64,000 nt of DNA from Microbacterium sp. (GTDB lineage: Bacteria > Actinomycetota > Actinomycetes > Actinomycetales > Microbacteriaceae). A program made the position numbers and the translations under genes. This document shows, piece after piece, positions 1 to 64,000 of the stretch; the stretch's first letter is position 1; every line of letters starts with the position of its first letter. The stretch is taken from assembly GCA_019510305.1 (NCBI GenBank), contig JAEKKN010000020.1, positions 47,511 through 111,510 on the forward strand, read 5' to 3'. A model generated the notes under the pieces. It was not told the DNA's origin. It made no database searches and saw nothing but the letters and a program-made list of their open reading frames with translations.

Positions 1-94
1 GTGGCGTCATCCCGCCGGATGTGTGACTGAACCCGCGGGACGGTCACAGTTGGGGTGGGTTGCGTGGCGTCATTCCGCCGGATGCGTGACCGAA
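1..94. repeat. tandem intergenic repeat, two 31-bp copies
   Basis: Positions 1-31 and 64-94 are direct copies of one 31-bp unit differing at three positions (both begin GTGGCGTCAT and end in GTGACYGAA). The spacer between them contains a 24-bp stretch (44-67) that recurs with four mismatches at 1324-1347, on the other side of the next gene. The sequence looks like a non-coding repeat family. The element may start before the window. Confidence 0.55.
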
Positions 95-122
95 TCGGTG
101 GGAAGTGCCGGCTCCAGCGGCC

Positions 123-1100
123 TCAGTCGCGTCCGGGGCGCCACCCGGCGTCGAACAGGGCGCGGCTGACTCTGTCGAGCGCGACCTGAGGGGACGGGCG
201 GACATGGTGACTGAGTACACGAACGAGGCTCCAATCCACGTCGCGGATCTCGTCCCAACGGTCGGCGTCGCGGGCGAATTGCTCGTCTGACGCGTGCACT
301 CGCCCGTCGTACTCGCTCGCTACGCGGTAGCGGGGCCAAGCGAGGTCGAGGCGGGCGATGAAGCGCCCGTCATCGCGCGACAGATTCCAGTTCAGTTCGG
401 GGAGTGGAAGTCCCGCTCTCGTCAGAAGCAGGCGAAGCCTGGTCTCGCCGGGACTCTCCGCGCCGATGCGAATCTCGGCCAGCGCCTGGACTAGCAGCGC
501 GCTTCTGAGAGTCGACGCGGCGGCTTCGTCCTCGAGGTCGGCGAGGCTGACAAGCCTCCGTCGCGGTAGGACGAGATGATCGCCCGCGGCGATCAGATCA
601 TCGAGCCGCCAGTCTTCAGCGGCCTGACGCCAGAGACGTGCCGGATGCTCGATCGGGAGTCCACGCACGAGCCAGCGGTCGGGCGGCCTGGCGCCCAGGC
701 GGTGCCCGGAGACTCCTGCTCGGCGAGGCTTGCCGGCAGGGTGGCGTGCCGCGACGTGCAGTTCGAGCTGATCTGCCGTCGTGTAGGGGATCGGCGCCCC
801 AAGCAGTGCCAGTCCGGTTGCGCCGCTGTAGAACTGATCGGGAGTCAGCGCGGGAGCGAACTGCTCGGCGCGACGCCGCAGATCGCCTTGGACTCGCTCC
901 ATGCGCTGCGACGGCGTCTCTGAGACAACATCGACCACATCGCTCGGCCGCCGCAGCACCCGCACGCCGCGAGTAGGGGCGACGAGGTCGCTGGCGCGCA
1001 TACGGGAACGGCTCACGCCGAGCTCACGCGCCTCGGCGATGCGGAAGGCGCCGTCGCCCAGAGGAGGCGGAAGGGGCTGCGCACGCGACATGCTCCTCAT
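123..1100 (-). CDS. AbiEi-like N-terminal / DUF559-like endonuclease-fold protein
   Basis: Hypothetical protein of 325 aa. The N-terminal ~50 residues (GDGAFRIAEARELGVSRSRM) resemble the winged-helix start of AbiEi-type antitoxin-like proteins. The C-terminal part (LDLAWP, then EYDGRVHASDEQFARDADR) has the D...EYDG...H spacing of DUF559/Vsr-like restriction-endonuclease folds. This two-part architecture is common and often multicopy in actinobacteria, usually with no partner toxin, and no toxin gene is adjacent here. I chose ATG 1100, which has GAGG a few bases upstream; GTG 1103 or ATG 1091 are possible. Function is unknown, and a nuclease or toxin-antitoxin role is only inferred from fold resemblance. 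It is flanked on both sides by related intergenic repeats. Confidence 0.7.
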   Translation of the reverse strand: MRSMSRAQPLPPPLGDGAFRIAEARELGVSRSRMRASDLVAPTRGVRVLRRPSDVVDVVSETPSQRMERVQGDLRRRAEQFAPALTPDQFYSGATGLALLGAPIPYTTADQLELHVAARHPAGKPRRAGVSGHRLGARPPDRWLVRGLPIEHPARLWRQAAEDWRLDDLIAAGDHLVLPRRRLVSLADLEDEAAASTLRSALLVQALAEIRIGAESPGETRLRLLLTRAGLPLPELNWNLSRDDGRFIARLDLAWPRYRVASEYDGRVHASDEQFARDADRWDEIRDVDWSLVRVLSHHVRPSPQVALDRVSRALFDAGWRPGRD

Positions 1101-1406
1101 CACACCTCATCCAGCGCGCCGCTTACGCCTTCGGTGGATAACTCTGCTTCGGCGTGCTTGTGCAGGAGAGGTCGCGTTCACCCTGATGAGGTGATCGGTC
1201 GATCCGGCGGCTGCGCTGGCATCCGTGACCGTCCAGTTCCGCCACTGTTCGCGAGTGCGGTCACCTCACTGGTGGCCAGAGATCGAAGCCGGTCACCATT
1301 GTCGTGACAGGCGTCGACCTTGGTCGCAGTTGGGGTGGCCTGCGCGGTAAGAGACCACCACTGGCGTGACTGGGCTCGATTCTGATCGCAGCCGACGTCG
1401 CGCCCG
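1101..1406. other. intergenic region with diverged repeat copy
   Basis: About 300 bp between the DUF559-like gene and the end of the oligopeptidase gene, with no convincing ORF. It contains a diverged copy of the left-end repeat (1324-1347 matches 44-67 at 20 of 24 positions) and several GGTCAC/GTGAC words. The oligopeptidase transcript must end here, but I see no strong hairpin terminator. Confidence 0.5.
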
Positions 1407-3503
1407 CTACTCGGCGAGTCCGAGTACGTCGAGGAGCCAGGCGAGTTCGAACGCGCGCTCGCGCCAGGAGTTGTACCGACCGCTCACGCCGCCGTGACCG
1501 GCGACCATCTCGCACTTGAGCAGGACGTCGGATGCTCCGGCCTCGCGCAGCGCGGCTACCCACTTCGCAGGCTCCACGTAGGCGACGCGCGAGTCGTTCA
1601 GCGAAGTGACGGCGAGGATGCGCGGGTACTCGACGCCGGCGCGCACATTCTCGTAGGGCGTGTACGACTTCATGTACGCGTACACCTCCGCGTCATGCAG
1701 CGGGTCGCCCCACTCGTCCCATTCGATGACGGTGAGCGGCAAAGAGGGGTCGAGGATCGTCGTGAGCGCGTCGACGAACGGCACGGCCGCGAGGATCCCG
1801 GCGAACGACGACGGCGCCAGGTTCGCCACAGCCCCCATCAGAAGGCCTCCGGCGCTGCCGCCCTCGGCGACGAGCCGCTCGGCAGACGTCACGCCACTCG
1901 CGATCAGGTGCTCGGCGCACGCCACGAAGTCCGTGAACGTGTTGCGCTTGCTCAGCAGCTTGCCGTCCTCGTACCACTGCCTGCCCATCTCGCCGCCGCC
2001 GCGCACATGCGCGACGGCGAAGATGACGCCACGATCGAGTTCCGACAGGCGGGCGACTGAGAAACCCGGGTCGATCGAGTGCTCGTACGAGCCGTAGCCG
2101 TACAGGTGCACGGGGCGAACGGACGCCCCCGGCTCCCCGAAGGAACGCTTCCAGACGAGCGAGATGGGCACGCGGGTGCCGTCGGATGCCGTCGCCCACG
2201 CCCGCTCCTGGCCGTAATCGGCGGGGGAGTAGCCACCCAGCACGACCGCCTGCTTGCGCAGAACGAGCTCCCGGGTGGCGAGGTCCAGCTCGTACACGGT
2301 GCCCGGCGTCACGAAGGAACCGTAACCGAGCCGCAGGAACGGCGCGTGCCACTCCGGGTTTCCGCTGACCCCGGCCGAGTACAACGGCTCATCGAAGGAG
2401 ACGTCCTCCAGCACGTTCGAGGCGTAGTCCAGCAGTGCGACTCGTTCGAGTCCCTCGCTGCGGTACTCGACCGTGCCGAAGTCGCGGAAGGCGTCCATGC
2501 CGAGCAGGCGCCGTCCCGGAGTGTGCGGCAGCACCACGCGGCGCTCGCTCTGAGGAGCGGATGCCGGCACGGAGACCAGCTCGAAGTCCAGCGCGTCCTG
2601 GTTGTGCAGGATGTACAGGCGGTCCTCGCCGCCGACCACGGCGTGCTCGAGCGAATACTCGACGCCTTCGGCTCGAGGCCAAACGACACGGGGCTCGGCA
2701 GTGAGGTCGCCGTGGAGATCGACCAGATACTCCTCGCTTGTGATGCTGGACCCCACCGCGATCACGAGGTACCGCCGGCTCCGGGTGATCCCGGCGCCGA
2801 GCCAGAACTTCTCGTCGGGCTCATGGAACAGCTGCACGTCGTCGGAGACGTCGGTGCCGAGGCGATGCAGCCAGAGCGTGTCGGGCCGCCAGGCCCCGTC
2901 GCGCGTCGTGTAGATGACACCAGTGCCGTCGGGGGTGAGGAACGCGCTGCCAGTGTTCGGGATCTCATCTTCGAGCGTCTCTCCCGTGACGAGATCGCGC
3001 ACATGCACCGTGTAGAGCTCATCGCCGTCGAAGTCGGTGGACCAGAGGAGCTTCGTCGCGTCATCCGATGTGTCGAAGGCGCCGAGCGAGAAGAACTCAT
3101 GGCCCTCTGCCTCGAGGTTGCCGTCCAGCAGCACGACCTCGCCAGGAACGGCGACTCCGGGTTCGAGGACGGGAGGAGTCCAGTCGTCCGGGGCTGCGGC
3201 GGTTCGGCAGTGGATGCCGTACTGCGCTCCCTCCTCGGTGCGGCTGTAGTACCACCAGTCGCCGCGCCGGGTCGGCACCGAAAGATCGGTCTCCTGCACG
3301 CGGCTCTTGATCTCCTGGAACAACTGCTCGCGCAGCGGGCCGAGATGCGCGGTGGCGGCATCCGTGAAGGCGTTCTCCGATTCGAGGTGTGCGATCACCT
3401 CGGCGGACTCCTTGTCGCGCATCCATTCGTACGGGTCCTCGAAGGTGTCGCCGTGATGGGTGCGGGAGGTCGGGCGTCGGGCGGCGATCGGTGCGTCAGT
3501 CAC
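1407..3503 (-). CDS. ptrB: oligopeptidase B, S9A family serine peptidase
   Basis: Cytoplasmic prolyl-oligopeptidase family enzyme (698 aa, normal length) that cleaves short peptides after basic residues. The N-terminal ~400 residues form the seven-bladed beta-propeller. The C-terminal alpha/beta hydrolase domain carries the triad: Ser550 in GGSAGG, Asp637 in SLNDSRV and His670 in AGHGG. The acidic pair in the active-site region (EWDEWGDP) fits the oligopeptidase B branch rather than prolyl-specific enzymes. The start ATG at 3503 is divergent from the phosphate transporter gene with only 87 bp between them. It appears to be a single-gene unit. Confidence 0.92.
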   Translation of the reverse strand: MTDAPIAARRPTSRTHHGDTFEDPYEWMRDKESAEVIAHLESENAFTDAATAHLGPLREQLFQEIKSRVQETDLSVPTRRGDWWYYSRTEEGAQYGIHCRTAAAPDDWTPPVLEPGVAVPGEVVLLDGNLEAEGHEFFSLGAFDTSDDATKLLWSTDFDGDELYTVHVRDLVTGETLEDEIPNTGSAFLTPDGTGVIYTTRDGAWRPDTLWLHRLGTDVSDDVQLFHEPDEKFWLGAGITRSRRYLVIAVGSSITSEEYLVDLHGDLTAEPRVVWPRAEGVEYSLEHAVVGGEDRLYILHNQDALDFELVSVPASAPQSERRVVLPHTPGRRLLGMDAFRDFGTVEYRSEGLERVALLDYASNVLEDVSFDEPLYSAGVSGNPEWHAPFLRLGYGSFVTPGTVYELDLATRELVLRKQAVVLGGYSPADYGQERAWATASDGTRVPISLVWKRSFGEPGASVRPVHLYGYGSYEHSIDPGFSVARLSELDRGVIFAVAHVRGGGEMGRQWYEDGKLLSKRNTFTDFVACAEHLIASGVTSAERLVAEGGSAGGLLMGAVANLAPSSFAGILAAVPFVDALTTILDPSLPLTVIEWDEWGDPLHDAEVYAYMKSYTPYENVRAGVEYPRILAVTSLNDSRVAYVEPAKWVAALREAGASDVLLKCEMVAGHGGVSGRYNSWRERAFELAWLLDVLGLAE

Positions 3504-3590
3504 CGTTCCACGCTAGCCCAGGTCGAGTTGACCGGCCCCGGCCCGGATGGGAGGATTTAGCGGGGCCGGTAAACGGAAGTCAAACCCACG

Positions 3591-5072
3591 ATGAACTCTT
3601 CGTTCGTCACGTCGATCCCGTCGACATCACCTTCTTCCTCAAACGACCGAAAGCGAACGGTGGAAACCGCAGCCCTCATCGTCGTGCTGGTGATCGCACT
3701 GGCACTGTTCTTCGATTTCACCAACGGGTTTCACGACACCGCGAACGCGATGGCCACGCCCATCGCGACCGGAGCCCTCAAGCCCAAGACCGCCGTCCTG
3801 CTGGCTGCAGGGCTGAATCTCGTCGGGGCCTTCCTGTCGACCGAGGTTTCGCAGACCGTGTCTCACGGGATCATCCGCGACGACGGCGTGTCCGACGCGT
3901 TCCTCCCGATGATCTTCGCGGGGTTGATCGGCGCGATCACCTGGAACATGCTGACCTGGCTCCTCGGACTCCCCTCGAGCTCCTCGCATGCCCTGTTCGG
4001 CGGCCTGATCGGCGCGACCCTGGTCGGCGTCGGCGTCGGAGGCATCGACTTCGGGGCGGTCCTGTCGAAGATCGTCCTCCCCGCGCTCATCGCTCCCGTA
4101 ACTGCCGGCATCATCGCGTTCGCGGCCACGAAGATCGCCTATTCGATCACGCGGCGGTACGACAACAAGCCGGATGGGCGCGACGGGTTCCGCTGGGGAC
4201 AGATCTTCACCTCGTCGATGGTCGCACTGGCGCACGGCACCAACGACGCGCAGAAGACCATGGGCGTCATCACACTCGCCCTCATCACCGTCGGCTGGCA
4301 GAGCCAGGACCAGGCCGATCCGCACCTCTGGGTCATCATCGCGTGTGCCGTGACGATCGCGCTCGGAACCTACCTGGGCGGCTGGCGGATCATCCGCACA
4401 CTGGGCAAGGGGCTCACGGATGTGAAGCCCGCGCAGGGGTTCGCGGCGGAGAGCTCGACGGCCGCCACCATCCTCGCCTCGAGCTACTTCGGCTTCGCAT
4501 TGTCGACCACCCAGGTCGCATCCGGGTCGGTGATCGGCTCGGGTCTCGGCCGTCGCGGATCATCCGTGCGCTGGGGGACCGCCGGGCGCATCGCCATCGG
4601 CTGGCTTCTCACGCTTCCCGCAGCGGGAGCCGTCGGCGCGCTCGCCGCGCTTCTGATCCAGTGGCTCGGCGGCTGGGGGATCGCAGTCGACGCGGTGCTC
4701 GCGGTGGCGATCATCGTCGGCCTCTTCCTCCGCTCGCGCAAGGATGCCGTCACCCACGCCAACGCGATGAGCGATGTCGCGGAGTCGGGCCTGGCCGTGG
4801 AGCTGCCCGACACACCGCCGCCCACGCGCCGACAGCAGCGCATCGAGCGTGCGAAAGCCGAGGCGAAGGCGCGCGCCGCGGCGCGCGAGAAGGCGAAGGC
4901 CGACGCCAAGAAGGCCAGGGACGACGCCGACAAGGCGGCGAGGGCCAAGGCTCAGGCAGAGAAGGCCGCCAAAGACCAGAAGAAGGCCAAGGGCAAATCC
5001 GGGTCGACGGGCAAGAAGGCGAAGGCCGGGGCCGATGCCGAGAAGAACGCCGGCAAGGGGGAGTCGCTGTGA
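3591..5072 (+). CDS. pit: inorganic phosphate transporter, Pit family
   Basis: Low-affinity proton-coupled phosphate permease of the PHO4 family. The two inverted signature repeats are visible: GFHDTANAMA near the N-terminus and HGTNDAQKTMG in the middle, within about ten hydrophobic segments. The last ~80 residues are an extremely Lys/Ala-rich cytoplasmic tail, longer than in most Pit proteins. The ATG at 3591 gives 493 aa. GTG 3660, in frame just before ETAALIVV, is an equally plausible start (470 aa) and matches where the family homology begins. The gene overlaps the next CDS by four bases (GTGA), so they are probably translationally coupled. Confidence 0.92.
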   Translation: MNSSFVTSIPSTSPSSSNDRKRTVETAALIVVLVIALALFFDFTNGFHDTANAMATPIATGALKPKTAVLLAAGLNLVGAFLSTEVSQTVSHGIIRDDGVSDAFLPMIFAGLIGAITWNMLTWLLGLPSSSSHALFGGLIGATLVGVGVGGIDFGAVLSKIVLPALIAPVTAGIIAFAATKIAYSITRRYDNKPDGRDGFRWGQIFTSSMVALAHGTNDAQKTMGVITLALITVGWQSQDQADPHLWVIIACAVTIALGTYLGGWRIIRTLGKGLTDVKPAQGFAAESSTAATILASSYFGFALSTTQVASGSVIGSGLGRRGSSVRWGTAGRIAIGWLLTLPAAGAVGALAALLIQWLGGWGIAVDAVLAVAIIVGLFLRSRKDAVTHANAMSDVAESGLAVELPDTPPPTRRQQRIERAKAEAKARAAAREKAKADAKKARDDADKAARAKAQAEKAAKDQKKAKGKSGSTGKKAKAGADAEKNAGKGESL

Positions 5073-5404
5073 GCGTCGCGATCGACTGGAATGCATTCCT
5101 GCTGGTGTTCGTCGCCGCTTTGGTCGGCGCGTGTGCGATCGTCGGCTTCTACGCGATCGGGCTGCGCCTGCTTGTCCGCAGCGGTCGCGCGCCTGTCGTG
5201 AGTCCGGCCGAGTTCACCGACGCGATCACCGTGATCACCGAGAAGGACCTCAAGCGCGCTGAGAAGAAGGCGGCGAAGGCCGCCAAGAAGAGTCCGCTCA
5301 CGGCGGGCGAGAAGCGGCTGGCCCTGATCGGCGCCTACGGATGCTTCGTCCTGTGCGCTCTCGCGGTCGCATCGGGGATCGCGCTCATCGTGATCGGGCA
5401 CTGA
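5069..5404 (+). CDS. small two-TM membrane protein paired with Pit
   Basis: Hypothetical protein of 111 aa starting at a GTG that overlaps the Pit stop codon. It has an N-terminal membrane helix (residues ~8-30), a cytoplasmic loop rich in Lys/Ala (EKDLKRAEKKAAKAAKKS), and a second helix near the C-terminus. The basic loop echoes the Lys/Ala-rich Pit tail. Because it is tightly coupled to the transporter gene, I infer a Pit accessory or peripheral subunit. I do not recognise a named family, and no catalytic motif is visible. Confidence 0.75.
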   Translation: MSVAIDWNAFLLVFVAALVGACAIVGFYAIGLRLLVRSGRAPVVSPAEFTDAITVITEKDLKRAEKKAAKAAKKSPLTAGEKRLALIGAYGCFVLCALAVASGIALIVIGH

Positions 5405-5459
5405 TCGCGGCGACTTCCTCCGCGTCGTCAGCCTGATCGCCTAGGCGGCCCGATCGCGC

Positions 5460-6026
5460 TCAGCGGAGCAACCCGGCCACGAGATCGTCGATCACATCGT
5501 CGGTCGACGTGCCGGGGTCGATCGGAGCGGTCAGCCGGTCGAGCAGCAGGCCGTCGATCGCGTAGTGGAAGAGGGCGATCTCCCTCCGTCCGCCCGGGAG
5601 CCCGGCGGCTGTGTTGAACTCGACGTCCCCCTCGAATCCCGCGCGCTGCCAGGCGCCGAGTACGGCGGAGACCTCGGGTCTTCTGCTGCTCTCGAGCCTG
5701 AGTTCGAACAGCGCGATGGTCACTTCACGGTCGGCGCTGAGGCGGCGGACGATGTCACGCAGGTAGTCGGCGAACAGTGCGACGCTCGGCGTCTCGGATG
5801 CTCGTCGCGCGAGGTCCTGCTCCGAGGGGGCCAGGCGTTCGCCGATTCGCTCGACGAGACCGGCGATGAGCGAATCACGGCTGCGGAAGTAGTTGGACGT
5901 CGTGCCCGTGGGGACGCCGGCGGCGAGATCGACTGCGCGATGCGTGAGCCCTCGCGAGCCTTCCCGGGCGAGCACGGCGAGGCCAGCATCCGCCAGTGAA
6001 AGCCGCCGGGTCTCATTCTTCGCCAT
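5460..6026 (-). CDS. TetR family transcriptional regulator
   Basis: A 188-aa regulator. The N-terminal helix-turn-helix (LTHRAVDLAAGVPTGTTSNYFRSRD) is typical TetR, and the rest is an all-alpha ligand-binding domain without recognisable specificity. It is transcribed away from the broken reductase gene starting at 6098. The 71-bp intergenic region has an imperfect palindrome (6071-6084) that could be its operator, so autoregulation and repression of the neighbour are likely. Confidence 0.88.
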   Translation of the reverse strand: MAKNETRRLSLADAGLAVLAREGSRGLTHRAVDLAAGVPTGTTSNYFRSRDSLIAGLVERIGERLAPSEQDLARRASETPSVALFADYLRDIVRRLSADREVTIALFELRLESSRRPEVSAVLGAWQRAGFEGDVEFNTAAGLPGGRREIALFHYAIDGLLLDRLTAPIDPGTSTDDVIDDLVAGLLR

Positions 6027-6070
6027 GCCGTCATGATAGCGGAACCACTACGTCTGGTGTACTCTCAACT

Positions 6071-6084
6071 ACGACAAGTGTTGT
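6071..6084. promoter_or_regulatory. candidate TetR operator
   Basis: ACGACAAGTGTTGT is an imperfect 14-bp palindrome (AC-ACA--TGT-GT, 10 of 14 positions symmetric) in the short gap between the divergent tetR and reductase genes. Its size and placement fit a TetR-family operator. This is an inference from symmetry only. Confidence 0.4.
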
Positions 6085-6097
6085 GATTGGAGCGAAG

Positions 6098-6675
6098 ATG
6101 CGAGAACTGGTCTACTACGTGGCGGTGAGCCTCGACGGCTACATCGCCGGTCCTGACGGGGAGTTCGATGCGCTCCTCAGCGAGGGCGATCACATGGCGG
6201 CGATCAACGAGCGCTTCGGAGACACCGTGCCGACCGACGTCGCCGACGCGCTCGGGGTTTCGCGCGATGGGGCATGTTCGACACCGTTCTCATGGGGTGG
6301 AACACCTACGCCGTAGGGCTGCCGTTCGGTGTCACGAGTCCCTATCGCCATCTCCGCCAGATCGTGTTCTCCCGGACCCGTACCGCGAGCGGGGAGAGCC
6401 TCGAGGTCACGGCGCGCGACCCGAGGCGCGTTGTGCGCCAGCTGAAAGAGCAGGAGGGCGGGGCGATCTGGCTGTGCGGCGGCGGCGCCCTGGCTGCGAC
6501 TCTCTCCGACCAGATCGACCGTCTGGTGCTCAAGCGCAATCCCTTGCTCTTCGGCGCCGGCATCCCGCTCTTCGGCCCGCGGCCGTACGCGCCCGAGCGG
6601 TTCGAAGAGGTCGGCACGACAGCGTTCGACTCGGGGGTCGTGCTGTCCGAGTACGTCCGCTCTGCGGCCGGCTGA
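6098..6675 (+). pseudogene. dihydrofolate reductase-like (RibD C-terminal) protein, frameshifted
   Basis: Codons 6098 to about 6268 encode the start of a YyaP/RibD-C family reductase (MRELVYYVAVSLDGYIAGPD). The homology then continues in a different frame from 6274 (MFDTVLMGWNTY ... WLCGGGALAATL ... FGAGIPLFG) to the stop at 6675. The switch falls at a run of four G (6269-6272). Restoring one G gives a continuous frame reading Asp-Gly-Gly-Met-Phe-Asp across the junction, as expected for the family. It is therefore a recent one-base deletion or a sequencing error in a homopolymer. An intact product would be ~192 aa. The TetR regulator is divergent. Confidence 0.85.
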
Positions 6676-6719
6676 AGAGGCGGCGGCGCCGCGTCGGCAC
6701 CGCCGCCTAGGCTGGTGCC

Positions 6720-7640
6720 ATGAGCGAGTCCCAGAGGACCGGATACGCATTCGGCCGCCATCAGCCCGCTTCTCATGTGATCGTCCACGTCAGCGACACG
6801 CACTTCCTCGCCGGCGGCGCCAAGCTCGGCGGGCGCTACGACGTCGATCGCACGTTCGCCCGCACCCTCGAAGCCATCGCTGCGGTGCACCCGCATCCGT
6901 CGGCGATCGTCATCACGGGCGACCTGACCGATCTGGGCGAGCCGGATGCGTATCGGCGACTGCGGGCCGCGGTCGAACCGGTCGCTGCGGCGCTCGACAC
7001 GATCGTCGTGTGGGTCGCCGGCAACCACGACGAGCGGCCGGCGCTGCGCTCGGGTCTGCTCGATAAGGCTCCCAGCGAAGAGCCGGTCACCGGCGTGTGG
7101 GATCTGAACGGACTGCGACTAATCGCCCTCGACACGAGCGTGCCGGGGTGGCACCACGGAGACATCGATGGCGCGCAGCTCGACTGGCTCGCCGACGTGC
7201 TCGCCGAGCCCGCGCCGCACGGCACTCTCCTCGCCATGCATCACCCGCCGCTGCCGAGCCATCTTCCGCTGTTCGACATCCTCGAACTCCGGCATCAAGA
7301 CGAACTCGCCGAGGTCATCCGCGGCACCGATGTGCGTGGCATCCTCGCCGGCCATCTGCACTACTCGTCGCACGGAACCTTCGCCGGAGTGCCCGTGAGC
7401 GTCGCTTCGGCCACCTGCTACACCATGAACGTCGCCCGTCCTGCGGCCGATGTCAACGGGATGGATGCCGCGCAGTCATTCCAGATCGTGCATGTCCGTC
7501 CCGACACCATCACTCACACCGTCGTGCCGGTGACGGACGCTCCGACCGGAGACTTCTTCTCGGAGGCCTGGCTGGAGCGGATGGCGCGGCTCACCCCGGA
7601 GCAGCGGCTGGAGGAGTTCTCGCGCAAGCCGGGCCGTTGA
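6720..7640 (+). CDS. cpdA: metallophosphoesterase, CpdA-like cyclic-nucleotide phosphodiesterase
   Basis: A 306-aa calcineurin-like phosphoesterase with the full metal-binding series: HVSDTHF, GDLTDLG, GNHDE, MHHPP and GHLHYS. The order and the ~300-aa length match the class III cAMP phosphodiesterase (CpdA/Rv0805-like) group. Such enzymes also act on 2',3'-cyclic nucleotides and other phosphodiesters, so the physiological substrate is uncertain. There is no signal peptide, so it should be cytosolic. It stands alone, followed by aspA after a 78-bp gap. Confidence 0.88.
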   Translation: MSESQRTGYAFGRHQPASHVIVHVSDTHFLAGGAKLGGRYDVDRTFARTLEAIAAVHPHPSAIVITGDLTDLGEPDAYRRLRAAVEPVAAALDTIVVWVAGNHDERPALRSGLLDKAPSEEPVTGVWDLNGLRLIALDTSVPGWHHGDIDGAQLDWLADVLAEPAPHGTLLAMHHPPLPSHLPLFDILELRHQDELAEVIRGTDVRGILAGHLHYSSHGTFAGVPVSVASATCYTMNVARPAADVNGMDAAQSFQIVHVRPDTITHTVVPVTDAPTGDFFSEAWLERMARLTPEQRLEEFSRKPGR

Positions 7641-7718
7641 TCCGGGCGCCGCATTGAACGGGCGTACACTAGAAGCACCCCCGAATCTCTCACTCGCCAC
7701 GACCCACAAGGATGTGAC

Positions 7719-9176
7719 ATGGCTTCTGCCGCGCCCGCCCTCACCCGTACAGAGACCGATTCCCTCGGGAGCATGGAGATCCCCGCAGACGCGTACTGGG
7801 GCATCCACACCGCCCGTGCCGACGCGAACTTCCCGATCACCAAGCGCCCGATCTCGGTCTATCCCGACCTCGTCATCGCCCTCGCGATGGTCAAGCAGGC
7901 CAGTGCACGCGCGAACAAGGAGATCGGCGTCCTCGACGCGGAGAGAGCCGACCTGATCGACCGCGCCGCGCAGCGGGTGATCGACGGGGAGTTCCACGAT
8001 CAGTTCACCGTGGGCGTGATCCAGGGCGGTGCGGGCACCTCGACGAACATGAACGCGAACGAGGTCATCACCAACATCGCGCTCGAGATGGCAGGCCGCG
8101 AGAAGGGCGACTACGCTTTCCTCTCGCCGATCGACCACACCAACCGCAGCCAGTCCACGAACGACGTCTACCCGACCGCGGTGAAGATCGGCCTCTCGCT
8201 GACGCTCCACTCCATGCTCGAGGAACTCGATCTGCTGCGCCGGTCGTTCCTGCGCAAGGCCGGGGAGTTCCACGACGTCCTCAAAGTCGGACGCACCCAG
8301 CTGCAGGATGCCGTGCCGATGACGCTCGGCCAGGAGTTCCACGGCTTCGCGACGACGCTCGGCTACGACCATCAGCGGCTCAGCGAGAACGCGGCCCTGA
8401 TGTTCGAGGTGAACATGGGGGCCACGGCGATCGGCACGGGCATCACCACCCACGGCGATTACGCTCCGGCGGTGCTGAAGCACCTTCGCCAGATCACGGA
8501 CCTCGACCTCGCCACCGCCTCCGACCTCGTCGAGGCCACGAGCGACACCGGCTCTTTCATGTCGTTCTCCTCATCGATCAAGCGCAACGCGATCAAGCTG
8601 TCGAAGATCTGCAACGACCTGCGTCTGCTCTCCTCAGGGCCTCAGGCCGGCCTCGGTGAGATCAACCTGCCTGCCATGCAGGCGGGCTCCAGCATCATGC
8701 CTGGAAAGGTCAACCCGGTGATCCCCGAGGTCGTCAACCAGGTCGCCTTCGCGGTGGTCGGCGCCGACATGACCGTCACGATGGCTGTCGAGGCTGGTCA
8801 GCTGCAGCTCAACGCCTTCGAGCCCGTCATCGCGCACTCGATCTTCCAGTCGATCACATGGATGCGGCAGGCGATGTGGACCCTGCGCGTGAACTGCGTG
8901 GACGGCATCACTGCGAACCGCGACCGGCTGGGCGCCATGGTCGGTGCATCGGTCGGGGTGATCACCGCGCTCACCCCGTTCATCGGATACGCCGCGGCCG
9001 CGGCTCTCGCCAAGACGGCTCTGCTGACCAACCGCAACGTCGCCGATCTCGTCGTCGAGGCCGGCCTCATGTCGCGCGAAGAAGTCATCAAGCAGCTCTC
9101 ACCCGCTCGCCTGTCGGGACTCGAAGCCGTGACGGCCGCCATCCCGATCATCGCTCCTGAGGATCTCGAGATCTGA
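7719..9176 (+). CDS. aspA: aspartate ammonia-lyase
   Basis: Cytosolic enzyme converting L-aspartate to fumarate and ammonia. The 485-aa protein carries the aspartase/fumarase signature GSSIMPGKVNP at about residue 325, and TGITTHGDYAP and SSIKRNAIKLSKICNDLRLLSS-type stretches that fit aspartase rather than class II fumarase. The N-terminus (SLGSMEIPADAYWGIHTARA) is also characteristic. It is a single gene, closed by a strong hairpin terminator at 9187-9223. Confidence 0.93.
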   Translation: MASAAPALTRTETDSLGSMEIPADAYWGIHTARADANFPITKRPISVYPDLVIALAMVKQASARANKEIGVLDAERADLIDRAAQRVIDGEFHDQFTVGVIQGGAGTSTNMNANEVITNIALEMAGREKGDYAFLSPIDHTNRSQSTNDVYPTAVKIGLSLTLHSMLEELDLLRRSFLRKAGEFHDVLKVGRTQLQDAVPMTLGQEFHGFATTLGYDHQRLSENAALMFEVNMGATAIGTGITTHGDYAPAVLKHLRQITDLDLATASDLVEATSDTGSFMSFSSSIKRNAIKLSKICNDLRLLSSGPQAGLGEINLPAMQAGSSIMPGKVNPVIPEVVNQVAFAVVGADMTVTMAVEAGQLQLNAFEPVIAHSIFQSITWMRQAMWTLRVNCVDGITANRDRLGAMVGASVGVITALTPFIGYAAAAALAKTALLTNRNVADLVVEAGLMSREEVIKQLSPARLSGLEAVTAAIPIIAPEDLEI

Positions 9177-9186
9177 GATCCCGCCG

Positions 9187-9223
9187 AGAACGGCCCCGAC
9201 GATCCGCTCGTCGGGGCCGTTCT
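9187..9223 (+). terminator. terminator after aspA
   Basis: Perfect 16-bp inverted repeat (AGAACGGCCCCGACGA and its complement) with a 5-nt loop, 10 bp after the aspA stop. The U-tract is weak, as is usual in high-GC actinobacteria. Confidence 0.8.
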
Positions 9224-9270
9224 GCGTCTTGCACGCTGATCCGGGGCTCTCGGTGCATGTCGCAGGAGGG

Positions 9271-9299
9271 TTGCCATCCCGTGATCTATGCGCTTAGAT
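9271..9299 (+). promoter_or_regulatory. promoter of the sugar-uptake operon
   Basis: TTGCCA (9271-9276) and TTAGAT (9294-9299) are separated by exactly 17 bp, a plausible -35/-10 pair. The -10 hexamer lies inside the first LacI-type operator. The ribosome binding site AAGGAGG of the first gene is at 9344-9350. Confidence 0.5.
9284..9299. promoter_or_regulatory. LacI-type operator O1
   Basis: ATCTATGCGCTTAGAT is a near-perfect 16-bp palindrome with the central CG typical of LacI/GalR-family sites. It overlaps the predicted -10 hexamer, so bound repressor would block RNA polymerase. The likely binder is the LacI protein encoded at the end of this operon. Confidence 0.75.
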
Positions 9300-9313
9300 A
9301 GCGAGTAGTGCGA

Positions 9314-9329
9314 GTTTAAGCGCATAGAT
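9314..9329. promoter_or_regulatory. LacI-type operator O2
   Basis: GTTTAAGCGCATAGAT is a second half-conserved copy of O1 in inverted orientation. The outer 13-bp arms of O1 and O2 are perfect inverted repeats (9284-9296 against 9317-9329). The centre-to-centre distance is 30 bp, about three helical turns, so two dimers would lie on the same face of the DNA. Confidence 0.7.
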
Positions 9330-9355
9330 CGAACAGGCGATTCAAGGAGGAAGAC

Positions 9356-10621
9356 GTGAAGTTCACGAGGATTCTCGGGGGAGTGGCGGCGCTGGCGACC
9401 GCTTCGCTCCTTCTGAGCGGCTGCGGCCGGGCTGAGGACACGGGCAGCGCCCCTGACGAAGCGACCACGATCGATGACGGACCGGCCACCGGCACGATCT
9501 CGATCTGGGCGATGGGCGCCGAGGGCGAAGCCCTGCCCGAGTTCGTGAAGGCGTTCCAGGAGAAGAACCCCGATGTGAAGATCGATGTGACTCCGATCCC
9601 GTGGGATGCGGCGCACAACAAGATCCAGACCGCGATCGCCGGAGGCAACACTCCGGACATCGCGATGATGGGCACCACCTGGATGGCCGACTTCTCCGAT
9701 GCCTTCGCCACTGTGCCCGAGCAGATCTCCACGGACGGCTTCTTCGACGGCGCTCTGAGCACCACCAAGGTCGGCGACCGGGCAGCTGGAGTGCCGTGGT
9801 ACGTCGACACCCGCGTCCTCTACTACCGCACCGACATCGCCGAGAAGGCGGGCTGGACCGAGGCTCCGAAGACGTGGGACGAACTCTCGCAGATGGCTGC
9901 GGACATGCAGAGCAAGGGCGGCGCCACGTGGGGCATGCGCCTGCCAGCCGGCAACGACTCCTTCCAGGGCGCGATGTGGATGCCCTGGTCGGCAGGCGCG
10001 GAGCTGACCGACGGCAAGAGCTGGACCCTCGACACACCTGAGATGGCCAAGGGCCTGGAGTACTACCAGAGCTTCTTCGCCGACGGCATCGCCGATCCGA
10101 ACGTCGACACCTCGCCGGGCTCGACCGAGGCCGAGTTCGTCGACGGCACGGCGCCGATGGTGGTCGAAGGGCCGTTCCTGCGCGGGCAGCTCGAGGCGGT
10201 CGGCGGAGCAGGCTTCGCCGACAAGTACACGACCGCGGTCCTCCCGGCGCTCGAGGGTTCGGTCTCCTTCAGCGGCGGTGCGAACCTCGTTGTCTTCCAG
10301 GGCAGCGACAACGCATCATCCGCGTGGAAGCTCGTCGACTGGCTCAGCCAGCCCGAGACTCAGGCCGCATTCTTCGAGGCGACGGGAGACCTGCCTGCGT
10401 CCACGGCTGCCTGGGAAGAGCCGGCGGTGGCCGGTGACAAGAGCCTCTCCACTTTCGGCACACAGCTGGAGACCGCCAAGGCGCCGCCCGTCACGACCAG
10501 CTGGGTCAAGGTCGCTGCCAAGGGAGACCAGGCGCTGGAGTCGCTGCGCCGTGGCACGGGCGACGTCGCCGCGGTGCTGAAGACGCTGCAGGCCGACGCC
10601 GACGCCATCGGACTCGACTGA
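9356..10621 (+). CDS. sugar ABC transporter substrate-binding lipoprotein
   Basis: A 421-aa extracytoplasmic solute-binding protein of the CUT1 family (SBP type 1). The signal peptide ends in a lipobox LLLSGC with the lipidated cysteine at residue 23. The mature start (GTISIWAMGAEGEALPEFVKAFQEKNPDVKI-like) is typical. The GTG start at 9356 has an ideal AAGGAGG ribosome binding site. It is the first gene of a five-gene operon with two permeases, a GH3 beta-glucosidase and a LacI regulator, which suggests an oligo-beta-glucoside or related substrate. Confidence 0.92.
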   Translation: MKFTRILGGVAALATASLLLSGCGRAEDTGSAPDEATTIDDGPATGTISIWAMGAEGEALPEFVKAFQEKNPDVKIDVTPIPWDAAHNKIQTAIAGGNTPDIAMMGTTWMADFSDAFATVPEQISTDGFFDGALSTTKVGDRAAGVPWYVDTRVLYYRTDIAEKAGWTEAPKTWDELSQMAADMQSKGGATWGMRLPAGNDSFQGAMWMPWSAGAELTDGKSWTLDTPEMAKGLEYYQSFFADGIADPNVDTSPGSTEAEFVDGTAPMVVEGPFLRGQLEAVGGAGFADKYTTAVLPALEGSVSFSGGANLVVFQGSDNASSAWKLVDWLSQPETQAAFFEATGDLPASTAAWEEPAVAGDKSLSTFGTQLETAKAPPVTTSWVKVAAKGDQALESLRRGTGDVAAVLKTLQADADAIGLD

Positions 10622-10625
10622 GCCG

Positions 10626-11576
10626 ATGTCCGCATCCACCACCACCGCTGCGGGGACCCTGACCGGTCCCCGCAGCGCCGCAAAACGCGGCCTGGGCGCG
10701 ACCCGGCGCCGCCGTCAGGCGCTCGTCGCGTGGGGCTTCGCGCTGCCGTTCGTCATCGTGTTCGCGATCTTCATGCTGTTCCCGATCGTGGGGTCCTTCG
10801 CGATGTCGTTCACGGACTTCACAGCACGCGACATCGCCTCGCCGTTCGCGGTCAACTTCGTGGGGCTGCAGCAGTTCTTCACGCTGTTCACCGACACGCG
10901 CTTCCTCACCTCGCTCGGTGTGACCGGCGTTTTCGTGCTGGTCGGCATCCCGGTCACGATGATCGTGGCCTTGGCGCTCGCTCTTGCGCTCAACAGCGGA
11001 AGAGGACGGATCGTCGCATTCTTCCGCGTGGGCTTCTATGCACCTGTCGTGACCAGCATCGTCGCGATCTCCGTGGTCTGGCGCTACATCCTCCAGCCGG
11101 AGGGCCTGCTGAACTCGGCCCTCGCGGTCGTAGGCATCGACGGCCCCAACTGGCTCAACGACCCGGCGTTCGCCCTGCCGTCGCTCATCATGATGGCCGT
11201 GTGGCGCAACGTGGGCACGCTCATGGTGATCTTCCTCGCGGGGCTCCAGGCGGTCCCCGAGGACGTCAACGAGGCGGCCACGATGGATGGCGCGTCGCCT
11301 TGGCGCCGTCTGATCTCCGTGACGCTTCCGCTGCTGCGTCCGACATTGCTTCTCGGCGCCGTTCTGATCTCCGTCGGCTATCTGCAGTTCTTCGAGGAGG
11401 CGTTCGTCATGACGAAGGGCGGCCCTCTCGACTCGACGCTCTCGGTCGCCTTCTACACGTACCAGCAGTTCGGTTTCGGCGAGTACGGCCTCGCATCGGC
11501 GGCCAGCTACGTGCTGTTCCTCGCCATCGCCCTGATCAGCCTGCTGCAGTTCCGCCTGCTCCGATCGAAGGACTGA
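10626..11576 (+). CDS. sugar ABC transporter permease (MalF/UgpA type)
   Basis: A 316-aa inner-membrane permease with six predicted membrane helices. The EAA loop NEAATMDGASPWRRLISVTLPLL in the C-terminal half contacts the transporter ATPase. It starts 4 bp after the binding-protein stop and is followed after 4 bp by the second permease, so the three are co-transcribed. No ATPase gene lies in the operon, as in many actinobacterial CUT1 systems that share a MsiK-type ATPase. Confidence 0.92.
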   Translation: MSASTTTAAGTLTGPRSAAKRGLGATRRRRQALVAWGFALPFVIVFAIFMLFPIVGSFAMSFTDFTARDIASPFAVNFVGLQQFFTLFTDTRFLTSLGVTGVFVLVGIPVTMIVALALALALNSGRGRIVAFFRVGFYAPVVTSIVAISVVWRYILQPEGLLNSALAVVGIDGPNWLNDPAFALPSLIMMAVWRNVGTLMVIFLAGLQAVPEDVNEAATMDGASPWRRLISVTLPLLRPTLLLGAVLISVGYLQFFEEAFVMTKGGPLDSTLSVAFYTYQQFGFGEYGLASAASYVLFLAIALISLLQFRLLRSKD

Positions 11577-11580
11577 GGCC

Positions 11581-12468
11581 ATGACGACATCCACTGCGGC
11601 TCCCGCAGCCGCCACCGCTCAGCCTCCTGTCCCTCGTCGGCGCAGACGCACCCGCGGCGGCGGACGGGCGCTGACCTACACCGTTCTCGCCGTCGGCCTC
11701 GTGCTGTGGCTCATCCCGTTCGTCTGGATGTTGCTCGGCTCGGTGAAGACTCAGGGCGAGATCCTCCGCAGACCGCCGACCTGGTGGCCGGAGAGCCCCA
11801 CAGGAGAGAACTTCGCCGCGTGGTTCGGACCGCTCGACTTCGGTCACTTCTTCGTGAACAGCGTCGTGGTGGCCGTCGTCACGGTCCTCGGCAACATGGT
11901 CTTCTGCTCGATGGTGGGCTACGCGCTCGCGAAGATGGAGTTCCCCGGCAAGAAGATGCTGTTCGGCCTCGTCATGGTCACCCTCATGGTGCCCGGTGTG
12001 GTCACCTTCGTGCCGCTGTTCGTGATGGTCTCCAAGCTCGGGCTCGTGAACACCTTCCCCGGTCTGATCCTGCCGTTCCTGACGGCACCCATCGGCGTGT
12101 TCCTGATGCGGCAGTTCATGCTGGGCATCCCTGATCCGCTGCTGGAAGCCGCCCGTCTCGACGGCGCAGGGGAGTGGCGCATCTTCACACGCATCGTCAT
12201 GCCGTTGTGCGGACCGCCGCTGGCGACGCTCGGCATCCTCACGTTCCTGTCGTCGTGGAACAACTTCCTCTGGCCCCTCGTCGCCGCCCAGACCGAGGAG
12301 ATGTACACGCTCCCGGTGGCGCTGTCGCTGTACTCGACGGGACAGAACGCCACGGACTACGGTCTCCTGCTCGCGGGATCCGTCCTGGTCATCACGCCGA
12401 TCCTTCTCCTGTTCGTCTTCCTTCAGCGCTGGTTCATCCGGGGCGTCGCGACGACGGGCTTGAAGTAG
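11581..12468 (+). CDS. sugar ABC transporter permease (MalG/UgpE type)
   Basis: The second, 295-aa permease of the CUT1 system. It has an N-terminal Pro/Arg-rich cytoplasmic segment, six membrane helices and the EAA loop LEAARLDGAGEWRIFTRIVMPL. It forms the heterodimeric channel with the preceding permease. The beta-glucosidase gene follows after about 48 bp in the same orientation. Confidence 0.92.
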   Translation: MTTSTAAPAAATAQPPVPRRRRRTRGGGRALTYTVLAVGLVLWLIPFVWMLLGSVKTQGEILRRPPTWWPESPTGENFAAWFGPLDFGHFFVNSVVVAVVTVLGNMVFCSMVGYALAKMEFPGKKMLFGLVMVTLMVPGVVTFVPLFVMVSKLGLVNTFPGLILPFLTAPIGVFLMRQFMLGIPDPLLEAARLDGAGEWRIFTRIVMPLCGPPLATLGILTFLSSWNNFLWPLVAAQTEEMYTLPVALSLYSTGQNATDYGLLLAGSVLVITPILLLFVFLQRWFIRGVATTGLK

Positions 12469-12516
12469 GCGACGACTCGCATTCGACACAGCTCCGGCCC
12501 AGTGAAAGCAGGACAC

Positions 12517-14355
12517 ATGAAACCCCATCTCCGCACATCCGCCGAGGGTGTCGACTACCGCGACCTCAACGGCAACGGCGTCATGGATCCGTACGAAGAT
12601 CCGCGCCTGTCGCCGGCCGAGCGCACCGAGGATCTGCTCGGCCGTCTCTCCACAGAGGAGAAGGTCGGCCTGATGTTCCAGACGGTCATCGAGATCGGAC
12701 CCGACGGCGAACTGCTCGAGACGCCCGGCGCGATCTCGAAGTCGCCGACCTCGGAGGTCGTGCTGAGCAAGCACCTCAACCACTTCAACGTCCACGCCAT
12801 GCGCACCGCACGCGACGGGGCCCGGTGGAACAACAACCTGCAGCGGCTGGCCGAACAGACTCCTCACGGCATCCCGGTCACGATCAGCACAGACCCGCGG
12901 CACGCTTTCGTGGAGAACACCGGAGTCGCGTTCTCGGCTGGTCCGTTCTCGCAGTGGCCCGAGCCGATGGGACTCGCCGCGATCGACGACATCGACCTGA
13001 TCCGACGGTTCGCCGACACCGCGCGTCAGGAGTATCTCGCGGTGGGCATCCGGGCGGCGCTGCACCCGCAGATCGACCTGCCCACCGAAGCCAGGTGGGG
13101 GCGGCAGGCTCAGACCTTCGGCTACGACGCCGATCGTGTCTCGGAGATCACGGCCGCTTATCTGCAGGGGTTCCAGGGGGATGAACTCGGACCGCAGAGC
13201 GTCTCCTGCACGACCAAGCACTTCCCGGGAGGGGGCCCGCAGCTCGACGGCGAAGATGCGCACTTCCCCTACGGGCGCGAGCAGGTCTATCCGGGCGGTC
13301 GATTCGAGGAGCATCTGAAGCCGTTCGTCGAGGCCATCAGTCGCGGCACGGCGGGGATCATGCCCTATTACGGCATGCCGGTCGGTCTGGTCCGCAACGG
13401 CGAGCCGATCGCCGAGGTCGGATTCGGCTACAGCCGCCAGATCATCACCGACCTCCTGCGCGAGGAACTGGGCTACGACGGCGTCGTGGTCACCGACTGG
13501 GAGCTCGTCAACGACAATCACGTCGGCGACCAGGTCCTCCCGGCTCGTGCATGGGGCGTGGAGCACCTGTCGCCGATCGAACGGATGCGGATGCTGCTCG
13601 ATGCGGGCGTCGATCAGTTCGGCGGCGAGGAGTGCGTGGAGCTGCTGCAGGAGCTCGTGGCGAGCGGCGAGGTGTCTGCGGAACGTCTCGACGCCTCTGT
13701 GCGGCGCATCCTGCTCGTGAAGTTCCGACTCGGCCTCTTCGACGACCCGTTCGTCGACGAGGACGAGGCGGAGCGCATCGTGGGTGCGGCGGCCTTCCGA
13801 GAGCAGGGGTTCCGCGCACAGGCCGAATCGGTCACGGTGCTCGAGAATCGCGAAGGGACGCTGCCGCTGTTTGCCGGACCGCGTCCGCGGGTGTACGCGG
13901 AGGGGCTGCACGAAGGAGCGCTGCAGGATCGGGCGGATGCCGTGTCGCGACCGGAGGATGCGGACCTCGCCATCGTCCGCATCGGCGCTCCGTTCGATGC
14001 GCGCGACGATCTGTTCCTCGAAAGGTGGTTCCATCAGGGATCTCTCGAGTTCCCGCCGGGGCTCGTCGTGCGTCTGAAGCGCATCGCGGAGCAGTGCCCT
14101 CTCGTTCTGGTCGTGAACCTGGATCGCCCCGGCATCCTCACTCCTTTCGTCCCCTTCGCCGCCGCGCTCGCGGTCGATTTCGGGAGCTCCGACGAAGCCG
14201 TCCTCGCCGCGCTGTCCGGGCGCATCCGGCCGCGTGGAACCCTCCCCGTGGAGATTCCCCGCTCGATGGACGCTGTGCGGAGATCGCGCACGGATGTCCC
14301 TGGAGACACGCCCGATCCGCTGTATCCGCTGAGAACGGGACTCACCCTGCCGTGA
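12517..14355 (+). CDS. glycoside hydrolase family 3 protein, probable beta-glucosidase
   Basis: A GH3 enzyme of 612 aa from ATG 12517, which has AAGCAGGA just upstream; GTG 12502 would add five residues. There is no signal peptide, so it should act on imported sugars in the cytoplasm. The N-terminal TIM barrel contains KHFPGGGP (substrate-binding Lys-His) and the nucleophile Asp327 in GVVVTDWE. A C-terminal alpha/beta sandwich follows (LVVNLDRPG, FGSSDEAVLAAL), and the usual fibronectin-III extension is absent. Substrate is inferred: GH3 members also include xylosidases and glucosaminidases. Confidence 0.88.
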   Translation: MKPHLRTSAEGVDYRDLNGNGVMDPYEDPRLSPAERTEDLLGRLSTEEKVGLMFQTVIEIGPDGELLETPGAISKSPTSEVVLSKHLNHFNVHAMRTARDGARWNNNLQRLAEQTPHGIPVTISTDPRHAFVENTGVAFSAGPFSQWPEPMGLAAIDDIDLIRRFADTARQEYLAVGIRAALHPQIDLPTEARWGRQAQTFGYDADRVSEITAAYLQGFQGDELGPQSVSCTTKHFPGGGPQLDGEDAHFPYGREQVYPGGRFEEHLKPFVEAISRGTAGIMPYYGMPVGLVRNGEPIAEVGFGYSRQIITDLLREELGYDGVVVTDWELVNDNHVGDQVLPARAWGVEHLSPIERMRMLLDAGVDQFGGEECVELLQELVASGEVSAERLDASVRRILLVKFRLGLFDDPFVDEDEAERIVGAAAFREQGFRAQAESVTVLENREGTLPLFAGPRPRVYAEGLHEGALQDRADAVSRPEDADLAIVRIGAPFDARDDLFLERWFHQGSLEFPPGLVVRLKRIAEQCPLVLVVNLDRPGILTPFVPFAAALAVDFGSSDEAVLAALSGRIRPRGTLPVEIPRSMDAVRRSRTDVPGDTPDPLYPLRTGLTLP

Positions 14356-14408
14356 CCGCCGCCCAGCGACCCTGCCGTCAGTAGAATCGCCCAGAAAGCG
14401 AGGTGCAC

Positions 14409-15542
14409 ATGGCGTCCAGTCGCCCCACCGTCTACGACGTCGCCGAGCGTGCAGGTGTCTCGATCGCCACCGTGTCGTTCGCGTTCCGTCGCCCGGAGAA
14501 GGTGCGGCCGGAGACCAGAGCGTCTGTTCTCGAGGCTGCACGTGCGATCGGTTATGTGCCCAGCGGATCGGCGCGCAACCTCGCGAGGGGCCGGACGGGC
14601 GTTCTGGGTCTGCATCTGTTCGACATGCTGCTGGACGGCCCGCCGGACGGGGCTCTCCCGCAGCGGCCCGACGCCCACGAGAGACGCGTCGATCTCGACA
14701 CGCTCGACCTCGATGCCGATCTCGTCCCCTGGGACGCCGTCGAGGACGCGCGGCTGAGCGAGCCGCAGACGTTCCCGCTGTACGTCGACGAGGTTCAGCG
14801 CGGATTCGTGCTCGAGTGCAAGCGAAACGGCCGGGCGGTGCTGCTCAGCACAGGCGGCACCGACGTCCGCGACGTCGCGGACACCGCGGGACGCGTGGAC
14901 GGTCTCGCGGTGCTTCCCGGGCAGTCGGCGATGGCGTCGCTGGCCTCCGTCGCCGTCAATCTCCCCGTGGTCGTGCTCAGCAGCGAGACGGGGGACGGTC
15001 ACCGTGTGCTGGTCGACAACATCGGCGGCGAGCGGATGCTGGTCGGACACCTGATCGAGGAGCACGGGGTGCGCACGCTCGGCTGGATCGGCGCCGATCT
15101 GTCGTACGACTACGCGGAGCGCATGGAGGCGTTCTTCCGGATCCTCGACGAGCACGGAGGCGGCGTAATCGGAGAGGCCCTCGACGGAGTGGACCTCGAT
15201 TCGTCGCCGGAGTTCCTCCATGTCGTCGCCCGGGCACGTGCCGGCACGCTTCCCGACGCGCTCGTGTGCGCGAGCGACCAGGTCGCGATCGCCCTCATCG
15301 ACGTCCTCCGAGTCGAGGGCATCGAGGCGCCACGAGACGTGCTCATCGTCGGATTCGACGGCATCCTCGCCGCCCGCATGTCCTCCCCGACCCTCACCAC
15401 GGTACGTCAGCCGATGGAGCTGATGGGACGCGTCGCCGCGCACCTGCTGCTCACGGATCCGGGCGACGGCTCGGTGCCTCTGAAGACGGTGCGTCTGGGC
15501 GTCGGTCTGCAGATCGGGGAGAGCTGCGGCTGCTCGCGGTGA
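14409..15542 (+). CDS. LacI family transcriptional regulator
   Basis: A 377-aa repressor from ATG 14409; an upstream GTG 14403 would add two residues. The N-terminal helix-turn-helix and hinge read PTVYDVAERAGVSIATVSFAF ... ARNLARG, followed by a periplasmic-binding-protein-like sugar sensor domain (ILIVGFDGILAARMSSPTLTTVRQP). The C-terminus is ESCGCSR. It is the last gene of the sugar operon and the best candidate to bind the paired operators at 9284-9329, giving substrate-induced derepression of its own operon. Confidence 0.92.
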   Translation: MASSRPTVYDVAERAGVSIATVSFAFRRPEKVRPETRASVLEAARAIGYVPSGSARNLARGRTGVLGLHLFDMLLDGPPDGALPQRPDAHERRVDLDTLDLDADLVPWDAVEDARLSEPQTFPLYVDEVQRGFVLECKRNGRAVLLSTGGTDVRDVADTAGRVDGLAVLPGQSAMASLASVAVNLPVVVLSSETGDGHRVLVDNIGGERMLVGHLIEEHGVRTLGWIGADLSYDYAERMEAFFRILDEHGGGVIGEALDGVDLDSSPEFLHVVARARAGTLPDALVCASDQVAIALIDVLRVEGIEAPRDVLIVGFDGILAARMSSPTLTTVRQPMELMGRVAAHLLLTDPGDGSVPLKTVRLGVGLQIGESCGCSR

Positions 15543-15646
15543 GCGTCACGCACCCTGCGGCACGCAGGTGGGGCCTTCTCCCCATGGGCATTCAGCTGGC
15601 TCACAGGATAGAGTCGACGCACACAACCCGTTCGACTGGAGGACAA

Positions 15647-15946
15647 ATGACCAATCAGGTTCCCGGCGCGCAGACGCCGCCGTATTCGCCCGCTCCCGAA
15701 ACCATCCCCGGCAAGACCCTCGGCATCGTCGCGGTCATCCTGACCTTCGTGGTCTCGTCCGTGGTCGGCCTGATCCTCGGGTACGTCGCGAGGAACCAGA
15801 GCCGGGCTGTCGGATACGAGAACACGCCGGCCAAGGTCGCGATCATCGCGGGGTGGATCCTCACGGCGCTCGGCCTGATCGCGGGCATCATCGCCGTGAT
15901 CTCGATCTTCGCGCTCGCCGCCTCCTCGGGCTCCTACGGCAGCTGA
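15647..15946 (+). CDS. DUF4190-like small membrane protein
   Basis: A 99-aa protein. The first ~25 residues are Pro-rich and disordered (PYSPAPETIPG). Two membrane helices follow, around KTLGIVAVILTFVVSSVVGLI and AIIAGWILTALGLIAGIIAV, with the intervening YVARNQSRA typical of DUF4190. CTGGAGG lies just upstream of the ATG. Function is unknown. A long hairpin follows at 15965. Confidence 0.8.
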   Translation: MTNQVPGAQTPPYSPAPETIPGKTLGIVAVILTFVVSSVVGLILGYVARNQSRAVGYENTPAKVAIIAGWILTALGLIAGIIAVISIFALAASSGSYGS

Positions 15947-15964
15947 CGCTGCCGGCGAAACGAC

Positions 15965-16002
15965 GATGAGGGCGGGGATCCGATCGGATCCCCGCCCTCA
16001 TC
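15965..16002. terminator. bidirectional terminator
   Basis: A 38-bp almost fully self-complementary hairpin (17-bp arms starting GATGAGGGCGGGGATCC, GATC loop) between two convergent genes. It probably stops transcription from both sides. Confidence 0.8.
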
Positions 16003-16017
16003 GCGTCTGCGCATCTC

Positions 16018-16887
16018 TCAGCCGGTGATCCGGCAGTGCGTGGTGAGCTCGCCGATCCCGTCGATGGCGACTGTGACGGTGGAGCGGTCACGCAGGAAGA
16101 TCTGCGGATCACGGGAGTAGCCCGCTCCGCCCGGACTGCCCGTGGAGATCAATGTTCCCGGAAGCAGAGTCAGCGACTGCGAGAGGTGAGCGATGAGGGT
16201 GGCCACTGGACGCACCATCTGACCCGTCGTCGCGTCCTGCACGGTGTGGCCGTCGACGACGGTCCAGATGTGCAGATCCTGAGGATCGGCGATCTCGTCT
16301 GCGGTGACGGCGAACGGACCCGTCGGCGTGAACCCGTCGAACGACTTGCAGCGCGACCACTGCGCTTCGGCGAACTGCACGTTGCGGGCGGTGATGTCGT
16401 TCACGACGGTGTAACCCCAGACGTGCGACAGCGCGTCCTCCTCCGCAACGTCCTTCGCCGGCGTGCCGATCAGCACGCCGAGCTCCGCCTCGTAGTCGAC
16501 CGCCTCGCTGAGCGCGCGCGGCCAGGACGTGGTCTGTCCGTGCCCGGTGAGGGAGTTCGGCCACAAGGTGAAGACCGTCGGCGCCGTGTCGGTCTTCAGA
16601 CCGAGTTCACTGGAATGGGCGGCATAGTTCAGGCCGACGGCGAGCACGGCAGGCGGTGCGAGCACGGCGGAGGCGAAGGCCTGCTCTCCGAGCGGATGCC
16701 GGGGGGCCGGGCTTGCGACGACAGCAGCCCGCACGGCGGCGAGAAGCTCGTCGCCGCCTTCGATCAGCTGCTGAAGCGTCGCGGGAGGGTCGGGTAGGAG
16801 ATCTGAGACGAGGATGGCGTCGGCACCCTCCACCACGGCAAGCTCTGCCGTGGAGGAGTCGGCACGGCGCAGATGAGCGAACCGCAT
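16018..16887 (-). CDS. fumarylacetoacetate hydrolase family protein
   Basis: A 289-aa FAH-superfamily enzyme. The N-terminal ~95 residues form a small lid domain. The catalytic domain shows VGLNYAAHSSELG, the metal-ligand region AVDYEAELGVLIG, the GYTVVNDITARNVQ motif and a C-terminal GTLISTGSPGG segment. Related enzymes hydrolyse acylpyruvates, decarboxylate oxaloacetate or act in aromatic meta-cleavage pathways, so the substrate cannot be set from sequence. It stands alone between a bidirectional terminator and the divergent PrsW gene. Confidence 0.88.
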   Translation of the reverse strand: MRFAHLRRADSSTAELAVVEGADAILVSDLLPDPPATLQQLIEGGDELLAAVRAAVVASPAPRHPLGEQAFASAVLAPPAVLAVGLNYAAHSSELGLKTDTAPTVFTLWPNSLTGHGQTTSWPRALSEAVDYEAELGVLIGTPAKDVAEEDALSHVWGYTVVNDITARNVQFAEAQWSRCKSFDGFTPTGPFAVTADEIADPQDLHIWTVVDGHTVQDATTGQMVRPVATLIAHLSQSLTLLPGTLISTGSPGGAGYSRDPQIFLRDRSTVTVAIDGIGELTTHCRITG

Positions 16888-16976
16888 ATCACTACGGTAG
16901 TCGCGATCGGCGATCTTTCGCAGGAGGAACGGACTAAGAGCCGGTGAAAGCGGGCCTTCGCAATATGCTCATGTCT

Positions 16977-18629
16977 ATGAGTTCCGGAGGACCGTCCCAG
17001 CCCACCCCGCACACCCCGCCACCAGCGGGGCAGCCGCAGGCCGCACAGCCGCCGGCGCCGCAGCCGCCGACCGGGCCAGGCGGCTACCCTCAGCAGGCTT
17101 ATCAGCCGCCCGCGCCGCAGGCGTCTCATCCGCAGCAGCCGGCAGCACAGCAGGCGCCGAATCCGTACGGCGCTCCGCAACAGCAGGCCTACCCGCAACA
17201 GCAGGCCTACCCGCAGCAGCCCGGATATCCGCAGCAGCAGGCTTATCCGCAGCAGCCCGGATACCAGCAGCAGCAGGCGTACCCGCAGCAGCCGGGACAG
17301 CCGCAGGCCGCTCCGCAGCCGGGCGCCCAGCCCCCGCACGCCTACCCTCAGCAGCCCGCCGCCTCGCAGACGCCGCCCCAGCCGCCGTACGGCGCACCGC
17401 AGCAGCAGTACTCTGCGCAGCAGTATGCGTCGTCGAACTACGCGCCCGCGCATTTCACGCAGCAGCCCGGATACGCCTCGGTGCTTGCGCAGCCCACGCC
17501 GTACTCGCCGCCTGCGCCGATCGCCCCTTCGCCCGCCCAAGGCCTGCCGGCCCTGCCGGTGCCGAGGGGCAAGGGCAAACTCGTGCTGTACATCCTGTTC
17601 GGGTTCCTCGGCTTCCTGCTGCTCGCGCTGATCGGCTACTTCACCGTGTTCTTGGGCCCGCTCGCGTCGGTGATCGGTCTCGTCCTCGCCCTGGTGCCGC
17701 TCGCGATCGTGTTCTTCGTGGTCTGGATGATCGACCGCTGGGAGCCCGAACCCAAACTGATGGTGTTCTTCGCCGTCGCCTGGGGAGCCATCGCCGCGAT
17801 CGGACTCACCCTGCTCCTCGATCTCGGACTCACGCTTCTGGTGGGCACTCGCAGCGACACCGCAGGAGCGGTCGTCCAGGCGCCGATCGTCGAGGAGCTG
17901 TTCAAGGGGCTCGGCGTGTATCTCATCTTCCTGATCGCCCGGCGGTCGTTCGACGGCCCCGTCGACGGTGTCGTCTACGGCGCACTGGTCGGCGCCGGAT
18001 TCGCCTTCACCGAGAACATCCAGTACTTCGCGATCAGCCTGATCGAAGGCGGGGGAGCACAGCTCACCATGACGTTCGTCGTGCGAGCGATCCTGTCGCC
18101 GTTCGCGCACGCGATGTTCACCTCGCTCACGGGACTCGCCATCGGACTGGCCGCCCGCCGGCATGCATCGGCGGGCGCCGCACTGGGCTTCGCCGCGCTC
18201 GGCTGGCTCGGCGCGGTCTTCCTGCACGCGCTGTGGAACGGATCAGCCACCTTCGGCGACTTCTTCCTGCTGTACTTCCTTCTCCAGGTGCCGCTGTTCG
18301 TCGGCTTCATCTTCGGCGTCATCGCGCTGCGGCGTGAGGAGGCTCGTCTGACGAAGGCGCGCCTCAGCGACTACGCCGCCGCCGGCTGGTTCACGCCCGA
18401 GGAGGTTAACATGCTCGCCACGGCTGCGGGACGGAAGGTGGGCCTCAACTGGGCGGCCCAGCTGCGCGGGGATCGTCGACCGCTCATGCGTGAGTTCATC
18501 AAGGACGCCACGACCCTCGCGATGGTTCGTCAGCGTTCCATCACCGGCCGTGATCCGATGGCGGCGCAGGACGAGCAGGCTCTGCTGGTGCGAACCAGGG
18601 CGACGAAGGCCGCACTGCTCGCCTACTGA
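16977..18629 (+). CDS. PrsW family intramembrane metalloprotease with Pro/Gln-rich N-terminus
   Basis: A 550-aa membrane protein. Residues ~5-190 are low-complexity, rich in Pro, Gln, Ala and Tyr, with tandem units of the type AYPQQPGYPQQ. The C-terminal half has about eight membrane helices and the PrsW motifs: EELFK (Glu306, Glu307, Lys310), an FAFTEN segment, and His in SPFAHAMFTS and FLHALWN. PrsW relatives cleave membrane proteins such as anti-sigma factors; the target here is unknown. The start is uncertain among in-frame ATGs 16965, 16971 and 16977 and GTG 16944. Confidence 0.85.
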   Translation: MSSGGPSQPTPHTPPPAGQPQAAQPPAPQPPTGPGGYPQQAYQPPAPQASHPQQPAAQQAPNPYGAPQQQAYPQQQAYPQQPGYPQQQAYPQQPGYQQQQAYPQQPGQPQAAPQPGAQPPHAYPQQPAASQTPPQPPYGAPQQQYSAQQYASSNYAPAHFTQQPGYASVLAQPTPYSPPAPIAPSPAQGLPALPVPRGKGKLVLYILFGFLGFLLLALIGYFTVFLGPLASVIGLVLALVPLAIVFFVVWMIDRWEPEPKLMVFFAVAWGAIAAIGLTLLLDLGLTLLVGTRSDTAGAVVQAPIVEELFKGLGVYLIFLIARRSFDGPVDGVVYGALVGAGFAFTENIQYFAISLIEGGGAQLTMTFVVRAILSPFAHAMFTSLTGLAIGLAARRHASAGAALGFAALGWLGAVFLHALWNGSATFGDFFLLYFLLQVPLFVGFIFGVIALRREEARLTKARLSDYAAAGWFTPEEVNMLATAAGRKVGLNWAAQLRGDRRPLMREFIKDATTLAMVRQRSITGRDPMAAQDEQALLVRTRATKAALLAY

Positions 18630-18636
18630 GCTGATC

Positions 18637-19332
18637 ATGAGCACGTTCATCCTGATCCACGGCGCGGGCGATGTCGGCTGGTCCTGGCATCTCGTGGCTC
18701 GGGAGCTGGTCGGGCGCGGTCACAGAGTGATCGCGCCCGACCTCCCGGGCGAAGACGAGGCGCAGACTTTCGAGGACTATGCGGATGCCGTCGTCGCCGA
18801 GGCAGGGGTGCGTGGCGACGAGGCCGTCGTGGTCGGGCACTCGATGGGTGCGTACACGGCTCCGATCGTCGCGGAGCGCCTGGGCGCACGACTGCTGGTG
18901 CTGCTGGCAGGCATGATCCCGTCGCCCGGCGAGGCGCCGGATGAGTGGTGGAAGAACACCGGATACGAGGAGGCCGTCGCCGAGGCGTCGGCCCGCGACG
19001 GGGGTCGCACGGGGCATGAGGACCCCTTCGTGAGCTTCTACCATGACGTGCCGCGTGAACTCGCCGAGCGGGCGATGAGCTACGAGCGTGCACATCCTTC
19101 ATCGACGGCCATGGCTGCGCCTTGGCCGATGGCAGCCTGGCCGTCTGCGCCGACCAGGTTCATCGTGTGCACTCAGGACAGGTTCTTCCCGCCGGAGTTC
19201 CTCAGAGCTCTGGCCCTGACCCGGCTCGATGTGGTGGCGGACGACATCGACGCCAGCCACTGCGCTCCTCTGAGCAGACCTGTCGACCTGGCTGCGCTCC
19301 TCGTGGAATACGCCGCAGCGAGCGGAGAGTGA
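18637..19332 (+). CDS. alpha/beta hydrolase
   Basis: A 231-aa cytosolic hydrolase fold. The oxyanion-hole region is ILIHGAGDVGWSW, the nucleophile elbow is VVGHSMGAYT (Ser), the acid is Asp in VCTQDRFFPPEF, and the His is in DASHCAPLSRP. It resembles salicylate esterase/EstC-like proteins of actinobacteria and plants. It starts 7 bp after the PrsW stop and may be co-transcribed. The substrate is not predictable. Confidence 0.85.
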   Translation: MSTFILIHGAGDVGWSWHLVARELVGRGHRVIAPDLPGEDEAQTFEDYADAVVAEAGVRGDEAVVVGHSMGAYTAPIVAERLGARLLVLLAGMIPSPGEAPDEWWKNTGYEEAVAEASARDGGRTGHEDPFVSFYHDVPRELAERAMSYERAHPSSTAMAAPWPMAAWPSAPTRFIVCTQDRFFPPEFLRALALTRLDVVADDIDASHCAPLSRPVDLAALLVEYAAASGE

Positions 19333-19359
19333 ATCAGCGGCGGCTGGTTCGTGACAAGA

Positions 19360-19408
19360 CTCAGCGCCCGGTGCTGCGGCGATGCCTGCAAGTCCTCCGG
19401 GCGCTGAG
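19360..19408 (+). terminator. candidate long-loop terminator
   Basis: Perfect 12-bp inverted repeat (CTCAGCGCCCGG and its complement) separated by a 25-nt loop, 27 bp after the hydrolase stop. The remaining ~220 bp to the FKBP gene shows no gene; a GGAGG-like ribosome binding site precedes its start. Confidence 0.5.
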
Positions 19409-19630
19409 TTGATCTATGAACAGGGTGCACCCGGCATCCGCGAGTGTCAAGGTCTATTGGCCGTGACGACCAGATCCTCTCTCCGTGATGGCATCCGGGA
19501 TCACGCGGCCGCAGAGCATCCGGGGGAGCGGAGCGTGTCTGCCGGAGTGCCGCACGGGCGCGCCGACGTGTTCGCTGTGAGCAGGTGCGCTCGCGTTGAC
19601 CACGGCGCGGGCCTCGGGTTGTATGGAGGC

Positions 19631-19999
19631 ATGACTGATCGTACGAAGCCTGAGTTCGACGCCCCCACCGGCCCCGCTCCCGCTGAGCTCGTCATCCGCG
19701 ACATCATCGTGGGCGACGGCGCTGAGGCCAAGCCCGGCGACACCGTGACCGTGCACTACGCCGGTGTCGAGTTCGACTCCGGTGAGGAGTTCGACTCCTC
19801 GTGGGGTCGCGGAGAGACCATCCAGTTCCCGCTGCGCGGACTGATCCAGGGATGGCAGGACGGAATCCCCGGCATGAAGGTCGGCGGACGCCGCGAACTC
19901 GTGATCCCGCCGCACCTGGCATACGGCCCCGTCGGCGGCGGCCACTTCCTGTCCGGCAAGACTCTGATCTTCATCATCGACCTGGTTGCCGTCGGCTGA
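19631..19999 (+). CDS. FKBP-type peptidyl-prolyl cis-trans isomerase
   Basis: A 122-aa single-domain FKBP that catalyses proline isomerisation during protein folding in the cytosol. Diagnostic segments are GDTVTVHYAGVEFDSGEEFDSS, FPLRGLIQGWQDGIPGMKVGGRRELVIPP and LAYGP. The Phe/Trp/Tyr pocket residues of FK506-binding proteins are present. The ATG is preceded by TGGAGG. It is a single gene followed by a strong hairpin. Confidence 0.93.
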   Translation: MTDRTKPEFDAPTGPAPAELVIRDIIVGDGAEAKPGDTVTVHYAGVEFDSGEEFDSSWGRGETIQFPLRGLIQGWQDGIPGMKVGGRRELVIPPHLAYGPVGGGHFLSGKTLIFIIDLVAVG

Positions 20000-20011
20000 T
20001 CAGACTCGCCT

Positions 20012-20049
20012 GGAAAGCGCCTCTCTCCCCGCGGAGAGGGGCGCTTTCC
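20012..20049 (+). terminator. terminator after FKBP gene
   Basis: Inverted repeat GGAAAGCGCC...GGCGCTTTCC with an inner CTCTC/GAGAG stem, 13 bp after the stop codon. Confidence 0.75.
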
Positions 20050-20082
20050 GCATCCGACGGAGAAACCTCACATTCACAGGAA

Positions 20083-20100
20083 TACATTCACATGCATGTA
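20083..20100. promoter_or_regulatory. palindromic operator candidate upstream of yceI
   Basis: TACATTCACATGCATGTA is symmetric at 14 of 18 positions. It shares TACATTCAMATGMAT with the site at 32562-32576 in front of the flavin monooxygenase operon. It lies between candidate -35 (TTCACA, 20073-20078) and -10 (ATGTAA, 20096-20101) hexamers, so binding would block the promoter. Confidence 0.5.
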
Positions 20101-20153
20101 AGTTGGAACATGTGATGCCGCAGATGCGGACCGACGATCCTCTAGGAGACAGC

Positions 20154-20702
20154 ATGACCATCGACATCCCCGGCTACCGCGCCGGCACCTGGACGCTCGA
20201 CCCCGCTCACAGCGAGGTCACCTTCAGCGTGCGCCACATGATGATCTCGAAGGTGCGCGGCACCTTCGGAGTCAAGAGCGCGACTCTCGTGGCCCCGGAG
20301 AACCCGCTCGAGGCGACCGTCACGGCGAGCGTCGACGTCACCTCGATCGACACGAAGGACGAGAACCGCGACACGCACCTGCGTTCCGCCGACTTCTTCG
20401 ACACGGAGGAGTACCCGACCATGGAGTTCGTCTCCACCGGCACCCGCGTCGAGGGTGGCGACTTCCTCGTCGACGGTGACCTGAGCATCCGCGGCATCAC
20501 CAAGCCCGTCACTTTCGAATTCGAGTTCGGCGGCTTCGGACGGGACCCGTACGGCAATTACAAGGCGGGCGCATCTGCGACCACCGTCATCAACCGCGAG
20601 GACTTCGGCCTCACCTGGAACGCGGCGCTTGAGACCGGCGGTGTGCTCGTCGGCAAGGACGTCACGATCACGCTCGATCTGCAGGGATCGCTGCAGGCCT
20701 GA
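20154..20702 (+). CDS. YceI family protein
   Basis: A 182-aa lipocalin-like beta-barrel protein: WTLDPAHSEVTFSVRHMMISKVRGTF at the start, DTHLRSADFFDTEEYP and GDLSIRGITKPV in the middle. Family members bind isoprenoid or amphiphilic ligands. This one has no signal peptide, so it is cytoplasmic. AGGAG precedes the ATG at 20154. The palindrome in its promoter is shared with the flavin monooxygenase operon at 32.6 kb, suggesting a common regulator, possibly MarR-type. Confidence 0.92.
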   Translation: MTIDIPGYRAGTWTLDPAHSEVTFSVRHMMISKVRGTFGVKSATLVAPENPLEATVTASVDVTSIDTKDENRDTHLRSADFFDTEEYPTMEFVSTGTRVEGGDFLVDGDLSIRGITKPVTFEFEFGGFGRDPYGNYKAGASATTVINREDFGLTWNAALETGGVLVGKDVTITLDLQGSLQA

Positions 20703-20724
20703 TGGTTCGCGCCTGATCGTTCAC

Positions 20725-20762
20725 GAAGGAGGGGCGGATGCCGAGGCATCCGCCCCTCCTTC
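20725..20762. terminator. bidirectional terminator after yceI
   Basis: A 38-bp near-perfect hairpin (GAAGGAGGGGCGGATGC arm) lying between the convergent yceI and glycosylase genes, directly abutting the glycosylase stop. Confidence 0.8.
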
Positions 20763-20763
20763 G

Positions 20764-21645
20764 TCAACGGGATAGTCGCGAACCGACCGCTCGAAGCGAC
20801 ACGGCCGCCCACGTGCGGAAGGGGCGCCATCGCTCGGAGATCGCGGCCACCTCCACCTCGTCGGGATCGTGATCGAGCGCGTACAGCTCGCGAACGGCAG
20901 CTCTCGTGTGAACTTCGTGGACGGGGAGCGCGTCGGCCGATCCGCACGCGCGGATCATGATCAGCGCGCTGTAGAACGGGCCGATGCCCGGGAGTCGTTG
21001 CAGCTCGATCATCGCCGCAGCGGGGTCCATCGAGGTCAGACGCCTCACGTCGAGCGTGCCGTCCAGAGCCGCGCGGGCGATCGCGTGCAGCCGGGGGATG
21101 CGGTCGGCGGGCAGCCCGGTGATCGCGTCGAGCGCCAGCAGCTGCTGCGGCAGTGGAACCGCAGGCTCGGCGCGTCCTGCCAGCTGGAACACCGCTCCGT
21201 GCTCACGGGACAGGCGCTCACGGAGCGCGATGCCCTGTCGACGGGCGCGTCGAGCCGACAGGATCGCCCAGACGGCCGCCTCGTACGGGCTGTAGAAATT
21301 CGAGGGCCGGAACCCCGGAGCTTCTGCGTGGACTCTGGCGAGCACCGGATCCGACGCGCAGACCGAGGCCCACGCGTCTCCGTCATGATCGGCCGAGACC
21401 ACCCGAGCCACCTGCGCGGCGATCGCCGCGAGATCGCCCTCGCCGTGGACCGTGAGCGTGAGCGTGTCGCCGTCCTGGCGCACTTCGACGCCGACCTGCG
21501 CGTCGAGGGCGTCGGTGCAGAACGCGAGCCGCATGATTCCGTCGAACGTCGACTCATCGCGGTGGCCGAAGCCCATGAGGGCGACCTCGCCGAGATCGTA
21601 CGGCCCGACCAGGGGGATCGTCGTGTTGCGGATCGGTGTGCTCAT
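20764..21645 (-). CDS. AlkA-like DNA glycosylase family protein (HhH-GPD fold)
   Basis: A 293-aa protein from ATG 21645; the ORF could extend to 21660. The N-terminal part resembles the AlkA domain, and the C-terminal half contains the helix-hairpin-helix LQRLPGIGPFYSALIMIRACG. In AlkA the catalytic aspartate follows shortly after this motif (LPDDYL context), but here the sequence is ADALPVHEVHTRAAV, with no Asp in place. It may therefore use another residue, be a non-catalytic lesion binder, or belong to a related glycosylase-like subfamily. It is a single gene between convergent yceI and the transporter. Confidence 0.8.
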   Translation of the reverse strand: MSTPIRNTTIPLVGPYDLGEVALMGFGHRDESTFDGIMRLAFCTDALDAQVGVEVRQDGDTLTLTVHGEGDLAAIAAQVARVVSADHDGDAWASVCASDPVLARVHAEAPGFRPSNFYSPYEAAVWAILSARRARRQGIALRERLSREHGAVFQLAGRAEPAVPLPQQLLALDAITGLPADRIPRLHAIARAALDGTLDVRRLTSMDPAAAMIELQRLPGIGPFYSALIMIRACGSADALPVHEVHTRAAVRELYALDHDPDEVEVAAISERWRPFRTWAAVSLRAVGSRLSR

Positions 21646-21682
21646 GCCGACACTCTGCACCCCGCCTCCGACATCGCGACGC

Positions 21683-22618
21683 TCAGCCGCGACGTCGGAA
21701 CCGGATCCTGTTCTGCGTCAGCAGGATGCCTGCGAAGACGATCAGCGCGCCGACCGGCTCGTTCCAGCTGACCTCCTCATGAAGGATCAGAATGCCGAGC
21801 GTCACGCCGACGACGGGCGTGATGTAGGTCACGGTCGATGCGCGGGTCGGCCCCCATGCTCGCAGCACGTTCTGGTTCCAGACATAGGCGAGCCCGGTTC
21901 CGAGGAACCCGAGCAGGATCACCGAGCCGACGATCCAGATGTCCAGATGCACCGGGGTGAGGACGAGCACGGGAGAGAGCAGCACCATGATCGCCGCCGC
22001 CAGCCCGATGTTCAGGAACGAGAACACCAGTGCGCTCACGCCGGAGTCGCCCAGGAACCGGCGCATGTAGGCCAGGCTGAATCCGTAGCACGCTGTCGCT
22101 CCGAGGATCGCCAGCTGCGCTCCGATGCTCTGCCCGGCGTCGAGCCCCTGCCACGGTGCGATGATCACCATGACGCCGGAGATCCCGACAAGGATGCCGA
22201 TGATCTGCACGAGCTTGAGCTTCTCGACGCGGAACACGGCCCATGCCATGACTGCCGTCATGATCGGCGTCGTCGCGTTGAAGATGCTCGCGAGGCCCGA
22301 GCTCACGTGCTGCTGGGCCCACGAGAAGATCAGGAACGGGACGACGCAGAAGGTCACGGCGATGACGGTCAGATGCATCCAGGTGCGCAGGGCGCGCGGC
22401 AGCCGTTCGCGGCGGAGCGCGACGAAGAGGCCCAGGGCGAGGGCGCCGAGAACGAGTCGCGACCAGACGACCTGTGCGGGGGAGATGCCGCCCAGGGCGA
22501 CCTTCATGAACAGGAAGCTCGACCCCCAGACGATGCCGGTCAGGATGAACTGGATCGTGATCGGTGCACGGCGAGAGGATGTGGCTTCGGTGTGCGCTGT
22601 CGCCAAGGTCGAGGTCAT
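21683..22618 (-). CDS. EamA/DMT family transporter
   Basis: A 311-aa membrane protein with ten predicted helices in two EamA repeats (first FILTGIVWGSSFLFMKVALGGISPAQVVWSRLVLGAL, second ILGATACYGFSLAYMRRFLG). Family members export amino acids, nucleosides or drugs. The substrate is unknown. It is encoded on the same strand as the glycosylase after 37 bp, but there is no functional link to it. Confidence 0.88.
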   Translation of the reverse strand: MTSTLATAHTEATSSRRAPITIQFILTGIVWGSSFLFMKVALGGISPAQVVWSRLVLGALALGLFVALRRERLPRALRTWMHLTVIAVTFCVVPFLIFSWAQQHVSSGLASIFNATTPIMTAVMAWAVFRVEKLKLVQIIGILVGISGVMVIIAPWQGLDAGQSIGAQLAILGATACYGFSLAYMRRFLGDSGVSALVFSFLNIGLAAAIMVLLSPVLVLTPVHLDIWIVGSVILLGFLGTGLAYVWNQNVLRAWGPTRASTVTYITPVVGVTLGILILHEEVSWNEPVGALIVFAGILLTQNRIRFRRRG

Positions 22619-22706
22619 GATCGAACTCTAACGACGGCGTAGGACGCCGAAAGGCCTGGAGCACTGCGACGTCCGAATTCCGCCGACGATCGGCAGGATC
22701 GTGTCG

Positions 22707-23999
22707 TCAGGCTGCCGGCTGCTCGGCATCGTAGGCGCGGAAGCGCGGGTTCGCTCGAGCGAGCACGGCGACCAGGCCGATCACCAGGAATCCGCCCAGC
22801 AGCGGAGGGAACCACACTGCGGTGAGCGTCGCGAGTGCGCCGGCGTAGAGGGCGCCCACGCGCGGTCCGCCGGCGACCACGATGATGAAGACGCCCTGCA
22901 GGCGACCGCGCATGCTGTCGGGCACCGCCGCCTGCATCATCGTGTTGCGGTAGATGGAGCTGATGTTGTCGGCGGCGCCGGAGAGCGCGAGAGCGAAGCA
23001 GGCCGTCAGGATGAGTGCGAGGTTCGGCGTCTGCTCGGAGGCCCGGGGGAGGAAGACTCCCACCAGCAGGACGGTGCCGAACAGTGCGATGGCCGCGCCG
23101 TACGCCTGCACGGCGCGTTCGATGCCGCGCCCGTGCCAGCGGTACTGCACCACGCGCCCCGAGAACAGGCTGGACGCGAACGTGCCGACGGCGACGGCGG
23201 CGGTGAGGACGCCGGTGGTCACGGCGCCGCCGCCGAGCAGCACGGTGCCGAGGGCGGGGAACAGGGCGAGAGGCTGACCGAAGGTCATCGCGACGATGTC
23301 GAGGATGTACTGCATCCGGATGTTGCTCGAGCGGCGCAGGAACCGCCAGCCGTCCTTGAGCGACTCCAGCCCAGGGCGGACGATCTCGCCCTCGGGCTTC
23401 AGCGGCGGCAGCGTCCAGAGCCCGAGGAACATCGAGAGCATCAGCACGACGTCGATCGTGTATGTCCAGCCGTAGCCGGTGAGCGCGACCAGCACCCCCG
23501 CGAGGGCGGGTCCCGCCATGACGGTCAGCCCGAACGCGACGCCGTTCAGAGCGGATGCCGAGGCCAGCAGCTCTCGAGGGATGAGGCGCGGCACGATGGC
23601 GGTACGGGTGGCCATGCCCACCGAGTTCGCCGCGGAGTTGATCATGCTGAGGACGTAGAGCCACCAGATGGTCTCGAGGCCCGTCCATGTGAGCGCGGCG
23701 AGCAGTGCCGTCGATGCGAAGGTCACCGAGGCGGCGACAAGGGCGACGGAGCGTCTGTCGAAGGCGTCGGCGAGCATGCCTCCGTAGAGGCCGGCGAGGA
23801 TCATGGGCACGAGTCCGGCGACGGCGATCATCGAGACCGCGAACGTGTTGTGAGTGAGGGCGAACACGTGCAGCATCACGGTGACGATCGTGAGCTGCCC
23901 GCCGATGCCGGTGAGCGTCGATCCGATCCACATCCGCGCGAACGCCGGACTCTCCTTCAACGGGGTGAGATCGATGAGGTGCCCGTTCGTGGCTCTCAC
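22707..23999 (-). CDS. MFS transporter
   Basis: A 430-aa permease with twelve predicted helices and the MFS loop motif [19 protein letters not shown] between helices 2 and 3. It resembles the MdtH/enterobactin-exporter-like group of MFS-3 efflux proteins. It probably exports small hydrophobic or siderophore-like compounds. No regulator is adjacent, and it is read away from rpsO. Confidence 0.87.
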
Positions 24000-24175
24000 T
24001 CCTCTGGCCGGTCCTGCATGCTTCGAGCGTATCCGAGAAGCGACAGGCGACTGGTCGTCTGCCGGTCGTGATCGCTGGTAGACTCTTCAGGTTGCCGTTT
24101 GATCGGCCGCGGATAAAGAGAGCTCGCACATCAGGTGCCGGGCACCGCGCAACAAGCAGAAAGGGGATCGAATCT

Positions 24176-24445
24176 ATGGCACTGGAAGCAGACGTCAAGA
24201 AGGCGATCATCGAAGAGTACGCGACGCACCCCGGTGACACCGGATCCCCCGAGGTGCAGGTCGCAATGCTGACGCAGCGCATCAAGGACCTCACCGAGCA
24301 CCTGAAGGAGCACAAGCACGACCACCACTCGCGTCGTGGCCTGTTCCTGCTCGTCGGTCAGCGCCGTCGCCTGCTGGGTTACCTGCAGGACATCGACATC
24401 AACCGCTACCGTTCGCTCATCGAGCGTCTCGGCCTGCGTCGATAA
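24176..24445 (+). CDS. rpsO: 30S ribosomal protein S15
   Basis: An 89-aa ribosomal protein that binds 16S rRNA in the central domain. The whole-length match is clear: [35 protein letters not shown] and [33 protein letters not shown] lies upstream of the ATG. In many bacteria pnp follows directly; here pnp is 20 kb further on. Confidence 0.98.
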
Positions 24446-24486
24446 GGCATAACGACCAGCGTTCAATCGCGCAAAACGTTCTTGGA

Positions 24487-24515
24487 AAGGCCGCCCCACG
24501 GTGTGGGGCGGCCTT
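24487..24515 (+). terminator. rpsO terminator
   Basis: Perfect 13-bp inverted repeat AAGGCCGCCCCAC with a 3-nt loop, about 40 bp after the rpsO stop. It isolates rpsO from the following gene. Confidence 0.85.
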
Positions 24516-24544
24516 CGTCGTGTCCGGGCTTGACCTGTGAGCCG

Positions 24545-24583
24545 CTTTCCTTTAGGAAAGTAAGAGTCTTTCCGAGGGGAAAG
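24545..24583. promoter_or_regulatory. twin palindromic operator CTTTCC-N4-GGAAAG
   Basis: Two perfect 16-bp palindromes, CTTTCCTTTAGGAAAG (24545-24560) and CTTTCCGAGGGGAAAG (24568-24583), lie 23 bp centre to centre just before the membrane-protein/winged-helix gene pair. This spacing is about two helical turns. The likely ligand is the winged-helix protein encoded at 25494, as an autorepressor. Confidence 0.7.
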
Positions 24584-24601
24584 CGAACAGGAGCGCCGAT
24601 C

Positions 24602-25501
24602 GTGGATCACAAGCCCATGCGAGGGATCGAACCGCTGGAGCCGCCCACTCCCGATCTGGCGCAGTCGTATCTCGACGAGATCGACGTCATCGAGCGACGA
24701 CGGGACGAGCGGATCGATCGTCGGACGGCAGGGTGGCAGCTCGCCTTCAACGGGCTGGGAGTCGCAGTCGTGCTGACGGCCTACCTGCTGGTCGTGCGCG
24801 GGAGCGATGGTGCGATGGCGCTTCAGCCCATGCTGTTCCTGCTCATCCTCTGGGGGCAGATCGGCGTAGGGGTGGCTGAGCGCTCCGGGGTGCGCTGGCG
24901 GACATCGGGCAAGAGGCCCTGGCAGGTGATCGTCGTGATCCTGCTCGCGATCGTGGCCGTCTGCTCTTTCATGGTGCTCTTGATCGACTCCGCCGAGCGT
25001 CCGCTGTGGGCGTTCTTCGTGCCGGGTGCGATCGTCGCGATCGGTTTCGGCGGGCCCGCTGCCGTCCAGTTCTTGCGCAGCCGGGGACGCGCCGCTGTCA
25101 TCGAGCTGCCGTACGAGCCGATGCCACGTGCCTCACGCCTCGCCACAGCCGGTCTCGGGCTTCTTCTGGGCCTCGCGGTGCTGGCCGTCGGGTACGGATC
25201 CACCCTGTTCGCCTCCGTCGGCTCCACGATCCTCATGTTCGCAATGGTGGCGTGGATCCTGGCCTCGAGGACGGATGCCGGGCCGCAGGCTCTCGGGCGG
25301 TTCTGGAGATGGCCGCAGATCCTGGCCTACCTGCTCGGCGTGGCCGTCGTGATCGGGCTCAGTCTGCTGGAGGTCTACACGGACGTCGTGCAGTCGTGGA
25401 TGATCGGGGCGTGCGCGGTGCTGGTCGTGCTGCTGCTCGCCGGCGCGGCGTTCCTGCCGGACGCGGGAGCACGACGGGCGGCGGATGGTCGCGATGGCTG
25501 A
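24602..25501 (+). CDS. multi-pass membrane protein co-encoded with a winged-helix regulator
   Basis: A 299-aa protein from GTG 24602 with AGGAG upstream; ATG 24617 is an alternative. The first ~45 residues are acidic and then charged (LDEIDVIERRRDERIDRR). About eight hydrophobic helices follow, in pairs separated by short basic loops. I recognise no transporter or enzyme motif. The gene overlaps the following regulator by 8 bp, and twin palindromes precede it. The layout is that of a self-regulated membrane-protein operon, perhaps for envelope stress or export. Confidence 0.78.
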   Translation: MDHKPMRGIEPLEPPTPDLAQSYLDEIDVIERRRDERIDRRTAGWQLAFNGLGVAVVLTAYLLVVRGSDGAMALQPMLFLLILWGQIGVGVAERSGVRWRTSGKRPWQVIVVILLAIVAVCSFMVLLIDSAERPLWAFFVPGAIVAIGFGGPAAVQFLRSRGRAAVIELPYEPMPRASRLATAGLGLLLGLAVLAVGYGSTLFASVGSTILMFAMVAWILASRTDAGPQALGRFWRWPQILAYLLGVAVVIGLSLLEVYTDVVQSWMIGACAVLVVLLLAGAAFLPDAGARRAADGRDG

Positions 25502-25832
25502 TCGACAGGAATCCGCGAGCCGTGCGCACCCGCGCACGCGCCTCGACGACAACTTCTCGACGGGGCTGCGGTTCTCGCTGATGGCCTCTCTGGGCGAGCA
25601 GGTCGAACTCGACTTCGCGACTCTGGCCGACATCCTGCAGGCCAACGACTCGGCTCTCAGCAAGGCGATCTCGCACTTGAACGACGCCGGATACGTGGCG
25701 GTGACGAAAGGGCGCATCGGCAGTCGCCCCCGCACCTGGGTGCGCTCCACCGCGGCGGGGATCGACGCCTTCGCCGGTCATCTGAGCGCGCTGCGCGAGA
25801 TCGTGGAGATCGGCGAGCAGCGCTCATCCTGA
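25494..25832 (+). CDS. winged-helix transcriptional regulator (HTH_34-type)
   Basis: A 112-aa protein from ATG 25494; ATG 25485 is also possible. It is a single winged-helix domain: LRFSLMASLGEQVELDFATLADIL, then recognition helix NDSALSKAISHLNDAGYVAVTKG and wing RIGSRPRTWVRSTAAG. This matches small PF13601-type regulators, which often sit beside membrane proteins. Translation overlaps the upstream membrane protein, and the pair is preceded by two CTTTCC-N4-GGAAAG sites, which I infer are its binding sites. Confidence 0.85.
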   Translation: MADRQESASRAHPRTRLDDNFSTGLRFSLMASLGEQVELDFATLADILQANDSALSKAISHLNDAGYVAVTKGRIGSRPRTWVRSTAAGIDAFAGHLSALREIVEIGEQRSS

Positions 25833-25845
25833 CGGCTCCTCCCGA

Positions 25846-26847
25846 TCAGCCCGCCGCGACCAGGTCCGGGTGGTGGATCGCCGCGACGTCCGGGTGGGCA
25901 CGCAGCCTCGATTTCAGGGCGTTCTCGCCGTAAAGGGCGTGGATCGGATTCCGCGGATCGGCCGTGACGCCGGTCGCCGCGGCCGCGAGATCCTCGGGCA
26001 GCTCGATGAGCGGCAGTCGTTTGTCGAGTGCGGGGTTGAAGAAGAACGGGATCGAGATGCGCTCGTTCGGTGCCTGAGGTGAGACGACGCGGTGGTTCGT
26101 CGCCTTCAGATAGCCGCCGGTCGCGTACTCGAGCAGTTCGCCGATGTTGACGACGAATGCTCCGGGCACCGGGGGAGCGTCGACCCATGCGCCGTCGCGT
26201 TCGACCTGCAGACCGCCCTTGCCCGGCTCCACCCAGAGCAGCGTGAGAACGCCGGAATCCTTGTGCGCTCCGACACCCTGCTGCGGCTCGGGTTCGTGCG
26301 TACCCGGGTAACGGACGATCTTGATCAGCGTCGACGGCTCGCCGAAGTGCTCATCGAAGTAGTCGGACTCCGCTCCCAGAGTCTCGGCCCACGCGCGCAG
26401 GAGTTTGCGGGAGACCTCGGACAGCGTCGCATGCCACTCCTCGACGACGTCCTTGAGCTCGGGCTGGGCGGCCGGCCACAGGTTGGGCCCGATCAGGCGG
26501 TTGTAGGCGGCGCCTCCGTCGACGGCATCGCGCTCAGGTCCGATGTCGATCTGCTCGCGCCAGTCGACCTGTCCCTGGGTGCGCTCGCCGCCGATGCGGG
26601 TGTAGCCGCGGAAGTGAGGACTGTTGACGTTCTCGATCGCGAGCTTCTCCTCTTCGGGCAGCGCGAAGAAGTCGAGCGCGGCGCGATGCAGGCGGGCTTC
26701 CAGCTCGGGGGAGACGCCCGTGCCGGTCAGATAGAAGAACCCCACGTCGTGCGTCGCCGCGCGCAGGTCGTCGCGGAATCGCGCAGCGGCCTCCGGACCG
26801 GCGTCGAGCTGAGAGAGGTCGAGGATCGGGAGCGAGAGTTCAGCCAT
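25846..26847 (-). CDS. 2-oxoglutarate/Fe(II)-dependent oxygenase, isopenicillin N synthase-like
   Basis: A 333-aa non-haem iron oxygenase. The DIOX_N region is at residues ~5-110. The 2OG-Fe(II) core has the facial triad His195 and Asp197 (GAHKDSG) plus His252 (ATNHRV), and Arg263-Ile-Ser265, which usually binds the 2-oxoglutarate carboxylate. The family hydroxylates or desaturates small molecules; the substrate is unknown and no biosynthetic genes are adjacent. It is convergent with the winged-helix gene and divergent from efeU. Confidence 0.88.
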   Translation of the reverse strand: MAELSLPILDLSQLDAGPEAAARFRDDLRAATHDVGFFYLTGTGVSPELEARLHRAALDFFALPEEEKLAIENVNSPHFRGYTRIGGERTQGQVDWREQIDIGPERDAVDGGAAYNRLIGPNLWPAAQPELKDVVEEWHATLSEVSRKLLRAWAETLGAESDYFDEHFGEPSTLIKIVRYPGTHEPEPQQGVGAHKDSGVLTLLWVEPGKGGLQVERDGAWVDAPPVPGAFVVNIGELLEYATGGYLKATNHRVVSPQAPNERISIPFFFNPALDKRLPLIELPEDLAAAATGVTADPRNPIHALYGENALKSRLRAHPDVAAIHHPDLVAAG

Positions 26848-26952
26848 GACCCGAGAGTAGATCGGGTTATCCCGGGGAGAGGCGAGTGTTGCAGAGGATT
26901 ACCCGCGGTGACGGCGTTCGGACGACGCAGGAGCGGATGCTAGAGTCTTCTC

Positions 26953-26970
26953 GGTAAGGGATGCCTTACC
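26953..26970. promoter_or_regulatory. iron-box-like operator upstream of efeU
   Basis: GGTAAGGGATGCCTTACC is a perfect palindrome with 7-bp arms and a 4-bp spacer. It lies just after a candidate -10 (TAGAGT, 26941-26946) and 25 bp before the efeU start. The AGG/CCT-flanked symmetry resembles DtxR/IdeR iron boxes, and the position over the transcription start suits a repressor. Assignment to DtxR is inferred. Confidence 0.6.
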
Positions 26971-26995
26971 TCATTCACCCGGAGAAGTTCATCCC

Positions 26996-27940
26996 GTGCT
27001 CGCCACCTTTCTGATCGGCCTTCGCGAGGGCCTCGAAGCCGCGCTCGTCGTCGGCATCCTCGTCGCCTACCTCCGCCGGCTCGGCAGACAGGACGCGCTG
27101 CCCCGGATGTGGGCGGGCGTGGGCCTTGCCATCGCCCTCGCGCTCGGGATCGGCGCGGTTCTGACATTCGGCGCGTATTCGCTGACGTTCGAGGCCCAGG
27201 AGCTGATCGGCGGACTGCTGTCGTTGCTCGCGGTCGGCATGGTCACCTGGATGATCTTCTGGATGCAGAAGGCCGGACGCACCATGAAGGCCACGCTCGA
27301 GAGCGGGCTCGACCGCGCGCTCTCGGTCGGGGGTCTGTGGGCGCTCATCGCGATCGGCTTCGTCTCGGTGGCCAGAGAGGGCATCGAGACGACGCTGCTG
27401 CTGTGGTCGATGGTGCAGTCGTTCGGCGATGCCCCGGCCGCCCTGCTCGGGGCGCTTCTCGGCCTCGCCGGCGCCGTCGTGATCGGCTGGCTCCTGGCCC
27501 GCGGCGCCGTCAAGCTCGACCTCCGCCGGTTCTTCGCCTGGACCAGCGGCTTCCTCGTCATCGTGGCCGCCGGCGTGCTCGCCTACGCCGTGATGGACCT
27601 GCAGGAGGCCGGCGCCCTCCCCGGGCCCTTCACCGAAGCCGCGCCGATCGACCCGACATCGGGTGCCGTCGGCACCGGCTGGTCGGCCTTCCCCTTCGGC
27701 TGGGCGTTCGACGTCACCGCCGTGATCCCGCCCGACAGCGTCTGGGCCACGGTCCTGCAGGCGACCGTCGGATTCATGCCGCGGATGACCTGGATGCAGG
27801 TGTCGGCATGGACTCTCTACATCGTGATCGTCGGAATCTTCTTCATCCGCGGCATCCGCTCCCGCAAGCCGGCGCGTGACGCGGCGACTGTGCCGGCTGA
27901 TCCCGCGACGTCTTCTCTCACACAGCAAGGAGCAGCATGA
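26996..27940 (+). CDS. efeU: ferrous iron permease EfeU (FTR1 family)
   Basis: A 314-aa membrane permease with seven helices. Both FTR1 iron-coordinating motifs are present: REGLE (residues 10-14) and REGIE (127-131). The GTG start at 26996 follows GGAGAAG. It is the first gene of the EfeUOB iron-uptake operon, in which the permease moves iron delivered by EfeO. The iron-box-like palindrome just upstream suggests repression when iron is plentiful. Confidence 0.95.
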   Translation: MLATFLIGLREGLEAALVVGILVAYLRRLGRQDALPRMWAGVGLAIALALGIGAVLTFGAYSLTFEAQELIGGLLSLLAVGMVTWMIFWMQKAGRTMKATLESGLDRALSVGGLWALIAIGFVSVAREGIETTLLLWSMVQSFGDAPAALLGALLGLAGAVVIGWLLARGAVKLDLRRFFAWTSGFLVIVAAGVLAYAVMDLQEAGALPGPFTEAAPIDPTSGAVGTGWSAFPFGWAFDVTAVIPPDSVWATVLQATVGFMPRMTWMQVSAWTLYIVIVGIFFIRGIRSRKPARDAATVPADPATSSLTQQGAA

Positions 27941-29169
27941 CCACCTCCCGCCGAATCCTCGGTGCCCTGGCGGCCGCCGGTGCGGCCGCGCTCGTCCTGA
28001 GCGGCTGCGTCGCCAAGGCCGATGTCGCCGCCGGCGCCTCGTTCGACGTCTCCTCGACAGACAGCGCATGCGAAGTGTCGGGCGCGACGGCGAAGAGCGG
28101 CACGCTTGTGTTCGACGTCACGAACGACAGCAGCCAGACCAGCGAGTTCTACCTGCTCGCCGACGACGGCCTGCGCATCGTCGGAGAGGTCGAGAACATC
28201 GCCCCCTCGGCATCCCGCACGCTGACCGTGGTCGCGCAGCCGGGTACCTACTACACGCTGTGCAAGCCCGGCATGGTGGGCGACGGCGTGGGCAAGGCCG
28301 AGTTCACCGTGACCGGCGACCGCGTCACCGTGACCGGGAAGGACGCCGAGCAGAAGCAGCAGGCCGTCGATCTGTACGCCGCCTTCGTGAAAGACCAGGT
28401 CGGACAGCTCGTGCCCGCGGTCGACGACTTCGTCGCCGCCTACGAGTCCGGCGACGACGAGGCCGCGCGTGCGCAGTTCCCGCAGGTCCGCGCATTCTAC
28501 GAGCGCATCGAACCGGTCGCCGAAGCGCTGGGCGACCTCGATCCGCGCATCGACTTCCGCGAGGTCGACGCCGTCGCCGACGGTCTCGACTGGACCGGAT
28601 TCCACCGGATCGAGAAGGACCTCTGGGTGCCCGCGCAGGACGCCCTCAATGCCGATGGAGAGACTCCCGCGTGGCAGGACTGGGCACCGTCGACGCCTGA
28701 GGACCGCGCGGGCTTCGGCGACCAACTGATCGCCGACGTGCAGGAGCTGTACGACTACGTGCACTCCGACGACTTCACCGACGCACTGGACGATCAGGGC
28801 ATCGGCGGCATCTCCAACGGCGCGATCGCGCTGCTCGACGAGGTCGCGACCGGCAAGATCTCGGGCGAGGAGGACTGGTGGTCCGGCACGGACCTCTACG
28901 ACTTCGCCGCCAACGTCGAGGGGTCGAAGATGGCGTTCTCCCTCGTGCAGGACTTCGCCGAGTCTCAGGGCGAGGAAGGCGAGACGCTCGTGTCCGAGAT
29001 CGAAGACGGCTACGCCGCGCTCGAGGCGGCGCTCGCGAAGCACGGCTCCCTCGCCGACGGCTTCGTGAACTACTCGGAGCTCACGGAGGATGACAAGCGC
29101 GAGTTCACCGATCTGATCAACGCGCTGGCGGAGCCGCTGTCGCAGCTCACCGGCACGGTCCTCGACTGA
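27937..29169 (+). CDS. efeO: iron uptake lipoprotein EfeO
   Basis: A 410-aa periplasmic/extracellular iron-binding component. The signal peptide ends in LVLSGC (Cys24, lipoprotein). Residues ~40-140 are the cupredoxin-like domain with Cys and Met ligand candidates (YYTLCKPGM). Residues ~150-410 are the M75 imelysin-type domain with the HxxE motif HRIE (223-226). It overlaps efeU by four bases (ATGA). Confidence 0.95.
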   Translation: MTTSRRILGALAAAGAAALVLSGCVAKADVAAGASFDVSSTDSACEVSGATAKSGTLVFDVTNDSSQTSEFYLLADDGLRIVGEVENIAPSASRTLTVVAQPGTYYTLCKPGMVGDGVGKAEFTVTGDRVTVTGKDAEQKQQAVDLYAAFVKDQVGQLVPAVDDFVAAYESGDDEAARAQFPQVRAFYERIEPVAEALGDLDPRIDFREVDAVADGLDWTGFHRIEKDLWVPAQDALNADGETPAWQDWAPSTPEDRAGFGDQLIADVQELYDYVHSDDFTDALDDQGIGGISNGAIALLDEVATGKISGEEDWWSGTDLYDFAANVEGSKMAFSLVQDFAESQGEEGETLVSEIEDGYAALEAALAKHGSLADGFVNYSELTEDDKREFTDLINALAEPLSQLTGTVLD

Positions 29170-29194
29170 TCGCCGCACCAGGTACGATCCCGAA

Positions 29195-30508
29195 GTGAGC
29201 GAAAGCACGACGGATGCCGCGACCACCGCATCGGATGACGATGCGGTGGCCGCGGCATCCTCTTCTCCTGGCCTCAGCAGGCGCGGTCTCCTCGGACTCG
29301 CACTCGGCGGAGGCGTCGCCGGTCTCGCCGTCGGTGTGGGCGCAGGTGTGGCTGGGGGAGTGGCCCTCGGACGGGCCAGGGCGGCCGAAGAGGCGCAGAC
29401 CGCGTACGACTTCTTCGGCGCCCATCAGGCGGGCATCACGACGCCCGTGCAGGAGCATCTGCACTTCGCCTCGTTCGACATGATGCCCCGTACCGACCGC
29501 GACGACCTCATCTCGCTGCTGCAGGACTGGTCGTATGCGGCATCGCGGATCACGCAGGGTCTCGAGGTCAGCGCGACCGGTGCTGTGGGAGGCGACGCCG
29601 AGGAGCCGCCGGATGACACCGGTGAGGCGCAGGGGCTTCCTGCCGCCGGCCTCACGATCACGATCGGATTCGGCCCGAGCCTGTTCGAGAACGAAGACGG
29701 CGACCGCTACGGCATCGCCGATCGGCGTCCCCAGGCACTGGAGCGGCTGCCCCCGTTCGTGGGCGACGATCTCGATCCCGCGCACTCGCAGGGCGACCTG
29801 TGCATCCAGGCCTGCGCAGACGATCCGCAGGTCGCCGTGCACGCGATCCGCAACCTCAGCCGCATCGCGTTCGGCCGGGCGCGACTGCGCTGGTCGCAGC
29901 TCGGGTTCGGCAAGACCTCGCGCACCACCTCTGCACAGGCGACCCCGCGCAACCTGTTCGGGTTCAAAGACGGCACCGCGAACATCCTGGCCGACGATGC
30001 GAAGGCGCTCGAACAGAACGTGTGGGTCACCGCATCCGACGAGCCGGGCTGGATGGCCGGCGGCTCCTACCTCGTCGCGCGCAAGATCGCGATGCTGATC
30101 GAGACCTGGGATCGCGTTCGTCTGAGCGAGCAGGACGCGATCATCGGGCGCGAGAAGGGCAGCGGCGCCCCGCTCTCGGGCGGCGACGAGTTCACAGAGC
30201 CGAAGTTCTCCGGAACCGCGATCGACGCGAACTCGCACGTGCGCCTCGCCCACCCCGATCAGAACGACGGGATCCGCATCCTTCGTCGCGGCTTCAACTA
30301 CGTCGACGGCAACAACGAGCTCGGCCGGCTGGCTGCGGGGCTCTTCTTCCTCTCGTATCAACGGGATCCGCAGCAGTTCATCGCTCTGCAGAAGCGGCTG
30401 TCGACCGACCTGATGAGCGAGTACATCCGGCACGTCGGCTCCGGCATCTGGGCGGTGCCGCCCGGCGCTGCGAGCGGATCGTACGTCGGGGCAGGGCTGT
30501 TCGCCTAG
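29195..30508 (+). CDS. efeB: EfeB, DyP-type haem peroxidase/deferrochelatase
   Basis: A 437-aa DyP-family haem protein exported by the Tat pathway: twin-arginine SRRGLLGLALGGG near residue 30. The DyP motif GFKDG is at 256-260, and the distal C-terminal region VDGNNELGRLAAGLFFLSYQ is typical. It is thought to oxidise Fe(II) for delivery to EfeO/EfeU, or to strip iron from haem. The GTG start at 29195 is 25 bp after efeO. The stop codon overlaps that of the convergent serine hydrolase gene. Confidence 0.94.
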   Translation: MSESTTDAATTASDDDAVAAASSSPGLSRRGLLGLALGGGVAGLAVGVGAGVAGGVALGRARAAEEAQTAYDFFGAHQAGITTPVQEHLHFASFDMMPRTDRDDLISLLQDWSYAASRITQGLEVSATGAVGGDAEEPPDDTGEAQGLPAAGLTITIGFGPSLFENEDGDRYGIADRRPQALERLPPFVGDDLDPAHSQGDLCIQACADDPQVAVHAIRNLSRIAFGRARLRWSQLGFGKTSRTTSAQATPRNLFGFKDGTANILADDAKALEQNVWVTASDEPGWMAGGSYLVARKIAMLIETWDRVRLSEQDAIIGREKGSGAPLSGGDEFTEPKFSGTAIDANSHVRLAHPDQNDGIRILRRGFNYVDGNNELGRLAAGLFFLSYQRDPQQFIALQKRLSTDLMSEYIRHVGSGIWAVPPGAASGSYVGAGLFA

Positions 30509-31383
30509 ACGCGGTCGGGCTCGACGCGTGCTGCATCCACGGCGAAGGCGGCCATGGCATCGGCGCCGAAGTGGTCGTCGGCGGTGATCGTGATCACCGC
30601 CGGGCCGGCGAAGAGGAGCATCTGGCCTCCGGCGCCGTGCAGCCTCCAGGCGTGTCCTGGCCCTCCCCAGCCGGCGAGGGCGTAGCGGTCGTATCCCGGG
30701 CTCGTGCCGGCGTCGATCCACTCGGAGTGCATCGCGTCGATCCAGCCCGTCGAGACGAGCTGCCGCCCCTGCCACCGGCCGCCGTCTCTGATCAGCCGGC
30801 CGAGGCGCGACATCTCCTCTGTGCGCAGCGCGAGCCCTCCGCCTGCGATGATCCTGCCGTTCGGACACCTCTGCCACTCGAGGTCGCTGATGCACAGGGG
30901 GTCGAACAGCCGAGGTCGGAGGTACTCGAGCACGTCACCCGTGCGGGCGGCGAGCACCGTCATCGCCGTGTACGTGCTCGCGTTGCTGTACTGGAAGGTG
31001 CGCCCGCGTGAGGGGCGAGCGAGGAACTCGCGCGCGAGGTCCGGCCAGTCGGTCATCAGGGTCTCCGACCACGGCAGATCGATGCCGCTGGACATGCTCA
31101 GCAGGTGACGGAGGGTGACTCCGTCGACGCCGGGGCCGATGTCGAAGTCCGCAAGATACTCGGCGACCGGGACGTCGAATCCGACGAGCCCCTCGTCGGC
31201 GGCCATGCCCGCGGCGAGAACGCAGATCCCCTTCGCGACCGACTGGATGTCCTCGCGGACGTCATCCGCCCACCGGTGCTCGACGGCGTCATCACCCAGA
31301 AGAACATGCATCCCGTGCGCACCGAAGCCCGTGGCATCCGCTTCGTGCACGAGCGAGTCGAGAAGGAGCTGCGCGCGGGTCAT
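30505..31383 (-). CDS. serine hydrolase, beta-lactamase/EstB family
   Basis: A 292-aa penicillin-binding-protein-like hydrolase. Motifs are SVAKG (nucleophile Ser48, Lys51), YSNAS (Tyr base) and HGAGG near the C-terminus in place of KTG, the pattern of class C-like esterases. No signal peptide is visible, so it is probably a cytosolic esterase or peptidase rather than a beta-lactamase. The start ATG (complement of 31381-31383) overlaps the stop of the acyltransferase gene upstream by four bases, so the two are coupled. Confidence 0.85.
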   Translation of the reverse strand: MTRAQLLLDSLVHEADATGFGAHGMHVLLGDDAVEHRWADDVREDIQSVAKGICVLAAGMAADEGLVGFDVPVAEYLADFDIGPGVDGVTLRHLLSMSSGIDLPWSETLMTDWPDLAREFLARPSRGRTFQYSNASTYTAMTVLAARTGDVLEYLRPRLFDPLCISDLEWQRCPNGRIIAGGGLALRTEEMSRLGRLIRDGGRWQGRQLVSTGWIDAMHSEWIDAGTSPGYDRYALAGWGGPGHAWRLHGAGGQMLLFAGPAVITITADDHFGADAMAAFAVDAARVEPDRV

Positions 31384-32510
31384 CGCGGCCTGCGCGAGCC
31401 GGTCGGGTCGCTGCGGTGCCCCTCGCGAGAGGCGAGCTGCGGGTCGGCGAACAGCCAGGTCGGTCGCGGCTCGACGAGGGGCCGGAACAGCCTGCGGACG
31501 GGCTTGGTCGCGAGCAGCAGCGCGATCAGCACCGAGGAGATCGTCACGAGAGGCAGCCAGAGCCACGTGGGCTCGGCGTTGCGGAGAATGCCGGTCTCGC
31601 GGAACGGATACAGGACGAAGGAGTGCAGCAGGAACACGTACATCGTGTACTGTCCGAACGCCGTCCACCAGTACTGCCCGCGAGGGATGAGAGTGAAGAA
31701 GGCGGCGCTGAGCACCACGGCGACGACCATCAGGGCGATGCGGATCCCGCCGGCCCACCACTGCTCGCCGCCGAGCTCGGCGTAGGCGTCTTCGTAGAAG
31801 AGCCAGTGCCTCAGGTCGATCTTCTGCCAGACATCCAGCCAGAACCAGGCGGCGAAGCCGGCGCCGATCAGGAGAGCCGCAGCGACGACCCGGCTCCACC
31901 AGGGCCGACGCACCAGCAGACCGAAGCGGTTCACGATGTCGTGCTCGCGCAGCCACCAGCCGAGCGTGAAGAACGGCAGCAGCCCCAGCGTGCGCGACAG
32001 CGAGAAGGTGCTGTCGATGTTGGGGAGGTAGCCCACCCCGATCGAGATGACGACCGTCCACAGCAGCGGCCAGCGCAACAGGGCGAGATAGGGGAGCACG
32101 AGCCGGAAGATGCCGAGCGCGAGCAGGAACCAGAGGGTCCACGACGGCTTGGTGGGATTCGGATTCGCCTGTCCTTCGACGAGCCACTTCGTGAAGGTCC
32201 AGACGAGTTCGAAGATGAGATAGGGCACGAGGATGTCGGTGATGATCCGCGCCATCTGCACCCGCGTGGGCGAGCCGGACTTCGAGAAGTAGCCGGAGAT
32301 GATTGCGAAGGCCGGCATGTGGAACGCGTAGAGGGCGAGATAGAAGGCCAGCGCGATGTCGGAGTCGTAGATGAGTCGCTGGATCGCGTGCCCGAGCACG
32401 ACGAGCACGATGCACACGTACCGGGCGTTGTCCCAGAACGGCACCCGGCGACGTGGCCGCGAGATCCCTCCCGTGACGGGCGTCGTCGTGTCGGATCCGG
32501 CGCTGTTCAT
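31380..32510 (-). CDS. acyltransferase family membrane protein
   Basis: A 376-aa integral membrane acyltransferase of the acyltransferase-3/fucose 4-O-acetylase-like type. The early WDNARYVCIVLVVLGHAIQ segment carries the family's conserved His, and about ten helices follow. Members O-acetylate cell-surface sugars or lipids. Coupling to a downstream serine hydrolase (4-bp overlap) suggests that the pair adds and removes, or otherwise processes, a surface acyl group. The acceptor is unknown. Confidence 0.87.
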   Translation of the reverse strand: MNSAGSDTTTPVTGGISRPRRRVPFWDNARYVCIVLVVLGHAIQRLIYDSDIALAFYLALYAFHMPAFAIISGYFSKSGSPTRVQMARIITDILVPYLIFELVWTFTKWLVEGQANPNPTKPSWTLWFLLALGIFRLVLPYLALLRWPLLWTVVISIGVGYLPNIDSTFSLSRTLGLLPFFTLGWWLREHDIVNRFGLLVRRPWWSRVVAAALLIGAGFAAWFWLDVWQKIDLRHWLFYEDAYAELGGEQWWAGGIRIALMVVAVVLSAAFFTLIPRGQYWWTAFGQYTMYVFLLHSFVLYPFRETGILRNAEPTWLWLPLVTISSVLIALLLATKPVRRLFRPLVEPRPTWLFADPQLASREGHRSDPTGSRRPR

Positions 32511-32551
32511 CCTCCGAGGCTACCCCCGGGAATAAAGTCGGTGCGGTCGCG

Positions 32552-32580
32552 TTGACTCATATACATTCAAATGAATAGAA
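32552..32580 (+). promoter_or_regulatory. promoter with palindromic operator, flavin monooxygenase operon
   Basis: TTGACT (-35, 32552-32557) is followed 17 bp later by an A/T-rich -10 (around 32575-32580). Between and overlapping them is ATTCAAATGAAT (32565-32576), a 12-bp palindrome except for its two central bases. It matches the yceI-promoter site in TACATTCAMATGMAT. Confidence 0.55.
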
Positions 32581-32620
32581 ACGGATGCAGGGTCATCCGA
32601 TTCGGAGAGCATGGAGAATC

Positions 32621-33847
32621 ATGAGCGAGCAGTCAGGCGCACAGGCGATGCAGTTCGGCATCATGTCGGTCAGCGACATCACCCGCGACCCCACCACCGG
32701 CGTCACGCCCAGCGAACAGGAGCGCATCAAGGCGACTCTGACCATCGCGAAGCACGCGGAGGAAGTCGGTCTCGACGTCTTCGCGATCGGAGAGCACCAC
32801 AACCCTCCGTTCTGGTCCTCCAGCCCCACGACGTTCCTCGCCGCGCTCGCCGCGCAGACCGAGCGTCTGATCGTCTCCACCTCGACGACGCTGATCACGA
32901 CGAACGACCCGGTGCGCATCGCCGAGGAGTACGCGATGCTGCAGCACGTGTCCGACGGCCGCATGGATCTCATGCTCGGCCGCGGCAACACCGGCCCCGT
33001 CTATCCGTGGTTCGGCCAGGACATCCGCCAGGGACTTCCGCTCGCCATCGAGAACTACGCGCTGCTGCGCAAGCTGTGGGATGAGGACGTCGTCGACTGG
33101 GAGGGCAAGTTCCGCACGCCGCTGCAGGGCTTCACCTCGACTCCGCGCCCGCTCGACGGCATCTCGCCGTTCGTATGGCACGGTTCGATCCGCACTCCCG
33201 AGATCGCCGAGCAGGCCGCGTACTACGGTGACGGGTTCTTCGCGAACAACATCTTCTGGCCGAAGGAGCACTACCAGCGTCTGATCGAGCTGTACCGTCA
33301 GCGCTTCGCGCACTACGGGCACGGCACAGCGGAGCAGGCGATCGTGGGGCTCGGCGGCCAGGTCTTCATGGCGGCGAAGTCGCAGGATGCCGTCACTCGG
33401 TTCCGTCCCTACTTCGACAACGCGCCGGTGTACGGACACGGGCCGAGCCTCGAGGACTTCAGCGAGATGACGCCGTTGACCGTCGGTTCGCCGCAGCAGG
33501 TGATCGACCGCTACGCGGCCATGCGCGAGCACTACGGCGACTACCAGCGCCAGCTGTTCCTGATCGACCACGCCGGACTTCCGCTGAAGGCCGTCCTCGA
33601 GCAGCTCGACATCCTCGGCTCCGAGGTCGTGCCTGTACTGCGCGCAGAACTCGCGAAGGATCGCCCTGCAGCGGTTCCAGACGCTCCCACCCACGCCGCA
33701 CGCGTCGCCGCCGTGTACGGCGACGGGCCGACCCGGCAGGCTCGCCCCGGTGCGAATCGCGGAGACAACCTCACCGGCGACTCGCCCTATCAGGACACGC
33801 CGGCACCCGCCGGCGCCGCATTCGGGCTCGGCCGGAAGGAGGCCTGA
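32621..33847 (+). CDS. LLM class flavin-dependent monooxygenase, CE1758 family
   Basis: A 408-aa luciferase-like monooxygenase with an (alpha/beta)8 flavin-binding barrel: MQFGIMSVSD at the N-terminus, VFAIGEHHNPPFWSSSP, and LMLGRGNTGPVYPWFGQD. The long C-terminal extension (~70 residues after the barrel) is typical of the CE1758 subfamily, which occurs as a duo with a CE1759-type FMN reductase, as here (1 bp apart). The substrate is unknown; the reductase would supply reduced FMN. The start at ATG 32621 follows GGAGA. Confidence 0.9.
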   Translation: MSEQSGAQAMQFGIMSVSDITRDPTTGVTPSEQERIKATLTIAKHAEEVGLDVFAIGEHHNPPFWSSSPTTFLAALAAQTERLIVSTSTTLITTNDPVRIAEEYAMLQHVSDGRMDLMLGRGNTGPVYPWFGQDIRQGLPLAIENYALLRKLWDEDVVDWEGKFRTPLQGFTSTPRPLDGISPFVWHGSIRTPEIAEQAAYYGDGFFANNIFWPKEHYQRLIELYRQRFAHYGHGTAEQAIVGLGGQVFMAAKSQDAVTRFRPYFDNAPVYGHGPSLEDFSEMTPLTVGSPQQVIDRYAAMREHYGDYQRQLFLIDHAGLPLKAVLEQLDILGSEVVPVLRAELAKDRPAAVPDAPTHAARVAAVYGDGPTRQARPGANRGDNLTGDSPYQDTPAPAGAAFGLGRKEA

Positions 33848-33848
33848 G

Positions 33849-34493
33849 ATGACCACTCGTCGCATCGCCGTCATCTCGGCAGGTCTGTCCAACCCGTCAT
33901 CGACCCGGATGCTGGCCGATCGGCTGGCCGCCGAGACCGTCAAGGCTCTCGCCGCGGACGGCATCGAGGCGAGCATCGACGTGATCGAGCTGCGCGACTA
34001 CGCGCACGACATCACGAACAACATGCTCACCGGCTTCGCGCCGCCCGCGCTGGAGACCGCCATCAACACGGTGGTGTCGGCTGACGCTCTGATCGCGGTC
34101 ACGCCGATCTTCTCGACGAGCTACTCGGGACTGTTCAAATCGTTCATCGACGTGCTCGACCCCGACGCGCTCACCGGAAAGCCTGTGCTGATCGGCGCCA
34201 ACGCGGGAACGGCCAGGCACTCGCTCGCGATCGACTACGCGATCCGACCGCTGTTCGCCTATCTGCACGCGGATGCCGTCTCGACCGGCGTGTTCGCGGC
34301 ATCCAGCGACTGGGGCGGAGCCGGCGACGATGTCGCCCCGCTCGCGAAGCGCGTCGAGAAGGGCGCGAAGGAGCTGGCTGTCGCCATCGCCGCACGCGAC
34401 ACCGTCGCGGTCGCCGACCCCTACGATCCGGCCACCTACCTCGGCGAAGGACGATCGTTCGGTCACATGCTGGGCGGCCTCGCCGGCGAGTGA
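33849..34493 (+). CDS. NAD(P)H-dependent FMN reductase, CE1759 family
   Basis: A 214-aa flavodoxin-like reductase. SAGLSNPSSTRMLADRL is the FMN-phosphate loop, and VTPIFSTSYSGLFKSFID is the conserved P-x-Y-like flavin region. It starts directly after the monooxygenase gene, which fits a two-component system in which this protein provides reduced flavin. The shared promoter palindrome may respond to redox or ligand state. Confidence 0.9.
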   Translation: MTTRRIAVISAGLSNPSSTRMLADRLAAETVKALAADGIEASIDVIELRDYAHDITNNMLTGFAPPALETAINTVVSADALIAVTPIFSTSYSGLFKSFIDVLDPDALTGKPVLIGANAGTARHSLAIDYAIRPLFAYLHADAVSTGVFAASSDWGGAGDDVAPLAKRVEKGAKELAVAIAARDTVAVADPYDPATYLGEGRSFGHMLGGLAGE

Positions 34494-34550
34494 TCGAACG
34501 CGGGGCGTGACGCCGTCGACAATGTACTCGGGGCGTCGTACGGTGGCGTC

Positions 34551-35903
34551 ATGCCCCTTCTCTCTGCGCTCGAGGCCGTCCGCTCCCGGCTGGTCGGCTC
34601 GCTCGTGCTTCCCTCCGACGACGGCTTCGACGACGCGCGACGCCCGTGGAATCTCGCGGTCGAGCAGACCCCCGCCGGGGTCGCCACGCCCGCGGGGGTC
34701 GACGATCTCCGCGCGCTGCTGAACGCTGTACGCGATGCCGGGGCCGCTCTCGCGGTGCAGCCCAGCGGTCACGGGGCGTCCGGAGATCTCCGCGACGCCG
34801 TGATCGTACGCACGTCGGCCTTCGACGACCTCGAGGTGGACGTCGCAGCAGGGCGGGTGCGCGTCGGCAGCGGAGTCCGCTGGGGCGCCGTGGTCGATGC
34901 GCTCGAGGGCACGGGATGGTCGGCTCCCGCGGGCACGAGTCCGGTGGTCAGCGTCGCCGGCTACACGCTCGGCGGGGGGCACTCGTGGTTCAGCCGCACG
35001 GCGGGCCTTGGCTCTGACAACCTCCGAGCGGCCTGGGTGCTGCGCGCCGACGGAACCCATGAGCGCGTCGACGACGAAAGCGATCCGGACTTCATGTGGG
35101 CGCTGCGCGGAGCAGGCGGCATCGTCGGCATCGTCACCGCCCTCGAGATAGATCTCGTCCGCACACCGGCGCTCTGGGGGAGCGCGTTCACCTTCGACGC
35201 GGCGGACGCCGCCGCCGTGATGCGCGCAGTCCGTGATCTGGCGGCGGTCGCGCCGCATAGCCTCAACGTGTTCATGAACTCCCTGCGGATGCCCGATGCG
35301 CCGCAGCTGCCCGACGAGATCCGCGGACGCAGCTTCCTCTCCGTGCAGGCGCTCTCGTCAGACGGTTCGGTCGACGATCTGCTCGCCGGCGTACGACGTG
35401 CAGGCTCGGTCCAGCGGGAGATCAGCGGCCCGACATCTCCGGCGACGCTCGCGGCCGCGTCGAACGAGCCGACCGAACCGACCCCTGGACGGGGCGCGTC
35501 CGTGGCACTGTCGGTGTTCGACGACGACACGATCGAACAGCTCGCCGAGTTCCGTCAGCGAGACGAGCAGTGGCCGATCGTCGGCATCGACATCCGCATG
35601 CTCGGCGGAGCCCTCGACGAACCCCGGCGCGCGGGATTCGCGTCGTTGCAGGGCGCACAGTGGCTTCTGCACGCGCTCGCGCCGCAGTTCCCCGGTGCTC
35701 CCGCAGAACCCGGCGAGGCGAGCCTGTTCGGGTTCCGCGAGCTGCTCAGCGCGGTGCAGGCGCCACGCACGGTGACGACGTTCCTCGCCCCTGGGCAGAC
35801 GCTGGAGCGCTGCGGCTCCGCCACCGACATCGCACGCCTGCGCACGCTGCGCGAGGCCCTCGACCCCGACGGCGTCCTGCACGAAGGCAGATTGCCGCGC
35901 TGA
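34551..35903 (+). CDS. FAD-binding oxidoreductase (berberine-bridge/PCMH type)
   Basis: A 450-aa flavoprotein. The PCMH FAD domain spans ~35-210, with PSGHGASGD (His74, the usual site of covalent 8-alpha flavin linkage), VGSGVRWGAV, and GTSPVVSVAGYTLGGGHSW. The C-terminal LREALDPDGVLHEGRLPR resembles the BBE tail. Family members oxidise sugars, alkaloids or alcohols with oxygen. It follows the flavin reductase in the same direction after 57 bp, with its own likely start. Confidence 0.88.
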   Translation: MPLLSALEAVRSRLVGSLVLPSDDGFDDARRPWNLAVEQTPAGVATPAGVDDLRALLNAVRDAGAALAVQPSGHGASGDLRDAVIVRTSAFDDLEVDVAAGRVRVGSGVRWGAVVDALEGTGWSAPAGTSPVVSVAGYTLGGGHSWFSRTAGLGSDNLRAAWVLRADGTHERVDDESDPDFMWALRGAGGIVGIVTALEIDLVRTPALWGSAFTFDAADAAAVMRAVRDLAAVAPHSLNVFMNSLRMPDAPQLPDEIRGRSFLSVQALSSDGSVDDLLAGVRRAGSVQREISGPTSPATLAAASNEPTEPTPGRGASVALSVFDDDTIEQLAEFRQRDEQWPIVGIDIRMLGGALDEPRRAGFASLQGAQWLLHALAPQFPGAPAEPGEASLFGFRELLSAVQAPRTVTTFLAPGQTLERCGSATDIARLRTLREALDPDGVLHEGRLPR

Positions 35904-35958
35904 GACCGCGCGGCTCACGGTAGCGTCGTCGTGGCGCACACCGTACGGAGGAGAGCCC

Positions 35959-36708
35959 ATGGAGATCGCAGTCGCAGGCGGAACCGGCATCGCCGGGAGC
36001 GAAGTCGTACGGGTCGCGCAGCAGCGCGGTCATCGCGTCCGCGTTCTCACGCGCGGCAACGGCGTCGACGTCCGCTCCGGCACGGGGCTCGACGAGGCTC
36101 TCGCCGCGACGGATGTCGTGATCGACGCACTCAGCACCTCGACCCGCAGTGCCGGCGCCGCCGTCGACTTCTTCACCGAGACGTCTTCGCACCTGCTTGC
36201 GTCGGGTCATCGTGCAGGCGTCGGCCACCACATCGCCCTGTCGATCGTCGGCGTCGACCGCGCCCCGTACGGGTACTACGCCGGAAAGCTCGCTCAGGAG
36301 CAGACCGTGCTGTCGGGCAGAGTGCCCTGGACGATTCAGCGCGCGACGCAGTTCCACGACTTCGCTGCCCAGACGTACCGAGGTGCGTCCTTCGGTCCCT
36401 TGCACCTGGCCCTGCGCATGCGCACGCAGCCGATCTCGGTGGTCGAGGTCGCCACGCGCCTCGTCGATCTCGCCGAAGCCGGCCCGGCGCAGCGGGCGTC
36501 CGACATCGCCGGGCCGCAGGAGGAGCAGCTCGTCGACATGATGCGGTCCTGGGCCGCTCACACCGGACGGGCCGGGTGGATGCCGGCGTTCTCACTGCCG
36601 GGGGCCTTCGGCCGCGCGATCCGCGACGGCAGCATCCTGCCGGACGGCGACGCCGACCTCGGCACCGTGACGTTCGCGGACTGGCTCGCGGCGCAGCCGC
36701 GGGGCTGA
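35959..36708 (+). CDS. NAD(P)H-binding NmrA/atypical SDR protein
   Basis: A 249-aa Rossmann protein with the dinucleotide motif GGTGIAGSEV at residues ~7-16 and short SDR features (YYAGKLAQEQ with Tyr-x3-Lys; PWTIQRATQFHDF). This places it among atypical SDRs of the NmrA/NAD(P)-binding group, which act as redox sensors or reductases. It follows the FAD oxidoreductase by 55 bp with GGAGAG before its ATG and is convergent with the response regulator. Confidence 0.85.
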   Translation: MEIAVAGGTGIAGSEVVRVAQQRGHRVRVLTRGNGVDVRSGTGLDEALAATDVVIDALSTSTRSAGAAVDFFTETSSHLLASGHRAGVGHHIALSIVGVDRAPYGYYAGKLAQEQTVLSGRVPWTIQRATQFHDFAAQTYRGASFGPLHLALRMRTQPISVVEVATRLVDLAEAGPAQRASDIAGPQEEQLVDMMRSWAAHTGRAGWMPAFSLPGAFGRAIRDGSILPDGDADLGTVTFADWLAAQPRG

Positions 36709-36711
36709 GCG

Positions 36712-37404
36712 TCAGCCGGCCTCGCTCCCGCGGATCCAGGAGTACTCGGTCTCGGGGCGCCCAGGCGCACCGTACCGGGCGGCGCGCGCGATCACGCCAT
36801 CGGCGGCGAGGTGTTCCAGGTAGCGTCGCACGGCGACGCGAGACATCCCGAGTGCGGCGGCCGTCTCGCTGGCCGAAAGCGGACCGGTCGCCCGGACGAC
36901 GGAGCCCACGCGGCCGAGAGTCTCGGGCGAGAGGCCCTTGGGCAGCGGCATCCGTCCTCCCGTGCGGCCGAGCAGCGCGTCGATCTCGGCCTGCGTCGCC
37001 TCTCCGTCGGTGGATCGTGCCTGCATCCGGTGCTCGCGGAACGCGAGCATGCGCTCCCTGAACGTCGCGAAGGAGAACGGTTTGACGAGGTACTGGTAGA
37101 CGCCGAGCGCAGCCATCTGACGGACCGTCTCGGCGTCTCGCACCCCGGTGATGGCGATCACATCCACGGATGCGCCCCGGGCGCGCAGCGTCCGCAGCAC
37201 ATCGATGCCGGTTCCGTCCGGCATGGTGATGTCGAGGAGCACGAGGTCGAATGCGCGCCCGTTCGGCGGGCCGAGCACGGCTGCGAGCGCCGCGCGGGCT
37301 CCGCTGCATTCGCCGCCGACGACGAAGCCGTCGAGCCGCTCGAGATAGGTGCGATGCAGTTCCACGGTCAAGGCGTCGTCGTCGACGATCAGGGTGCGGA
37401 TCAC
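36712..37404 (-). CDS. response regulator, CitB/DcuR type
   Basis: A 230-aa regulator. The receiver domain has phospho-acceptor Asp58 in LLDITMPDG, acidic pocket DDD at residues 8-10 and Lys in LVKPF. A linker and C-terminal winged-helix DNA-binding domain follow (LGRVGSVVRATGPLSASETAAALGMSRVAVRRYLEHLA). The start overlaps the kinase stop by four bases. With the divergent dctA transporter it forms a dicarboxylate-sensing unit. Confidence 0.93.
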   Translation of the reverse strand: MIRTLIVDDDALTVELHRTYLERLDGFVVGGECSGARAALAAVLGPPNGRAFDLVLLDITMPDGTGIDVLRTLRARGASVDVIAITGVRDAETVRQMAALGVYQYLVKPFSFATFRERMLAFREHRMQARSTDGEATQAEIDALLGRTGGRMPLPKGLSPETLGRVGSVVRATGPLSASETAAALGMSRVAVRRYLEHLAADGVIARAARYGAPGRPETEYSWIRGSEAG

Positions 37405-38669
37405 GATCTGCGCCTCCGCGTCGAGGGGAGCGTCACGCGGAAGGTCGTGGGAGAGCTCGAGACCTCCACCGTCCCGCCGGCCTCCTCGACGATCGAACGC
37501 ACGAGAGCGAGTCCCACGCCGCGTCCCTGCGCATCAGCGGGTTTCGTGGAGAAGCCGTGCTCGAAGATGCGCTCGCTCAGCTCGTGCGGGATGCCGGGGC
37601 CGCTGTCGGAGACCTCGAGCACCACCCCGCCGCTGTCGGAGGGGTGCAGCGCCACCTCGACCCGGCTGTCGGGGGAACCGGCTGCCGCATCCATGGCGTT
37701 GTCGATGAGGTTCCCGAGCACCGACACGCTGTCGACCGGAGTGAGCGCCGAGCGCGGGGTGTCCGGCTCGATGCGCACTCGCCAGTCGATGCCCCGCTCC
37801 TTCGCCTGAGACGCCTTGCCGAGCAGCAGGGCGCCCACTGTCGGGTCGCCGTGCCGACGCGCGGTCACCTGATCGACGAGGGATTGGCTCTCGCGGGAGG
37901 TCTCGGTGAGGATGTCGATCGCCTCCTGGGTGCGACCGAGCTCGAGCAGCGCCACCGCGGTGTGCATCCGATTGCCGTGCTCGTGCGTCTGCGCGCGCAG
38001 CGCCTCGCCAAGGGTGCGGATCGACTCGTACGACGACACCGCATCTCGGACGGTTCCCGGGGGGAGGTCCCCGGCGATCCGCCTCGTCACCCTGCGCGCC
38101 GTCCACGCGCCGAGAGCGCCGATTCCGACGAGCACGCTCGTGATGGCGAGAGACAGTGGCAGCCGTCGCAGAAGGGTCTCTGAGATGGACTCCGTGGTGA
38201 CGCCGGCGGAGACCCAGCCCACAAGCGCGCCGTCGGACGCCGTCACGGGGACGATCGTGCGCACGGACGGACCCAGCGTTCCTGTGAAGGTCTCGGTGAG
38301 GGGCACCGGCGAGGACGGGATCGTGCCGAGGTAGCGCCCGCCGATCTGTCCCTGGTCGGGGTGGGTGATCCGCACGCCTTCCACCGTCATGATGGTGACG
38401 AAGTCCAGCCCGGCCTCATCGATCACCCTCAGCGCGTACGGTTCGAGCGCTGCGGTGGCGCTCTCGTGGTCGTCGCTGCGCAGAGCCGAGACCACCTCTC
38501 CGGAGGACGCGATGGCCGCGGCGGCCACTGCCGTGGCCCTTTCCGCCTCGGCCTGCACGGCCCGCTGCGTCTCGACCACGAGGAACCCGGCGACGAGCAC
38601 GCCGATCACGAGGGCGGCCGACAGCAGCATCAGGAACACGCGCGAGGCGATGCTGCGGGAACGTGCCAT
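37401..38669 (-). CDS. sensor histidine kinase, CitA/DcuS type
   Basis: A 422-aa membrane kinase from ATG 38669, preceded by GGAGGAG. The first helix is at ~12-32. A periplasmic PAS-like sensor follows (VMTVEGVRITHPDQGQIGG region, ~60-160), then a second helix ~165-190. The phosphorylated His229 is in HEHGNRMH, the box of the citrate/C4-dicarboxylate kinases. ATPase motifs are NLIDNAMDA, DSGPGIP and GRGVGLALV. The ligand is probably a C4-dicarboxylate, judged from the divergent dctA. Confidence 0.93.
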   Translation of the reverse strand: MARSRSIASRVFLMLLSAALVIGVLVAGFLVVETQRAVQAEAERATAVAAAAIASSGEVVSALRSDDHESATAALEPYALRVIDEAGLDFVTIMTVEGVRITHPDQGQIGGRYLGTIPSSPVPLTETFTGTLGPSVRTIVPVTASDGALVGWVSAGVTTESISETLLRRLPLSLAITSVLVGIGALGAWTARRVTRRIAGDLPPGTVRDAVSSYESIRTLGEALRAQTHEHGNRMHTAVALLELGRTQEAIDILTETSRESQSLVDQVTARRHGDPTVGALLLGKASQAKERGIDWRVRIEPDTPRSALTPVDSVSVLGNLIDNAMDAAAGSPDSRVEVALHPSDSGGVVLEVSDSGPGIPHELSERIFEHGFSTKPADAQGRGVGLALVRSIVEEAGGTVEVSSSPTTFRVTLPSTRRRRS

Positions 38670-38692
38670 CTCGCTCCTCCGCTCGCCGTCGA

Positions 38693-38749
38693 TGTGGTCG
38701 TCAGTGACCAATACGACCACAAATGGCGTGGTCGCGCGACGTCGACCAC
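38693..38749. promoter_or_regulatory. four half-site GTGGTCG/CGACCAC array
   Basis: Between the kinase and dctA genes, TGTGGTCGT (38693-38701) and ACGACCACA (38713-38721) form a perfect 9-bp inverted repeat. A second pair, GTGGTCG (38728-38734) and CGACCAC (38743-38749), follows directly. The repeated words are probably response-regulator binding sites controlling dctA and possibly the kinase operon. Confidence 0.65.
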
Positions 38750-38820
38750 CGTGGGATGCACCGGACGCGACGTCGCAGCCGGCACATGACACGACGACGT
38801 TCATGATCGAGGAGGACCAC

Positions 38821-40260
38821 ATGGCCATCACAACCGGATTCACCCTGCCGGGTTTCCATTGGCGGCGAGGCAAGCAATCCTGGGACCGCCACACCTGGCT
38901 GTACGTCTCGGTGCTGCTCGCAGTCGTGCTCGGTGCTCTCGTCGGCCTCATCTGGCCCGAGGTCGGTCAGAGCTTCGAGGCGCTGGGGAAGGGCTTCGTC
39001 GCCCTGATCAAGATGATGATCGCGCCCATCATCTTCTGCACGATCGTGATCGGCGTCGGCTCGATCGCCAAGGCGGCGACCGTGGGCAAGATCGGCGGTC
39101 TCGCGCTGCTGTACTTCATGGTCATGTCGACCTTCGCGCTCGCGATCGGCCTGGTCGTCGGCAACATCATCCACCCGGGTGAGGGGCTGAACATGGCCGG
39201 TGCGTCGTACGACACGACCGGCACCGAGGCGAAGACCACGCAGGAGTTCATCCTCGGCATCATCCCGCCCACGTTCTTCGGCGCTTTCACGGGCGAGAGC
39301 GTTCTTCAGGTGCTGTTCATCGCACTCCTGGTCGGCTTCGCCCTGCAGGGCCTGGGTGAGCGCGGCGCCGGCATCATGGACGCGGTGAAGCAGCTGCAGA
39401 AGCTCGTGTTCCGCATCCTGGGCATGATCCTGTGGCTCGCACCCCTCGGAGCGTTCGGCGCGATCGCTGCGGTCGTCGGGAAGACGGGCGTCGCGGCGAT
39501 CTGGAGCCTCGGCATCCTGATGGTCGCGTTCTACATCACCTGCATCCTGTTCATCGTCGCCGTGCTCGGCACGCTGCTCTGGGTGGTGACGAGGGTGAAC
39601 ATCTTCAGCCTGATGAGGTACCTCGGCCGCGAGTACCTGCTGATCGTGGGCACATCGTCGTCGGAGTCGGCTCTTCCCCGCCTGATCGCCAAGATGGAGC
39701 ACGTGGGCGTCTCCAAGCCCGTGGTCGGCATCACCGTTCCCACCGGCTATTCGTTCAACCTCGACGGCACCGCGATCTACCTGACGATGGCGTCGCTGTT
39801 CATCGCCACCGGACTCGGGCAGCCGATGACGATCGGCGAGCAGATCGGACTGCTCGTGTTCATGATCATCGCGAGCAAGGGCGCCGCGGGCGTGACCGGT
39901 GCGGGACTCGCCACTCTCGCGGGCGGTCTGCAGGCGTACCGCCCCGATCTCGTCGACGGCGTCGGAGTGATCGTCGGCATCGACCGGTTCATGTCCGAAG
40001 GCCGTGCCCTCACCAACTTCACCGGCAATGCCGTCGCCACACTGCTGATCGGCACCTGGACGCGGCAGATCGATCGCACCAGGGTGCGTCAGGTGCTGGG
40101 TGGCGAACTGCCCTTCGACGAGTCGGTCCTCGACGGCGTCGACGGTCACGAGCCGGTCGCGGCAGCGCAGGCCGCCGACCTGCACGAGTTGAACGAGGCC
40201 GCGGTCGCCGAGATGTCGGCGAAGGAGCAGAGGGCGCGGGAGCGCGCCGCTCAGCGCTGA
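38821..40260 (+). CDS. dctA: cation:C4-dicarboxylate symporter DctA
   Basis: A 479-aa sodium/proton-dicarboxylate symporter of the DAACS family. Signatures are MIAPIIFCTIVIGVGSI, the serine-rich loop GTSSSESALPRLI, PTGYSFNLDGTAIYL and the C-terminal GIDRFMSEGRALTNFTGNAVAT. Eight helices and two re-entrant loops are expected. GAGGAGG lies 5 bp before ATG 38821. It is transcribed divergently from its likely two-component regulators across a half-site array. Confidence 0.94.
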   Translation: MAITTGFTLPGFHWRRGKQSWDRHTWLYVSVLLAVVLGALVGLIWPEVGQSFEALGKGFVALIKMMIAPIIFCTIVIGVGSIAKAATVGKIGGLALLYFMVMSTFALAIGLVVGNIIHPGEGLNMAGASYDTTGTEAKTTQEFILGIIPPTFFGAFTGESVLQVLFIALLVGFALQGLGERGAGIMDAVKQLQKLVFRILGMILWLAPLGAFGAIAAVVGKTGVAAIWSLGILMVAFYITCILFIVAVLGTLLWVVTRVNIFSLMRYLGREYLLIVGTSSSESALPRLIAKMEHVGVSKPVVGITVPTGYSFNLDGTAIYLTMASLFIATGLGQPMTIGEQIGLLVFMIIASKGAAGVTGAGLATLAGGLQAYRPDLVDGVGVIVGIDRFMSEGRALTNFTGNAVATLLIGTWTRQIDRTRVRQVLGGELPFDESVLDGVDGHEPVAAAQAADLHELNEAAVAEMSAKEQRARERAAQR

Positions 40261-40273
40261 GCGGGAGGTGAGG

Positions 40274-40306
40274 GATGCGGGAACCGAGGGCATCGGTTCC
40301 CGCATC
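40274..40306. terminator. bidirectional terminator after dctA
   Basis: Perfect 13-bp inverted repeat GATGCGGGAACCG with a 7-nt loop, between the convergent dctA and DUF5302 genes. Confidence 0.8.
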
Positions 40307-40312
40307 ACGCGG

Positions 40313-40489
40313 TCAACCGCTCTTGCGTCGGAACTCGCGCCGCGTCTGCGGTGCGTGCGCGCCGTGGACGGCGGAGTCGCCGTCGAGGTGGGCTTCGCCC
40401 TGCCGGTGGTGCGCGTTCTTCTTCTCGAGCGCTTCCTTGAACTTGCGCTTCATGTCCTCCGGAGAGGATGCGCCTTCTTCGGTGCTCAT
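40313..40489 (-). CDS. DUF5302 domain-containing protein
   Basis: A 58-aa, highly charged protein that matches the actinobacterial DUF5302 pattern along its full length: PEDMKRKFKEALEKKNAHH, GEAHLDGDSAVH and a terminal REFRRKSG. I set the start at the ATG complementary to 40487-40489. The function is unknown; the composition suggests an unfolded nucleic-acid- or stress-related peptide. Confidence 0.88.
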   Translation of the reverse strand: MSTEEGASSPEDMKRKFKEALEKKNAHHRQGEAHLDGDSAVHGAHAPQTRREFRRKSG

Positions 40490-40529
40490 GTCCGCCAGCC
40501 TAGGGCACGGCGCCCGGTGCATGGCAGGG

Positions 40530-41102
40530 TCACCGCCTCAGTCTGCGTGTCAGCAGGTCGATCAGCGCACCCAGTCCGATCGCGACGGCGATCGAGACGA
40601 TCACCGCGACCACCGGACCCCCGGGAAGAAAGGTCGCCACCAGCGCTCCCACCGAGGCCTGGTAGACCGCCCATCCTGCCGCCGCCAGGAGGACGAGTGC
40701 GAAATAGCGTGGTGCGTGGATGCGAGATGCTCCGGCCACGAGGTTGATCGCCAGCCGGGCGAAGGGCACGAATCGCGCGGTGAACAGCACCGTCGCCGTG
40801 CCGGCATCCAGTCGCAGTCTCGCCCACTGCAGCGCGCGCTGCACGCGCACTGTGCGCATCCAGCCCCAGCGGTCGATGCCGACCGTCCGTCCGATCAGAT
40901 AGCAGGCGATATCCCCGGATGCCGCGGCGAGAGCGGCGCAGAGGATCACCGCCCACAGAGGCGGGGCGCCCGCGCTCGCCGAGATCGCGCCGAGGGCGGT
41001 CACGGCGACCTCACCGGGGATCACCACGAGGAACGCGTCTCCCAGCACGAGGACGCTCATCACGGCGAGAGCCCATGGCGTGGTCAGCAGATCGATCGGC
41101 AT
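40530..41102 (-). CDS. DedA family membrane protein
   Basis: A 190-aa protein with about five membrane segments. The DedA/SNARE-associated motifs are present: IPGEVAVTALGAISA near the N-terminus and FTARFVPFARLAINLVAGASRI in the middle (the Arg-rich F-x-R-F/P-G-like segment). DedA proteins act in undecaprenyl-phosphate or lipid recycling at the membrane. The start at ATG 41102 is chosen because upstream codons lack homology. It is divergent from the glycosyltransferase fusion. Confidence 0.85.
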   Translation of the reverse strand: MPIDLLTTPWALAVMSVLVLGDAFLVVIPGEVAVTALGAISASAGAPPLWAVILCAALAAASGDIACYLIGRTVGIDRWGWMRTVRVQRALQWARLRLDAGTATVLFTARFVPFARLAINLVAGASRIHAPRYFALVLLAAAGWAVYQASVGALVATFLPGGPVVAVIVSIAVAIGLGALIDLLTRRLRR

Positions 41103-41241
41103 GCACCCAGGGTGTGCGTTCGAGGTGAACGGCAACCAACGGTCGGATAGCCGGTGACCGGCGTTCCAGCATCGGGTGAACATCTGGTGCCCTGCCCCGT
41201 TTCCGCACGCCGGGTGCTCGTGGCGGCGGCATTCTGAGGGT

Positions 41242-43179
41242 GTGAGAGTCGCGATCGTGACAGAGTCCTTCCTTCCGCACATGAACGGTGTCACCGGATC
41301 CGTGCTGCAGATCCTGAAGCACCTCGAACGCTCCGGGCACGACGCCCATGTCATTGCGCCCGCTGCTGCGGGCATCCCAGCCGCTATGCACGGCGCGGCC
41401 GTGGAGGCGATCCCGAGCCTCGCCCTTCCGGGATACCGGAACGTGCGGGTCGGCACGTCTCCTGCGCACCGAGTGGCGGCCTCGCTCCGCCGATTCCAGC
41501 CGGACGTGGTGCACCTGGCGTCGCCGTTCGCGCTGGGGTGGCGCGGCGTGCTCGCTGCCGACCGGCTGGGCGTGGCATCCGTCGCCGCCTATCAGACCGA
41601 TGTGGCCGCCTACACCGAGCGCTATCGAATCGCCGCGACCACGGGCATCGCCCAGACCCATATCGCTCGGCTGCACCGCCGGGCCACGCTCAGCCTCGCC
41701 CCCTCGAACGAATCGGCGCAGCAGCTCGCGGGGCTGGGCGTGGATCGAGTGCGACGCTGGGGCAGAGGAGTGGATGCGGAGCGATTCCATCCGTTGCGAC
41801 GCGATGACGACCTGCGCGCCGAGTGGGGCGCCGAGGTGGTGATCGGCTACGTCGGGCGGCTCGCTCCGGAGAAGCAGGTGGAGGACCTCGTGTCTCTGCG
41901 CGGCATCCCCGGTGCTCGTCTCGTGATCGTGGGCGACGGGCCGAGCCGGCAGCGCCTCGAGACCCTGCTGCCCGATGCCGTGTTCCTCGGTCATCTCGAT
42001 GGCGAGGCGCTCGCCGCAGCGATCGCCTCGTTCGACCTGTTCGTGCACCCCGGGGAGAGCGAGACGTTCGGGCAGACGCTGCAGGAGGCGCACGCCAGCG
42101 GGGTACCGGTCATCGCCACCGGACGAGGCGGTCCTCTCGACCTCGTGCGCATGGGGATCGATGGCTGGCTCTATCGGCCGGGCGACCTCGATGACCTCCG
42201 GATGCGGGTGAACGACCTCGCAGGCGACGCGCGCAAGCGCAGGGCGTTCGGCGAAGCGGGAAGAGAGGCCGTGCAGGGACGCAGCTGGGCGAAGGTCTGC
42301 GATCAGCTGCTCGGACACTTCGATGAGGCGAGGATGCTGAGCACCGTGGACCGCAGCCTGCGCGCTCGCCGCGTCGTGCGGCCGGAGACGTCGGCGCCGG
42401 TCACCGAGGCGCGCTGGCAGCGGTACGTCGCATTGGGCGATTCGCTCACAGAGGGGCTGTGCGATCCCGCGCCTGACGGTGCGCTGCGGGGGTGGGCCGA
42501 CCGGCTCGCTCTGCTGCTGGCCGCGCGTGGCGGTCTGCACTACGCGAACCTCGCGATCAGATCCAAGCGGGTCGCCGACGTGTGCGGATCCCAGCTCGAG
42601 CGCGCGCTGCAGCTTCAGCCCGATCTCGTCTCGATCCTCGTCGGGGCGAACGATCTGGTGAAGCACCGTGCAGACGTCCCTGCGCTCGCTCGTCAGGTGG
42701 AGGATGCGATCGGGCAGCTCCGCGCCGGCGGAGCTGACGTGCTGCTGGTCACGCCGTTTCTGCCCGGCAGGCGGGCGGCGTCGATCTACACCCGGCGCTT
42801 CTCCGCCTTCGCGACCGCGCTCGCCGGGGTCGCCGCGCGCACGGGTGCGATCCTGATCGACACCGATCTGCACCCGACGCTGCGGGAGCGGCCGAACTGG
42901 GGTGAGGACCTCGTGCATCTGAGCAGCCGGGGGCACCGCTTCCTCGCCTACCGGGCGGGCGAGATCCTCGCCGTGCCGCACGCCGACGCCCTCGGCGCTC
43001 TCGACGCCGCTCTGCACGAGCACGAGCCGATCGGAGCAGGGCTCTGGTGGCGTCGGCACGCGCTGCCCTGGGTGTGGCGGCGTCTGCACGGCCGGGCCGC
43101 CGGCGACGGGCGCGCCGCCAAGCACGACGGGTACGTCTACCTCGGCCGCTCGAACGTCAGACGCGACGTGGAGGTGTAG
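41242..43179 (+). CDS. glycosyltransferase family 4 / SGNH hydrolase fusion
   Basis: A 645-aa cytosolic two-domain protein from GTG 41242. Residues 1-~375 are a GT4 glycosyltransferase of the MgtA/PimB type: RVAIVTESFLPHMNGVTGSV, GYVGRLAPEKQVEDL, GDGPSRQRL, and the donor-site motif HPGESETFGQTLQEAHASG. Residues ~390-645 are an SGNH/GDSL hydrolase with block I GDSLTEG (Ser401), block III GANDLV and catalytic D556-L-V-H559. Each half alone is ordinary; joining them in one frame suggests coupled transfer and deacylation of a glycolipid or glycan. UDP-glucose dehydrogenase is convergent. Confidence 0.88.
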   Translation: MRVAIVTESFLPHMNGVTGSVLQILKHLERSGHDAHVIAPAAAGIPAAMHGAAVEAIPSLALPGYRNVRVGTSPAHRVAASLRRFQPDVVHLASPFALGWRGVLAADRLGVASVAAYQTDVAAYTERYRIAATTGIAQTHIARLHRRATLSLAPSNESAQQLAGLGVDRVRRWGRGVDAERFHPLRRDDDLRAEWGAEVVIGYVGRLAPEKQVEDLVSLRGIPGARLVIVGDGPSRQRLETLLPDAVFLGHLDGEALAAAIASFDLFVHPGESETFGQTLQEAHASGVPVIATGRGGPLDLVRMGIDGWLYRPGDLDDLRMRVNDLAGDARKRRAFGEAGREAVQGRSWAKVCDQLLGHFDEARMLSTVDRSLRARRVVRPETSAPVTEARWQRYVALGDSLTEGLCDPAPDGALRGWADRLALLLAARGGLHYANLAIRSKRVADVCGSQLERALQLQPDLVSILVGANDLVKHRADVPALARQVEDAIGQLRAGGADVLLVTPFLPGRRAASIYTRRFSAFATALAGVAARTGAILIDTDLHPTLRERPNWGEDLVHLSSRGHRFLAYRAGEILAVPHADALGALDAALHEHEPIGAGLWWRRHALPWVWRRLHGRAAGDGRAAKHDGYVYLGRSNVRRDVEV

Positions 43180-43228
43180 CGTTCGCCGCGAGGGTCCTCG
43201 GTGGCGCGGCGCACGAGCGCTCAGGGCG

Positions 43229-44539
43229 TCAGCGCCTTCCCATGCCGTGGTACGCCCAGCCCGCTGCCCGCCACGCGGCGGCGTCGAGGCAGTTGCGCCC
43301 GTCGACGACCACGCGCGCGGAGACCAGAGCGCCCGCGTGCTCCGGCGACAGATGACGGCGGTACTCGTCCCATTCGGTGACGACGACGACGGCATGCGCT
43401 CCCCGCAGCGCCTCATCGCGATCTCGTTCATATCCGAGCTGCGGGTGCACCGCCCTGGCGTTGTCGATCGCGGCGGGATCCGTCACCACGACGTCGGCGC
43501 CCAGCCCTCGCAGACGTACGGCCACGTCGATAGCGGGGGAGTCGCGGATGTCGTCGCTGAAGGGCTTGAACGCGGCGCCGAGCACGGCGACGCGCTTGCC
43601 GAACACCAGACCGCCCAGTGCATCGACGACGATCTGCACAGCTCGATCACGCCGACGGAGGTTGATGGCATCCACCTCGTGCAGGAAGCCGACCGACTCG
43701 CCGCGTCCGAGCTCCTCGGCGCGGGCGGCGAAGGCCCTGATGTCCTTCGGCAGGCACCCGCCGCCGAATCCGATGCCCGAGCCGAGATAGCGTCGCCCGA
43801 TCCGGGTGTCGTGCCCGATCGCGTCCGCGAGAAGCGTCACATCAGCGCCGGCGGCCTCAGCGATCTCGGCCATCGCGTTGATGAACGAGATCTTCGTCGC
43901 GAGGAAGGCGTTGGCGGCTCCCTTGACGAGCTCTGCCGTCGCAGGATCCGTCACGAGGAACGGAGCGCCGGCCTCGACTGCTGGTCGGTAGACCTCGCGC
44001 AGGATCTCGGCGGCGCGCTCGCCGGACTCGCCCGACGAGACGCCGACCACGATGCGGTCGGGAGCCAGCGTGTCGTGCACCGCCCACCCCTCGCGCAGGA
44101 ACTCCGGGTTCCACGCGAGCACGGCGCCGGTGGGCGCGATGCGGGCGGAGATGCCCGACGCGGTACCGACAGGAACGGTCGATTTGCCGGCCAGCACGTC
44201 GCCAGGGCGGAGGTGGGGCACGAGGTCGTCGACCGCGGCGTGGACGAATCGCAGATCTGCCGCGTGCCCGCCTGCAAGCTGGGGCGTGCCGACCGCCAGG
44301 AAGTGCACGCCCGCCCCTGCCGCGTCCGCCATGCGCGTACTGAACCGGAGTCGTCCCGAGGCGAGGCCGGCCTGGAGGAGCTCGGCCAGCTTTGGCTCGA
44401 AGAAAGGAGCGGTGCCGGCCGACAGGGCCGCCACCTTCTGCTCGTCGACGTCGATGCCGACGACGTCGTGTCCGATCGAGGCCATCGCAGCGGCATGCAC
44501 GGCACCGAGGTAGCCGCAGCCGATCACTGACAAGCGCAT
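43229..44539 (-). CDS. ugd: UDP-glucose 6-dehydrogenase
   Basis: A 436-aa NAD-dependent enzyme oxidising UDP-glucose to UDP-glucuronate for cell-surface polysaccharides. The N-terminal Rossmann motif is VIGCGYLGAVHA. Next come GKSTVPVGTA and NPEFLREGWAV, the central ELVKGAANAFLATKISFIN, and the catalytic Cys262 in GFGGGCLPKD. A C-terminal second Rossmann domain follows (VAVLGAAFKPFSDDIRDSPA). The length is normal. GDP-mannose dehydrogenase is less likely from the motif pattern. Confidence 0.92.
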   Translation of the reverse strand: MRLSVIGCGYLGAVHAAAMASIGHDVVGIDVDEQKVAALSAGTAPFFEPKLAELLQAGLASGRLRFSTRMADAAGAGVHFLAVGTPQLAGGHAADLRFVHAAVDDLVPHLRPGDVLAGKSTVPVGTASGISARIAPTGAVLAWNPEFLREGWAVHDTLAPDRIVVGVSSGESGERAAEILREVYRPAVEAGAPFLVTDPATAELVKGAANAFLATKISFINAMAEIAEAAGADVTLLADAIGHDTRIGRRYLGSGIGFGGGCLPKDIRAFAARAEELGRGESVGFLHEVDAINLRRRDRAVQIVVDALGGLVFGKRVAVLGAAFKPFSDDIRDSPAIDVAVRLRGLGADVVVTDPAAIDNARAVHPQLGYERDRDEALRGAHAVVVVTEWDEYRRHLSPEHAGALVSARVVVDGRNCLDAAAWRAAGWAYHGMGRR

Positions 44540-44899
44540 GGACCCAGCAGAGCGGATGCCGCCCACGCCGGGGCATCCGCGGGATGAACGGTGCGTGGCC
44601 GGGGCATGACCGATCCGCGATGCGAGCGGCGGCGGGGCTTTCCGTGCTCTCGCTGATAGGCTGGATGAGGTCGATCTGTGTCGACTCACAACTTCATATC
44701 GACTCATGGAGCGATCGGCGGAGAAGCTGGTCCCCTGTGGTGGGTTCCTCGGCGATCGTCGGGTGGCTTTCTACTGGTGGCCAGCGCAGGTGACATTCGC
44801 GGGAATGCCCGCGCGCCCGAACCCCGTCTTTCCGCTCCTTCATGAACACGCTCGCGCGTCATACGGATTCGCGAGTCTAAACAAAGAAGGAGAGACCTC
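44540..44899 (+). ncRNA. pnp leader, candidate Actino-pnp RNA element
   Basis: A 360-bp non-coding gap precedes pnp. A pnp 5'-leader RNA called Actino-pnp is known in actinobacteria, and this position fits it. I see a possible outer stem GCTGG (44726-44730) with CCAGC (44781-44785), and a CTCGCG/CGCGAG hairpin (44851-44856 with 44870-44875) just before the ribosome binding site. A candidate -10 (TAGGCT) lies near 44660. The exact Actino-pnp consensus was not checked; the boundaries are those of the gap, not of the RNA. Confidence 0.4.
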
Positions 44900-47182
44900 T
44901 TGGAAGGTCCTGAAATCACCGCCACCGAGGCCGTTCTCGACAACGGCCGCTTCGGCACCCGCACCATCCGCTTCGAGACCGGCCGCCTCGCGCAGCAGGC
45001 TCAGGGCGCAGTCGCCGCGTACCTCGACGGCGAGACCATGCTCCTCTCGGCCACCAGCGCAGGCAAGCACCCGCGCGAGGGCTTCGACTTCTTCCCGCTG
45101 ACGGTCGACGTCGAAGAGCGCTCCTACGCCGCGGGCAAGATCCCCGGCTCGTTCTTCCGCCGCGAGGGACGCCCGTCCACCGAGGCGATCCTGGTCTGCC
45201 GTCTGATCGACCGCCCGCTTCGTCCGTCGTTCGTCGACGGACTGCGCAACGAGGTCCAGATCGTCATCACCGTGCTGTCGATCGCACCCGGCGAGTTCTA
45301 CGACGCGCTGGCGATCAACGCGGCCTCCGCGTCGACCCAGATCTCGGGCCTGCCGTTCTCCGGCCCCGTCGCCGGTGTGCGCCTCGCGTTCATCCCCGGC
45401 CACGGCGAGCACGCCGATCAGTGGGTCGCGTTCCCGACCGCCGAGCAGGTCTCGGAGGCCGTGTTCGACCTGATCGTCGCCGGTCGCGTCGTCACGAAGG
45501 CCGATGGCTCTGAAGACGTCGCGATCATGATGGTCGAGGCCGAGGCGACCGAGGGCAGCTGGAACCTCATCAAGGCCGGCGCCACCAAGCCGAACGAGGA
45601 GATCGTCGCGCAGGGACTCGAGGCATCGAAGCCCTTCATCGCGCAGCTCGTCAAGGCTCAGGCCGAGCTCGCAGCGACCGCGTCGAAGGAGCCGGGTGTG
45701 TACCCGGTCTTCCCGGCGTACAGCCAGGAGGTCTACGACTTCGTGGCCGGCCGGTCCTACGACGAGCTGGTCGGGGTCTACCAGATCGCCGACAAGACCG
45801 AGCGCCAGACGGCCGACGACGCGATCAAGGACCGCGTCAGGGCTGAGCTGATCGAGGCCACCGAGGCGGGTTCGCTTCCGGCGGGGGCTCCGCTCGAGTT
45901 CTCCGCGGCGTACAAGTCGGTCACGAAGAAGATCGTGCGCGGACGCATCCTCACCGAGGGCGCTCGCATCGACGGTCGCGGCCTGGCGGACATCCGTCCG
46001 CTCGACGCCGAGGTGCAGGTCATCCCGCGTGTGCACGGCTCCGCGATCTTCCAGCGCGGCGAGACCCAGATCCTGGGCGTCACCACGCTGAACATGCTCA
46101 AGATGGAGCAGCAGATCGACTCGCTGTCTCCGACGACGAGCAAGCGCTACATGCACCACTACAACTTCCCGCCGTACTCGACCGGTGAGACCGGCCGCGT
46201 CGGTTCGCCGAAGCGTCGCGAGATCGGGCACGGCTTCCTCGCCGAGCGCGCACTCGTTCCGGTTCTGCCGAGCCGCGAGGAGTTCCCGTACGCGATCCGT
46301 CAGGTCTCCGAGGCGCTCAGCTCGAACGGCTCGACCTCGATGGGCTCCGTCTGCGCCTCGACCCTGTCGCTGCTGAACGCGGGTGTGCCCCTGCGCGCTC
46401 CCGTCGCCGGCATCGCGATGGGTCTCGTCTCCGACGAGGTCGACGGCGAGACGCGCTACGCGGCGCTGACCGACATCCTGGGTGCCGAGGACGCTCTCGG
46501 CGACATGGACTTCAAGGTCGCCGGCACGAGCGAGTTCGTCACGGCGATCCAGCTCGACACGAAGCTCGACGGCATCCCGTCGTCGGTGCTCGCCGGCGCG
46601 CTGACCCAGGCCCGCGAGGCTCGTCTGACGATCCTCAACGTCCTGAACTCCGCGATCGACGCGCCTGACGAGATGGCGCCCACCGCGCCGCGCGTCATCA
46701 GCGTGCAGATCCCGGTCGACAAGATCGGCGAGCTGATCGGCCCGAAGGGCAAGACGATCAACGCGATCCAGGACGAGACCGGTGCGCAGATCTCCATCGA
46801 GGAGGACGGCACCGTCTACATCGGCGCGACAGACGGCCCTTCGGCCGAGGCTGCCCGTGCCCAGGTCAACGCGATCGCCAACCCGACCAACCCCGAGGTC
46901 GGCGAGCAGTTCCTCGGAACCGTCGTGAAGATCGCCACCTTCGGCGCCTTCATCTCGCTGCTTCCTGGCAAGGACGGCCTGCTGCACGTCACCGAGGTGC
47001 GCAAGCTCGCCGGTGGCAAGCGCGTCGAGAACGTCGAGGACGTCCTGTCCGTGGGTCAGAAGATCCTCGTGAAGATCACGAAGATCGACGATCGCGGCAA
47101 GCTGTCGCTCGAGCCCGTGCTCGACGAAGCTCCGGCTGCCGAGGCTGATGCCGCTCCGGCTGAGGACGCTGCAGCCGAGTAA
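44900..47182 (+). CDS. pnp: polynucleotide phosphorylase
   Basis: A 760-aa 3'-to-5' phosphorolytic exoribonuclease and RNA-tailing enzyme. Two RNase PH-like domains are present (first ~15-225, second ~335-550 with [12 protein letters not shown] and [23 protein letters not shown]). The KH domain holds [29 protein letters not shown], and the S1 domain begins [27 protein letters not shown]. The start is TTG 44900, supported by AAGGAG at 44887-44892 and by family homology beginning at [15 protein letters not shown]. The rare start may keep translation modest, in line with autoregulation. Confidence 0.97.
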
Positions 47183-47194
47183 GCACCGCTGACA

Positions 47195-47237
47195 CGACAG
47201 AACCCGGGCCTCGCCGAGCGAGGTCCGGGTTCTGTCG
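47195..47237 (+). terminator. pnp terminator
   Basis: Long inverted repeat CGACAGAACCCGG ... CCGGGTTCTGTCG with an inner CCTCGC/GCGAGG stem, 12 bp after the pnp stop. Confidence 0.85.
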
Positions 47238-47393
47238 TATCCGATGTGACCAAACCGTTATGCGGTGTTTCCGCGCCGTTCCCTGGATTGGTCAGCGTGA
47301 TCGCCGTTGTCGCATACCCTCGAAGTACGCACCGGGGGGTGCATAGGCAGCAGTGACGCAAGACCGGAACGCACGGTCGATGCGGGGGTGAGA

Positions 47394-48425
47394 ATGATGC
47401 GGTTGTTCAGCGTAGGCGCAGGAGCGTCCGTCGAACGTGCACAGCACGGGGCGGCTGAGCATCCGTCTGCGCCCATCCCGATCGTGGGGGCCGGTGTCGG
47501 CGAGACCGTGAGGGTCGCGCTGGGAGAGACCGGATTCGAGACCTTCCCGCTCATGCTGGGCGCCGCCGAGTTCGGTTGGAACGTCGACCTCGAGACCAGC
47601 CACGGCATTCTCGACCGCTACATCGAGTTCGGCGGCAACGCGATCCACACGGCCGACGGATTCTCCGGCGGTCGCAGCGAGCACATCATCGGACAGTGGC
47701 TGCGCTCACGCGGACACCGGGAGCGCACGCTGCTGAGCGTGCGCATCGGCGCACATGCCGACAACCCGGGTCTCGGCTCGGTGAACCTGGTCCGCGCCGT
47801 CGAGGGCTCGCTGACCCGTCTGGGCGTCGAGCGCATCGACGTCCTGTACCTCGACGCGACACTCGACGCGACGACGAACCTCGAAGACACCCTCGCGACG
47901 GTCGAGTGGCTCGTCGAGGCGGGCAAGATCACGACGGTCGGGGCTTTCGGATTCAGTCCCGAGAGGCTCGTCGAGGCGCGCATCCTGGCGTCCGCCGGCT
48001 ACCCGCGCATCGAAGTGATCGACGCTCCCTACAACCTCATCCGACGACAGCCGTTCGAAGGCGATCTGCGCCTCGTCGCGGGGGCGCAGAACCTCGCGGT
48101 CACGCCTTCGCACGCGCTCGAGCACGGCTTCCTCTCCGGGCGCCATCGCAGCAAGGCGCTGGCCGCTCAGGGCGTGCGCGGCGAGCAACTGCGCAGCCAC
48201 TTGAACCGCCGAGGAATCAAGATCCTCCGGGCTCTCGACCAGGTCGCGACCGAGCTCTCAGTGCCGGTGGCTGCGGTGTCGATCGCCTGGCTGCTCGCTC
48301 AACGGACCATCGCGGCGCCGATCGTGAACGCCTTCGCGAGCGACCACGTCGACGAACTGATGCAGGGCGCAGGGGTGACGCTCTCGCGTGCGCATCTGGC
48401 TGATCTGACCCGAGCCGGCATCTGA
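47394..48425 (+). CDS. aldo/keto reductase-like protein lacking the catalytic tetrad
   Basis: A 343-aa protein from ATG 47394 with GGGGGTGA upstream. The (alpha/beta)8 AKR fold is clear: LGAAEFGWN, SVNLVRAVEGSLTRLGVERIDVLYL, AGKITTVGAFGFSPERL. But every tetrad position is changed. The usual Asp of DTA is His85 (IHTAD), Tyr is Phe90, Lys is Arg117 (LLSVRIG) and His is Asp154 (VLYLDAT); the D-to-Y spacing of five is kept. It is probably not a reductase but a binding or regulatory pseudoenzyme. It sits between pnp and dapB, where other actinobacteria often carry an M16 peptidase. Confidence 0.85.
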   Translation: MMRLFSVGAGASVERAQHGAAEHPSAPIPIVGAGVGETVRVALGETGFETFPLMLGAAEFGWNVDLETSHGILDRYIEFGGNAIHTADGFSGGRSEHIIGQWLRSRGHRERTLLSVRIGAHADNPGLGSVNLVRAVEGSLTRLGVERIDVLYLDATLDATTNLEDTLATVEWLVEAGKITTVGAFGFSPERLVEARILASAGYPRIEVIDAPYNLIRRQPFEGDLRLVAGAQNLAVTPSHALEHGFLSGRHRSKALAAQGVRGEQLRSHLNRRGIKILRALDQVATELSVPVAAVSIAWLLAQRTIAAPIVNAFASDHVDELMQGAGVTLSRAHLADLTRAGI

Positions 48426-48504
48426 GCGTCGTCACGCGTCTGTCACACACCTGGCTTATGGTGGAGTGGAGTCCGGCGGATGCTGGCGATGAAGCGAGCG
48501 AGTA

Positions 48505-49107
48505 GTGACGCATTACATTTATCTGGTCAGACATGGTGAACATCAAGACGCCGAGCACGGTCTCGCCGACGGACCCCTTTCACCTCGGGGGCAGCGACAG
48601 GCCGAACTGATCGCCGATCGTCTGTCGGGTCTTCCTCTCGATGCGGTCTGGCATTCTCCGCTGCTGAGGGCCAACGAGACGGCCCGCGCGATCGCGGCCC
48701 GGTTGCCGTCGGTCGACCCCGAACCCACTGCGCTGCTGTTCGATTGCGTGCCCACGGGCATGACGGAAGAGACTCCGGCGGTGTTCGAGCCGTTCTTCGG
48801 AGCGGTGACGGATGCCGAGATCGAAGCAGGTCGGGCGCAGATGGCCGATGCTGTGAACGAATTCCTCGTCCGCAAGACCGGCGACGTGCACGAAGTGCTC
48901 ATCACTCACAACTTCGTGATCTCCTGGTTCGTGCGCGAGGTGCTCGGGGCTCCCGAGTGGCGCTGGATGACCCTCAACCAGGCCCACTGCGGGCTCACGG
49001 TCATCGCGCAGAAGCAGGGTCGCCCGTGGACGCTGCTGACGCACAACGACACCGGCCACCTGCCCGTCGAGCTGCGCACCGGCATCCCCGACGGCATGCC
49101 GGTCTGA
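48505..49107 (+). CDS. histidine phosphatase family protein
   Basis: A 200-aa phosphoglycerate-mutase-like phosphatase. The phospho-accepting RHGE is at residues 9-12 (YLVRHGEHQD), followed by LSPRGQRQAELIADRL, WHSPLLRANETA, and the second catalytic His in VLITHNFVISWF. The GTG start at 48505 fits the homology. Candidate substrates range from sugar phosphates to phosphoproteins. It has no strong link to the neighbours, although it lies within the conserved pnp-dapB block. Confidence 0.9.
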   Translation: MTHYIYLVRHGEHQDAEHGLADGPLSPRGQRQAELIADRLSGLPLDAVWHSPLLRANETARAIAARLPSVDPEPTALLFDCVPTGMTEETPAVFEPFFGAVTDAEIEAGRAQMADAVNEFLVRKTGDVHEVLITHNFVISWFVREVLGAPEWRWMTLNQAHCGLTVIAQKQGRPWTLLTHNDTGHLPVELRTGIPDGMPV

Positions 49108-49152
49108 CCTGTCGCGCCGCCGGGTCTGCGCCCGTCCAAATAGACTGGTCGC

Positions 49153-49893
49153 ATGACAACGCGCGTGGCCCTCGTCGGCGGTACCGGCAAGCTCGGGCAG
49201 ATCATCCACGCGGTGATCGACGACCTCGAGGGGTTCGAGGTGAGTCGCGTGCTGACGTCGTCGAGCGATCTCTCCGAGATCGACGGCGCAGACCTCGTCG
49301 TCGACGCGTCCACACCGCAGATCAGCATCGACGTCGTGCGCGCAGCGGTCGAGCGCGGCATGAACGTGCTCGTCGCGACCTCCGGCTGGTCGGCCGAGCG
49401 CATCGCGCTGGTCCGCCCGCTCGTCGAGGCCGCCGGCACGGGCGCCGTCTTCATCCCGAACTTCTCGCTCGGCTCCGTCCTGGGCACGGCCCTGGCGGCG
49501 GCCGCTGCGCCGTTCTTCGGTTCGGCTGAGATCGTCGAGGCGCACCACGAGTCGAAGATCGACTCGCCCAGCGGCACCGCAGTGCGCACTGCGGAGCTGA
49601 TCGCCGCGGCGCGCGCCGAGCAGGGTCCGGTGAGCGCCCCGCACGCCGACCAGCGCGCGCGAGGACAGCAGGTCGGCAGCGTGCCGATACATTCCCTGCG
49701 CCGCCCCGGCGTCGTCGCCAAGCAGGAGGTCATCCTGTCGGGGCCCGGCGAATCGCTCACATTCACGCACGACACGGTCGAGCCCGCCAAGGCGTACGCC
49801 CCCGGCATCCGTCTCGCCCTGCCATTCGCTCTGCACGCGGAGGGCGTCGTCGTAGGGCTGGAGAACATGATCGACATCGGCATCCGCTCGTGA
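49153..49893 (+). CDS. dapB: 4-hydroxy-tetrahydrodipicolinate reductase
   Basis: A 246-aa NAD(P)H-dependent enzyme of the lysine/meso-diaminopimelate pathway. The N-terminal dinucleotide motif is VALVGGTGKLGQ. The catalytic region is EIVEAHHESKIDSPSGTAVRT (His-His and Lys of the family signature E-x-H-H-x3-K-x-D-x-P-S-G-T). It works one step after DapA, encoded 5 kb downstream. The stop overlaps the start of the next gene. Confidence 0.96.
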   Translation: MTTRVALVGGTGKLGQIIHAVIDDLEGFEVSRVLTSSSDLSEIDGADLVVDASTPQISIDVVRAAVERGMNVLVATSGWSAERIALVRPLVEAAGTGAVFIPNFSLGSVLGTALAAAAAPFFGSAEIVEAHHESKIDSPSGTAVRTAELIAAARAEQGPVSAPHADQRARGQQVGSVPIHSLRRPGVVAKQEVILSGPGESLTFTHDTVEPAKAYAPGIRLALPFALHAEGVVVGLENMIDIGIRS

Positions 49894-50327
49894 TGTCGCG
49901 AATCGGCGTCGCCCTGATGGGCGCTGCGCTCGTGGTCTATCTCGCGGTCGCGGTGTGGCTCGCCGTGATGTTCCTCGTCGTCGGAACCCCCGTGTCGATC
50001 GGCATGGGGGTGGCGTTGGTCGTGCTGGCGCCGCTCGGCGCCTGGGCGCTGATCAGAGAGATGCAGTTCGGCTTCGGAGCGGATCGCCTCGGCCGGGTGC
50101 TCGATTCCGAGGGCGGGATGCCCCCGGTCGAGACCGACCTCACTCCCAGCGGCCGGATCGCCCGTGCAGACGCCGATCCTCTCGTCGAGCGATACACCGC
50201 CGCTGCAGATGCCGCGCCCGAAGACTGGCGCGCCCGCTACCGGCTGGGGGTCGTGCAGGATGCGGCCGGGCGTCGCAAGGACGCCCGAGCCAGCATCCGC
50301 GAGGCGATCCGCCTCGAACGCGCCTGA
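49890..50327 (+). CDS. small membrane-anchored TPR-like protein
   Basis: A 145-aa protein beginning GTG 49890 or ATG 49893, overlapping dapB. Two membrane helices lie at ~8-32 and ~35-55, followed by a soluble part ending DAAPEDWRARYRLGVVQDAAGRRKDARASIREAIRLER, which resembles one tetratricopeptide repeat. The function is unknown. Translational coupling to dapB is conserved in appearance but not informative. Confidence 0.75.
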   Translation: MMSRIGVALMGAALVVYLAVAVWLAVMFLVVGTPVSIGMGVALVVLAPLGAWALIREMQFGFGADRLGRVLDSEGGMPPVETDLTPSGRIARADADPLVERYTAAADAAPEDWRARYRLGVVQDAAGRRKDARASIREAIRLERA

Positions 50328-50753
50328 TCAGGCGAGCGTGGCCTCGAGGGTGATCTCGATGCCCGCGAGTGCCTGAGAGACCGGGCATCCGGTCTTGGCG
50401 CCTTCGGCGATCTCCTGGAACTTCTCGGGCGAGAGACCCGGGACAACCGCGTTGACGTTGAGGTGGCTGCCGGTGATGCCGGTGCCGGGCTTGAAGGTGA
50501 CGGATGCGCTCGTGTTCACGCGCTCGGGCGGGGTGCCGTTCTCGGCGAGAGCGTTCGAGAGCGCCATGCTGAAGCACGACGAGTGCGCCGCGGCGATGAG
50601 CTCTTCAGGAGTGGTCGTGGTGCTGCTGCCCTCGCTGCGGGCTTTCCAGTCGATGGGGAAGGTGCCGAGGTTCGACGACGAGAAGGCGACCGTGCCGGAT
50701 CCTTCGATGAGCGATCCGGTCCAGGTGCTGTTGGCTTCACTGGTGACGGGCAT
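50328..50753 (-). CDS. OsmC/Ohr family peroxiredoxin
   Basis: A 141-aa OsmC-type hydroperoxide reductase. Both redox cysteines are present: Cys60 in AAAHSSCFSMAL and Cys123 in TGCPVSQAL. Glu and Arg of the active site lie in the intervening segments. It detoxifies organic hydroperoxides in the cytosol, probably with lipoylated or low-molecular-weight thiol partners. It is convergent with, and directly abuts, the preceding gene. Confidence 0.92.
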   Translation of the reverse strand: MPVTSEANSTWTGSLIEGSGTVAFSSSNLGTFPIDWKARSEGSSTTTTPEELIAAAHSSCFSMALSNALAENGTPPERVNTSASVTFKPGTGITGSHLNVNAVVPGLSPEKFQEIAEGAKTGCPVSQALAGIEITLEATLA

Positions 50754-50838
50754 GATGACCTCCGGTTCTCGCGCTGCCTGGGTGGCGGCGTCGCATCGTC
50801 GCCAGCCTACCGAGCGCGCACGTCGCGGGGAACTGCGC

Positions 50839-51411
50839 TCAGGCGGATGCTGTGCGCCCGAGGACGCCCGCGCGCTGCAGCAGCAGATAGAGCTGGCACC
50901 CGAGGCAGAACGCGAAGGCCGCGTTGAGGAACGCCGCGATGAACGCGGCCGCCGTCGCGATCGGCAGCGCCCACGGGACGCCGACCAGATGCAGCACGAG
51001 CCCGATCGTCACGACGAACAGGCCGACGCCCTGCGCGAAGCGCGGCGGGCGGGGGTCCTCGAGCTCGGAGGGCGGTGCGAGACGAGGGCGGATGGCCGCG
51101 CGGAACAGAGCGCCCCACGGGGCGGTCCGCGGCGACGCGACGCTCCACAGGAACAGCAGCGCGATCACGAGGGTCAGCAGGAAGGCGGGGTCGAGGACGC
51201 GCGCGGCGAGGGAAGCGGATTGGATCGCCCAGCCCGTCGGGGTGAACGTGGCGTCGGCGAGCGGCTGGTACGCGAACCAGCCGAACGTCGTCGCGCCCTG
51301 CGCGGTCGAGATCCCGATCAATCCGAGGAACGTCGCGATGAGGAGAAGCACGGCGGTGATGGTCGCGGCGAAGCGCGGGCCGCGCGGGTCGATGCCTGCG
51401 GGTGTGGTCAT
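50839..51411 (-). CDS. DUF4395 membrane protein
   Basis: A 190-aa protein with four or five membrane helices from ATG 51411. The DUF4395 features are FAATITAVLLLIATFLGL at the start, DPRPPRFAQGVGLFVVTIGLVLHLVG, and the C-terminal AFCLGCQLYLLLQRAGV with two cysteines. DUF4395 genes are regularly paired with thioredoxin-like genes, as here, suggesting membrane thiol redox chemistry. The function is not established. Confidence 0.85.
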   Translation of the reverse strand: MTTPAGIDPRGPRFAATITAVLLLIATFLGLIGISTAQGATTFGWFAYQPLADATFTPTGWAIQSASLAARVLDPAFLLTLVIALLFLWSVASPRTAPWGALFRAAIRPRLAPPSELEDPRPPRFAQGVGLFVVTIGLVLHLVGVPWALPIATAAAFIAAFLNAAFAFCLGCQLYLLLQRAGVLGRTASA

Positions 51412-51433
51412 GGTGGGCTCCGGTGTTCGTGAC

Positions 51434-51844
51434 TCAGACGGCGGCGAGGGCTTCGGCGAGGGCGTGCCGGTGCGGCACGCCGTTGAATCGTGCGCGGACG
51501 ACACCGGCTCTGTCCACGAGGAACGTGGTCGGCGTCTGCAGAACGCGATACCGCGACGACAGGTCGGGGCGATGGGTCAGATCGACTTCGATGTGGGCGA
51601 GGCCGTCGTCAGCCGAGGCGATGGCGCCCAGCATCCGCCGCACCTGCGGGCACCGTGCGCACATCTCGGTGCTGAACTGCACGAGTGTGGCCTTCTCGCC
51701 CAGTTCTCCCGAGGCATCCGTCGCGTCGAATCGCAGATGTCCGCCGCCGCGACGCCGGCCGTCGACGAGCCGTATGACGATGCCCGCGATCACCGCGGCG
51801 ACGAGGAGCGCGGCGGCGATGAGGAGGGCGAGCACAGGCGACAT
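51434..51844 (-). CDS. membrane-anchored thioredoxin-like protein
   Basis: A 136-aa protein with an N-terminal membrane helix (~4-25), a short basic linker, and a thioredoxin-fold domain whose redox motif is CARC (Cys62, Cys65). The cis-proline appears in VLQTPTTFLVD. Its start at 51844 leaves 22 bp between its stop and the DUF4395 gene downstream. The pair probably forms an extracytoplasmic thiol-disulphide unit whose partner cysteines are in DUF4395. Confidence 0.87.
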   Translation of the reverse strand: MSPVLALLIAAALLVAAVIAGIVIRLVDGRRRGGGHLRFDATDASGELGEKATLVQFSTEMCARCPQVRRMLGAIASADDGLAHIEVDLTHRPDLSSRYRVLQTPTTFLVDRAGVVRARFNGVPHRHALAEALAAV

Positions 51845-51940
51845 GGGTAGAGAGTACGACTGCCGGGTGCGCCTGCGGGCCGATGTTTCCGAGCATGACG
51901 AACCGCCCCGCAACCGGGCCGGGAAGGTAGTCTGGCTCTC

Positions 51941-52750
51941 ATGAGCGAAGCCGTGCCGACTCCGTATGAAGACCTGCTGAGAGACGTGCTGGAGACCGGC
52001 ACGCACAAGTCGGATCGGACCGGAACCGGCACGACCAGCGTGTTCGGCCGGCAGATCCGCTTCGACCTGGCACAGGGCTTCCCTCTGATCACGACCAAGC
52101 GCGTGCATTTCAAGTCCATCGCCTACGAGCTGCTCTGGTTCCTGCGCGGCGACTCCAACGTGCGATGGCTGCAGGAGAACGGCGTCACCATCTGGGACGA
52201 ATGGGCGGATGCCGACGGCGACCTCGGCCCGGTCTACGGCGTGCAGTGGCGCTCGTGGCCCACCCCGGACGGCGAGAGCATCGACCAGCTCTCCGATGTG
52301 ATCGAGCAGATCCGCAAGACCCCCGACTCCCGGCGGCTGATCGTGTCGGCGTGGAATCCTGCAGACATCCCCGACATGGCTCTGGCTCCCTGCCACGCCC
52401 TCTTCCAGTTCTACGTCGCCGACGGGAAGCTCTCCTGCCAGCTCTACCAGCGCAGCGCCGACCTCTTCCTCGGCGTCCCGTTCAACATCGCCTCCTATGC
52501 GCTGCTGACTCTCATGGTCGCGCAGCAGGTGGGGCTCGAGCCGGGCGACTTCGTCTGGACCGGCGGGGACTGCCACATCTACGACAATCACCTCGAGCAG
52601 GTGCGCGAGCAGCTCTCACGCGAGGCCTACCCGTATCCGACGCTGCGTTTCGCACGCACGCCCGAGTCGATCCTCGACTACCGCTACGAGGACTTCATCG
52701 TCGAGGACTATCAGCATCACGCGCCGATCCGAGCGGCGGTGGCCGTATGA
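51941..52750 (+). CDS. thyA: thymidylate synthase
   Basis: A 269-aa folate-dependent enzyme converting dUMP to dTMP. The nucleophile Cys151 is in [14 protein letters not shown], with Arg in [11 protein letters not shown] and [21 protein letters not shown] also diagnostic. The gene overlaps folA by four bases, so the dihydrofolate it releases is recycled by the coupled reductase. Confidence 0.97.
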
Positions 52751-53223
52751 CCTGGGTGGGGCTGATCTGGGCCGAGGCGCACGGCGGCGTCATCGGGGCC
52801 GAGGGCGGGATGCCGTGGCATGTGCCCGAGGATCTGGCTCACTTCAAGGAGGTCACCCTCGGTGCTCCTGTCGTGATGGGCCGCAAGACCTGGGATTCCC
52901 TTCCCGAGCGGTTCCGCCCGTTGGTCGGCCGCGAGAACATCGTGATCACCCGCCAGCAGGACTGGTCGGCGCAGGGCGCTCGACGTGCGGCCACGATCGC
53001 GGAGGCCGTCCGCGGCCAGGAACGCGTGTGGATCATCGGCGGCGCCGAGATCTTCCGTCAGGTCGTGGCTGAGGCCGATCGCCTCGAAGTCACCGAACTC
53101 GACGTCGATGTCGATGGCGATGCCTACGCTCCGTCGAAGGCGGGCTGGAGGCTCGTCGACGAGGGGGAGTGGCAGACCTCTCGCAGCGGCATCCGCTACC
53201 GCTTCCTCGGATACGAGCGCTGA
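52747..53223 (+). CDS. folA: dihydrofolate reductase
   Basis: A 158-aa enzyme. Visible are [34 protein letters not shown] (active-site Trp-Pro and Asp/Glu region), [12 protein letters not shown] and [10 protein letters not shown]. It regenerates tetrahydrofolate after thymidylate synthesis, and the ATGA overlap with thyA couples the two. Confidence 0.95.
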
Positions 53224-53224
53224 C

Positions 53225-53986
53225 ATGCCCACCGCACTGATCACGGGTGCCAGTGCCGGCCTGGGCGCCGAGTTCGCGCGTCAGCTGGCCCGTCGCCGCG
53301 CCGATCTGATCCTCGTCGCCCGCTCGATCGGGCCGCTCGAGGAGCTGGCTGCCGAGGTGCGGAGCGCTCATGGCGTCGCGGTCGAGATCATCACGGCCGA
53401 TCTCGCGGTGCCGGAGGACGTCGAGCGCATCGCCGCGCGCCTGCGCGACGCGAGCGACCCGGTGGACCTTCTCGTCAACAACGCGGGCTTCGGCCTTCCC
53501 CTGCAGTTCTCCGACAACGACATCGACGACGAGGTGCGTCATCTGCGTGTGCACGTCGAGGCATCGATGCGGCTCATGCACGCCGCGCTGCAGACCATGC
53601 GCGGGCGCGGCGGGCGGATCATCAACGTGGCCTCGGTCGCGGGCTTCATCTCACGCTCGACATACTCGGCGTGCAAGAGCTGGCTGATCGGCTTCAGCCG
53701 ATGGGCGAACGCCGAGTACGCCAGAGACGGCGTGACCGTGACCGCGCTCTGCCCCGGTTTCGTGCACACGACCTTCCACGAGCGCATGGGCCTCGAGAAG
53801 GGGCAGGAAGGCGTGCCGAGCATCCTGTGGCTGCAGGCCCCCGACGTCGTGCGAACGGGGCTGCGCGACGCAGCACTCGGCAAGGCCGTCTCGATCCCGT
53901 CGCTGCGGTACAAGGCCGTCGTGGCTCTGACCGGCATCCTGCCGCGGTCGCTCACCGCGGGCGTGGCGCGTCGCGGCCGGGTCTGA
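53225..53986 (+). CDS. short-chain dehydrogenase/reductase
   Basis: A 253-aa classical SDR: TGASAGLGAEFARQL (NADP motif), LVNNAGFG, catalytic Ser in IINVASVAGFIS, and Tyr-x3-Lys in YSACKSWL. It resembles mycobacterial Rv-type oxidoreductases of unknown substrate. It starts one base after the folA stop. The C-terminus has a hydrophobic tail (YKAVVALTGILPRSLTAGV). Confidence 0.9.
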   Translation: MPTALITGASAGLGAEFARQLARRRADLILVARSIGPLEELAAEVRSAHGVAVEIITADLAVPEDVERIAARLRDASDPVDLLVNNAGFGLPLQFSDNDIDDEVRHLRVHVEASMRLMHAALQTMRGRGGRIINVASVAGFISRSTYSACKSWLIGFSRWANAEYARDGVTVTALCPGFVHTTFHERMGLEKGQEGVPSILWLQAPDVVRTGLRDAALGKAVSIPSLRYKAVVALTGILPRSLTAGVARRGRV

Positions 53987-53998
53987 GCGGGCGTCGAC

Positions 53999-54541
53999 TC
54001 AGCGGAACCGCCCGATCCGGATGCCGGCATAGGCGATCGCGGCGACCGTCTCGCCGTCGGTGATGCGGCCGTCGGCGATCATCTCCAGCACATCGCCGAA
54101 CGGTACCCAGGCGACCGCATCTATGCCCTCCTCAGCCTGAGAATGCGCGGCATCCGCTGCATCATGCTGGAGACCGCGAGCGAGGAAGACGTGCTCGGGC
54201 GCGTGCGCGATGCCGTTGAGGGCGTTCATCGTGCCGATCCGCGTCCATTCCGCGGCCCTGAACCCCGTCTCCTCGAGGAGCTCCCGCTGGGCCGCGACCA
54301 ATGGGTCCTCGCCGTCGCTCCCGCCGGCGGGCACTTCGATCGACGTCCCCGTGGTGTAGCGGTCGAGGGTCACGAGGCAGACCCGGTCGTCCGCGTCGAT
54401 CGCGACGACGAAGACGGCGGGATGCCGCATCGTGACCACGCCGTAGATGCCCTCGCCCGCGGGACCGGTGACACGGTCCTCGCGCACGGAGATCCACGCG
54501 TTCTCATAGACCGACGTGGAGTCGTGCGTCTGCCAGCTCAT
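53999..54541 (-). CDS. NUDIX hydrolase
   Basis: A 180-aa pyrophosphohydrolase. The Nudix box reads GGSDGEDPLVAAQRELLEETGF, in line with G-x5-E-x7-REUXEEXGU. The upstream part (VCLVTLDRYTTGTSIEVPAG) is typical of the ADP-sugar-type Nudix group. The substrate is probably ADP-ribose or a related nucleotide sugar, not proved. It is convergent with the SDR gene. Confidence 0.9.
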   Translation of the reverse strand: MSWQTHDSTSVYENAWISVREDRVTGPAGEGIYGVVTMRHPAVFVVAIDADDRVCLVTLDRYTTGTSIEVPAGGSDGEDPLVAAQRELLEETGFRAAEWTRIGTMNALNGIAHAPEHVFLARGLQHDAADAAHSQAEEGIDAVAWVPFGDVLEMIADGRITDGETVAAIAYAGIRIGRFR

Positions 54542-54582
54542 GGCTCCGAGCCTATGCGCAGCTGCTGCGTAGGATCGACGTC

Positions 54583-54993
54583 ATGGGCTGGTTCGGGAGG
54601 AAGCGCGATCCGCAGGACGCGAACGAGATGCTGCGGCAGTACAACGAGGCCGAGGCCGAACGCCTGGCCGGTCTGGCACACGGTGCAGTCGGTGCGCCAG
54701 TGACCGTCTCCACCGCCGTCACCACGGGCGAGCTCGTCGTCGAAGACGTCTTCACGATCACGGGACGCGGCCAGGTGGTGACCGGCACCGTCGCGGCAGG
54801 GATCGTGCGAGTGGGTGATCGCATCGTGGTGCACCGCGACGGCGCCGAGGTGGGAACATCGGAGATCACCGGCATCGAGATGTTCCGCACGAAGGCGACG
54901 GAAGCCGCGGCAGGGACCATGGCGGGACTGCTGCTGCGCGGCCACCTCGACCTGGCGCGAGGCGACGTCATCCGCACGTCCGCGTCAGCGTGA
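54583..54993 (+). CDS. standalone EF-Tu domain 2-like protein
   Basis: A 136-aa protein. After a charged N-terminus (GRKRDPQDANEMLRQYNEAEAERL), residues ~40-134 form a beta-barrel resembling translation-factor domain 2: VEDVFTITGRGQVVTGTVAAGIVRVGDRIVVHRDG ... GTMAGLLLRGHLDLARGDVIR. No GTPase domain is present. It lies just before dapA, 28 bp away. The function is unknown. Confidence 0.82.
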   Translation: MGWFGRKRDPQDANEMLRQYNEAEAERLAGLAHGAVGAPVTVSTAVTTGELVVEDVFTITGRGQVVTGTVAAGIVRVGDRIVVHRDGAEVGTSEITGIEMFRTKATEAAAGTMAGLLLRGHLDLARGDVIRTSASA

Positions 54994-55021
54994 GCGAGCG
55001 ACGAACCGATACGCTGGGAAC

Positions 55022-55999
55022 ATGACGCACTCGGGCAATCCATTCGGACAGGTTCTCGTCGCGCTGGTCACTCCGATGACCGCCGACGGCGAAGTCGACT
55101 GGCCCGCCGTCGAGAAGCACATGGATGACGTCATCACCGCGGGTGCGGACGGCATCGTCGTGACGGGTACGACCGGCGAGACCTCGACCCTCACGGACCC
55201 CGAGAAGCTCAAGCTGGTCGAGGTGGGCAAGTCGGTCTCGGCGGGCCGCGCCAAGATCATCACGGGCGGCGGATCCAACGAGACCGCGCACGCGATCGAG
55301 CTCTACAAGGCCAGCGAGAAGCTCGGGGCCGACGGCATCATGATCGTCACGCCGTACTACAACAAGCCGACTCAGGCCGGCATCCTCACGCACTTCCGCC
55401 TCGTCGCCGACGCGACCGATCTGCCGGTCATCCTCTACGACATCCCGGGTCGCACCGGTGTGCCGATCAAGTACGAGACGATCCTCCGGCTCGCCAAGCA
55501 TCCGAACATCCTCGCCGTGAAGGACGCCAAGGGCGACTTCTCCGAGGTGAGCCGCGTGCTCAACCAGACCGATCTGATGTACTTCTCCGGCGACGACGCG
55601 AACGTGCTTCCTCACCTCGCCATCGGCGCCACGGGATTGATCGGCGTCACCGCCAACATCACCGCGACCCCGTATCGCACGATCGTCGACGCCGTGAACC
55701 GCGGGGATCTCGCGACCGCGACCGCCGAGCACAAGCGCCTCGAGCCGCTCGTGCGCGCCGCGATGACCCACGTTCCCGGCACGGTGGCAGCCAAGTACAT
55801 CCTGCACGGACTCGGGCGCATCTCGAGCCCGCGCGTGCGTCTGCCCCTGGTGGGTCCGGAAGAGTGGGAGGCCGCCCTCATCGAGGACGAGCTCGCTCTC
55901 GTCACGGATGTGCCCGGCGCGGACTTCTCGAACTTCCGGCCCGACCGCAATGCGGCCGCCGGCGGTGCCCTGCCGAAGGTGCACGGCACCACGCGCTGA
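55022..55999 (+). CDS. dapA: 4-hydroxy-tetrahydrodipicolinate synthase
   Basis: A 325-aa TIM-barrel enzyme condensing pyruvate and aspartate semialdehyde. It has the Schiff-base lysine Lys167 in AVKDAKGD, the Tyr of VTPYYNKP, and the GTTGETSTLT loop. It provides the first committed step of lysine and peptidoglycan-diaminopimelate synthesis. A C-terminal extension (~20 residues, ending GGALPKVHGTTR) goes beyond the family core. Confidence 0.96.
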   Translation: MTHSGNPFGQVLVALVTPMTADGEVDWPAVEKHMDDVITAGADGIVVTGTTGETSTLTDPEKLKLVEVGKSVSAGRAKIITGGGSNETAHAIELYKASEKLGADGIMIVTPYYNKPTQAGILTHFRLVADATDLPVILYDIPGRTGVPIKYETILRLAKHPNILAVKDAKGDFSEVSRVLNQTDLMYFSGDDANVLPHLAIGATGLIGVTANITATPYRTIVDAVNRGDLATATAEHKRLEPLVRAAMTHVPGTVAAKYILHGLGRISSPRVRLPLVGPEEWEAALIEDELALVTDVPGADFSNFRPDRNAAAGGALPKVHGTTR

Positions 56000-56067
56000 G
56001 ACATCGGGCGCGGAGACGCGTCCCTGAGAACGAACGGACGCGCGGAGCGTCCGACTGAGGAGACAGC

Positions 56068-57744
56068 ATGTCCATCCCCATCGCAGATCCGGCAGAGCTC
56101 GACGAGGGGACCCTGCGCGTCACACCGCTCGGCGGCCTCGGCGAGATCGGTCGCAACATGACCATGTTCGAGTACGAGGGCAAGATCCTGATCGTCGACT
56201 GCGGCGTGCTCTTCCCCGAAGAGCACCAGCCCGGCGTCGACCTCATCCTGCCCGACTTCGAGCCGATCCGGGATCGTCTCGACGACATCGTCGGCGTCGT
56301 TCTCACGCACGGGCACGAGGACCACATCGGAGCGGTGCCGTACCTGCTCCGTCTGAAGAGCGACATCCCGCTGATCGGATCCGGCCTGACGCTCGCCCTC
56401 GTCGAGGCGAAGCTCAAGGAGCACCGCATCAAGGCCTTCACTCTCACGGTGAAGGAGGGCCAACAGGAGAAGGTGGGCCCGTTCGATCTCGAGTTCGTCG
56501 CGGTGAATCACTCGATCCCCGATGCGCTGGCCGTCGCCATCCGCACACCCGCCGGCATGGTGCTCGCCACCGGCGATTTCAAGATGGACCAGTTGCCGCT
56601 GGACGGACGCATCACCGACCTGCGGGCGTTCTCGCGCCTCGGCGAAGAGGGGGTCGACTTGTTCCTGGTCGACTCGACCAACGCCGACGTCCCCGGGTTC
56701 ACCCCGACGGAGCGCTCGATCGGACCGGTGCTCGATCAGGTGATCGGCAAGGCCCCTCGACGCGTCATCGTCGCAAGCTTCTCGAGCCACGTGCATCGCG
56801 TGCAGCAGGTCATCGACGCTGCCGCCGCCCACGGGCGCCGCGTCGCCTTCCTCGGTCGCAGCATGGTGCGCAACATGACGATCGCCGAGCAGCTGGGCTA
56901 CCTGAAGGTGCCGGACGGCGTCCTCATCGACTTCAAGAAGGCGCGTGACCTTCCCGACGAGCAGATCGTCTACATGTCCACGGGCTCGCAGGGCGAGCCC
57001 ATGGCCGTGCTCAGCCGCATGGCCAACATGGATCATGCGATCGAGGTGAGCGAGGGCGACACCGTCATCCTCGCCTCCAGCCTCATCCCCGGCAACGAGA
57101 ACGCCGTGTATCGGGTGATCGACGGCCTCACCAAGCTCGGCGCGAACGTCGTGCACAAGGCGAACGCGCGCGTGCACGTCTCGGGCCACGCCGCCGCCGG
57201 CGAGCTGCTGTACTGCTACAACATCCTCAAGCCGAAGAACGTGCTGCCCGTGCACGGCGAGTACCGGCACCTGATGGCGAACGCCAAGCTCGCGCAGGAC
57301 ACCGGCATCGCCGAGGAGCGCACGATCATCGCGTCCAACGGCACAGTGATCGACCTCAAGGACGGCGTGGCGCGCGTGGTCGGACAGCTCGACCTCGGAT
57401 TCGTCTACGTCGACGGTTCGACCGTCGGAGAGATCACGGATGCGGATCTCAAGGACCGTCGGATCCTCGGCGAAGAGGGCTTCGTCTCGGTGATCGTCGT
57501 GGTGGATGCCGGTACCGGCCGCATCATCTCGGGACCGGAGATCCACGCCCGCGGCATCGCGGAGGACGACTCGGTGTTCGACGACGTCGTGCCGAAGATC
57601 ATCGCAGCACTGAAGGACGCCTCCGGCAACGGAGTGCGCGACACGCACGCTCTGTCGCAGGTCGTCCGCCGCACGATCGGACGCTGGGTGAATCAGAAGC
57701 TGCGTCGTCGTCCCATGATCGTGCCTCTGGTCATCGAGGCGTGA
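56068..57744 (+). CDS. rnj: ribonuclease J
   Basis: A 558-aa metallo-beta-lactamase/beta-CASP ribonuclease. The zinc motif THGHEDHIGAVPY places His81, His83, Asp85 and His86. Other landmarks are VNHSIPDALAVAI, the beta-CASP region SFSSHVHRVQQVIDAA and MSTGSQGEP, and RVHVSGHAAAGELL. It combines endonuclease and 5'-exonuclease activity in RNA maturation and decay, complementing PNPase encoded 10 kb away. ATG 56068 follows GAGGAG. Confidence 0.96.
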   Translation: MSIPIADPAELDEGTLRVTPLGGLGEIGRNMTMFEYEGKILIVDCGVLFPEEHQPGVDLILPDFEPIRDRLDDIVGVVLTHGHEDHIGAVPYLLRLKSDIPLIGSGLTLALVEAKLKEHRIKAFTLTVKEGQQEKVGPFDLEFVAVNHSIPDALAVAIRTPAGMVLATGDFKMDQLPLDGRITDLRAFSRLGEEGVDLFLVDSTNADVPGFTPTERSIGPVLDQVIGKAPRRVIVASFSSHVHRVQQVIDAAAAHGRRVAFLGRSMVRNMTIAEQLGYLKVPDGVLIDFKKARDLPDEQIVYMSTGSQGEPMAVLSRMANMDHAIEVSEGDTVILASSLIPGNENAVYRVIDGLTKLGANVVHKANARVHVSGHAAAGELLYCYNILKPKNVLPVHGEYRHLMANAKLAQDTGIAEERTIIASNGTVIDLKDGVARVVGQLDLGFVYVDGSTVGEITDADLKDRRILGEEGFVSVIVVVDAGTGRIISGPEIHARGIAEDDSVFDDVVPKIIAALKDASGNGVRDTHALSQVVRRTIGRWVNQKLRRRPMIVPLVIEA

Positions 57745-57808
57745 CGACGGCCGAGGACTCACAGGCGCGCGTCACTCGGGCGTAACCGGCGCGTCCTAGG
57801 CTCTGGAC

Positions 57809-58303
57809 ATGACCGAGCAGTTCTCGATCCGTCCCGCCATGCAGAGCGACGGCAGCTTCTTCGGCGACATGGTCGTCGAGGCGGCGAACTGGCGGGGTCG
57901 CGCGCCTCAGGCACGCCACGAGATCCTCACATCCGCTGTGCATCGCCGGTACATCTCCGGGTGGATGCGCCCGGCGGATGCGGGGTTCGTCGCCGTCGAC
58001 GCGGGTGGCAACGAGATGGGCGCCGCCTGGTATCGGATGCTGCCCCGCAGCGACCCCGGCTTCGGATTCGTCGAGACCGCCGTGCCCGAGCTCATCATCG
58101 GGGTGCAGCCGATCTGGCGAGCCCACGGGGTCGGCCGTACGCTCTTGCGACGACTCGTGCTCCACGCGCACGAGCAGGGACATCGGCGGCTCAGCCTGAG
58201 CGTCGAGCACGACAACTTCGCCCGCAACCTCTACCGTTCGGAGGGCTTCGTCACCACGGTGCAGAGCGAAGGCCGCGACACCATGGTGCACCGGCTGTCC
58301 TGA
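57809..58303 (+). CDS. GNAT family N-acetyltransferase
   Basis: A 164-aa acyltransferase fold. The acetyl-CoA-binding motif lies in ELIIGVQPIWRAHGVGRTLLRRLVLHAHEQG, and the C-terminal DNFARNLYRSEGFVTT is the usual beta-5/alpha-4 segment. The substrate is unknown. It occupies the gap between rnj and ftsK. Confidence 0.88.
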   Translation: MTEQFSIRPAMQSDGSFFGDMVVEAANWRGRAPQARHEILTSAVHRRYISGWMRPADAGFVAVDAGGNEMGAAWYRMLPRSDPGFGFVETAVPELIIGVQPIWRAHGVGRTLLRRLVLHAHEQGHRRLSLSVEHDNFARNLYRSEGFVTTVQSEGRDTMVHRLS

Positions 58304-58393
58304 AGAGCTCGCGCGATCCGAGGCTGGTACCGAAGGATGCCGGAAAGCCGCGTCATTACGGGCTTTGTCGGCTGCTGGTCGTAACGTGAGAGC

Positions 58394-61087
58394 ATGCCCA
58401 GGAGCACTACGAAGACCGCGCGCGCATCGGCGAGCGCACCGTCGCGCCCGAAGCGGCAGACCGCGCCGAAGGCTCAGGCGGCTCCGAAGAAGTACATCGA
58501 CGAGACCGACAAGCCACCTCTCGCCGTCCGTGCCTGGAACGGCATCGCGCACGGCGTGGGCGGGATGTTCCGCGCGTTCGGCCCCGAGACGCTCGAGAAG
58601 GACGACCGTCGCGACGGGTTCCCGTTCCTGCTGGTGCTGCTGGCCATCGCCGGAGCCGTGAACGAGTGGTTCTTCATCGGCAACGAGATCGCCGGCAACA
58701 TCAGCGCCTACTCCGTGGGACTCCTCGTCGGACGCGTCGCCTTCGTGATGCCCGTTCTGCTCCTGCTGCTCGCGGGATGGCTCTTCCGGCATCCCTCGTC
58801 GGTGAACGACAACGGGCGGATCGGCATCGGGTTCGGCCTCTTCGCCATCGCGATGGCCGGGTTCTGCCATGTCGCGGGTGGCACGCCGCAGCCGAAGCAG
58901 GGCATGGTCGCCCTCAGTGCCGCTGGCGGGCTGTCGGGCTGGATGGTCGGACAGCCCCTGACGTATCTGACGACGATCCCCGCGTACATCGTTCTCGCCC
59001 TGTTCGCCGGCCTGAGCATCCTGATCCTCACCAAGACGCCGCCGAACCGCATCGGTCAGCGCTTGGGAGACCTGTACACCTGGATGTTCGACGCCGAGCG
59101 CGTCGAGAAGCCCGCGAAGGACGCGGCCGTCGACGAGGCCGACAAGGTCGACGATCCCGATGTGCTGCCGTGGTGGCGGCGCAACAAGACCGGTCGAGAA
59201 GAAGACCCCGACGAGGGCACTCTCGGATCGGATGACATCACCGCTCTCCTCACGACCGCTGACCCCACGCCCGCATACGACCAGGCCGTGGTCGTCGAAG
59301 ACCCCTACGACGTGGCGACCGAGGTGCTGTCCGACGTGCGGTCGGTCACCGACGCGCTCGCGGGGCAGCAGAGCACGGCGCTGCTCGACGACTCCGACAC
59401 CGGTGAGATGCCGGAGCTCCCTGGCCTCGACGGCTTCGGCACAGAGGGGCCGGGGGAGCGGGGACCGCAGGCGCCGGTGGCGCCGTACATCCTTCCGCCG
59501 CCCAACCTGCTCGTGGAGGGTCCGCCGCCCGTCGTGCGTTCGGAGGCGACCGACAAGGTGATCGAGCAGATCACGAACGTGCTCACGCAGTTCAAGGTCG
59601 ATGCGAAGGTCACCGGGTTCTCTCGCGGGCCGACGGTCACGCAGTACGAGGTCGAAGTCGGGCACGGCGTCAAGGTCGAGAAGATCCTGCAGCTGAGCAA
59701 CAACTTCGCGTATGCCGTGGCCTCGAACGACGTGCGCATCCTCTCGCCGATTCCGGGCAAGAGCGCGATCGGCATCGAGATCCCGAACGCCGACAAGGAG
59801 ATGGTCGCGCTGGGTGACGTCCTGCGTTCCCAGGCCGCGCAGAAGAGCACGCATCCCATGACGATCGGCGTCGGCAAGGACGTCGGCGGCAACATCGTGA
59901 TCGCCAACCTCGCGAAGATGCCGCACCTGCTCGTCGCCGGTTCGACCGGCTCGGGCAAATCGAGCTTCGTGAACTCGATGATCACGAGCCTGCTGATGCG
60001 GGCACGTCCCTCCGACGTGCGGATGGTGCTGATCGACCCGAAGCGCGTGGAGCTCACGAGCTACGCCGGCGTTCCTCACCTGATCACGCCCATCATCACG
60101 AACCCGAAGAAGGCCGCAGAGGCTCTGCAGTGGGTCGTGAAAGAGATGGACATGCGGTACGACGACCTCGCGTCGTTCGGATTCCGCCACATCGACGACT
60201 TCAACCGGGCAGTGCGTGCCGGTGAGGTCGAGGTTCCCGTCGGCAGTGAACGGGTTCTCAAGCCGTACCCGTATCTGCTGGTCGTGGTCGACGAGCTCGC
60301 CGACCTCATGATGGTCGCCCCTCGTGACGTCGAGGACTCGATCGTCCGAATCACCCAGCTCGCGCGCGCATCCGGCATCCACCTCGTGCTCGCCACACAG
60401 CGACCCAGCGTCGACGTCGTGACCGGTCTGATCAAGGCCAACGTGCCCTCGCGTCTCGCCTTCGCCGTGACCAGCGTCACCGACAGCCGTGTCATCCTCG
60501 ACAGCCCCGGCGCCGACAAGCTGATCGGTCAGGGTGACGCCCTGTTCTCTCCGATGGGCTCGTCCAAGCCGTTCCGTCTGCAGGGCGCCTGGGTCGACGA
60601 GAAGGAGATCGACGCGGTCGTCAAGCACGTGACGCGTCAGGCCCGCCCCGAGTACCGGTCCGATGTGCAGGAGGCGATGGACCCGGCCAAGAAGAAGGAA
60701 GTCGACGAGGACATCGGAGACGACCTCGAGCTGCTGCTCGCAGCCGCCGAGCTCATCGTGTCGTCCCAGTTCGGTTCCACATCGATGCTGCAGCGCAAGC
60801 TCCGTGTCGGCTTCGCCAAGGCGGGCCGTCTGATGGATCTGCTCGAATCGCGAGAGATCGTGGGCCCGTCCGAGGGATCGAAGGCGCGTGACGTGCTGGC
60901 GACCGCCGAGCAGCTGCCGCAGGTGCTCGCGAAGCTCCGCGGTGACGACGCGCCGGCTGCGCCTTCGGCGGCCGCGCCGGCACCGGCCGGCCGCGCGCAG
61001 GATCCGGTCGAGGCGCAGTTCGACGGGCTTCCGGTCGTCGAGGCGGAAGGCGACGAAGACGCCTGGGGACTCACGGGGCGCGACTGA
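58394..61087 (+). CDS. ftsK: DNA translocase FtsK/SpoIIIE
   Basis: An 897-aa septum-localised DNA pump. The N-terminal region (~75-215) has four membrane helices, and a Pro/acid-rich linker follows to ~365. The motor has Walker A GSTGSGKS (516-523) and Walker [12 protein letters not shown] (Asp633). The C-terminal gamma winged-helix segment (~750-830, [24 protein letters not shown]) recognises KOPS-like sequences. It moves chromosome ends through the closing septum and cooperates with XerCD. Its stop overlaps the pgsA start by one base. Confidence 0.96.
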
Positions 61088-61662
61088 TGGCCATTCCACG
61101 GCAGCTCCCCAACGCGATCACGGTCGCACGCATCCCCCTCGCGGTGGTCTTCTTCGTGTTGCTGCTGCTCGGAGGCACCTACGGCGAGCCCGATCCGGTG
61201 CTGCGCTGGGTGGCCGGCGCCCTTTTCATCCTCGCGATCTCCACCGATTGGGTCGACGGGTACCTGGCCCGCAAGTACGACATCGTCAGCGACTTCGGAA
61301 AGCTGTGGGATCCGATCGCCGACAAGCTCCTCACCGGAGCAGGATTCATCGGCCTCGCGATCCTCGGCGAGGTGAACTGGTGGATCGTCGCGATCATCCT
61401 GGTGCGCGAGTGGGGGATCACCGTCCATCGGCTGATGATCGTGAACGAGCATGTGGTCGCGGCGGCCTGGATGGGCAAGCTCAAGACGACCGTGCAGGCG
61501 GTCGCGCTCGGCTGGGCGCTGCTGCCGCTGCACGTGCTCATCGGACTCCAGCCCTGGACCCTCGTCACGGCCGTGCTGATGGTCGTCGTGCTCGTGCTCA
61601 CCGTCGCGAGCGGCATCGACTACATCGTCGCCCAGGTGCGCGGCGCCCGGGCGAAGGCGTGA
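61087..61662 (+). CDS. pgsA: CDP-diacylglycerol-glycerol-3-phosphate 3-phosphatidyltransferase
   Basis: A 191-aa membrane enzyme making phosphatidylglycerophosphate. The CDP-alcohol motif D-G-x2-A-R-x8-G-x3-D-x3-D is perfect: Asp57, Gly58, Ala61, Arg62, Gly71, Asp75, Asp79. About six hydrophobic helices are present. It sits in a TGATG overlap with ftsK and a GTGA overlap with cinA, forming a tight operon. Confidence 0.95.
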   Translation: MAIPRQLPNAITVARIPLAVVFFVLLLLGGTYGEPDPVLRWVAGALFILAISTDWVDGYLARKYDIVSDFGKLWDPIADKLLTGAGFIGLAILGEVNWWIVAIILVREWGITVHRLMIVNEHVVAAAWMGKLKTTVQAVALGWALLPLHVLIGLQPWTLVTAVLMVVVLVLTVASGIDYIVAQVRGARAKA

Positions 61663-62141
61663 GCGAGGCATCCGAGGTCCTCGAGGAACTGCGTTCCCGA
61701 GGATGGACGCTGGGCATCGCCGAGTCGCTGACCGGGGGAGCCGTCGCGGCGGAATGCGTCTCGGTGCCGGGCGCCTCCGCCGTTCTCCTGGGTGCGGTGG
61801 TGGCCTACGCGACGCCCGTCAAACACACTCTGCTGGGAGTCGATGCGGATCTGCTCGATGAGCACGGGCCCGTCCACCCGCTGGTGGCCGCGCAGATGGC
61901 CGACGGAGTTCGCTCGGCCGTGGCCGTAGACGGACGCAGGGCGGATGTCGGAATCTCCACGACGGGCATCGCCGGTCCCGACTCGCCTGATGGTCAGCCG
62001 GTCGGTACTGTGCACATCGGCGCGGTGACGCCCGAAGGTGCGCGAACGGCGGCCTTCCTGTTCTCCGGAGATCGTGCGCAGATCCGTGCGCAGACGGTGC
62101 AGGAGGCGTTCGCCGTGCTGCTCGAACTGCTACGGGAATAG
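61659..62141 (+). CDS. cinA: CinA C-terminal family protein (nicotinamide-nucleotide amidase)
   Basis: A 160-aa protein carrying only the CinA C-terminal domain: GIAESLTGGAVAAECVSVPGASAVLLGAVVAYATPVKHTLLGV and GISTTGIAGPDSPDGQPVGTVHIG. In bacteria this domain deamidates nicotinamide mononucleotide (PncC). The GTG start at 61659 overlaps pgsA. The order pgsA-cinA-clgR-recA is conserved in actinobacteria. Confidence 0.93.
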   Translation: MSEASEVLEELRSRGWTLGIAESLTGGAVAAECVSVPGASAVLLGAVVAYATPVKHTLLGVDADLLDEHGPVHPLVAAQMADGVRSAVAVDGRRADVGISTTGIAGPDSPDGQPVGTVHIGAVTPEGARTAAFLFSGDRAQIRAQTVQEAFAVLLELLRE

Positions 62142-62276
62142 ATGGCTCTGCAACAAAGTTGACATGAGTGTGCTCACATTCAAACCACAGGGTGTCAAGG
62201 TAGATTCTGTGCAAGCAAGAGGTATTAGACTGGCGATCTCTTCGAGGGCGACCTCGGGAACTGGGAGGAGGTTCCG

Positions 62277-62585
62277 ATGATTCTCGTACGACAGGAAATC
62301 GGCGATGTGCTGAGGGACTTCCGTCAGCAGAAGGGGCGTACGCTCCGGCAGGTCGCAAGCAAGGCATCCGTGGCTCTGGGCTATCTCAGTGAGGTCGAGC
62401 GCGGGCAGAAGGAAGCATCGAGCGAGATCCTCGCTTCGGTCGCAGAGGCGCTCGACGTTCCGATCTCCACCATCATGCGCGAGGTCGGCGACCGGATCTC
62501 GGTGCTCGAGGGCATCCAGGTCTTCCCCGATGTCGTGCCCGACGATCTCGTCGCGTCGATCGAGCCTCAGCTCACGCTGCGCTGA
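62277..62585 (+). CDS. clgR: XRE family regulator ClgR
   Basis: A 102-aa helix-turn-helix protein: IGDVLRDFRQQKGRTLRQVASKASVALGYLSEVERGQKEASSEILASVAEALDVP. This matches the ClgR/PopR regulators that activate clp protease genes and other proteolysis genes, and the cinA-clgR-recA position agrees. A promoter-like TTGACA (62159-62164) lies upstream. GGGAGGAGG precedes the ATG. Confidence 0.93.
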   Translation: MILVRQEIGDVLRDFRQQKGRTLRQVASKASVALGYLSEVERGQKEASSEILASVAEALDVPISTIMREVGDRISVLEGIQVFPDVVPDDLVASIEPQLTLR

Positions 62586-62603
62586 TCAGCTCTACTTTCG
62601 TCG

Positions 62604-62828
62604 ATGCGTCGCAGTGAGTTCCTCCGCGCCGTGGACGTCGAGTTCGGGGGGCGCGCGTCCTCGTTGGTCAGCGACCTGGTCCTGACACAGCTCGGAGACC
62701 GCACGGCTGCCGCGGCGTTGACAGACGGTCTGCCGCCCCGAGAGATCTGGCTGGCGTTGTGTGCCGAGATGGACGTGCCGATCGAACGACGCCATGGCGC
62801 GGGGCGATTGGAACCTCGCAAGCGCTGA
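62604..62828 (+). CDS. DUF3046 protein
   Basis: A 74-aa protein, full match to DUF3046 from memory of the family: RRSEFLRAVDVEFGGRASSLVSDLVL, GDRTAAAALTDGLPPREIWLALCAEMDVP, and a terminal RRHGAGRLEPRKR. It is typically encoded just before recA in actinobacteria; the function is unknown. Confidence 0.92.
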   Translation: MRRSEFLRAVDVEFGGRASSLVSDLVLTQLGDRTAAAALTDGLPPREIWLALCAEMDVPIERRHGAGRLEPRKR

Positions 62829-62878
62829 GGCGGTTGTTCGAGAGATCCGTGTTTCGACACGCCGAATGCGACATGTCC

Positions 62879-62894
62879 TCGAAGATGTGTTCGA
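62879..62894. promoter_or_regulatory. LexA (SOS) box of recA
   Basis: TCGAAGATGTGTTCGA matches the actinobacterial LexA consensus TCGAACRTNYGTTCGA at all but one position, 198 bp before the recA start. A candidate -10 (TAGTCT, 62902-62907) follows, so LexA would cover the upstream promoter part. Confidence 0.85.
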
Positions 62895-63091
62895 TAGGGC
62901 GTAGTCTTCTGCACAAGTGGTTCTGATGCCGTGTTATCCCCAGTTCGTGGGCGTCCTGACGCAATGTCCGAGGCTCCTCGTACGGTGAAGACAAGGCCTC
63001 GAAGCCATACGCCTTGTCGGAGAGTTCTCCCCATCCGGGGGTGGGCCGCGACAGCCTACAGGCGGCAACACGCGAGCAGAAGGAACACATC

Positions 63092-64000
63092 ATGCCATCA
63101 CCCGCAGACCGCGAGAAGTCCCTCGAGACCGCACTCGCACAGATCGACCGCCAGTTCGGAAAGGGCTCGGTCATGCGGCTGGGCAGCGATGAGCGCGCTC
63201 CCGTCGCCGTGATCCCCACGGGTTCCATCGCTCTCGATGTCGCTCTCGGCGTCGGCGGCCTGCCACGCGGACGCATCGTCGAGATCTACGGTCCGGAGTC
63301 GTCGGGTAAGACGACCCTGACTCTGCACGCGATTGCCAATGCGCAGCGCGCAGGAGGCATCGCCGCCTTCATCGATGCCGAGCACGCGCTCGATCCCGAC
63401 TACGCGGCGAAGCTCGGTGTCGACATCGATGCTCTGCTCGTCTCCCAGCCCGACACCGGTGAGCAGGCGCTCGAGATCGCCGACATGCTCGTGCGCTCCG
63501 GAGCCATCGATCTGATCGTCATCGACTCCGTCGCAGCGCTCGTGCCCCGGGCCGAGATCGAGGGCGAGATGGGCGATTCGCATGTGGGTCTGCAGGCCAG
63601 GCTCATGTCGCAGGCCCTCCGCAAGCTCACCGGCGGACTGAACCAGACCAACACCACGATGATCTTCATCAACCAGCTGCGCGAGAAGATCGGCGTGTTC
63701 TTCGGCTCGCCTGAGACCACAGCCGGTGGTAAGGCGCTGAAGTTCTACGCGTCCGTGCGACTCGACATCCGTCGGATCGAGACGCTGAAGGACGGCACCG
63801 ACGCGGTGGGAAACCGTACGCGTGTCAAGGTCGTGAAGAACAAGATGGCGCCGCCCTTCAAGCAGGCCGAATTCGACATCCTGTACGGCATCGGCATCTC
63901 GCGAGAGGGCAGCCTGATCGACTTCGGTGTCGAGCACGGCATCGTCAAGAAGTCCGGATCGTGGTACACGTACGACGGTGACCAGCTGGGTCAGGGCAAG
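63092..64000 (+). CDS. recA: recombinase RecA (3' end outside window)
   Basis: The first 303 codons of recA, open to the window end; a full protein would be about 350 aa. Walker A GPESSGKT is at 67-74, with [38 protein letters not shown] and [28 protein letters not shown]. It drives strand exchange and LexA self-cleavage. The ATG at 63092 is preceded by AAGGAA. Regulation by the LexA box 200 bp upstream is expected. Confidence 0.97.

Follow-up and report, generated by a model that had tools for sequence, protein, structure and literature searches.

The window, a stretch of 64,000 nucleotides from a Microbacterium genome, contains between pnp and dapB a gene for a protein that has the fold of an aldo-keto reductase (AKR) and lacks the catalytic residues of one. 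This raises the question of whether the gene is a relic in decay or has been kept by selection for a different role, and which role that would be.

Locus and fold of the AKR-like protein

The gene is located on the forward strand at positions 47394..48425 and encodes a protein of 343 amino acids. The open reading frame opens with two Met codons, and the alignments of many relatives begin at the second (47397). Upstream lies pnp (44900..47182, + strand), the gene for polynucleotide phosphorylase with Pfam domains RNase_PH, PNPase, KH and S1. A gene for a protein of the histidine phosphatase superfamily, here called hisP (48505..49107, +; PF00300), follows 79 bp downstream, and next is dapB (49153..49893, +; PF01113, PF05173). 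Among the Microbacterium-clade loci, the gap between the AKR gene and hisP measures 47-142 bp. The closest named locus is that of Microbacterium hydrocarbonoxydans SA35 (96% identity). The gene's own genome contains nine other AKR matches, all much weaker; the five that could be read (L002-L006) have Asp and Tyr at the first two tetrad positions.

A scan for promoters and terminators listed none. Shortly 3' of pnp, at window positions 47200-47232, there is a hairpin of 15 pairs (one of them G-T) with a 3-base loop, which has no T run behind it and does not appear in the terminator-scan listing. It may mark the end of pnp transcripts, in which case the AKR gene could have a promoter of its own. 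Upstream of pnp, at window positions 41176-43179 (+), a single frame of 667 amino acids encodes both a group-1 glycosyltransferase (residues about 37-364) and, at residues 419-588, a GDSL-like lipase/acylhydrolase domain.

PF00248 (aldo/keto reductase) is the sole Pfam family matched (131.7 bits versus a curated cut-off of 24, E 3.8e-38), and the match, of residues 53-339 to positions 2-287 of the 291 in the profile, assigns the protein to the AKR superfamily. Five AKR models of NCBIfam match as well, all far under their cut-offs. The structure predicted from 43 Microbacterium-clade sequences is an eight-stranded alpha/beta barrel (mean pLDDT 75.8, pTM 0.77; pLDDT below 50 at residues 1-33, 243-246 and 248-269), and the best 50 matches listed by Foldseek are all AKRs, in line with the sequence-only reading, which had the fold retained. 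The top match is 7utf_A (TM-score 0.76 by query length), by its title a deoxynivalenol-detoxifying AKR. Together with DepB (8hwn), which we take to belong to the same detoxification pathway, 7utf is the best match in both sequence and fold, but both of these proteins keep the aligned Asp, Tyr and His, whereas the window protein has none of them. Kv-beta (AKR6; 1zsx, TM-score 0.79 by query length) is a further structural neighbour with an AKR barrel. Kv-beta has a regulatory role, binds NADPH and keeps the tetrad; the window protein, in contrast, has its tetrad replaced and reaches only 49.6 bits against the cut-off of 365.4 for the NCBIfam model TIGR01293 (Kv_beta), which places it outside the Kv-beta/AKR6 group.

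Replacement of the tetrad and of the nicotinamide contacts

We mapped the tetrad by alignment to solved AKRs (DepB, 7utf, 4xk2) and to members of the family from Microbacteriaceae, including homologs at the same locus. The Asp/Tyr/Lys/His of functional AKRs corresponds to His85, Phe90, Arg117 and Asp154 in the window protein, which bears out the coordinates, reading frame and residue numbers of the sequence-only reading. The pairwise alignment with AKRtyl alone has a one-residue gap adjoining residue 154, which would move this position by one; 84 family loci and DepB place Asp154 on the catalytic His.

These 84 loci from other Microbacteriaceae largely keep the tetrad and were compared with 132 Microbacterium-clade loci, from which two divergent copies were left out and among which a few are named no further than family or phylum yet lie inside the clade, and some strains, kept in two collections, are counted twice (as also in the 138 rows given below). 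The catalytic Asp site (47646..47648, +) is His in 130 of the 132 loci and Asp in 82 of the 84 others; the Lys site (47742..47744, +) is Arg in all 132 versus Lys in 81; and the His site (47853..47855, +) is Asp in all 132 versus His in 80. At the Tyr site (47661..47663, +), Phe is found in 112 loci, Tyr in 18, and Asp and Trp in one each, versus Tyr in 79 of the 84. In effect, the Asp and the His of the tetrad have swapped places, with Lys changed to Arg and Tyr to Phe, and a replacement on this scale is far beyond chance. After later additions, 138 rows read HFRD (113), HYRD (21), HDRD (2), TDRD (1) and YWRD (1), so that Tyr is retained at position 90 in about one row of seven, and the statement that all four residues are replaced holds for the window strain and most of Microbacterium. 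On a tree of 46 rows (44 of them counted), position 90 changed between Phe and Tyr at least 8 times, from which we conclude that the phenol is dispensable.

The change extends to the cofactor site. AKRtyl (AKR12D; 8jwk-8jwo, 8xr2-8xr4) resembles the window protein in fold (TM-scores 0.71-0.78 by query length among the matches listed) and in sequence (8.6e-21). In AKRtyl, according to its report, the single change Y53F abolishes activity, the nicotinamide stacks on Trp214, and the carboxamide contacts Ser160, Asn161 and Gln186 (PMC10923870). The window protein differs at Tyr53 and His130, both of which AKRtyl uses, and at all four of these contacts: Ser160, Asn161 and Gln186 correspond to Phe185, Gly186 and Asp210, and Trp214 to Ser239. 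With the four tetrad sites and these four contacts taken together, 8 of 8 positions differ. Gln186 falls in a two-residue insert of the pairwise alignment, and its match to residue 210 is fixed by the family alignment, which has Gln or Glu there. Phe185-Gly186 (47946..47951, +) is represented in the 132 loci by Phe in 98 and Tyr in 21 at the first position and by Gly in 106 at the second. Position 210 (48021..48023, +) is Asp in 131 of the 132, compared with Gln in 58 and Glu in 14 of 78 ordinary rows; position 239 (48108..48110, +) is Ser in all 132, and Tyr (36), Arg (34), His (6) or Cys (2) in the 78. At the nicotinamide positions, Ser, Asn/Asp, Gln/Glu and Tyr/Arg prevail among ordinary family members. 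The cofactor belt is kept in part, with Arg at residue 250 in 106 of the 132 loci versus Lys in 63 of the 78 ordinary rows.

Two further polar residues mark the genus. Glu59 (47568..47570, +), right behind the first barrel strand, is present in 130 of the 132 loci, and Asn312 (48327..48329, +), at the end of the eighth, likewise in 130; neither occurs in any of 84 ordinary rows, and Asn312 recurs in all five rows of genus g58, discussed below. We called a column diagnostic if 80% or more of the Microbacterium clade share a residue that no more than 5% of the 84 ordinary rows have, and 27 columns qualified. The ordinary rows have a uniform tetrad by construction since rows with changed tetrads (g58, g26, three of g79, L143) had been removed. 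Of the 27 columns, 15 lie at the C-terminal ends of model strands, versus 39 of 295 columns overall (Fisher p 2.6e-8); with the tetrad excluded, the figures are 12 of 23 versus 36 of 291 (p 1.1e-6). This test was run after a stricter and weaker one, confined to columns that are conserved on both sides and differ, in which 8 of 21 lie at strand ends (p 0.0025; 0.0007 to 0.08 over 12 settings and two backgrounds). Leaving out the tetrad columns reduces this to 5 of 18 (p 0.056). In AKRs, the barrel mouth is formed by the C-terminal strand ends. Judged from their strand-end placement in the predicted model and from this layout, the new residues would meet at the barrel mouth.

Retention in Microbacterium and origin of the change

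An ortholog (E<=1e-60) is present in 116 of 119 sampled Microbacterium genomes, without an internal stop in any of the 116 listed matches, and 118 of 119 keep a copy when divergent ones are included. In genome G103, an AKR copy of 40% identity with the tetrad H-D-R-D lies between pnp and hisP; in G043, a copy with the same identity and tetrad lies ahead of hisP-dapB, about 2.8 kb past pnp. The divergent Microbacterium copies, of about 40% identity, correspond to loci L226 (from a genome shared with L239) and L254. In G057, hisP comes directly after pnp and there is no AKR gene at the locus, which does contain pnp, the phosphatase gene and dapB, the last cut off at the edge of the locus. G103, G043 and G057 form one group in the pnp tree (support 98), which suggests that a single branch of Microbacterium has relaxed constraint on the AKR gene or lost it; the gene is therefore dispensable.

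Selection on the gene is purifying. The median pairwise dN/dS is 0.23, compared with 0.20 for dapB, 0.12 for pnp and 0.11 for hisP, which makes the AKR value about twice those of pnp and hisP; the figures, from 600 random pairs of the 132 loci with dS of 0.15 to 1.5, are rough because synonymous sites are near saturation. Given this selection and the retention across the genus, we reject decay, as the sequence-only reading had done. In sequence, the protein has the marks of a pseudoenzyme, as a homolog of enzymes whose catalytic residues are gone and whose gene is kept by selection; a lack of the ancestral activity would be predicted.

Matches at E<=1e-50 were found in 204 of 299 Microbacteriaceae genomes, Microbacterium counted in. 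In other families of the order, all 12 best-matching loci examined, chosen by sequence match alone, have D-Y-K-H. Within Microbacteriaceae, genera g44 and g34 (L122, L123, L132, L135, L136, L166) have an ordinary tetrad in the order pnp-AKR-hisP, followed by dapB where found. The orthologs L122, L123, L132 and L135 share the whole pnp-AKR-hisP-dapB neighbourhood and about 47-50% identity with the window protein, but theirs is the Asp/Tyr/Lys/His tetrad. The position is therefore older than the residue change, and we reject the tie to pnp as its cause. The suggested role in RNA turnover or cell-wall precursor synthesis has only this position in its favour.

In most other family loci with hisP found, the AKR gene and hisP are about 1.4-2.8 kb apart (extremes 0.9 and 3.0). 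The remark in the sequence-only reading that many actinobacteria carry an M16 peptidase after pnp is apt in so far as in one such locus, L187, the interval holds an M16 peptidase gene and one opposite-strand frame, and as PF00675 (M16 peptidase) matched in none of nine Microbacterium genomes searched, the window's own included (G000, G001, G010, G031, G089, G100, G057, G043, G103), although numerous relatives have this peptidase. It does not extend to the tetrad. PF00675 was present in one of six tested g34/g44 genomes and in all five tested genomes of g58, g9 and g26, with matches in 9 of the 14 genomes of the control set. As five of the six g34/g44 genomes, with an ordinary AKR, are also without PF00675, we reject a coupling of tetrad loss to M16 loss.

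A tree of 65 proteins unites the 18 Microbacterium rows in a single clade (100/100) with a long stem of 0.87 changes per column; a larger quick tree agrees, with the divergent L226 inside. With the replacement genus-wide and the ordinary tetrad found in the family, at many loci in the same pnp-hisP-dapB neighbourhood, the change would most simply have occurred once, on the Microbacterium stem. Locus L209, from a genome of another genus (G217, 66% complete), has an ordinary-tetrad AKR behind a pnp whose place in the tree is within Microbacterium and which is 91% identical in DNA to the pnp of L039, over the pnp gene only; neither hisP nor dapB was found at this locus. Transfer of pnp would account for the mixture, as would a chimeric contig.

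Other genera of the family have altered tetrads as well. Genus g58 (L174, L220, L227, L228, L229), with the pnp-AKR-hisP locus, has V-H-R-E in three rows and V-H-R-Q and V-H-H-E in one row each; g26 (L189, L230, L231) has D-V-T-R in all three; in g9, L143 has D-A-K-D and its congener L168 D-Y-K-H; and g79 has D-F-K-H in three of five. L173 is DYKH by multiple alignment, tblastn letters at gapped places being unsafe. The AKR tree places g58 with L143 and L168 (96/85), within a clade that holds ordinary members (98/99). Holding Microbacterium and g58 together was not rejected (AU p 0.137; 0.138 with L143 added), nor was it in the pnp tree (p 0.124), from which 7 of 49 rows were dropped because pnp was too short in the locus, including the window's own, both of g44 and three of four of g34; for Microbacterium and g26, the constraint was weakly rejected (p 0.030). 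Of the 27 diagnostic residues, g58 shares 5 with Microbacterium, L143 6, g26 2 and g79 2. Since the ordinary rows L180 and L182 share similar numbers (5 and 4), this overlap is weak by itself. We favour, with reserve, a separate origin of the g58 change, and the reductase tetrad of this gene was probably lost several times.

Possible roles of the protein

There is a good case for a selected new role. Our preferred explanation, which we consider somewhat probable, is that the protein is a pseudoenzyme with a regulatory or carrier role: a redox-dead AKR-fold protein, kept by selection, whose rebuilt polar mouth binds a small charged molecule that is not NADP(H). Its ancestor would be an NADPH-dependent aldo-keto reductase of the ordinary Microbacteriaceae type at the same locus. 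On the stem of Microbacterium, hydride-transfer chemistry would have been lost through the Asp/His to His/Asp exchange and the change of Lys to Arg, leaving Tyr free to vary with Phe; the nicotinamide contacts would have been replaced while the barrel was retained. The polar residues that are newly conserved (E59, H85, R117, D154, D210, S239, N312) lie at the C-terminal ends of the strands. From the residues lost, we infer that the present protein neither binds NADP(H) nor has reductase activity. That it now functions by binding a ligand in the mouth, without redox turnover, and what this ligand is, are guesses. Several observations sit less easily with this explanation, namely the weakness of the stricter clustering test, the Tyr retained in 18 of 132 loci, the partly kept cofactor belt (R250), the dispensability of the gene and its dN/dS, roughly double the values for pnp and hisP, and the poor modelling of residues 243-246 and 248-269.

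The main rival is a new enzyme, in which H85, R117 and D154, with E59, D210, S239 and N312, would catalyse a non-redox reaction, for instance an acid-base or metal-assisted one whose substrate is a metabolite with a phosphate or carboxylate group. The strand ends, where TIM barrels place their active sites, hold nearly invariant polar residues that could serve in catalysis, and most g58 rows have a set that resembles this one in part (R117, acidic 154, acidic 210, N312); Pfam and NCBIfam, however, return AKR families only, and the neighbourhood offers no pointer to a substrate, and we hold this reading to be unlikely though well worth considering. A wider scenario, which we put forward tentatively and hold to be about as unlikely, is that the AKR barrel was converted to a new non-redox active or ligand site, with Asp and His exchanged and a set centred on E59/D210/S239/N312 in place of the nicotinamide contacts. 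Genus g58 would have undergone a similar conversion separately at the same locus, and one chromosomal AKR would have been recruited repeatedly to a shared new function. The likeness of the g58 conversion lies in an Arg at the Lys site, an acidic residue at the His site, a Gly at the Asn161 site and Asn312.

The sequence-only reading had also offered an NADP(H) sensor, which in the manner of Kv-beta would bind the cofactor without efficient turnover. The barrel is kept together with some of the belt residues, and Kv-beta is among the structural neighbours, but the replacement of all four nicotinamide contacts named for AKRtyl weakens the idea, as does the low Kv_beta score, and we regard NADP(H) sensing as improbable. 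A scaffold or partner of an adjacent gene product (PNPase, the phosphatase or DapB), for which the pocket would be irrelevant, draws on the genus-wide conservation of the locus; this is marginally less probable again, given that the position predates the residue change, that the diagnostic residues of the genus cluster at the barrel mouth, and that G057 has pnp, the phosphatase gene and dapB with no AKR gene at the locus. A relic decaying under relaxed selection would account for the missing copy in G057, the divergent copies in G043 and G103, with which it groups in the pnp tree, and the dN/dS of about twice that of pnp. It is very hard to reconcile with a copy in nearly every genome, the stop-free matches, the median dN/dS and the invariance of R117 and D154 in 132 loci.

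A pseudoenzyme from a known superfamily is a known kind of protein. Among the matches listed from open-licence PMC, by titles and abstract openings, we found neither a report on this gene nor one on an AKR pseudoenzyme from bacteria, and, within that scope, no genus-wide AKR case with ordinary relatives at the same locus. The family name 'aldo/keto reductase' can mislead on activity. Within one gene, nature provides a series from ordinary reductases through partly changed tetrads (DFKH, DAKD, DVTR) to a conserved, genus-wide replacement, which makes it testable how a cofactor-dependent barrel converts and which function merits keeping in 118 of 119 Microbacterium genomes.
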